Notes under the pieces: model-generated | Database searches by the model: none | Seen by the model: only the letters and a program-made list of their open reading frames with translations | Told to the model about the DNA's origin: nothing | Shown: positions 1-26,375 of the stretch, piece after piece | How positions within the stretch are numbered: the first letter of the stretch is position 1 | How the letters are laid out: each line of letters opens with the position of its first letter | Virus record (IMG/VR): IMGVR_UViG_3300042691_039013 | Span: 1 to 26,375 of that record | From: a virus | DNA: 26,375 nucleotides | Strand: one strand, 5' to 3' | Made by a program: the position numbers and the translations under genes

Positions 1-214
1 CCATTTTTGCGATCTTCTTTACGGTTTTTTCGACTTTCCCTGTAATAGTTGAATCGCTTTTTCTACTTGCCCCTGCAACAAGGGTAATATTTTCTTGACT
101 TTTATTAATAATTGAGTCAAATTTTGTATCTGTTTCATTTTCTACGATTTTTTCTGTTTTATCAGAACCGCAACCAATTAATAATAAAAACAATAATGTG
201 TATATTAGTTTCAT
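1..214 (-). CDS. Small lipoprotein, C-terminus beyond window edge
   Basis: The reading frame starts with ATG at 214 and stays open to the window edge, so about 71 codons are seen. It begins with a lysine, a run of hydrophobic residues and the lipobox LLIGC, a type II signal peptide; the protein should be lipidated on the Cys and held in a membrane. The rest is polar and rich in Ser, Thr, Lys and Glu. Its ATG lies one base after the stop codon of the upstream gene at 216-518, so the two are co-transcribed and probably translationally coupled. A membrane-anchored coiled-coil protein followed by a lipoprotein resembles an inner/outer spanin pair used in phage lysis, but no sequence identity to known spanins is claimed. 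Confidence 0.7.
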   Translation of the reverse strand, partial: MKLIYTLLFLLLIGCGSDKTEKIVENETDTKFDSIINKSQENITLVAGASRKSDSTITGKVEKTVKKIAKM

Positions 215-215
215 A

Positions 216-518
216 TTATTTAATTTTTCCAAGTTCTTGTAATACGTTTATTTTTGATGCCAATGCGGCGGAGGTACTATCTGACTTACGAAGTTGGTCA
301 GTTAGAAGATTTAATTTACCCTCTAAAAGTTCAATTTTTGAATTTTGTCTTTCTTGAATACTTGTATTTGACATTTTAATATCAACATAAAGGTATCCAA
401 CTGCAATAATACAAATGAACATTAACCCTTTAACGGGGTCTTTAGAGAATTCTTTGAAGGAAATTGGAGGTTTAACCGCACCAGCTACGGTTTCAGCTGT
501 AGATTTAGCTCTAGCCAT
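216..518 (-). CDS. Single-pass membrane protein with coiled coil (possible inner spanin)
   Basis: 100-residue protein. Residues 1-30 are polar with several Lys; residues about 31-47 form one hydrophobic segment (LMFICIIAVGYLYV); the rest is a charged heptad-like region containing LLEGKLNLLTDQL, which predicts a coiled coil. A membrane anchor plus an extended helix followed at once by a lipoprotein gene fits a spanin pair or another envelope-spanning complex. No enzymatic motif is seen. The function is inferred only from topology and gene order. Confidence 0.7.
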   Translation of the reverse strand: MARAKSTAETVAGAVKPPISFKEFSKDPVKGLMFICIIAVGYLYVDIKMSNTSIQERQNSKIELLEGKLNLLTDQLRKSDSTSAALASKINVLQELGKIK

Positions 519-589
519 TTTTCATTAGGTTTTTAGGATTTATTTTCATTAATAAATATTCAAAACCCTAAAAAAGACTTTACAAAAAA

Positions 590-832
590 TTATATTTTTT
601 TATAATTGAACTTTTTTGAAATTTCTGTGTTGAAAAATTTACCTTGGGATTCCGACATCCTAAACTTGGTGTAAACAGAATGAGGGACATCTTCATATTC
701 ATATGTGGCTCCATTTTTAAATTCTGCCAACATTTTTTTTGTTTCCGTATCATATTCGGTTCTGACTAAATTAGAAGACTGAATCTCATTTATTATTTTA
801 GTACCTTTGATTTCTTCTTTTATTATTCCCAT
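590..832 (-). CDS. KTSC-domain protein
   Basis: 80 residues. The part from residue 18 on (SSNLVRTEYDTETKKMLAEF, then NGATYEYEDVP and FNTEISKKF) matches the pattern of the KTSC family (Lys-Thr-Ser-Cys domain), a small beta-rich domain common in phages and bacteria. Here the family's serine/cysteine position near the end is not obvious. The molecular role of KTSC proteins is poorly known; some occur beside lysyl-tRNA synthetase-like or RNA-related genes. It is transcribed away from the plus-strand gene at 887 from an AT-rich intergenic region. Confidence 0.75.
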   Translation of the reverse strand: MGIIKEEIKGTKIINEIQSSNLVRTEYDTETKKMLAEFKNGATYEYEDVPHSVYTKFRMSESQGKFFNTEISKKFNYKKI

Positions 833-867
833 AGTTTTTTATTAAAAATAATAACCCATCTTAAAAA

Positions 868-875
868 TATAAATA
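868..875 (+). promoter_or_regulatory. TATAAATA/ATATTTAT promoter-like element
   Basis: TATAAATATTTATC begins 19 bases before the ATG at 887. The same AATATTTAT core precedes several other genes in the window (5886-5893, 7357-7371, about 14258 and about 14745, all close to start codons). The 8-mer equals the T4 late promoter consensus, but that equivalence is only a suggestion. Confidence 0.45.
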
Positions 876-886
876 TTTATCTAAGT

Positions 887-1375
887 ATGGTTAATGTTAA
901 AACTCTTTTTAAAGTTTTTGATAAATACGGCGGATATCCAAATCCAAGATTACAGGAAATATGTAAATATTCCGGGTTTGATTGTGAGGAATTACTTCCA
1001 AGTATGGTAGAAGAATTTGGTTATGAAAAAACTAAAGAAATAATTTCTGAGGGGTTACGAAAAGATTTCAATAATAAAAAATTAAGGATTGAAATTGATA
1101 CTCGTTTCGGTGAAGGGTTTTTAGAAATAATTTACATAAGTTCCAAACTCGTGAAAACAAAAGACGGCCCTGAATTTCATTTAGAATATTCTTATGGTAA
1201 TAGTAAAATTCCGACAATAGATAATGAAACTGAAGAAGAAGAGTTCAAAAAAATTGAAGATGTTATATATGACAATCCTTACGAAGGAATTGAAGAAGAT
1301 ACCGAACAATGGGTTATAACACCACATTTTTATGAAAATTATGGGTTTGTACCGATCTATAAACTCACAAATTAA
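887..1375 (+). CDS. Hypothetical acidic protein
   Basis: 162 residues, start ATG at 887 just after a TATAAATA-type element. The protein has an N-terminal helical half (residues 1-65, with KVFDKYGGYPNP) and an acidic stretch NETEEEEFKKIEDV near residues 112-125. No signal peptide, membrane segment or catalytic motif is visible and I do not recognise the family. It is one of few plus-strand genes in the first 2 kb and ends at a bidirectional terminator shared with the convergent Hsp20 gene. Confidence 0.7.
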   Translation: MVNVKTLFKVFDKYGGYPNPRLQEICKYSGFDCEELLPSMVEEFGYEKTKEIISEGLRKDFNNKKLRIEIDTRFGEGFLEIIYISSKLVKTKDGPEFHLEYSYGNSKIPTIDNETEEEEFKKIEDVIYDNPYEGIEEDTEQWVITPHFYENYGFVPIYKLTN

Positions 1376-1401
1376 AAAACCCGTCTAATCCGACGGGTTT
1401 T
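1376..1401. terminator. Bidirectional intrinsic terminator
   Basis: AAACCCGTC at 1377-1385 pairs with GACGGGTTT at 1392-1400 around a TAATCC loop, with an A-rich 5' flank and T-rich 3' flank. It lies between the stop codons of two convergent genes (1375 on plus, 1406 on minus) and so can end both transcripts. Confidence 0.85.
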
Positions 1402-1405
1402 GATT

Positions 1406-1792
1406 TTAAAGAAGGGAGATTCTTTTCTTTGGTTCCGGTTTTTTTAGATTCGGAACGAAGAGTGTAAGAATTCCGTCCTCAACTGTAGCTTCTAATAGAG
1501 AAGAGTCGTATCCCTCACCAATTCTGAATCTGTGAGAAATAGTCTTAGTTTTTTCTTCACCTTCAACTTTATAATTTCTTTTTCCTTCAATTTCAATAAC
1601 ACCATTCTCAAATTCTACTTTGAGATTAGTCTTATTGAAACCTGGTACTTCAAAAAAGCAGTAAGCACCATCTTTTGTGTAATTTACTTCATACTCATTT
1701 GAAGGGACTTCTTGTAAACGAGTTCTAACATTTACCGGATTATATCCGAAGAAGAAAGAGTCAATTAAGTTTTCAAAATTTCTGTTTCTCAT
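1406..1792 (-). CDS. Small heat shock protein, Hsp20/alpha-crystallin family
   Basis: 128 residues, the usual length for bacterial Hsp20. After a short N-terminal arm (FENLIDSFFFGYNP) comes an alpha-crystallin domain at about residues 35-120, with FFEVPGFNKTNLKVEFENGVIEIEG laid out as in the family (shown here in parts: EVPGF, KTNLKVEFENG, IEIEG) and later DGILTLFVP, close to the conserved GVLTI/xxP strand. Hsp20 proteins are ATP-independent holdases that keep unfolding proteins soluble. The gene is divergent from a Clp ATPase gene; together they look like a small phage proteostasis module. The upstream region holds two palindromes that could control one or both. Confidence 0.92.
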   Translation of the reverse strand: MRNRNFENLIDSFFFGYNPVNVRTRLQEVPSNEYEVNYTKDGAYCFFEVPGFNKTNLKVEFENGVIEIEGKRNYKVEGEEKTKTISHRFRIGEGYDSSLLEATVEDGILTLFVPNLKKPEPKKRISLL

Positions 1793-1870
1793 AATTTTTT
1801 TTTGTTTTTTATAAATTTATTTTTTATTTTCATATAAGTCAACTAAATTTGTGCCGTATCATAATACTAT

Positions 1871-1901
1871 GACATTATGTCCTATATAACGACAAATTGT
1901 C
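1871..1901. promoter_or_regulatory. Two tandem 11-bp palindromes between Hsp20 and Clp genes
   Basis: GACATTATGTC (1871-1881) and GACAAATTGTC (1891-1901) are both perfect inverted repeats of the form GACAWWWTGTC. Their centres are exactly 20 bp apart, about two helical turns, so dimers on both sites would sit on the same DNA face. They lie in the divergent intergenic region, 53-83 bp before the Clp start codon. This is the arrangement of an operator pair; the regulator is unknown and is not CIRCE/HrcA. Confidence 0.6.
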
Positions 1902-1953
1902 AATATTGTATTTTTAGAATAAATTTTGTATCGTTAATAAAAACAAATGTTGT

Positions 1954-3975
1954 ATGACAGAATCAATGGATAATGAAAACAAGAGGGAGTCAAAAAAAAC
2001 AATTGACTCCAAAACACCCGCGTTAGATAACTTCAGTAGAGATCTAATTAAATTAGCGGAAGAAGGTAAATTAGACCCCGTAGTTGGGAGAGATAAGGAA
2101 ATTTTGAGGATTGCTCAGATCTTATCAAGAAGAAAGAAAAACAACCCCATTATTATTGGTGAACCGGGTTGTGGTAAAACGGCCATCGCTGAAGGATTGG
2201 CAATGAGAATTTATGAAGGGAACTGTCCAAGAAATTTATCTGACAAAAGAATTCTGTCTTTGGATATGACCTCTATTGTTGCGGGAACAAAATATAGAGG
2301 ACAATTTGAAGAAAGGATGAAAGTTATCATTGAGGAGCTTCAAGACAACCCTGATATTATTGTATTCATTGATGAAATTCACACCATCGTAGGTGCGGGT
2401 AATTCTTCAGGATCATTAGATGCATCAAACATCTTCAAACCTGCTCTTGCTAGAGGAGAAATTCAATGTATTGGAGCAACTACTTTGGATGAATATCGTA
2501 AGAATTTTGAAAAGGATGGTGCTCTTGAAAGAAGATTCCAAAAAGTCATTGTTGATGGGGCATCTAAAGAAGAAACATTGGAAATTCTGAGAAATCTTAA
2601 AAGTAGATATGAAACTTTTCACAAAGTAAGTTTTAACGAAGAGGTCTTAAACGCTTGTGTGAATTTGGCGGAAAGATATATCACAGATAGAGAGTTTCCG
2701 GACAAAGCAATTGATATTTTGGACGAAGTTGGAGCAAGAAGTCAGGTAGATATTAAACTTCCTGAAGTAATTGAAGAATTAAAACAAAAAGCTGCCGAAA
2801 TTAAACTTCAAAAGATTGAAGTTGTTAAAAAACAAAAATTTGAAGAAGCCGCAGAACTCAGAGACAAAGAAAGAAAGGTTCTTCTTAAATTAGACGAAGA
2901 AAAAAAGAAGTTTGATAACGAATTGATTGAGAAAAAAAGAGAAGTATTACTTGATCTAGTTTATGATGTTGTTTCAAATATGACAAAGATCCCAGTTTCT
3001 AAACTTACTTCTGATGATACTCAAGCTCTTGTAAATTTAGAAAATTTACTTAATAGTAAAGTAATTGGTCAATCTGAAGCCGTTAAAAGAATTGCAAAAT
3101 CAATCAGAAGAAATAGATTGGGAATCAAAGATCCTAACAGACCTATTGGTTCATTCATCTTCTTGGGTTCAACCGGTGTTGGTAAAACATACTTAGCAAA
3201 ACAACTTGCAAAAGAAGTGTTTGGTAGTGAAGACAATCTAATCAGAGTTGATATGTCCGAATACCAAGAGAAACATACAGTATCCAAACTTATCGGGGCA
3301 CCTCCCGGATACGTGGGATATGATGAGGGTGGTCAATTAACTGAACAAGTTAAAAACAAACCTTACTCGGTGATCTTATTTGATGAGATTGAAAAGGCGA
3401 ACAAAGATATCTTCGGATCACTTCTTCAAGTGTTGGATGATGGTCATATGACCGATGGTTTGGGAAGAAAAATCAACTTCAAAAACTGTATCATCATTAT
3501 GACTTCCAATCTTGGTGTGAAGAAAATGCAAGATTTCGGAGCTGGTGTCGGATTCACAAATGCAAATAATGTATTTGCAAACGAAGAACTCAGAAAAGAA
3601 ACTCTTCAGAAAGAACTTAAAAAATTCTTCTCTCCGGAGTTCTTAAACAGAATTGATGACATTGTTGTATTCGGAACTTTGAAACAAGAAGATGTTAGTA
3701 AGATCGTTACGATTGAATTACAGAAATTAAATAAGAGATTGGAAGGAATGAAATATTTGATCTCATTTGATGAGTCAATTGAGAAAATGATCTCCAAAGT
3801 AGGTTTCGATGAAATGTATGGAGCCCGTCCGTTAAAGAGAGCAATTCAAGATAAAGTTGAGGATTTTATCTCCGAAGAAGTTCTAAAAGGAAATGTAAAA
3901 GAAGGTGTCAAGTATACCTTGAAAACTGAAGATGGGGAAACCATACAAATGACAAAAACAAAAAAGGGAAGTTAA
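1954..3975 (+). CDS. ClpC/ClpE-like AAA+ unfoldase lacking the N-domain
   Basis: 673 residues with both AAA+ modules of a class I Clp ATPase. D1: Walker A GEPGCGKT (residues 69-76), Walker B IVFIDEIH (near 136), GATTLDEYRK. Linker: a UVR-like motif KFEEAAELRDKE at about 294-305, as in ClpC/ClpE, not the long ClpB coiled coil. D2: Walker A GSTGVGKT (405-412), Walker B VILFDEIEKA (about 473), EFLNRID and a C-terminal GARPLKRAI sensor-2 region. A VGF tripeptide at 532-534 sits where ClpC binds ClpP. Cellular ClpC proteins are about 150 residues longer because of the Clp-N substrate domain, which is absent here. Inference: it could feed chosen substrates to host ClpP. It is divergent from Hsp20. 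Confidence 0.93.
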   Translation: MTESMDNENKRESKKTIDSKTPALDNFSRDLIKLAEEGKLDPVVGRDKEILRIAQILSRRKKNNPIIIGEPGCGKTAIAEGLAMRIYEGNCPRNLSDKRILSLDMTSIVAGTKYRGQFEERMKVIIEELQDNPDIIVFIDEIHTIVGAGNSSGSLDASNIFKPALARGEIQCIGATTLDEYRKNFEKDGALERRFQKVIVDGASKEETLEILRNLKSRYETFHKVSFNEEVLNACVNLAERYITDREFPDKAIDILDEVGARSQVDIKLPEVIEELKQKAAEIKLQKIEVVKKQKFEEAAELRDKERKVLLKLDEEKKKFDNELIEKKREVLLDLVYDVVSNMTKIPVSKLTSDDTQALVNLENLLNSKVIGQSEAVKRIAKSIRRNRLGIKDPNRPIGSFIFLGSTGVGKTYLAKQLAKEVFGSEDNLIRVDMSEYQEKHTVSKLIGAPPGYVGYDEGGQLTEQVKNKPYSVILFDEIEKANKDIFGSLLQVLDDGHMTDGLGRKINFKNCIIIMTSNLGVKKMQDFGAGVGFTNANNVFANEELRKETLQKELKKFFSPEFLNRIDDIVVFGTLKQEDVSKIVTIELQKLNKRLEGMKYLISFDESIEKMISKVGFDEMYGARPLKRAIQDKVEDFISEEVLKGNVKEGVKYTLKTEDGETIQMTKTKKGS

Positions 3976-3990
3976 ACTTCCCTTTTTTTT
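3961..3990. terminator. Bidirectional terminator overlapping Clp stop codon
   Basis: GGGAAGT (3966-3972) pairs with ACTTCCC (3976-3982) and the TAA stop codon forms the loop. An A-run precedes and eight T follow, so it can stop both this gene and the convergent peptidase gene. Confidence 0.85.
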
Positions 3991-3991
3991 A

Positions 3992-4819
3992 TTACCAATA
4001 TTTAAATCTTTCTGATTTTTCTGTTGTTTTGAAATATTTTTTATATCCCAAAGATTCAATGATTTTTCTACCCATTTCAACCCCATTCATAGTGTCTTCA
4101 ACAACAACATATTCATTTTCTGTGTGGTAGTCATAATAACCAATTGAGAAGTTAATACAGGCAAAATCAAACTTAGTTTTGAGTGCGTATACATCTGTAT
4201 AAGGATGTGTCATGTATTGTTGTTTATTATTCATACCTTCCACCAAAACTTTGTCACATTTTTCAAAAAACTCACTCTCTTTTTCAAATAACTTAGCTCC
4301 AAAACAAGTTTCAGTCACCATCCAATTTTCAGGTGCATCAAACTGAATAACATAACCAACATTTGAGAAAAATCTATCATCGGCCTTTCTTGATCCGTGA
4401 CAACCTGTTTCTTCAGATACAAAAAACGCGGCTTTTAGATAAGGGAGTTCTTTTAGTAGTTTCAAACAGGCAAATACACCACATTTATCATCTCCACCTA
4501 TCCCGGTTGGTTTACCTTCATCGTTATAAGCCTTGAGTGATAATTTCAACTCGCCTGAGGTGTTTGGTTTCATTTCCTCTCTGATATTGATGGTGTCAAT
4601 ATTGTGGACGGTGTCAGTGTGTGCAACAACACAGGGGAAATAAAAATCTGTTTGGGACTCTTTTTCTTGTTTGATGGCATAAACGTTCATGTGTTCATCA
4701 ACGTAGTGTTCAATTTTCTCATTCCTTAACCAATCAACAATATATTGAACCATCCTTTCCTCCTGATATGTTTTGGTGGGAACAGAAAGGACTTCTTTTA
4801 AGAATTGTAAATCTTGCAT
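3992..4819 (-). CDS. M20/M42-type zinc peptidase
   Basis: About 275 residues from the chosen start (MQDLQFLKEV). Metal-site motifs in family order are visible: VVAHTDTVHN (His and Asp), GIGGDDKCG (bridging Asp), VSEETGCHGS (catalytic Glu-Glu) and a final histidine in YYDYHTENEY. This fits di-zinc aminopeptidases of the M20/M42 (PepT-like) clan, which trim short peptides. It lacks the full dimerisation domain of large M20 enzymes. An ATG further up at 4843 would sit inside the promoter element CAAAGATA, so the start at 4819 is preferred. Inference: together with the Clp ATPase it may recycle peptides. Confidence 0.82.
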   Translation of the reverse strand: MQDLQFLKEVLSVPTKTYQEERMVQYIVDWLRNEKIEHYVDEHMNVYAIKQEKESQTDFYFPCVVAHTDTVHNIDTINIREEMKPNTSGELKLSLKAYNDEGKPTGIGGDDKCGVFACLKLLKELPYLKAAFFVSEETGCHGSRKADDRFFSNVGYVIQFDAPENWMVTETCFGAKLFEKESEFFEKCDKVLVEGMNNKQQYMTHPYTDVYALKTKFDFACINFSIGYYDYHTENEYVVVEDTMNGVEMGRKIIESLGYKKYFKTTEKSERFKYW

Positions 4820-4832
4820 AATAAAATTTTTA

Positions 4833-4840
4833 CAAAGATA
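4833..4840 (-). promoter_or_regulatory. Bacteroidota-type -7 element (TATCTTTG)
   Basis: On the minus strand this reads TATCTTTG, matching TAnnTTTG. It lies 13 bases before the peptidase ATG, giving a very short leader. A clear TTTG box 20 bp upstream is not present. Confidence 0.5.
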
Positions 4841-4861
4841 CAAAAAAAAGTGGAAAAAAAA

Positions 4862-5875
4862 CTAAAAAAGTTCCGGTTGATATAAAAATAGAAGAAATCT
4901 TTCTAAATCCATGTTAATATCGTCAGTAATTTGATTAGTTCCCTTCTTTTTATATGCAAAATTAATATCCAAGGTTTTGAGAGATACAAAATTTATTTTG
5001 AACATTATGTGATCATTTTTGGGTAGATCATACCATGTGCCATACTTAAATTTTTTTAGTCTATCTGTTATTTCCCTGTATTCATCAATATGTTCGGCAT
5101 CTTCTTCAATTTTTTCTTTAATTTCTTCAAGTTTTCCCTTCACATAATTTTTGAAATATTTTTTATCAAAATGCCTCCAATATTGTTCCATAGCAATATC
5201 AAATAAATCATCTTCCGCCAAATCATTATCTTTGGATATTTGTCTGAGTAATTGTTTCAAACTCCAATCATATTTTCCGTGTGACTTATAAAGAGAAATT
5301 AAATTTTTAACACTAGTTGTGTAAGTTTTAAAACAAAGATTTTTTGCCGAGCTATGAAATATATTGAATCTAAAAAAAACATTACAATATTCATCATATG
5401 CAAAGTTAGATATCACCTCTTTCATCGCATCATCTGTCATTGTTTGGTATTCACCTATAATATCATCAACTTGACGTTCAAAGTTATCGTGTAAAAATTT
5501 TGAGATTTTACCAAAATCTACTGATGTGGGATCGTGAGGAAAACCAAGCATATTTACTATTTCCATAACCCTATCAATGTTTTCCTGATCTAAACCTTCG
5601 ACCATATATCCCTCATCCCAATCTTCCCGGGATCTCCAATCATCATACATAAAAGATCCTGTATATCCATAATAAGCACCAATAGCCTCTTTAAGATAAT
5701 AGTATTCATTTGAACCATCTCCAACTAAAATCTCAATATAATCATCAGTATCAAAATCTAACTTAACAAGGCCATTAGTTTTTACAATTTTAATATTTGG
5801 GTCTTCTATTTCTTCGGCAGAAATTACTCCATTTGTAAAATCCACCAATTGTTGATATAAATTACTTTTTGACAT
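4862..5875 (-). CDS. Hypothetical acidic protein
   Basis: 337 residues, rich in Asp, Glu, Tyr and Lys. The first 120 residues are mixed (DFDTDDYIEILVGDGS, YYYLKEAIGAYYGY), the rest mainly helical with a charged region LEEIKEKIEEDAEH near residue 250. No signal peptide, membrane segment or catalytic motif was recognised. It starts 10 bases after a TATAAATATTTATC element and is followed, 40 bases downstream, by the peptidase gene, so they may form one transcript although the peptidase has its own promoter-like box. Confidence 0.75.
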   Translation of the reverse strand: MSKSNLYQQLVDFTNGVISAEEIEDPNIKIVKTNGLVKLDFDTDDYIEILVGDGSNEYYYLKEAIGAYYGYTGSFMYDDWRSREDWDEGYMVEGLDQENIDRVMEIVNMLGFPHDPTSVDFGKISKFLHDNFERQVDDIIGEYQTMTDDAMKEVISNFAYDEYCNVFFRFNIFHSSAKNLCFKTYTTSVKNLISLYKSHGKYDWSLKQLLRQISKDNDLAEDDLFDIAMEQYWRHFDKKYFKNYVKGKLEEIKEKIEEDAEHIDEYREITDRLKKFKYGTWYDLPKNDHIMFKINFVSLKTLDINFAYKKKGTNQITDDINMDLERFLLFLYQPELF

Positions 5876-5899
5876 ATCAGATAAATATTTATATCTTTG
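5868..5899 (+). promoter_or_regulatory. Promoter for tmRNA, TTTG-N20-TATCTTTG
   Basis: TTTG at 5868-5871 and TATCTTTG at 5892-5899 are 20 bases apart, an exact fit to the Bacteroidota housekeeping promoter. The tmRNA 5' end at 5920 follows by 20 bases. The same DNA carries a TATAAATA element (5886-5893) for the divergent minus-strand gene, so the two promoters overlap. Confidence 0.7.
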
Positions 5900-5919
5900 T
5901 AATGTTCTTTGAAATTATT

Positions 5920-6322
5920 GGGGGTGTCCGGCATTGATTGGCGTTTGTATGGCAAATGGGCACGTAGTCGCATATCATCTACGACTTTAATAATCGGTGG
6001 TAAATTCTAAACGGCAACGTATTAGACAAAATGGCTCTCGCTGGTCTTATCAGAGAAGAGTCTGCAGTTATCGCTTAATTGAGTTACTGCTTTCGGGTCG
6101 GTTCACATATAACCTAGGAACAGAAGTGATCAAGGTGTAACACCACCATAAGAGTGTTGGAGCACATCGGACGGCTCTTGAAAATCCGGTTCGGGGATTT
6201 TTGGAAGTAATTATCTCAATCTGTAACTTCCTATTTGTCAGTTGAGAACCAATTGACTAAACGTGTAGTCCATTTGAAATATGGCGAACAAGACAGGGGT
6301 TCGACTCCCCTCACCTCCACCA
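5920..6322 (+). ncRNA. ssrA: tmRNA (ssrA) with long atypical tag
   Basis: The ends form the tRNA-like domain: GGGGGTG (5920-5926) pairs with CACCTCC (6312-6318), including the G3-U pair seen in bacterial tmRNAs, followed by A and an encoded CCA. The T arm reads GGGGTTCGACTCCCC. Resumption is placed at GGC 6013-6015: this is 93 bases from the 5' end (about 90 in E. coli) and the preceding AATTCTAAAC resembles the AATTTAAGT before GGC in Bacteroidota tmRNAs. The frame then runs 21 codons to TAA at 6076 and ends EESAVIA, instead of the usual 10 or so codons ending ALAA. The role is rescue of stalled ribosomes and tagging for proteolysis. A TAGTCGCA at 5965 also resembles an E. coli resume site but sits in a likely hairpin only 50 bases in. 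Confidence 0.93.
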
Positions 6323-6389
6323 CTTGACTCTTTTGAAGAGTTATGATATATTTATAAACAGAAATAAAATAAAAATTAAAAAAACAGAC

Positions 6390-6539
6390 ATGAAAAAAGT
6401 AATCTTAGCGTTAAGTGTAATTTCTTTCTTGGTTTCTTGTGAACCTAAAGGTGAAACTACTACTGAAACAACAGTTGATTCAACTGCAGTTGACAGCACT
6501 CAAGTTGTTGACAGTGTGAAAGTAGATTCTACAAAGTAA
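6390..6539 (+). CDS. Small lipoprotein
   Basis: 49 residues from the ATG at 6390. MKKVILALSVISFLVSC is a textbook lipoprotein signal with lipobox LVSC at residues 14-17. The mature part is a low-complexity Thr/Val/Asp/Ser tail (repeats of VDSTxVDS). An upstream in-frame ATG at 6324 would overlap the tmRNA and lacks a signal peptide, so it is rejected. It follows the tmRNA by 68 bases and ends in its own terminator. No enzymatic role is suggested; surface or superinfection roles are possible but unsupported. Confidence 0.8.
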   Translation: MKKVILALSVISFLVSCEPKGETTTETTVDSTAVDSTQVVDSVKVDSTK

Positions 6540-6559
6540 TTTTGTTAGACACACACCAA

Positions 6560-6589
6560 AAAAAATCCCCTCTAAATGAGGGGTTTTTT
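6560..6589. terminator. Bidirectional intrinsic terminator
   Basis: CCCCTC (6567-6572) pairs with GAGGGG (6578-6583) around TAAAT, with five A before and six T after. It separates the convergent genes ending at 6539 (plus) and 6594 (minus). Confidence 0.88.
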
Positions 6590-6593
6590 ATTT

Positions 6594-7319
6594 TTATAAA
6601 TTTAGTATTATACCCAACCAATCCAAAAAATTGAATTTACTTGAATTTATATCCAACCAAAATTTTACGTCTTTACCCAAATATTCGGTATTCAATATTT
6701 TTTCTAACAATTTATCTTCTTCAGTATTTGAAGAATTACTACTAGAGGAATTAGATGTTGAAGAACTTGAGGTTGAAGAAGTAGTATTACTTGTTGAAGA
6801 TGATGTATTAGTGGATATTGGATCTGCGGTTGAACTACTGGTTGAATATGTGTCAATAATCCATTTAATTAGTTCTTCCATTTTTTTCATGTTACCACTT
6901 ATGTCTGCGGCTTTACCTATAACTTTTTGTCCTCCGTAATCACCACTACGTTTGAATTGAATGTTATCAAAATTTTTATAATGATGACTATCATCAGCAT
7001 GAACCCAATCAACTTTACCGGTTTTGTCTTTATTTCCTAAATAAGGGTTTTCGGCAACATAAAGTCCTAATGATAGAGCCTTCTCCATAATTTCAATAGC
7101 GACTTGCTTATCATCAAATGAAACATGTAAATGGTCGTGATGTTTTTTCCATGTTATTCCCTTTCTTTTTTTACCCTGATCATAACCGAAACCTATTTTA
7201 CCTCCTGGCCCTGTTACCGGATTAAATACTAATTCGTCAACACCTCTAATATCTTCACCTTCATTGATATTTGTGATTTGCTTGAATCTTAAAATTTCCT
7301 CTGATAATTTTCTTTTCAT
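6594..7319 (-). CDS. Putative metal-binding protein, M15-like motifs, Ser-rich linker
   Basis: 241 residues. HHDHLHVSF (residues 60-68) resembles the second metal-binding histidine motif of M15 (D-Ala-D-Ala carboxypeptidase/endolysin) peptidases. Further on, HADDSHHY (107-114) and GKAADI (135-140) resemble the first M15 motif (SxHxxGxAxD) but with a long insertion and in the opposite order to normal M15 enzymes. A Ser/Thr/Asn-rich low-complexity linker (about 157-200) leads to a 35-residue hydrophobic/aromatic C-terminus (KFWLDINSS...FLDWLGIILNL). A cell-wall enzyme or virion-associated protein is plausible; catalytic activity is uncertain. The N-terminus MKRKLSEEILRFKQI resembles that of the protein at 13404. 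Confidence 0.68.
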   Translation of the reverse strand: MKRKLSEEILRFKQITNINEGEDIRGVDELVFNPVTGPGGKIGFGYDQGKKRKGITWKKHHDHLHVSFDDKQVAIEIMEKALSLGLYVAENPYLGNKDKTGKVDWVHADDSHHYKNFDNIQFKRSGDYGGQKVIGKAADISGNMKKMEELIKWIIDTYSTSSSTADPISTNTSSSTSNTTSSTSSSSTSNSSSSNSSNTEEDKLLEKILNTEYLGKDVKFWLDINSSKFNFLDWLGIILNL

Positions 7320-7356
7320 TTTCTGAATATAAAAAAAGCAATTAACTTTATTTCAT

Positions 7357-7371
7357 AAATATTTATAAATT
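7357..7371. promoter_or_regulatory. Shared AAATATTTATAAATT element between divergent genes
   Basis: This near-palindromic AT block reads TATAAATA toward the minus-strand gene at 7319 and TATAAATT toward the plus-strand gene at 7386. It is the same motif as at 868 and 5886 and may drive both genes. Confidence 0.4.
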
Positions 7372-7385
7372 AGAAAAAAGTAATA

Positions 7386-14267: not shown

Positions 14268-14729
14268 TCATATTCTAACCAAATGATTCGCAGCATAAGT
14301 CATCATTGCTCCCAACTGTTTGTATCTCACTTTATATCCCATTCCTTCAACAAGACCTACAGCCTGTCTTAAAACTTGATTAGATTTATATTTTGGATCC
14401 GGATTTAGATCAATATCAATATATTTTGGTTTTGGTAGATTATTTTCTTTCAAATATTCCGCAACTTCAATAGATTTCCACACTTCAGTCAAAAGCCTAG
14501 CTTGTGTATTTCTTTCCATTGGAACGGTTTCTCTTGAACATAAAACGTGAGCACCATTACCCTTTGAATATAATGCAATCACAACACCATATACCGTTTT
14601 TTTGTTTGAATAACATTGTGAGTCAGATCCTATTAGTATTTCGATATTGTCCTTGGTTGATATATATTCTCTGATATATTCAATCAGGTCATCAATTTTA
14701 ACTCCTTGGAGTGTTGTGAATTTTTTCAT
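14268..14729 (-). CDS. YkuK/DUF458 family, RNase H-like fold
   Basis: 153 residues. IEILIGSDSQCYSNKKTVYG gives the first acidic motif (GSDSQ) of the DUF458 (YkuK) family, a ribonuclease H-like fold; YIDIDLNPDPKYKSNQ gives the second. The C-terminus MMTYAANHLVR is also typical of the family. Nuclease activity is predicted by fold only. It has one of the few strong ribosome binding sites in the window: AGGAGGT at 14733-14739, three bases before ATG. An ATATTTATA element lies just upstream. Confidence 0.8.
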   Translation of the reverse strand: MKKFTTLQGVKIDDLIEYIREYISTKDNIEILIGSDSQCYSNKKTVYGVVIALYSKGNGAHVLCSRETVPMERNTQARLLTEVWKSIEVAEYLKENNLPKPKYIDIDLNPDPKYKSNQVLRQAVGLVEGMGYKVRYKQLGAMMTYAANHLVRI

Positions 14730-14768
14730 TTGACCTCCTTTAATATAAATATTTTGTTTTCGTTTATG

Positions 14769-14852
14769 CGGAGGGTGGAGGTATCGATCCTCCTTGGGAA
14801 TATCCCAGCCTCAGTTTAGCAAACTGGCCATTTACCTTTCATGCAACCCTCC
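14769..14852 (-). tRNA. tRNA-Ser (GCU)
   Basis: Class II. Acceptor GGAGGGT/ACCCTCC, anticodon loop TTGCTAA (GCU), long variable arm (GGCTGGGATATTCCCA), T stem GGAGG/CCTCC with loop ATCGATA (A54 instead of T54), discriminator G. Confidence 0.85.
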
Positions 14853-14856
14853 TTTA

Positions 14857-14931
14857 TGGATGTCCCAAAAGGATTCGAACCTTTATCACAAGAGTCAAAT
14901 TCTTGTATGTTAGCCATTACACTATGGAACA
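14857..14931 (-). tRNA. tRNA-Gln (UUG)
   Basis: Acceptor TGTTCCA/TGGGACA with the U1-A72 pair typical of Gln, anticodon arm CAAGA-ATTTGAC-TCTTG (UUG), T arm AAAGG-TTCGAAT-CCTTT. Position 73 is T and CCA appears encoded. Confidence 0.87.
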
Positions 14932-14935
14932 ATTT

Positions 14936-15035
14936 GGGAGGTTCACCGGTACTCCCCCCGAGCGACTCCCGGACCCCAGTTCACGAGCTGCAAGACCCCA
15001 ACTGAAGATACTCTACTATCTTACATTCAAGTATC
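14936..15035 (-). ncRNA. Structured RNA between tRNA-Gln and a tRNA-like gene
   Basis: No ORF or standard tRNA is seen. Three helices in a row on the minus strand: GATACT/AGTATC (15030-15035 with 15007-15012), CAGTT/AACTG (15000-15004 with 14977-14981) and GGGAG/CTCCC (14966-14970 with 14936-14940). GC content is above that of nearby protein genes. The third domain contains GGGGGGAGTACC, faintly like the odd T arms of the Lys and Phe tRNAs. Confidence 0.45.
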
Positions 15036-15040
15036 AGGTG

Positions 15041-15149
15041 TAGTCAGGACAGGATTCGAACCTGTACGGTATCCGCAGATACCTCTCACTTGCGTTCTCT
15101 ACCTCATTAGGTTTCCGTGATTAACGTCTATCTTTTCCGCCACCTGACT
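15041..15149 (-). tRNA. tRNA-like gene, shell family member 1 (oversized)
   Basis: Acceptor AGTCAGG/CCTGACT, D arm GCGGAAAAGATAGACGT, a perfect variable-type hairpin GGTATC-TGCG-GATACC and T arm ACAGG-TTCGAAT-CCTGT. Where the anticodon arm should be, TCAC and GTGA enclose 27 bases (GGAAACCTAATG and on) without a T33-type anticodon loop. Anticodon not assigned. Confidence 0.6.
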
Positions 15150-15164
15150 ATATAATATTGTAGA

Positions 15165-15367
15165 AGCAATGTAGTTAATTTACACCTTCAAAAGACACTA
15201 GATTCCGTTTCTTAGTTAACTTTCCTATATTAGAATCAAATGCCTTGTCAATTAAGACCAATATTTTGAATTTGAATCAATTTCAGTTTCCTGTTTTACT
15301 CGGCTATCTCACTTCTCCATCGGAGTTCTTCCCGTGATGCTTTACGATGGCGATGATCCAAATTTTG
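15165..15367 (-). ncRNA. Non-coding stretch with long-range helices
   Basis: About 200 bases without an ORF or tRNA between two RNA genes. Visible pairings: CCATCG/CGATGG (15345-15350 with 15317-15322), and GACA plus GATTC (minus) at 15246-15249 and 15233-15237 with GAATC plus TGTC at 15201-15205 and 15194-15197. Weaker than the other structured RNAs; could also be spacer. Confidence 0.3.
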
Positions 15368-15439
15368 TAGTCCCTGAGTGAATCGAACACTCTCTATGTT
15401 GTATGTAAGACAACCGCTTTCCCACTAAGCTAAAGGACT
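15368..15439 (-). tRNA. tRNA-Val (UAC)
   Basis: Acceptor AGTCCTT/AGGGACT, anticodon arm GTTGT-CTTACAT-ACAAC (UAC), T arm GAGTG-TTCGATT-CACTC, discriminator A. Confidence 0.92.
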
Positions 15440-15444
15440 AAGTT

Positions 15445-15579
15445 AGATGATGAAGGGATACCCGTCTCGTCCCAATCTTAACGGCTTAATAATAGTTTTA
15501 CGATGCATCGGCCGAGGGTGATGTCTGTTATATAGTCTTGGAGTTTGTCGACAACTCTTCAGACATCAGACCATCATCT
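15445..15579 (-). ncRNA. Structured RNA with 8-bp and 9-bp perfect helices
   Basis: A closed structure on the minus strand: AGATGATG/CATCATCT (15572-15579 with 15445-15452, 8 bp) seals the ends; TGATGTCTG/CAGACATCA (15560-15568 with 15519-15527, 9 bp) lies inside and encloses a small hairpin GAGTT-GTCGACA-AACTC (15541-15557). The remaining part (15453-15518) contains CGATGCATCG and CCGT/ACGG pairings. No ORF, no tRNA fold. It sits between tRNA-Val and tRNA-Met and is probably co-transcribed and processed out. Confidence 0.65.
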
Positions 15580-15581
15580 TG

Positions 15582-15655
15582 TGGACTCTACAGGACTTGA
15601 ACCTGTAACTTCAAGTTTATGAGACTTGCACTCTAACCGGTTGAGTTAAGAGTCC
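15582..15655 (-). tRNA. tRNA-Met (CAU)
   Basis: Acceptor GGACTCT/AGAGTCC, D arm ACTC/GAGT with GG in the loop, anticodon arm CAAGT-CTCATAA-ACTTG (CAU), T arm ACAGG-TTCAAGT-CCTGT, discriminator A. A regular elongator-type Met or Ile(CAU) tRNA. Confidence 0.9.
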
Positions 15656-15661
15656 ATTTTG

Positions 15662-15754
15662 CTGACCAATCAGGAATTGAACCTGAATCCCCCGACCCTT
15701 AGCACCTCCGTATGGGAGGCCTCCAGGGCCAGTGTGCCCATTACACCATAGTCA
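15662..15754 (-). tRNA. tRNA-like gene with 29-nt anticodon loop, anticodon unassigned
   Basis: Acceptor TGACTAT/TTGGTCA (last pair mismatched), D stem TGT/ACA, anticodon stem TGGCC/GGTCG, T arm TCAGG-TTCAATT-CCTGA, discriminator G. The anticodon loop (15698-15726) is 29 bases and holds its own hairpin CCTCC-CATAC-GGAGG. If C32-T33 start the loop, GGA would be the anticodon, but the class I variable loop does not fit Ser. Gly is otherwise missing from the set. Confidence 0.6.
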
Positions 15755-15757
15755 ATC

Positions 15758-15800
15758 GGAAGTTTCGAACCTTCCAGCTTCAGGGTAATTAATCCCGAAG
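15758..15800 (-). pseudogene. tRNA 3'-half-like remnant
   Basis: Two adjacent hairpins resemble an anticodon arm (CTTCGGG-ATTAATTA-CCCTGAAG with one bulge) and a T arm (GGAAG-GTTCGAAA-CTTCC). No acceptor or D arm is present. It could be a broken tRNA or a linker RNA. Confidence 0.35.
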
Positions 15801-15804
15801 TTTG

Positions 15805-15876
15805 CGGTCCCACCGGGAATCGAACCCGGCACTTCCCCGTGACAGGGGGATATTATAGCCGATTAACTACAGGACC
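15805..15876 (-). tRNA. tRNA-Asp (GUC)
   Basis: Acceptor GGTCCTG/TGGGACC, anticodon arm TCCCC-CTGTCAC-GGGGA (GUC), T arm CCGGG-TTCGATT-CCCGG, discriminator G as expected. Confidence 0.92.
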
Positions 15877-15886
15877 TTCAAAAAAA

Positions 15887-16069
15887 GACAAGTTTTTCGT
15901 TCCCTATGAACATCATGACCGGGTTTTAATCCGGCGGTTGAATTTCGTGATTGGGTTAATTACTCCCTACTTATATCAACTCTACTCTCACCCGTCTGAC
16001 TAGTCGCGATTCAACGGGACCCTCTTGAGTATCATATACCGAGGGGTTGCACCTCAGTCTTCACTTGTC
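15887..16069 (-). ncRNA. Structured RNA closed by a 7-bp helix, followed by T-run
   Basis: Between tRNA-Glu and tRNA-Asp. Ends pair as GACAAGT/ACTTGTC (16063-16069 with 15887-15893), then seven T on the minus strand (15880-15886), like a terminator or processing end. Inside are GAGG-TGCAACC-CCTC, CCCGT/ACGGG, CCGG-ATTAAAAC-CCGG and GTTC-ATAGG-GAAC hairpins. The tRNA-sized closing helix recalls an acceptor stem, but there is no T or anticodon arm. Confidence 0.6.
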
Positions 16070-16074
16070 CTTAG

Positions 16075-16148
16075 TACTCCCGACGAGATTCGAACTCGCG
16101 ATCTTTTCCGTGAAAGGGAAACGACTTAACCGATTTGTCCACGGGAGC
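16075..16148 (-). tRNA. tRNA-Glu (UUC)
   Basis: Acceptor GCTCCCG/CGGGAGT, anticodon arm TTTCC-CTTTCAC-GGAAA (UUC), T arm CGAG-TTCGAAT-CTCG. First gene after a TATCTTTG box. Confidence 0.91.
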
Positions 16149-16158
16149 GTTTGTTTTA

Positions 16159-16166
16159 CAAAGATA
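16159..16166 (-). promoter_or_regulatory. Bacteroidota-type -7 element before tRNA block
   Basis: TATCTTTG on the minus strand, 11 bases before the tRNA-Glu 5' end at 16148. It can drive the block of RNAs from 16148 down to 14769. The TTTG upstream is at 16182-16185, only 15 bases away, so the fit is imperfect. Confidence 0.5.
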
Positions 16167-16238
16167 ATAAAAATTCTGATTCAAAAAATTTTATTTTTTA
16201 TACCTTTTGGTATTATACCATTTGGTATAAAATTTATG

Positions 16239-16320
16239 TTGGGGTAGACGGACTCGAACCGCCGAACTCCGAAGAGGGGGGATTTACAGTCCCCTGCAAT
16301 TGCCGCTATGCGATACCCCA
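16239..16320 (-). tRNA. tRNA-Tyr (GUA)
   Basis: Class II tRNA, acceptor TGGGGTA/TACCCCA, anticodon arm GGGGA-CTGTAAA-TCCCC (GUA), variable arm CCTCTTCGG-type, T arm GGCGG-TTCGAGT-CCGTC, discriminator A. Confidence 0.9.
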
Positions 16321-16327
16321 TCATCAA

Positions 16328-16873
16328 TTATTCTTCATCGGATAAGTGATAATAATAACCCTTACCCCAATAATCATCAAACTCACTTTCCAAAATTTCA
16401 CCTTCATATCTTAATCCGGTGATTAACTCAAACCTTTCACCAATTTCTGTAAGTTGGGGACTTAACTTATTTGGATCAAACTCATCACATTCAAGTTCAA
16501 ATTGAAAGAAATTTCCTTTGCTATAACTTTCAACAAAGAATTTATTTTCTCCTTCGTGAACTGATTCATGATCAAAATATTCATCCATAACATCCTGATC
16601 AAAATACCATTCATCTTGAGTTGTTGAATCAAAAATAAGGTTGTCATTTTCATCTCTAACCTCAATTACAATCTCATCAGGTCTATTATAAACACCTGTA
16701 AAAGATTCTTCTGAATCGTCAACTTGTTCTTTTCCCAATACTTCGGCAATGTCTTCATACTCCATTTGATTTAATTCGACATGACCTTCTTTAAGAAGTT
16801 TTTTCTGATCTTCGTTGATATCGTGAATCCATATATCGGCTCCACGACCTCCCAATTTGATTTTGTATTTCAT
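16328..16873 (-). CDS. Hypothetical acidic protein
   Basis: 181 residues from the ATG at 16873 (MKYKIKLGGRGADIWIHDIN). A longer frame to 16942 would run into tRNA-Leu(UAG) and is not used. The protein is strongly acidic with many aromatic residues (EWYFDQDVMDEYFDHESV, and a C-terminus YYYHLSDEE) and no membrane segment. I do not recognise the family; its acidic charge could suit DNA mimicry, which is speculation. It is flanked by tRNA genes on both sides. Confidence 0.7.
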   Translation of the reverse strand: MKYKIKLGGRGADIWIHDINEDQKKLLKEGHVELNQMEYEDIAEVLGKEQVDDSEESFTGVYNRPDEIVIEVRDENDNLIFDSTTQDEWYFDQDVMDEYFDHESVHEGENKFFVESYSKGNFFQFELECDEFDPNKLSPQLTEIGERFELITGLRYEGEILESEFDDYWGKGYYYHLSDEE

Positions 16874-16887
16874 ATTATATGTTTTAG

Positions 16888-16968
16888 TGACCCAGGAGAG
16901 ATTCGAACTCTCACGTCTTACGACATTGGTTCCTAAGACCAACGCGGCTACCGTTACGCCACCGGGCC
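16888..16968 (-). tRNA. tRNA-Leu (UAG)
   Basis: Class II with variable arm GTCGTAAGAC. Acceptor GGCCCGG/CTGGGTC, D arm GCG/CGC, anticodon arm TTGGT-CTTAGGA-ACCAA (UAG), T arm GAGAG-TTCGAAT-CTCTC, discriminator A. Confidence 0.92.
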
Positions 16969-16973
16969 ATTTG

Positions 16974-17045
16974 CGTCCCCTTTAGGATTCGAACCTAAAA
17001 CCTATTGGTTAACAGCCAATTGCTCTACCGTTGAGCTAAGGAGAC
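16974..17045 (-). tRNA. tRNA-Asn (GUU)
   Basis: Acceptor GTCTCCT/AGGGGAC, anticodon arm ATTGG-CTGTTAA-CCAAT (GUU), T arm TTAGG-TTCGAAT-CCTAA, discriminator G. Confidence 0.93.
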
Positions 17046-17050
17046 AAAAG

Positions 17051-17124
17051 TCGGGATGGCAGGATTCGAACCTACGACATCTTGGTCCCAAACCAAGCAT
17101 TCTACCGGACTGAACTACATCCCG
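17051..17124 (-). tRNA. tRNA-Pro (UGG)
   Basis: Acceptor CGGGATG/CATCCCG, anticodon arm CTTGG-TTTGGGA-CCAAG (UGG), T arm GTAGG-TTCGAAT-CCTGC, discriminator A. Confidence 0.93.
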
Positions 17125-17150
17125 AATATTCCCACAATGTCAAAGATCCA

Positions 17151-17178
17151 AAAAAAAACCCGAACTTTTATGTTCGGG
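17151..17178 (-). terminator. Intrinsic terminator after leader ORF, before tRNA block
   Basis: CCCGAAC/GTTCGGG (17172-17178 with 17159-17165) with a six-base loop, then eight T on the minus strand. It lies between the 30-codon ORF at 17208-17300 and tRNA-Pro, repeating the layout at 12972-13151. Confidence 0.85.
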
Positions 17179-17207
17179 CTTGTATTTTTTTTTACTTAAA
17201 ATTACTT

Positions 17208-17300
17208 TTACCGAACTTGCGTATATACCTCAGGCACATCATACCCATTAACACTATTTGGTGTTTCCTGTATCATTTGTATATTGAGCAAGTTTCTCAT
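17208..17300 (-). CDS. 30-residue leader ORF
   Basis: ATG at 17300 follows TATCTTTG (17318-17325) by 17 bases. The peptide starts MRNLLNIQMIQETPNS and ends YDVPEVYTQVR; no motif is known. It is followed by a strong terminator and then tRNA genes, as at 13029-13124. Its sequence is unrelated to that peptide, so the arrangement, not the peptide, may matter. Confidence 0.4.
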   Translation of the reverse strand: MRNLLNIQMIQETPNSVNGYDVPEVYTQVR

Positions 17301-17317
17301 TGTCTTATAAATATATA

Positions 17318-17325
17318 CAAAGATA
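17318..17325 (-). promoter_or_regulatory. Bacteroidota-type -7 element (TATCTTTG)
   Basis: TATCTTTG on the minus strand, 17 bases before the ATG of the short ORF at 17300. It overlaps the 3' end region of no other gene. Confidence 0.5.
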
Positions 17326-17349
17326 CGAAAGAATGTGAGTATGTCAAAT

Positions 17350-17766
17350 TTATTTTTTGAATTTCTTCTTTGCGTAGTGATAGTTGTTATAGAACTCTTC
17401 GTAATATGTAATGTCACGAGGGTATAAATTTTCTCTACCTAATCTTGATGTAAACTCATCAACGGTTGCATCGTCACCCTTCTCTTTGATATATTCATCG
17501 TAAATTTTATCCATTTTCTCTTCTCTTTCTTTTCGCGCAATTTCTTCAAATTCATATTCATCGTTGCCAAGACCTTCATAGATATAATCCATAAGATCTT
17601 GATCATCAATTTCTTCCCATCCATTTTTATAAATCCAATACTCAGAAAATTTTGAGTTTTCTCCAACCCGGATGTCAAATGTGTCACCATTTTCATCCTC
17701 AACTGTAAATTGTTTTGTCTCGGCCCAATATACCTTTTCGGGCATTTCTTTTAATTTGTAATTCAT
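17350..17766 (-). CDS. Hypothetical charged protein
   Basis: 138 residues, acidic in the middle (YEGLGNDEYEFEEIARKEREEK) with a basic C-terminus (YAKKKFKK). The first 45 residues (EMPEKVYWAETKQFTVEDEN) look beta-rich. No family recognised. It starts three bases after the stop of the gmd gene, so the two are co-transcribed. Confidence 0.7.
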   Translation of the reverse strand: MNYKLKEMPEKVYWAETKQFTVEDENGDTFDIRVGENSKFSEYWIYKNGWEEIDDQDLMDYIYEGLGNDEYEFEEIARKEREEKMDKIYDEYIKEKGDDATVDEFTSRLGRENLYPRDITYYEEFYNNYHYAKKKFKK

Positions 17767-17769
17767 ATT

Positions 17770-18744
17770 TTATTTTTTATTAAAGTGATTTAACCAGTAT
17801 TCTATCATTTCGTCAAGCATAGTTTCAAAAGTGTATTCATGTTCCCACCCCGTGGCTTTCTTCAGTTTTGTTGAATCACCTTTTAGATCTTCCAACTCTT
17901 CAGGTCTGAAATATTTTTGATCTTGTTTGATATATTGTCTCCAATCTAATCCCAATTTTGAAAAAACATATTCACATAAATCTTGTACTGAATGAGATAT
18001 ACCTGTAGAACAAACAAAATCGTCTGATTTGTCTAATTGTAAAATCATCCACATTGCCTTAACATAATCCTTTGCATGTCCCCAATCTCTTGTTGCATCC
18101 AAATTACCTAATTTCAATTCATTTGATAATCCAAGTTTAATTTTTACCGCTTCTTTACAAACTTTATTTGTTACAAAATTAGTTCCTCTTCTTGGGGATT
18201 CGTGATTGAATAAAATTCCATTTGATACAAACATGTTGTATGAATTTCTATAATTCCTTGATATATTATATGAGAAAACTTTTGCACAACCGTATGGTGA
18301 TACCGGATTCATTGGTGTTGTCTCTCTTTGAAATCCATCAATATCAATACAATTACCAAACATTTCTGATGATGACGCTTGATATATTTTTGTATTTGGT
18401 TTGATCAACCTAACCGCTTCAAGTAAATTTAAAGTACCAAGTCCAGTAACCTGTGATGTATAAATTGGTTGATCAAATGATATTCTAACATGAGATTGAG
18501 CCGCCAAATTATAAATTTCATCAGGTTGTGTTTTCTGAATCACATAGATTAAAGAAGATAAATCAGTCATATCCGCATAAAATAATTCTATTTTGTCATA
18601 GATTTCATCTAACCTATATGTTTGATTTTCAGCGACAGAATTTCTTTTTAATATTCCAAAAACTTTATAATTTTTTTCAATCAAGAACTCAGATAAGTAT
18701 GATCCATCTTGTCCATTTATTCCTGTAATAAGCGCCTTCTTCAT
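17770..18744 (-). CDS. gmd: GDP-mannose 4,6-dehydratase
   Basis: 324 residues, close to the usual size for bacterial enzymes (about 350). Rossmann motif TGINGQDGSYL at residues 7-17; NLAAQSHV; SSSEMFG with catalytic Ser/Glu; SPYGCAK with the Tyr-xxx-Lys pair; NGILFNHESPRRG and GNLDATRDWGHAKDYV, both signatures of GMD. It converts GDP-mannose to GDP-4-keto-6-deoxymannose, the first step to GDP-fucose, GDP-rhamnose or GDP-perosamine. No partner epimerase or transferase is in this window; the product may be finished by host enzymes, for surface-glycan change or nucleotide-sugar use. Confidence 0.95.
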   Translation of the reverse strand: MKKALITGINGQDGSYLSEFLIEKNYKVFGILKRNSVAENQTYRLDEIYDKIELFYADMTDLSSLIYVIQKTQPDEIYNLAAQSHVRISFDQPIYTSQVTGLGTLNLLEAVRLIKPNTKIYQASSSEMFGNCIDIDGFQRETTPMNPVSPYGCAKVFSYNISRNYRNSYNMFVSNGILFNHESPRRGTNFVTNKVCKEAVKIKLGLSNELKLGNLDATRDWGHAKDYVKAMWMILQLDKSDDFVCSTGISHSVQDLCEYVFSKLGLDWRQYIKQDQKYFRPEELEDLKGDSTKLKKATGWEHEYTFETMLDEMIEYWLNHFNKK

Positions 18745-18751
18745 TTTTATT

Positions 18752-18955
18752 TTATTTTTTATATGTTTCGTTGTAGTATTGTTCTCCTGTTAAAAATTCA
18801 CCAAGCTCGTTTGTTGAAGCATCTTCATTAGCCTCTATTATCTGATCCTTAAACATTTGATTGGCATGTTCAATAATATGAGAAGGTATTCCCCTACAAG
18901 GTGCTTGAAGTTGTGCAGCCAACCATTCTACTACTGTGTGTTTTTTATTTTCCAT
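18752..18955 (-). CDS. AVEWL-family small protein, paralogue A
   Basis: 67 residues. It shares a layout with the gene just upstream: VVEWLAAQL, IIEHANQMFKDQII and a C-terminal EQYYNETYKK. This pattern (xVEWL, then I..A..ME..QII, then eqYYnetY) is common to small proteins of unknown role in Bacteroidota phages. It overlaps the 3' end of the next gene (18945-19280) by 11 bases, showing an operon. Confidence 0.72.
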   Translation of the reverse strand: MENKKHTVVEWLAAQLQAPCRGIPSHIIEHANQMFKDQIIEANEDASTNELGEFLTGEQYYNETYKK

Positions 18956-19280
18956 AAGTTTCGTTGTAGTATTGTTCTACAATCTTTTGTCCATTTTTAT
19001 AAGCATTTATTATCTGCTCCTTCTCCATTTGTTTGGCTTGTTCAAGTAAAGAAACAAGTTCAATATGATTAGACTCATGTATCATATCAGTAACCTTGTC
19101 TACTAACCATTCTACTGCTGTTTGTTTCATATAAGAACCACTGAACTCAGTCCTTTTTGGTGGGTCAAAGTTTTTACTCAACCACTCCCACGGATCTAAC
19201 GCATCGGTAAATGGTCCTCCGAAAGGTGGAAATTGATCGTTGGAATATTCTTCTTTCAATTCTTCCCAAGTATGTGACAT
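18945..19280 (-). CDS. AVEWL-family protein, paralogue B
   Basis: 111 residues. Residues 1-48 are unique (MSHTWEELKEEYSNDQFPPF); residues about 49-111 repeat the family domain: TAVEWLVDKV, LLEQAKQMEKEQIINAYKNG, EQYYNETYGK. Tandem duplication of this domain explains the two adjacent genes; a third, shorter relative is at 23150-23362. Function unknown. Confidence 0.72.
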   Translation of the reverse strand: MSHTWEELKEEYSNDQFPPFGGPFTDALDPWEWLSKNFDPPKRTEFSGSYMKQTAVEWLVDKVTDMIHESNHIELVSLLEQAKQMEKEQIINAYKNGQKIVEQYYNETYGK

Positions 19281-19342
19281 AGTTTATTTTTTTTATTATT
19301 TCCTTACTTATAGTCCAAATATCAAAACAAATATAAACCTTT

Positions 19343-19708
19343 TTATTCAATTACCCCCGGAATCATTGAGTCAATCATCCGGTTAACAATTGCTTGAGAC
19401 ATAGAAACATTTTCCTGACTTAAATTCTTAAGTTCTTCTAAACTCATCACAACAACTTCACCATAACTTGATATCATATGATCCGGGTTGTTGGTGTAAA
19501 CTTCAACGATCCCATTATCACCATAATATTCATCACAAAGTTCCTGAGCGGAAAAAGAATTGGAGTGCATATCCCAAGTTATGGAACCATAACACCGGAG
19601 TTTAGTTAGATAGAGGAACCCATCGGAAGTTTGTCTAATTTGTTCCCTTACTTCGTAAAGTTCATCTTCTAATCTACGCAATTTCTTGATCAGGTCCTTC
19701 ATTTCCAT
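19343..19708 (-). CDS. Hypothetical protein with N-terminal coiled coil
   Basis: 121 residues from ATG 19708 (MEMKDLIKKLRRLEDELYEV). The first 30 residues predict a coiled coil; the middle (GFLYLTKLRCYGSITWDMHSN) is beta-like; the end (NRMIDSMIPGVIE) is helical. An upstream in-frame ATG would add nine residues but overlaps the neighbour's stop. No known motif. Probably co-transcribed with the gene at 19713-19916. Confidence 0.65.
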   Translation of the reverse strand: MEMKDLIKKLRRLEDELYEVREQIRQTSDGFLYLTKLRCYGSITWDMHSNSFSAQELCDEYYGDNGIVEVYTNNPDHMISSYGEVVVMSLEELKNLSQENVSMSQAIVNRMIDSMIPGVIE

Positions 19709-19712
19709 AATT

Positions 19713-19916
19713 TTATTTTTTATTAATAGTCGCAATTAATTGCATTGTCTTTGGTATTGAATCATCCTCACAAAAAACCGCATTATATTCACCATCGTTA
19801 CTACACATTTTTGTGAATTTTTCTTTTTGTTCATCAGTCATTTTAACTGGTTCATTGGTCATAAGATCAATTACACCACAATATACTAATGGTTTTTTAT
19901 CATTATCCGATTTCAT
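19713..19916 (-). CDS. Small hypothetical protein
   Basis: 67 residues, MKSDNDKKPLVYCGVIDLMT..., with a repeated charged middle (DEQKEKFTKMCSNDGEYN). Two cysteines (13, 43, 50 region) are not arranged as a zinc site. Unknown function; overlaps the start region of the next downstream gene. Confidence 0.6.
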   Translation of the reverse strand: MKSDNDKKPLVYCGVIDLMTNEPVKMTDEQKEKFTKMCSNDGEYNAVFCEDDSIPKTMQLIATINKK

Positions 19917-19994
19917 ATCTATTTTACAATTTTTTAATTGTTTATTTTACACTTTTTTAATATGGACACTTTGTCCTGATTATTGTCCATATTT

Positions 19995-20228
19995 TTATAA
20001 TTTTGGTGTGAATCGGTACGCGGCTTCTTGTAAGATGGCGAATTGAACCATCATTAAATGTTCGTATTTATTTCCACCAACAATATCTTGAAGTATTTTA
20101 CATTTCTGACGAACAACCCCATCTTCACGAATAATACCTTTAAGATTATCCTCTTTCATTTCTTGAATGGCTTGAGATAATTCCAAATCTGTCATCTCTG
20201 TGTAAATTTTTGTTACTTCGTTGATCAT
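19995..20228 (-). CDS. Small helical hypothetical protein
   Basis: 77 residues, mostly helical (TEMTDLELSQAIQEMKEDNL, MMVQFAILQEAAYRF). Promoter directly upstream: TTTG at 20275-20278 and TATTTTTA at 20247-20254, 20 bases apart. No family recognised. Confidence 0.65.
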   Translation of the reverse strand: MINEVTKIYTEMTDLELSQAIQEMKEDNLKGIIREDGVVRQKCKILQDIVGGNKYEHLMMVQFAILQEAAYRFTPKL

Positions 20229-20246
20229 ACTATTTGATTTAATATG

Positions 20247-20278
20247 TAAAAATACAACTTATTTTCAATACAACCAAA
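20247..20278 (-). promoter_or_regulatory. Promoter TTTGGTTGTATT...TATTTTTA
   Basis: Minus strand: TTTG, 20 bases, TATTTTTA. The spacer starts GTTGTATTG as in the other promoters of this class. It drives the gene starting at 20228. Confidence 0.6.
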
Positions 20279-20286
20279 TTTATTTT

Positions 20287-20366
20287 GTTGCGATTAGAAG
20301 ACTCGAACTTCTGAGGGGGAGCTACCCAATTCGGCTCATGAGACCGACCTTGCACCTGCATCGCAA
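20287..20366 (-). tRNA. tRNA-like gene with CAU anticodon and long variable arm
   Basis: Acceptor TTGCGAT/ATCGCAA, anticodon stem TCGGT/GCCGA with loop CTCATGA (CAU), variable arm GGGTAGCTCCC, T arm AGAAG-TTCGAGT-CTTCT. Only 12 bases lie between acceptor and anticodon stem, so the D arm is almost absent. A class II frame with CAU is not a normal Met or Ile tRNA. Confidence 0.6.
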
Positions 20367-20371
20367 TATTG

Positions 20372-20474
20372 TAGTCAGGACAGGATTCGAACCTGCATTA
20401 GCTTTATCATTCAGAGTGCCATTAGCTGTTATCTCAACCGTGAGGGTGCCGATTTACCATTAATCCACCTGACT
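20372..20474 (-). tRNA. tRNA-like gene, shell family member 2 (oversized)
   Basis: Acceptor AGTCAGG/CCTGACT, D arm GATT-AATGGTA-AATC, T arm GCAGG-TTCGAAT-CCTGT. The 53-base core between them has a CTCA-CGGT-TGAG hairpin and two copies of CATTAGCT (plus strand) but no anticodon arm that I can draw. Anticodon not assigned. Confidence 0.55.
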
Positions 20475-20478
20475 ATGG

Positions 20479-20512
20479 GGTCCGATATCCGCGTTTTCAT
20501 CTCACTCGGACC
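20479..20512 (-). ncRNA. Hairpin between two tRNA-like genes
   Basis: GGTCCGA/TCGGACC (20506-20512 with 20479-20485), a perfect 7-bp helix around 20 bases, fills the 60-base gap between shell family members 2 and 3. No T-run follows, so it is more like a processing signal or small RNA than a terminator. Confidence 0.4.
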
Positions 20513-20534
20513 AACATGAGCTTCCGACGGGTTG

Positions 20535-20644
20535 TAGTCAGGACAGGATTCGAACCTGTATTCTTGAATTATGACGACAGTTCGCGAGTCTGTAGTATCA
20601 AGATTATCTACTATTTAGCGTCTAACCAATTCCGCCACCTGACT
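20535..20644 (-). tRNA. tRNA-like gene, shell family member 3 (oversized)
   Basis: Acceptor AGTCAGG/CCTGACT, classic Leu-type D arm GCGGAATTGGTTAGACGC, T arm ACAGG-TTCGAAT-CCTGT. The 57-base core allows TAGTA-(11 nt)-TACTA, ACAG-ACTCGCGAA-CTGT and TCTTGA/TCAAGA, which cannot all form with a standard anticodon arm. Core length equals that of member 1. Confidence 0.58.
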
Positions 20645-20652
20645 AACCTTAA

Positions 20653-21633
20653 TTACTTATTAAGATTCAATAATGTTGATGTATTACCACCCAACATTGT
20701 TGTCGGATACTTACCATCCCATCTTTGTGCCCTGATATACTCAATATACATCGGAGTCAAATATTGTTGTTCTTTTCTCACCGCTTCAGCCCTACCGGAT
20801 GCTGCAATCACCGCTTGAGCACTATCACCTTTTGCCTTTGCGATCTGTGTCAAAGCCTGAGCTTCAGCCACGATCTTTTGTTGGATAGCGGCTTGAGCTT
20901 CTTGAACCGCCTTGGTCTTTTGGTTGATGGCTTCCGTGATCTCTTTTGGAGGAACAATATTTGTTCTTAATTGAGATACGTTGAACCACTTACTAACCCT
21001 CAAATTACATTCTTTTACAATGTCTCCTTCAAATTCAGCCCGGTGATTAAAAATTGAATCCACACTATATAAGTTTGCCACGTCATTTACGGCTCCTATG
21101 ATAGCATTCTTAAGCCAAGTTTCCTTAATCTGATCCACATCTTGTCTCAGGTTCTGATACATATCAGCGGCATTTGCGGGATTAACAGACCAGTTAAAAC
21201 TCGGTTTAATTACCGCTTGGAATCCACCCTTTGTGATAATTGCGGTTTCCTCATAATCAACGTGTTGTTGTGTTACAGGATACTCCTTGATACGAGATAA
21301 CCAACTATTATAAAACACCCAACCCGTTACATACGTGGTCTTACTGACACCTTTTTCATCTCCGGTGTTGTTAATTTTCAAACCAACGTGTCCTACATCA
21401 ATACGTTCAACTGAGAGGGGGTTAAAAAGACCTAATAATAAAGAAATAAAAAATACCGCTATCAACTTTATTACTTGTGAAGTGTTTGTCTCAGTTTTTG
21501 TTTCAGTTGTAACGTCGCCACGATAATTTGTTCGTTGCACTTCTCTTGTGGTCTTGTAACTTTTGAAGTTAAATACCCCTAATAAAATTCCTAAGATGGT
21601 TAATGATAAACCAAAAGTGATAATTCCAATCAT
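20653..21633 (-). CDS. SPFH/Band-7 (prohibitin-like) membrane protein
   Basis: 326 residues. Two hydrophobic segments (about 3-22 and 52-72) precede an SPFH/Band-7 domain (about 74-230: VERIDVGHVGLKINNTGDEKG is the usual entry; YPVTQQHVDYEETAIITKGG; FNWSVNPANAADMYQ). A long Ala/Gln/Lys coiled coil follows (VQEAQAAIQQKIVAEAQALT, KAKGDSAQAVIAAS), typical of prohibitins/stomatins, which form large membrane rings and scaffold proteases or channels. In a phage it may organise the host inner membrane or act in superinfection control; this is inference. The 3' end abuts a tRNA-like gene. Confidence 0.9.
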   Translation of the reverse strand: MIGIITFGLSLTILGILLGVFNFKSYKTTREVQRTNYRGDVTTETKTETNTSQVIKLIAVFFISLLLGLFNPLSVERIDVGHVGLKINNTGDEKGVSKTTYVTGWVFYNSWLSRIKEYPVTQQHVDYEETAIITKGGFQAVIKPSFNWSVNPANAADMYQNLRQDVDQIKETWLKNAIIGAVNDVANLYSVDSIFNHRAEFEGDIVKECNLRVSKWFNVSQLRTNIVPPKEITEAINQKTKAVQEAQAAIQQKIVAEAQALTQIAKAKGDSAQAVIAASGRAEAVRKEQQYLTPMYIEYIRAQRWDGKYPTTMLGGNTSTLLNLNK

Positions 21634-21645
21634 AATTGTTGTTTT

Positions 21646-21849
21646 TTATTTGTTGAGAAATTTACTTATTAAGTATCCTATTATTAGGATGAATGCAAAT
21701 GTAATGAATAAAATGACACCACCAAAAATATTTGCAATTGTATTTGGTAATGTTAAAAAATGTGCCGCTAATTCTGAAATGATAATAGTGGTGATAAATG
21801 TCGCGATGAACAACATCACACTAATAAAGATTTTTTGATACTTTTCCAT
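21646..21849 (-). CDS. Small membrane protein, two helices
   Basis: 67 residues from the ATG at 21849 (MEKYQKIFISVMLF). Two hydrophobic helices: about 7-28 (FISVMLFIATFITTIIISEL) and about 38-62 (IANIFGGVILFITFAFILII), short loops and a C-terminal SKFLNK. A longer frame to 21906 starts inside the promoter and is not used. It precedes the SPFH gene by 12 bases and may be its membrane partner. Confidence 0.68.
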   Translation of the reverse strand: MEKYQKIFISVMLFIATFITTIIISELAAHFLTLPNTIANIFGGVILFITFAFILIIGYLISKFLNK

Positions 21850-21860
21850 ACTTTTTTTTG

Positions 21861-21892
21861 TAAAGATAAGAAAGTATTTTGAAACCACCAAA
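21861..21892 (-). promoter_or_regulatory. Promoter TTTGGTGGTTT...TATCTTTA
   Basis: TTTG at 21889-21892 and TATCTTTA at 21861-21868, 20 bases apart, on the minus strand, 12 bases before the ATG at 21849. The T-rich run (21890-21900) and GGTGG spacer match the other promoters. Confidence 0.62.
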
Positions 21893-21924
21893 AAAAAAAA
21901 TAACACCCTAATTTATCCAACTTA

Positions 21925-22089
21925 CAGGTGTTGTGGCTGTCCCCGGGGTGGGTTAGGAATAATCATTGACCCTTGCGAGGTTCAGGCTGACTTGCCCGAT
22001 AGTTCTCCCTATACTATCTACGTTCCCATACGGCTATCACACCGTTTCTCATCATATTGGGCATACTATCCGATGATGAATCGGAACGT
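21925..22089 (-). ncRNA. Structured RNA with three-way junction
   Basis: ACGTTCC/GGAACGT (22083-22089 with 22020-22026, 7 bp) closes a junction with TCATCAT/ATGATGA (22073-22079 with 22049-22055) and ACGG/CCGT (22042-22045 with 22030-22033). A separate GATAGT/ACTATC hairpin (21998-22018) and GGGT/ACCC, CCT/AGG, ACAG/CTGT pairings follow towards 21925. No ORF, no tRNA. It is cut off from shell member 4 by one base and ends near the promoter at 21892. Confidence 0.6.
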
Positions 22090-22090
22090 G

Positions 22091-22237
22091 TAGTCAGGAA
22101 AGGATTTGCACCCATACGTTTTAGTTTTGGAGTTGCGTATCACTAAACATAACGCGATACATTAACTGATGATATACGATTGCCTAATTCGTATCTAAAA
22201 CTACATTTTAGCGTCTTCTCCATTCCGCCACCTGACT
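22091..22237 (-). tRNA. tRNA-like gene, shell family member 4 (147 nt)
   Basis: Acceptor AGTCAGG/CCTGACT and D arm GCG-(GAATGGAGAAGA)-CGC are as in the other members. The T arm is degenerate: GGG-TGCAAAT-CCT. The core, more than 90 bases, is GTTTTAG/CTAAAAC enclosing ATACGA-ATTAGGCAA-TCGTAT (nine-base loop) and GTATC/GATAC hairpins. Longest of the family; anticodon not assigned. Confidence 0.5.
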
Positions 22238-22242
22238 ATTTA

Positions 22243-22374
22243 CAACTTTTCCGGAGTCAGTGGGAAAGTTGCCAACCCATCCGGTTTACGATCCGGCTCC
22301 CTTGGGTCACCTGTGCACGACACGAGGTCGGTTCTGAGAGGTGTGGGAGGAACTACGTCTAGTGGCCAGCTAGA
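22243..22374 (-). ncRNA. Structured RNA with several hairpins
   Basis: Minus strand: TCTAG-CTGGCCA-CTAGA (22358-22374), whose seven-base loop looks like an anticodon loop (GGC), CGAC/GTCG, ACCCA/TGGGT (22303-22307 with 22275-22279) enclosing CCGG/CCGG, and CAACTTT/AAAGTTG (22265-22271 with 22243-22249). GC-rich compared with protein genes nearby. No ORF. It fills the space between shell members 4 and 5. Confidence 0.55.
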
Positions 22375-22380
22375 ACATTG

Positions 22381-22487
22381 AAGTCAGGACAGGATTCGAA
22401 CCTGTATTAAGCTACATATTGTGTGGGTGTCATCTCAAATGTCTTCCAAACAATCATCGCTCTACCGATAGATTTCACCACCTGACT
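22381..22487 (-). tRNA. tRNA-like gene, shell family member 5 (oversized)
   Basis: Acceptor AGTCAGG/CCTGACT, T arm ACAGG-TTCGAAT-CCTGT. An ATTGT/ACAAT stem, where the anticodon stem should be, encloses 27 bases beginning TTGGAAGAC and ending ACACCCAC. If TTG and CCAC were joined, the loop TTGCCAC would read Gly (GCC), but this is not unique. Confidence 0.55.
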
Positions 22488-22495
22488 ATATAATT

Positions 22496-22702
22496 TTATC
22501 CGTGGTCGTACCAGCTCGATTCTTGTGCCCATATTCCATGTTTCGCCACTTGACAAACCCATAAAATATCTTCCACTGGTACGGTTTCACCGTTTTTGAT
22601 TTTGTTTTCAATCTCTTTGATTCGTTCCTCATCTGAACGATAACGCTCAAAAGCCTCTCTGGCCGCTTGATTAGCGTGTTCTGTACTGATAAATTGACTC
22701 AT
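22496..22702 (-). CDS. Small helical hypothetical protein
   Basis: 68 residues, highly charged and helical (HANQAAREAFERYRSDEERI, KEIENKIKNGETVPVEDILW). No family recognised. It lies between two shell-family tRNA-like genes and its 3' end is nine bases from member 5, so the transcript probably contains both. Confidence 0.65.
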   Translation of the reverse strand: MSQFISTEHANQAAREAFERYRSDEERIKEIENKIKNGETVPVEDILWVCQVAKHGIWAQESSWYDHG

Positions 22703-22718
22703 ATACTTTTATTTTTTG

Positions 22719-22806
22719 AAGTCAGGACAGGATTCGAACCTGTATCAATGATGTGTTTCGCTTCCACCACATTACCACGAATTGACTCCAATTCCGCCAC
22801 CTGACT
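22719..22806 (-). tRNA. tRNA-like gene, shell family member 6
   Basis: Acceptor AGTCAGG/CCTGACT, T arm ACAGG-TTCGAAT-CCTGT. The D region (GCGGAATTGGAGTCAATTCGT) forms GAATT/AATTC. The anticodon stem ATGTG/CACAT encloses 12 bases (GTGGAAGCGAAA), not seven, and has no T33. 88 nt in total. Confidence 0.58.
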
Positions 22807-22811
22807 ATGAT

Positions 22812-23054
22812 TTATTTATTTTTAGAAATTTTATATGCGTAATTTAATTGTTTATCCCAAGCATCAATTTGGTAACCTGATGATTGTGAATGTAAATTTT
22901 TAGACATATGTCTAAAAGCGTCAGCACACCCTTCAGTAAGCATCCTATAAAGGGGTCTATCAATATCTTCAATATCTTTAGCTGTTTCTCTCACTTCAAA
23001 CTCAATTTCATCCATCAACTTTTTAATTAAAAACATTTTTTCTGTTGTGGTCAT
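22812..23054 (-). CDS. Small helical hypothetical protein
   Basis: 80 residues: MTTTEKMFLIKKLMDEIEF, then EVRETAKDIEDIDRPLY, then a tail with HLQSSGYQIDAWDKQLNY-like polar residues. Predicted helical, no motif known. The gene sits between shell members 6 and 7. Confidence 0.65.
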   Translation of the reverse strand: MTTTEKMFLIKKLMDEIEFEVRETAKDIEDIDRPLYRMLTEGCADAFRHMSKNLHSQSSGYQIDAWDKQLNYAYKISKNK

Positions 23055-23069
23055 AACATTTATTTTTTG

Positions 23070-23144
23070 AAGTCAGGACAGGAGTCGAACCTGTTTCTAT
23101 AGAGCATAACTCCCTCTATCGTGATCCCCTTACACCACCTGACT
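23070..23144 (-). tRNA. tRNA-like gene, shell family member 7 (expanded anticodon loop)
   Basis: The most tRNA-like member, 75 nt: acceptor AGTCAGG/CCTGACT, D arm GTG-TAAGGGGAT-CAC, variable AGAA, T arm ACAGG-TTCGACT-CCTGT. The anticodon stem ATAGAG/CTCTAT has six pairs and a nine-base loop GGAGTTATG. No seven-base register with T33 is possible, so the anticodon cannot be assigned. Confidence 0.65.
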
Positions 23145-23149
23145 TACCA

Positions 23150-23362
23150 TTAGGACTCATTAATAAAATCTACCAACTGCAAAGGTTTTTTTTCCACCAC
23201 ATTCTTTAGAAGACCAATATAATCCCTCCGACCTTTATTATAATTTGAAATTTTTAGATCGTTTTCAATATTTAATGCAATGTCATAAAAAACATCAGGT
23301 ATTTGAGTTCCTGAAACTTCAAGAGCCTTTTTTAACCATTCTACGGCCGATTCCTGATTCAT
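23150..23362 (-). CDS. AVEWL-family small protein, paralogue C
   Basis: 70 residues from the ATG at 23362 (MNQESAVEWLKKALEVSG). It shares SAVEWL with paralogues A and B, then diverges (YDIALNIENDLKIS). An ATG seven codons upstream lies in the promoter and is not used. The promoter TTTG-N20-TATTTTTG is part of a 54-bp repeat. Function unknown. Confidence 0.68.
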   Translation of the reverse strand: MNQESAVEWLKKALEVSGTQIPDVFYDIALNIENDLKISNYNKGRRDYIGLLKNVVEKKPLQLVDFINES

Positions 23363-23366
23363 AATA

Positions 23367-23420
23367 ATTGATTTAGAAAACAAAAATAAACATTTTTACA
23401 ATACCAACCAAATTTTTTTA
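23367..23420 (-). repeat. 54-bp perfect direct repeat, copy 1 (promoter)
   Basis: Identical over 54 bases to 23610-23663. It contains CAAAAATA (23381-23388) and CCAAA (23408-23412), that is, TTTG-N20-TATTTTTG on the minus strand. It drives the gene starting at 23362. Recent duplication of a whole promoter is likely. Confidence 0.9.
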
Positions 23421-23606
23421 GTTCTCTTCAGATTCTTCGATGTCGTACTTAAAATCTTCAAATTCATTGCTGTCTACATAATAGTTGACAGGTTTTGCAG
23501 TTCCTTGTGCAATTTTCTCTACTGCTTCCTCTGCTGAGTTAGCCTCTACTTCGTATTCCCAAACCTGAGTTGCAGGCTTTGTTTCTCTGATTGTGTAAAT
23601 TGGCAT
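23418..23606 (-). CDS. Small hypothetical protein
   Basis: 62 residues: MPIYTIRETKPATQVWEYEV, then EANSAEEAVEKIAQ, ending in an acidic YDIEESEEN. The pattern of a beta strand pair followed by SAEEAVEKIxxG resembles a small repeat seen in phage proteins of unknown role (a domain in which Ser-Ala-Glu-Glu-Ala starts a helix). The gene is driven by copy 2 of the 54-bp promoter repeat. Confidence 0.68.
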   Translation of the reverse strand: MPIYTIRETKPATQVWEYEVEANSAEEAVEKIAQGTAKPVNYYVDSNEFEDFKYDIEESEEN

Positions 23607-23609
23607 ATG

Positions 23610-23663
23610 ATTGATTTAGAAAACAAAAATAAACATTTTTACAATACCAACCAAATTTTTTTA
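23610..23663 (-). repeat. 54-bp perfect direct repeat, copy 2 (promoter)
   Basis: Same sequence as 23367-23420. CAAAAATA at 23624-23631 and CAAA at 23652-23655, 20 bases apart. The ATG at 23606 follows the downstream box by 17 bases. Its upstream end touches the closing helix of the RNA at 23661-23739. Confidence 0.9.
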
Positions 23664-23739
23664 AGTAAGTGTTGGGGGTCGTATTATTCCCTTCATTATC
23701 CTTGTACTATTAAACCATGGGAAGCGAGCACTTACTTAA
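23661..23739 (-). ncRNA. Structured RNA closed by 11-bp perfect helix
   Basis: TTAAGTAAGTG/CACTTACTTAA (23729-23739 with 23661-23671) encloses 57 bases with a TTCCC/GGGAA inner helix. Tail after the structure is T-poor on the minus strand, so it is not a simple terminator. It follows the intron-bearing Arg tRNA by one base and is about tRNA-sized, but has no T arm. Confidence 0.6.
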
Positions 23740-23740
23740 T

Positions 23741-23839
23741 TGGTGAACCGGAGTGGGGTCGAACCACTAACCTACAGCTTCTCAGTAATACAAAATATAG
23801 ACTGAGAAGGCTGTTGCTCTTCCATTGAGCTACCGGTCC
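23741..23839 (-). tRNA. tRNA-Arg (UCU) with 24-nt insertion in the anticodon loop
   Basis: Acceptor GGACCGG/CCGGTTC, D arm GCTC-AATGGAA-GAGC, T arm AGTGG-TTCGACC-CCACT, A73 and encoded CCA: all regular. The anticodon stem ACAGC/GCTGT encloses 31 bases (23779-23809). Taking C32-T33-TCT, then 24 bases, then A37-A38 restores a normal loop (UCU). The inserted part pairs with the anticodon: CTTCTCAG with CTGAGAAG. Anticodon assignment depends on exact removal of the insert. Confidence 0.78.
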
Positions 23840-23849
23840 AAAAACAAGG

Positions 23850-24029
23850 AAAACAGAAGATGGGGGAGTGGACATCTGTTTTTATGATTGGCGTTACTTT
23901 GCTACTGCGTGGCCCCGAAATCCCAATCAACCTAATAATTTGTGATAAGAGAATGTCCCAGCCGCCTCCTTCTCTTATCTAACATACACTGACAGCTCAA
24001 CACGGCTTGACTGATTATGATGTATGTTA
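23850..24029 (-). ncRNA. Structured RNA with four long perfect hairpins
   Basis: Four consecutive stem-loops on the minus strand: TAACATACA/TGTATGTTA (9 bp, 24021-24029 with 23980-23988), GATAAGAGAA/TTCTCTTATC (10 bp, 23970-23979 with 23944-23953), TGATTGG/CCAATCA (7 bp, 23923-23929 with 23885-23891) and AAAACAGA/TCTGTTTT (8 bp, 23875-23882 with 23850-23857). Stem 1 holds a smaller TCAA/TTGA hairpin. The 180 bases hold no ORF and no tRNA. It lies between two insertion-bearing tRNA genes. Confidence 0.75.
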
Positions 24030-24036
24030 TTTAATG

Positions 24037-24149
24037 TGACTTTGGTCGGAGTCGAACCGACACGGACATTACTGTCCAAGGGATTAACGGCTCAATGTTC
24101 TAAAGATCCCGTTAAGTCCCTCGCGTGCTACCTATTTCGCCACAAAGCC
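24037..24149 (-). tRNA. tRNA-Leu (UAA) with 26-nt insertion in the anticodon loop
   Basis: Acceptor GGCTTTG/CAAAGTC, D arm GCG/CGC, class II variable arm GGACA-GTAA-TGTCC, T arm GTCGG-TTCGACT-CCGAC, A73. The anticodon stem AGGGA/TCCCT encloses 33 bases (24084-24116). C32-T33-TAA, 26 inserted bases, A37-A38 restores UAA. The insert pairs with the anticodon: TTAACGG with CCGTTAA. The 5' end overlaps the last codons of the nuclease gene at 24132-24788. Confidence 0.82.
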
Positions 24150-24788
24150 ATTCTCTTTCAAAAATAACAAATAATCTGTATCTAAAAAAGGATTCCAGTT
24201 ATTTTTGACTAAATAAATGAATTTACGAGAAGTTCCTTGTGAAATATTGTATCTGTTCATCAAAAAAATTCTACCAAATCCATATTTTGAAAAATCCCAA
24301 TTTTCATTTATGAAATCTTGATAAACATCAATTATTTTAACCCAACTTGGAATATCTGAATTGATATTACGCCAAGGTTTTTTTTCAAAATTCGGGTTAT
24401 TACTTCCTTTCATTTTTTCAGAAGCATTTCTTTGATATTCCGGATCCTGCCTTACCTTTTTCATTGATTCGGAAACTCTTTTTTTCAAAACTTCATCCCA
24501 AATTGTACATTTTCCTAATGCACGATTGAGACATTTTCGGTCTTGAATATTTTCTTTAATAAATTCATATTCTAAACCTAAAGCTTGTTTCTCATTATCA
24601 CAAATTGTGATAATTTCAGGTTTGAAATAATCAATACCATTGGTGAATATCATTTCCTTTATTAAAGAAGATGATGTAAAATATTTTTTCCACAGGTCAT
24701 CAATTGGATTACCCTCATAATCCCACCGGACACCAAAATAATATTCACCTTCCACAGAAGTTATTTTATAAACATAAGGTTTTGCCAT
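24132..24788 (-). CDS. GIY-YIG-like homing endonuclease
   Basis: 218 residues. Residues 4-30 (PYVYKITSVEGEYYFGVRWD) hold a GIY-YIG-type start: VYK, then YYFGV (replacing the usual YIG). ALGLEYEFIKENIQDRKCLN provides the conserved Glu. The middle (KKRVSESMKKVRQDPEYQRN, KMKGSNNPNF) resembles the NUMOD-type DNA-binding motifs found in phage homing enzymes; the C-terminus has a possible helix-turn-helix (MNRYNISQGTSRKFIY). The last six codons and the stop fall in the tRNA-Leu acceptor and D arm, so gene and tRNA are physically joined. Whether it is active is unknown. Confidence 0.75.
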   Translation of the reverse strand: MAKPYVYKITSVEGEYYFGVRWDYEGNPIDDLWKKYFTSSSLIKEMIFTNGIDYFKPEIITICDNEKQALGLEYEFIKENIQDRKCLNRALGKCTIWDEVLKKRVSESMKKVRQDPEYQRNASEKMKGSNNPNFEKKPWRNINSDIPSWVKIIDVYQDFINENWDFSKYGFGRIFLMNRYNISQGTSRKFIYLVKNNWNPFLDTDYLLFLKENGFVAK

Positions 24789-24853
24789 ATAAATAAATAT
24801 CTGTGTTTACCAATTTGTCTACCAATATTTTTAATAATGTCAAAGAACAAAAG

Positions 24854-25012
24854 CTGCACTGAGAGGATTCGAACCATCCATGCAGGGATTCGGTAAAAAA
24901 CAACTAGCCGGCTTCGTGGTCAACCCATATTTTCTACCTATTTCCGGTTCTGCGCCCCCGAGACGAGGGGGTGTGTCTGCCAAGGGAGCGACCCCTATTT
25001 CACCACAGTGCA
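24854..25012 (-). tRNA. tRNA-like gene, 159 nt, anticodon unassigned
   Basis: Acceptor TGCACTG/CAGTGCA (perfect, G73) and a TTCGAAT T loop with a poorly paired stem (GATGG/CCTCT). Between them lie 120 bases: GTG/CAC, CCCCC-TCGTCTC-GGGGG and a tail with CCGG and GGG/CCC pairings. Far too large for a normal tRNA; no anticodon arm identified. Could carry an insertion or be a tRNA-like RNA. Confidence 0.5.
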
Positions 25013-25052
25013 ATGTAAAACAATTATATAAATATACTACACAAAAGTCAAA

Positions 25053-25454
25053 CTACGCCTCAATTTTTTCAATTTCTATTTTATTCCACCCATTTCCGGT
25101 TGAATATTTCCAACCTTCTTCTGTAAAAAGATAGAAATAATCAATTCCCGGATCACGATTATAGTCCTCTAATTTAGTGGTTGATCTACTACTTTGGAAT
25201 TGTTCTCCCCGGTCTCTTGAGTAAGACACAGTCCAACCTTCTGTTGGTTTTTTGAAATCGTGTTTTTCTCCGATTTGTTCATCAAGATAACTCAGATCAC
25301 CAAGTTCAAGTAATTGATTTACCTTATCTTTGTCGTTATAATTTTCGGATAGTAATCTCCCGTTGTGGGACAGATAACCATCATAATGACAGTAGATGTA
25401 AGTGACCGTGTTTGTTTCCGGATTTAGTTTCCCGATGTAAGATCTTGTTGCCAT
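25053..25454 (-). CDS. Conserved phage hypothetical protein (MATRSYIG type)
   Basis: 133 residues. It starts MATRSYIGKLNPETNTVTYI, then YCHYDGYLSHNGRLL: a pattern (TRSxIG...YCHxDGY...G..L) that I know from many phage proteins without function. The end (YFYLFTEEGWKYSTGNGW) is aromatic and beta-rich. Probably soluble. It is 11 bases after the stop of the next gene upstream, so they share a transcript. Confidence 0.75.
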   Translation of the reverse strand: MATRSYIGKLNPETNTVTYIYCHYDGYLSHNGRLLSENYNDKDKVNQLLELGDLSYLDEQIGEKHDFKKPTEGWTVSYSRDRGEQFQSSRSTTKLEDYNRDPGIDYFYLFTEEGWKYSTGNGWNKIEIEKIEA

Positions 25455-25465
25455 TGTGTTTATTT

Positions 25466-25690
25466 TTAATAGTCAATTTCAAGTTCCAATTCTTCAAGAA
25501 TTTGAGTTTCCTCATCTGTAAGGTCATCATAACTCTCAACCTCGTAATACCATTTTGAGAAGGGGATGCTATCAAATAAATCATCCACCTGTTTTTTTAT
25601 ACTATCTTTAGTTCTTCCGTCAATTTTAACGGTTTCCGACATAGATTTTGAGGAGTTTTTATCCAAGATGTGTATTGTAATTGTTCTCAT
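25466..25690 (-). CDS. Small acidic hypothetical protein
   Basis: 74 residues from the ATG at 25690 (MRTITIHILDKNSSKSMSET). An ATG at 25738 would put the start inside the promoter (TTTG 25736-25739, TAATTTTA 25709-25716) and is not used. The end is strongly acidic (SYDDLTDEETQILEELELEI). No family recognised. Confidence 0.65.
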   Translation of the reverse strand: MRTITIHILDKNSSKSMSETVKIDGRTKDSIKKQVDDLFDSIPFSKWYYEVESYDDLTDEETQILEELELEIDY

Positions 25691-25708
25691 TTTTTTTGAT
25701 TTAGAATG

Positions 25709-25739
25709 TAAAATTACACCTTTTTTCGGAACCGCCAAA
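25709..25739 (-). promoter_or_regulatory. Promoter TTTGGCGGTTCCG...TAATTTTA
   Basis: TTTG and TAATTTTA 19 bases apart on the minus strand. The spacer GCGGTTCCGAAAAAAGGTG is nearly the same as in the promoter at 26274-26304, indicating a duplicated promoter. Confidence 0.62.
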
Positions 25740-25741
25740 TA

Positions 25742-26269
25742 TTATTTTACCAAATATCTGTAATGTGGTCTTTGAACTGTCCCTTCAGCTACGATTGTCC
25801 AAGCTTTAACATATTTGTCCCCATCACTGATTGTCATTTCAACATTAACACCAACGTAACCGGACACAACTTTCATGTTGTTGATGTCGATGCCTTTCAT
25901 TTCAATACGTGAAGCAAGTTTGAGAAGAGATGATTCATAATGAAGTTCCGCCCTTTTAAGTTCCATTTCTTTGAACTTATCAAGTCCTTTGACTTCTAAG
26001 GATCTGATCTCATCTCTCATTCTACTATATTCTTTGGACTTTTTTGTATTATAGAAACCGGTAGGAAAAGAATAAAACTCACTACCACTCAAACCTTTAT
26101 TTTTGAGTTCAGGGGTCAAACCGAAATATTGACACCAATCTACCTCTTTCCAATTTTTTCTTGACATAACCAAGTTAAAATAGGTTTGAGCCCATTTCTT
26201 GGTCATCTCAAAATATGTGTTTTTGAGGGTTTCTGTCTCGGTCCGAAGTATTTGATATGATTGTTTCAT
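25742..26269 (-). CDS. Hypothetical protein
   Basis: 175 residues. N-terminal helical region (MKQSYQILRTETETLKNTYF), a middle with KVLDxF-type helices (LDKFKEMELKRAELHYESSL) and a C-terminal beta region (KVVSGYVGVNVEMTISDGDK). The middle helix pair and C-terminal strand resemble proteins that sit beside phage DNA-modifying genes, but I cannot name a family. The ATG at 26269 starts four bases after TAATTTTA, so the mRNA is nearly leaderless. Confidence 0.68.
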   Translation of the reverse strand: MKQSYQILRTETETLKNTYFEMTKKWAQTYFNLVMSRKNWKEVDWCQYFGLTPELKNKGLSGSEFYSFPTGFYNTKKSKEYSRMRDEIRSLEVKGLDKFKEMELKRAELHYESSLLKLASRIEMKGIDINNMKVVSGYVGVNVEMTISDGDKYVKAWTIVAEGTVQRPHYRYLVK

Positions 26270-26273
26270 AGTG

Positions 26274-26304
26274 TAAAATTACACCTTTTTCCGGAACTGC
26301 CAAA
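26274..26304 (-). promoter_or_regulatory. Promoter TTTGGCAGTTCCGG...TAATTTTA
   Basis: TTTG at 26301-26304 and TAATTTTA at 26274-26281, 19 bases apart, four bases before the ATG at 26269. Spacer shares 17 of 19 bases with the promoter at 25709-25739. Confidence 0.65.
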
Positions 26305-26312
26305 TTTTTTTT

Positions 26313-26375
26313 TTAATAATTTACAACGAATGTTTTCAGACCATATTTATTGGAAAGGTCAATCATATGTTTCGT
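26313..26375 (-). CDS. 3' end of a gene, start beyond window
   Basis: The frame is open from the right edge (20 codons) to TAA at 26313-26315, ending LKTFVVNY. It stops 10 bases before the promoter of the next gene. Too short to identify. Confidence 0.45.
   Translation of the reverse strand, partial: TKHMIDLSNKYGLKTFVVNY

Follow-up and report, generated by a model that had tools for sequence, protein, structure and literature searches.

Conserved small structured RNAs with self-complementary loops in phage tRNA arrays

Introduction

The RNAs closest to those reported here are the stable RNAs of phage T4 and the GOLLD and ROOL RNAs. The T4 species 1 and species 2 stable RNAs, rnaC and rnaD, are of unknown function (PMC9697503). 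They are stable and expressed late. With lengths of 139 nt (rnaC) and 119 nt (rnaD), they are separated by 1-7 nt from one another and from tRNA-Arg. GOLLD and ROOL are phage RNAs located near tRNA islands, and assemble into homo-oligomers partly via kissing loops (PMC12286853). Non-coding RNA of the phage tRNA island is already known as a kind; the libraries contain none of the families described below, whose combination of small size and palindromic loops is, to that extent, new.

We analysed a linear 26-kb virus record (IMG/VR IMGVR_UViG_3300042691_039013, positions 1 to 26,375, hereafter the window), which carries a tRNA array on the minus strand, as well as a tmRNA gene and a gene for a T4-type RNA ligase (8905-9969). 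All RNA features of the window given below are on the minus strand. Three segments of the array correspond to RNA families that we term A (137 nt, 15444-15580, between tRNA-Met and tRNA-Val), B (184 nt, 15886-16069, between tRNA-Glu and tRNA-Asp) and C (about 100 nt, 14936-15040, between a tRNA-like gene at 15041-15149 and tRNA-Gln).

As with T4 rnaC and rnaD, these are small structured RNA genes set flush in a phage tRNA cluster. However, the present families lack the tRNA-like T arm that rnaC carries close to its end, and the host group differs. Covariance models of families A (R1) and B (R2) found no match in the T4 tRNA region (L291). With GOLLD and ROOL the present RNAs share a phage location near tRNA genes and, given the self-complementary loops found here, a capacity for oligomers that in our case is only predicted. 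Those RNAs are several hundred nucleotides long, in contrast to 137 and 184 nt here, and their secondary structures differ. Membership of either class was rejected, as neither appeared when all Rfam models were run on the array region (E up to 10) and on seven relatives (E up to 5). The link to GOLLD and ROOL is likely one of predicted self-association rather than of membership.

Results

A first-pass annotation of the window had proposed structured non-coding RNAs in these three gaps, closed by short helices. All of the named helices were found on the minus strand, which is that of the tRNAs. Segment 15445-15579 contains an 8-bp helix (AGATGATG/CATCATCT) and a 9-bp helix (TGATGTCTG/CAGACATCA), and segment 15887-16069 is closed by an end helix (ACAAGT/ACTTGT, up to 10 bp including one G-U pair) with the predicted T-run behind it. 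Stems of 5-6 bp (GATACT/AGTATC, CAGTT/AACTG and GGGAG/CTCCC) occur in 14936-15040. The segments were described as lacking an open reading frame; indeed, none of at least 50 aa is present on the tRNA strand, and short ones occur only on the opposite strand. They were also placed next to tRNA genes, and each does sit between tRNAs or a tRNA-like gene, the neighbours being tRNA-Gln, the tRNA-like gene at 15041-15149 (Rfam tRNA match, 30.6 bits) and the tRNAs for Val, Met, Asp and Glu. When folded as single sequences of the minus strand, the three segments showed no excess stability over shuffled controls (z of +0.43, -1.8 and -1.0). Single-sequence evidence is therefore weak, and comparison with homologues decides.

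The search for homologues started from an RNase H-like protein (PF04308, 14268-14729) encoded beside the array, which led to related contigs. Among the first 36 relatives, obtained with one protein query, blastn found no homologue of the three segments; the gaps between the tRNAs of these relatives contain other conserved RNAs. Use of an alignment of the RNase H-like protein as the query gave 80 loci, among which blastn identified homologues of all three segments. Conserved stretches were then run as DNA patterns across IMG/VR, giving at least 119 matches for 15445-15579, 45 for 15887-16069 and 6 for 14936-15035. About ten of the 45 family B matches were discarded as chance hairpins or terminators. 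This leaves at least 73 distinct copies of family A and at least 31 of family B in IMG/VR, two of the latter originating from blastn rather than the pattern, and 4 copies of family C. In records of 120-310 kb, each RNA was present at most once per record.

When the family A pattern was run on 84,980 genomes of bacteria and archaea, it returned one match, in a bacterial MAG (L290), and this was dismissed as chance since it has no model match and the helices are absent. Families A and B, each represented by two members, had no blastn match in INPHARED. None of the 4227 models of Rfam 15 matched the three segments (E up to 10) or the copies in seven relatives (E up to 5), consistent with the suggestion of the first-pass annotation that these are something other than GOLLD or ROOL. 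No description of these RNAs was found in the open-access literature. As far as tested, the RNAs occur in phages only, and metagenomes are their sole source; the phages that carry them are large and probably of Bacteroidota.

For family A, 54 copies with a mutual similarity below about 95% were aligned, most of them recruited by a conserved 19-21 nt pattern, as were most of the aligned sequences overall, which biases the set towards canonical members. RNAalifold returned a 9-bp end helix (P1), an arm (P3) and a hairpin (P4); a further arm, P2, is an irregular hairpin. The window copy scores 122 bits (E 1.7e-25) in cmsearch, being itself among the 54 sequences of the model. Changes on both sides were found for 12 of the 18 pairs. 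The cells of the alignment were paired in 98.1% of cases, against 83.3% in shuffles and 33-64% when the structure was slid; 158 cells were changed on both sides compared with 50 in shuffles, and the covariation score was 0.452 versus 0.172. The search pattern overlaps one strand of P4 only. Because P1, P2 and P3 lie outside it, their covariation was not produced by the search.

The individual helices bear this out to differing extents. P1 is formed by AGATGATG (15572-15579) and CATCATCT (15445-15452), with both-side changes in 8 of its 9 pairs and 96.9% of cells paired. The 8-bp end helix proposed for this segment is thus strongly supported in relatives, but the 9-bp helix (TGATGTCTG/CAGACATCA) is not conserved and seems restricted to the window and its closest relatives; the arm that is conserved at this place is the irregular hairpin P2. 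Arm P3 (15482-15514) is closed by CGGC/GCCG, with compensation in two of these four closing pairs and 99.5% pairing. Hairpin P4 (15454-15474; two pairs compensated, 99.3% paired) presents a conserved 11-nt loop, CGAGACGGGUA, which reads CGARACGGGUA in the alignment. The GGGU of this loop could pair with ACCC at 15516-15519 in a putative, nearly invariant pseudoknot. Model R1 detected one remote member outside the model (L094, 75 bits), in which the P1 sequence is wholly different and still paired, and in which P4, the ACCC/GGGU pair and the palindromes in both loops described below are kept.

The 28 aligned sequences of family B fold into eight helices (RNAalifold). Of 36 pairs, 22 carry compensatory changes, 99.1% of cells are paired (89.3% in shuffles, 35-44% with the structure slid) and the covariation score is 0.414 compared with 0.214. 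The search pattern overlaps, and thereby constrains, parts of helices 5 and 6; the other helices are free of it. The window copy scores 171 bits (E 6.9e-43) with model R2, in which it is included. The end helix P1, formed by ACAAGU (16063-16068) and ACUUGU (15888-15893), has compensatory changes in 5 of its 6 pairs, so that the end helix first noted for 15887-16069 also finds strong support in relatives. Families A and B thus withstood the refutation test set by the first-pass annotation, namely a lack of conservation or covariation of the helices among related phages.

Since these segments share their array with tRNAs, some of them unusual, and with tRNA-like genes, they might be taken for decayed tRNA genes. 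Comparison with RF00005 and ARAGORN gave no tRNA match for any of the three, and no cloverleaf, anticodon or T-loop motif is present. For families A and B decay was rejected, as it is incompatible with compensatory changes across dozens of phages; we regard this origin as barely credible. Families A and B are almost certainly real, conserved, structured non-coding RNAs.

Family C is represented by the window, L045, L055 and the end of L163. Hairpin 1 (15007-15035) has the stem GAUACU/AGUAUC, replaced in relatives by GAUAUG/CAUAUC and GAUAUU/AAUAUC, and the loop motif UGUAAG (15020-15025). Hairpin 2 (14977-15004) has the stem CAGUU/AACUG or GAUU/AAUC, and its loop motif is CUUGCA in the window (14989-14994) and CUUACA in the three relatives. 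The helices first noted here thus show a few compensatory changes, but they are conserved in only four copies. The two loop motifs, UGUAAG in hairpin 1 and CUUACA in hairpin 2, are complementary, which predicts an internal kissing contact. Family C is very probably a real, conserved, structured non-coding RNA too. All three segments are conserved structured RNAs of the tRNA strand and not spacer.

The boundaries of the RNAs relative to the tRNAs were inspected across the copies. In 22 of 54 family A and 15 of 28 family B copies, ARAGORN places the 3' end of a tRNA 1-5 nt upstream of the start; such flush starts are commoner when unusual tRNAs missed by ARAGORN are counted by eye. At the other end, 38 of 54 (A) and 8 of 28 (B) finish at most 12 nt (3-12 nt) before the next tRNA. 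We infer from this position that the RNAs would be released by tRNA processing, as the first-pass annotation had assumed. Copies without a tRNA in front are often preceded by another structured RNA or an unusual tRNA. Eight copies with no tRNA directly in front have a TAnnTTTG box ending 3-4 nt upstream of the first base of P1, which we take to be the Bacteroidota -7 promoter element.

That the RNAs are so often flush with tRNA genes would also be expected of structured spacers that merely aid folding and excision of the adjoining tRNAs, with no function of their own. This we hold to be very unlikely: a promoter-like box precedes some copies, or they lie away from tRNAs, the flanking tRNAs on either side vary between phages, and most tRNAs of the same arrays are without such RNAs. 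A spacer role also leaves the nearly invariant loops and the palindromes unexplained.

Both apical loops of family A that carry palindromes keep them in relatives. In the P2 loop, which is conserved as GUCGACA, the palindrome GUCGAC (15547-15552) is present in 53 of 54 sequences and is unpaired in 47 of the 54. The one exception, GUGCAC in L153, is also a palindrome, as is UUGCAA in the distant L094. The second palindrome forms a hairpin within P3 (CGAUGCAUCG, 15501-15510) that varies between phages but nearly always remains palindromic, with variants including GAGGCCUC, GAUGCAUC, UGGGCCCA, AGUGCACU, AACGCGUU, UGGAUCCA, UGGCGCCA, GAGCGCUC and GAAGCUUC. A self-complementary four-base centre is found in 21 of 24 distinct P3 hairpins, with six kinds of centre and an expectation of 1/16 for each, although the distinct hairpins are not wholly independent events on a tree. 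Intramolecular pairing alone needs no self-complementary centre in this hairpin. Palindromes of at least 8 bases occur in 22 of 28 distinct P3 regions versus 1.1 in shuffles; since shuffling breaks the stem, the count of four-base centres is the fairer measure. The 5' half of the palindrome is repeated downstream in many copies, where the 3' half could pair with this repeat in an alternative helix.

Variation constrained by self-complementarity is seen in the dimer-initiation loops of retroviruses, as left by pairing with an identical partner. Because the loops of family A vary yet stay self-complementary, homodimers formed via kissing loops are predicted, and we consider self-association of family A through its loops reasonably probable on this evidence. 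The palindromic loops could instead act as a site at the DNA level, or bind some partner that is not another copy of the RNA. With two distinct palindromic loops in each molecule, family A could form chains, rings or closed dimers.

Family B also conserves loop palindromes. The apical loop holds UCGCGA (16004-16009) in the window, and the variants CCGG, UCGCGA, UCUAGA, GCGC and CUCGCGAG occur across the family. Palindromes of 4 or more bases are present in all 9 distinct loops, compared with an average of 4.0 in shuffles (P 0.0004). This signal is modest, weaker than that of family A and suggestive; self-association of family B through its loops is conceivable from the loop sequences, though somewhat doubtful.

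Conserved single-stranded loops might also be those of trans-acting regulators that pair with host or phage messages or with ribosomal RNA. Unpaired stretches are strongly conserved in family A (CGAGACGGGUA, AAAACU and GUUAAGAU) and family B (GGGAGUAAUUAACC), in favour of such a role. However, the loops are palindromic instead of being complementary to one known partner, and classical pairing sRNAs are less structured, which makes regulation of this type an improbable explanation compared with self-association.

The RNAs also share features with tRNA and tmRNA: they lie in the same transcription unit, probably use the same processing enzymes, and in family A the closing end helix has a short hairpin beside it. 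This arrangement, a 9-bp end helix next to a 5-bp 3'-side hairpin (P1 and P4), is reminiscent of an acceptor and T arm, and may point to a decoy or protective role, in which these compact RNAs would engage the host nucleases or tRNA-binding enzymes that attack the phage tRNAs. The T4-type RNA ligase gene in the window (8905-9969) fits with tRNA damage in the host. Against this, family A has CGAGACGGGUA in place of a T-loop and is without an anticodon arm, and the layout of family B differs. Unlike tRNA and tmRNA, the families have no anticodon arm, T-loop or tag reading frame, and there is no match to the Rfam tRNA model or any other in Rfam. We consider a decoy role unlikely, and retain self-association of excised RNAs as the preferred reading.

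Several other unusual RNAs were observed in these arrays. A tRNA-like family occurs in the window at 15041-15149, 20372-20474, approximately 20535-20643, approximately 22381-22487, 22718-22806 and 23070-23144, as well as in L198, L180, L136, L102 and others, with 52 distinct copies of 65-146 nt and several per phage. Its nearly invariant ends (AGTCAGGTGGCGGAATTGGTAGACGC ... ACAGGTTCGAATCCTGTCCTGACT) comprise the acceptor, D arm and T arm, and its interior is hypervariable and lacks an anticodon loop of the usual form. The family resembles a natural scaffold in which a tRNA frame carries variable inserts. Antisense targeting of the own phage genome by the inserts tested was rejected, as their longest complements equal those of shuffles. 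A tRNA-Lys (12603-12690) and a tRNA-Phe (12741-12818) form intact cloverleaves that ARAGORN missed. Their T-loops read GGCGGTA/GGCGGAA, not TTCGAAA, and G18 of the D-loop is apparently replaced by A, a concerted change at mutually touching positions of the tRNA elbow; a close homologue of the tRNA-Phe in L044 has normal motifs.

Directly after tRNA-Asp, at 15656-15803, a hairpin with the 9-nt loop ATTAATTAC is followed by a T-arm-like hairpin, and the unit ends in a cloverleaf whose anticodon loop bears an additional hairpin. L037, L018, L045, L102, L078 and L076 have similar sequence. At 23744-23839, a 96-nt RNA (Rfam tRNA, 56 bits) has an insert in its anticodon arm that forms a long hairpin. 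The 217-nt gap before tRNA-Val (15150-15366; fold z -2.1) had no homologue among the fetched loci by blastn. Other conserved and structured gap RNAs of related phages, unlike families A to C, were seen at L022 5586-5745 and L032 4699-4835, at L032 4045-4132 with L038/L043, at L024 742-839 with L036, and in the Gln-Ser gaps of L012/L013/L014. The gaps between tRNAs look like a general reservoir of RNA families.

Discussion

On balance, we lean slightly towards the reading that these are excised tRNA-island non-coding RNAs of large phages that self-associate and act in infection. Comparison shows the conservation, helices and position, together with the promoter-like boxes of some copies and the loop self-complementarity; that the RNAs are transcribed and excised in vivo, dimerise and act in infection is what we infer. 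The three segments would be separate small non-coding RNA genes of large phages, transcribed as part of the tRNA array; in other phages, a TAnnTTTG promoter of their own would drive them. Cleavage of the adjoining tRNAs by host tRNA 3'-end processing and RNase P would free the RNAs with nearly exact ends, which may then fold into compact multi-arm forms closed by the end helix. Family A, and less surely family B, would pair with a second copy of itself via the palindromic apical loops, and the resulting homodimers or short oligomers would be the active form during infection. Family C would be held by the kissing contact between its own two hairpin loops. Tentatively, the tRNA arrays may harbour a set of RNAs of 100-200 nt that form RNA-only dimers or oligomers, akin to miniature, independently evolved counterparts of the GOLLD and ROOL cages; we put this forward as a possibility to which we incline somewhat less than evenly.

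At least two well-supported RNA classes, missing from Rfam and apparently limited to phages, are added by the present work. It also suggests that structured RNAs generally reside in the gaps of phage tRNA arrays. Loops that are variable yet palindromic make self-association testable, in RNAs that are small enough for routine gels, crystallography and NMR. Self-association would bear on the role of the phage tRNA-island RNAs, including T4 rnaC and rnaD, GOLLD and ROOL.

Follow-up and report, generated by a model that had tools for sequence, protein, structure and literature searches.

Short inserts covering the anticodon of phage tRNA genes: a probable new class of small tRNA introns

tRNA introns that are cut by proteins and then ligated are held to be archaeal and eukaryotic, those of bacteria to be self-splicing (PMC4090602). 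Which kind of intron, if any, interrupts phage tRNA genes is the question raised by the 26-kb virus record described here (its whole stretch of 26,375 nucleotides is called the window). The tRNA array on its minus strand consists of 18 ordinary tRNAs and two interrupted ones, tRNA-Arg(UCU) and tRNA-Leu(UAA), with anticodon loops of 31 and 33 nt, respectively (Table 1). An earlier note made from the letters of this DNA had located both genes and given these loop lengths correctly; both lie on the minus strand. Its inserts of 24 and 26 bases behind the anticodon were borne out in size, with the junction between positions 36 and 37 (36/37). Together with its insert tRNA-Arg still scores 56 bits against the Rfam tRNA model (gathering threshold 29). 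The interrupted tRNA-Leu is called as a tRNA neither by Rfam nor by ARAGORN without intron option; minus its insert the loop reads CTTAA/AA, matching the uninterrupted tRNA-Leu(UAA) of relatives.

Table 1. Positions of the tRNA genes, inserts, neighbouring genes and tRNA-like elements (window coordinates unless another record is named)
Feature	Position	Strand	Remarks
tRNA-Arg(UCU), interrupted, encoded CCA	23741..23839	-	uninterrupted orthologue in L001/L002
24-nt insert CAGTCTATATTTTGTATTACTGAG, at 36/37 of tRNA-Arg	23781..23804	-	junction fixed by L001/L002 alignment; pairing
tRNA-Leu(UAA), interrupted, type II	24037..24149	-	in-silico removal gives tRNA-Leu(taa)
26-nt insert CGGGATCTTTAGAACATTGAGCCGTT, at 36/37 of tRNA-Leu	24086..24111	-	loop of uninterrupted relatives; pairing
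GIY-YIG homing-endonuclease-like ORF (SegE-like, phrog_314)	24132..24788	-	equals L094:356-1012
T4 Rnl1-family RNA ligase, candidate sealing enzyme	8905..9969	-	PF09511, 66.5 bits
Calcineurin-like metallophosphoesterase near ligase	10466..11113	-	PF00149
cRec (cyclic-phosphate processing receiver) domain protein	11100..11522	-	PF20274, 84 bits
tRNA-Arg(UCU), misannotated (PX29)	NC_023688.1 101162-101261
tRNA-Arg(UCU), misannotated (Aeh1)	NC_005260.1 114904-115008
tRNA-Arg(UCU), omitted (Ah1)	NC_055733.1 near 102761-102861
Nested tRNA-Phe(GAA) in tRNA-Arg(UCU)	L216 4972-5121; L322 2025-2174		CCA end in L322
AGTCAGG elements	15041-15149, 20372-20474, 20535-20644, 22091-22237, 22381-22487, 22719-22806, 23070-23144	-
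tRNA-like element beside other tRNAs	15661-15754; L003 18802-18902; L007 11940-12054
Long tRNA-like element with second inserted block	24855-25010; L086 9082-9229
Vibrio phage D479 oversize tRNA-like genes	L435 1420-1543, 1571-1693, 1710-1825, 2735-2854
tmRNA gene	5920-6322	+	85 bits against Rfam RF00023; not in ARAGORN list

A comparison with the tRNA genes of related phages, as the earlier note had proposed, revealed the same tRNA-Arg without insert in L001 and L002. Since this orthologue aligns over 72 of 72 positions (97.2%) without any gap, the junction 36/37 is unambiguous in tRNA-Arg. The RNA ligase of these two phages is 79% identical to the window ligase. A second presence/absence pair, with an equally unambiguous junction, is formed by Aeromonas phage PX29 (26-nt insert) and phage phiAS5, which has the uninterrupted gene at the same site after gene 57B. 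An assembly artefact is ruled out by L094, a contig from an independent sample in which both genes occur with inserts identical to those of the window. No phage record matched the window tRNA-Arg in a BLAST search.

The patterns used for searching IMG/VR fixed a common D-arm together with parts of the anticodon loop and the T arm, and their matches had to show all four stems (acceptor, D, anticodon and T) to be retained. At least a dozen further IMG/VR records, among them PX29, contain such interrupted genes; the Arg pattern gave six true matches among viruses. According to BLAST AsFcp_1 and AsFcp_2 carry the corresponding interrupted gene in the same form as PX29, and it is also found in Ah1, avDM12-TAAL, Aeh1, AsFcp_4 and phiWae14. 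Uninterrupted genes occur in Acinetobacter phage 313 and in Aeromonas phages Aswh_1 and ZPAH1, and no insert was found in isolate relatives of L324, L354, L325, L330 and L358. The IMG/VR patterns and the Aeromonas isolates thus comprise at least 20 distinct interrupted genes (18 beyond the window) with the anticodons UCU (10), UAA (8), UAU (1) and UUC (1). The junction is 36/37 in all of them and the inserts are 24-40 nt long, variable in sequence and common in their pairing scheme. Judged from these sequences, phages that are not related to one another share this interrupted design. When 84,980 bacterial and archaeal genomes were scanned with the Arg(UCU) pattern, built on one D-arm sequence, a single match came up, which is not a tRNA. 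Chance tRNA look-alikes were rejected, since 2.6 Mb of related loci, scanned under strict structural criteria, returned only the two known genes. In database entries the interrupted tRNA-Arg(UCU) appears as a split “tRNA-Lys” (PX29) or as “tRNA-Glu” (Aeh1) or is omitted (Ah1), and Petrov 2010 does not mention the insert of PX29.

All 20 genes share a predicted fold that starts with a 5-bp anticodon stem, leaves out C32, continues with the pairs 33-38, 34-37, 35-i(-1) and 36-i(-2) and ends in the insert's own hairpin. Positions 35 and 36 are paired to the insert in each gene, and 35, 36, 37, i(-1) and i(-2) are predicted to be paired with a probability of at least 0.92 throughout. Seven members show a mismatch at i1 (three) or i2 (four), and an internal loop often follows further on. 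The anticodon-covering helix claimed for the two window genes by the earlier note is present, with junction bases paired at a probability of at least 0.95, but it is not flush with the anticodon stem as C32 is left out. Pair runs of this length occur in 0.1% (Arg) and 0.6% (Leu) of insert shuffles.

The covariation check put forward in the same note came out in favour of its reading. Among the insert-involving cells 110 of 120 pair, compared to 60.5 in shuffles (sd 6.8, maximum 91), and 82 of 100 insert-insert pairs are formed versus 58.5 when shuffling is confined to the anticodon class (sd 4.0; 0 of 5000), both tests being somewhat inflated by kinship such as that of the nearly duplicate Aeh1 and Ah1 inserts. 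The pairing signal is drawn from several anticodons and from unrelated inserts. The class had been separated from other inserts partly by requiring exact complementarity to 35-36; without this requirement seven of about 16 U34 type I candidates from the collection still show it (about one by chance), and so do all eight Leu candidates. U34 tRNAs are the expected hosts of such an insert because position 34 must pair with A37. The matches listed include only U34 tRNAs, with one pattern itself requiring U34 and a broader one free of this restriction.

Several properties suggest that the interrupted tRNAs are functional. In-silico removal of the insert restores the expected isotype in all 20 genes (ARAGORN), which none of them gives with the insert left in, and the exon stems are intact. 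No other Arg(UCU) or Leu(UAA) gene was found in the window, which is a genome fragment, and AGA is its top Arg codon (65%) and TTA its top Leu codon (37%). In PX29 the interrupted gene is the sole tRNA-Arg of the array. The interpretation of the inserts as short introns of phage tRNA genes, already proposed in the earlier note, is strongly supported by presence/absence alleles, recurrence and anticodon covariation, and on these sequence data it is quite probable that they are removed by some route.

It could be argued that the unspliced form itself is useful, with the masked anticodon shielding the tRNA from host anticodon nucleases or acting as decoy. The anticodon is fully paired in the predicted fold of every member, and defences that cleave tRNA are documented, as are the counter-measures of phages (PMC7824862). 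Nevertheless, we regard this as very improbable: it explains the fixed 36/37 junction no better than splicing does, and AGA and TTA codons would be left without a decoding tRNA unless the insert is removed later.

The GIY-YIG ORF of the window has 18 nt in common with the 5' end of tRNA-Leu and possibly drives the spread of the insert. Endonuclease-like genes adjoin interrupted tRNAs also in L336 (GIY-YIG) and L325 (HNH), and further such neighbours are found in phiWae14 (VSR-like), L358 (HNH) and L353 (PDDEXK, Pfam only). At a distance of less than 100 nt from interrupted genes five of eight adjacent ORFs are endonuclease-like according to PHROGs (six with Pfam), in contrast with four of 30 ORFs adjoining UCU/UAA genes without insert (hand-calculated p about 0.01, post hoc). 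With small numbers and a post hoc comparison this suggests homing as known from group I introns, yet without a ribozyme. The same adjacency would also fit inserts that stay in, protecting anticodon-loop DNA from a homing endonuclease at the price of a dead tRNA gene. This possibility seems unlikely, as DNA resistance alone requires neither a fixed RNA fold nor a single junction, while the exon stems are intact, the inserts keep their anticodon pairing and no further genes were found for the heavily used codons in question. Moreover, splicing introns spread by homing fit the adjacency equally well.

If the inserts are introns, they have to be compared with the known families. Group I introns of bacterial and organellar tRNAs likewise occupy the anticodon loop, and homing endonucleases may accompany their spread. 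They possess, however, a conserved catalytic core and an RNA of about 200 nt or more, for which the phage inserts (24-40 nt) are far too short, and up to E = 1 no group I family of Rfam matches the window. Group II introns are rejected likewise by insert size and by the lack of an Rfam match. With archaeal bulge-helix-bulge introns the phage inserts share the short length, the location in the anticodon loop, the pairing with anticodon bases, the variable sequence and, in the removal model outlined below only, the dependence on proteins. Archaeal tRNA introns occur at other positions besides their canonical one. The latter is 37/38 in both archaea and eukaryotes (PMC4090602), in contrast with 36/37 in all 20 phage genes. 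Instead of 3-nt bulges the phage inserts show a continuous helix with paired junction bases in all 20 genes, disturbed only by the single i1 or i2 mismatches in seven. The tRNA splicing endonuclease EndA (PF01974), typical of the archaeal system, was found in none of 16 phage records, while it was detected in the four archaeal controls and in no bacterial one. Additionally, all inserts observed are from phages. The nuclear tRNA introns of eukaryotes (processed by the Sen complex and tRNA ligase) are similarly short, adjacent to and paired with the anticodon and follow the same cut-and-ligate logic, but differ from the phage inserts with their 36/37 site and paired junctions. To our knowledge no Sen-type splicing endonuclease is to be expected in bacterial hosts. 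Thus, the archaeal and eukaryotic likeness seen by the earlier note holds in a loose sense, whereas insertion site, paired junctions and absence of EndA from the 16 phage records speak against a closer one. Provided that they are removed, we rate the inserts as a new class since they resemble cut-and-ligate introns and yet lack the defining features of the known families. The sequence evidence suggests that the bacterial world has a class of small tRNA introns of which the open-access full-text literature in PMC yielded no description.

For their removal we tentatively propose an RNase III-type cut followed by an ATP-dependent ligase, a model to which we assign slightly less than an even chance. 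Host bacteria have RNase III, and the sealing of broken anticodon loops is a function of T4 Rnl1. The anticodon arm of the precursor would run past the unpaired C32 into the helix and further into the intron's own hairpin. Both junctions would lie inside this helix, staggered by two base pairs, and cutting would leave 2-nt 3' overhangs on both products. Indeed, the junctions in the predicted fold are placed as for a pair of cuts in a single helix, offset by a 2-nt 3' stagger, as is typical of RNase III-type enzymes. The resulting 3'-OH and 5'-phosphate ends would be those required by Rnl ligases (PMC7824862), and the phage Rnl1-type ligase would seal 36 to 37 and restore the 7-nt anticodon loop. 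In the anticodon arm alone the helix comprises 14-22 bp, interrupted by a bulge or an internal loop, which is short for RNase III, whose substrates have about two helical turns; stacking on the D-stem could lengthen it. The mismatches at i1 and i2 adjoin the proposed cut and count against the model, and phage-encoded RNase III was found in none of the 16 phage records.

The window ligase matches the nucleotidyltransferase domain PF09511 over residues 45-234 and the T4 RNA ligase 1 structures 2c5u and 5tt6 over 43-276 and contains the KxDG motif (EKLDG), and in L354 an Rnl1 gene is located 56 nt upstream of the interrupted tRNA-Leu. The earlier note had considered two such genes together with an RNA ligase unexpected; a ligase as such is not, with relatives of the window ligase occurring in 1977 of 50,697 phage records. 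Ligase genes are present in six of eight large records with interrupted tRNAs versus six of 15 controls (p about 0.12 by hand; not significant), so a ligase as strict companion of the inserts was dismissed, and none was seen in the records L330 and L385. Where records are genome fragments, such absences carry less weight. The T4 Pnkp/Rnl1 repair after PrrC similarly includes Rnl1-type sealing of an anticodon-loop break. There, however, the gene is uninterrupted and the cut represents damage, whereas in the phage genes an encoded insert would set the cut.

The main rival involves another nuclease together with healing enzymes, because the cRec protein and the phosphoesterase of the window would fit a different end chemistry. 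According to this possible but rather doubtful scheme a nuclease, either a dedicated one of the phage or another one of the host, would produce 2',3'-cyclic phosphate and 5'-OH ends, which cRec, phosphoesterase, 2H/Acb1-type enzyme and kinase would heal and Rnl1, Rnl2 or RtcB would seal. Both window proteins, encoded near the ligase, possibly have a role in RNA-end processing, and as its neighbours they would agree better with cyclic-phosphate ends than with RNase III-type ones. A role of cRec in the processing of cyclic ends has been proposed and linked to RNA ligases (PMC7824862). Furthermore, the interrupted tRNA-Arg of L330 and of the Aeromonas phages has a 2H/Acb1-type gene immediately upstream, a metallophosphoesterase gene is situated close to the interrupted gene in L251, and RtcB is present in L344. 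On the other hand, no candidate nuclease was found, and gene 57B also adjoins the uninterrupted gene of phiAS5, which makes its location independent of the insert.

Taken as a whole, the RNase III-type reading can be extended, with less confidence than we would place in an even bet, to a separate class of phage tRNA introns, restricted to viruses in the data presented here, cut by RNase III-type or other ordinary endonucleases, resealed by phage ligases and spread or maintained together with homing endonucleases. Its related forms would carry a whole tRNA-Phe or an acceptor-T minihelix nested in the anticodon loop, to be excised by tRNA end-processing enzymes. If true, anticodon-masking phage introns would break the division between archaeal-eukaryotic and bacterial tRNA introns, phage RNA ligases would gain a role in tRNA maturation beside damage repair, a minimal route to tRNA introns would be shown and the missed or misannotated tRNA genes of PX29, Aeh1 and Ah1 would be explained. 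The Aeromonas isolates available in collections make this intron class directly testable.

Besides the 36/37 inserts other unusual tRNA elements were observed. In L216 and L322 a complete tRNA-Phe(GAA) is nested at 34/35 of tRNA-Arg(UCU); both tRNAs would arise if it were excised by tRNA end processing and the host tRNA were then ligated. Among the proteins of L216 are a polynucleotide kinase-like and a nucleotidyltransferase-like one. Loop inserts resembling a minihelix of acceptor stem and T arm were recognized by eye in L386 (start 4219), L401, L387/L415 and L396; most of them end in CCA, and their host tRNAs would read Ile, Lys or Arg after removal. A second interruption class, with small inserts best placed at 34/35 and without anticodon-covering helix, occurs in L268, L303, L215, L321 and L253 (Met CAU) as well as in L217 and L244 (Arg), L228 and L285 (Asn; L285 at 33/34) and L293 (Lys).

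The window itself contains seven tRNA-like elements on the minus strand with a common AGTCAGG acceptor stem, a similar T arm and a mostly Leu-like D arm. Their middles are hypervariable and lack a normal anticodon arm, and at least 147 distinct relatives exist in IMG/VR. Another tRNA-like element, situated beside other tRNAs in the window, L003 and L007, has conserved acceptor, D and T arms but a different long hairpin per phage in place of the anticodon arm, with the hairpin stem changing on both sides. A long tRNA-like element of the window and L086 carries a second inserted block, in which the stretch ATATGGG..GACCAC..AGCCGGC is common to the distant phage. Vibrio phage D479 (OZ195776.1) has four oversize tRNA-like genes of 116-124 nt, in which a TACCGCAA-like motif comes after a common inner hairpin. 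Finally, a tmRNA gene is encoded on the plus strand of the window.
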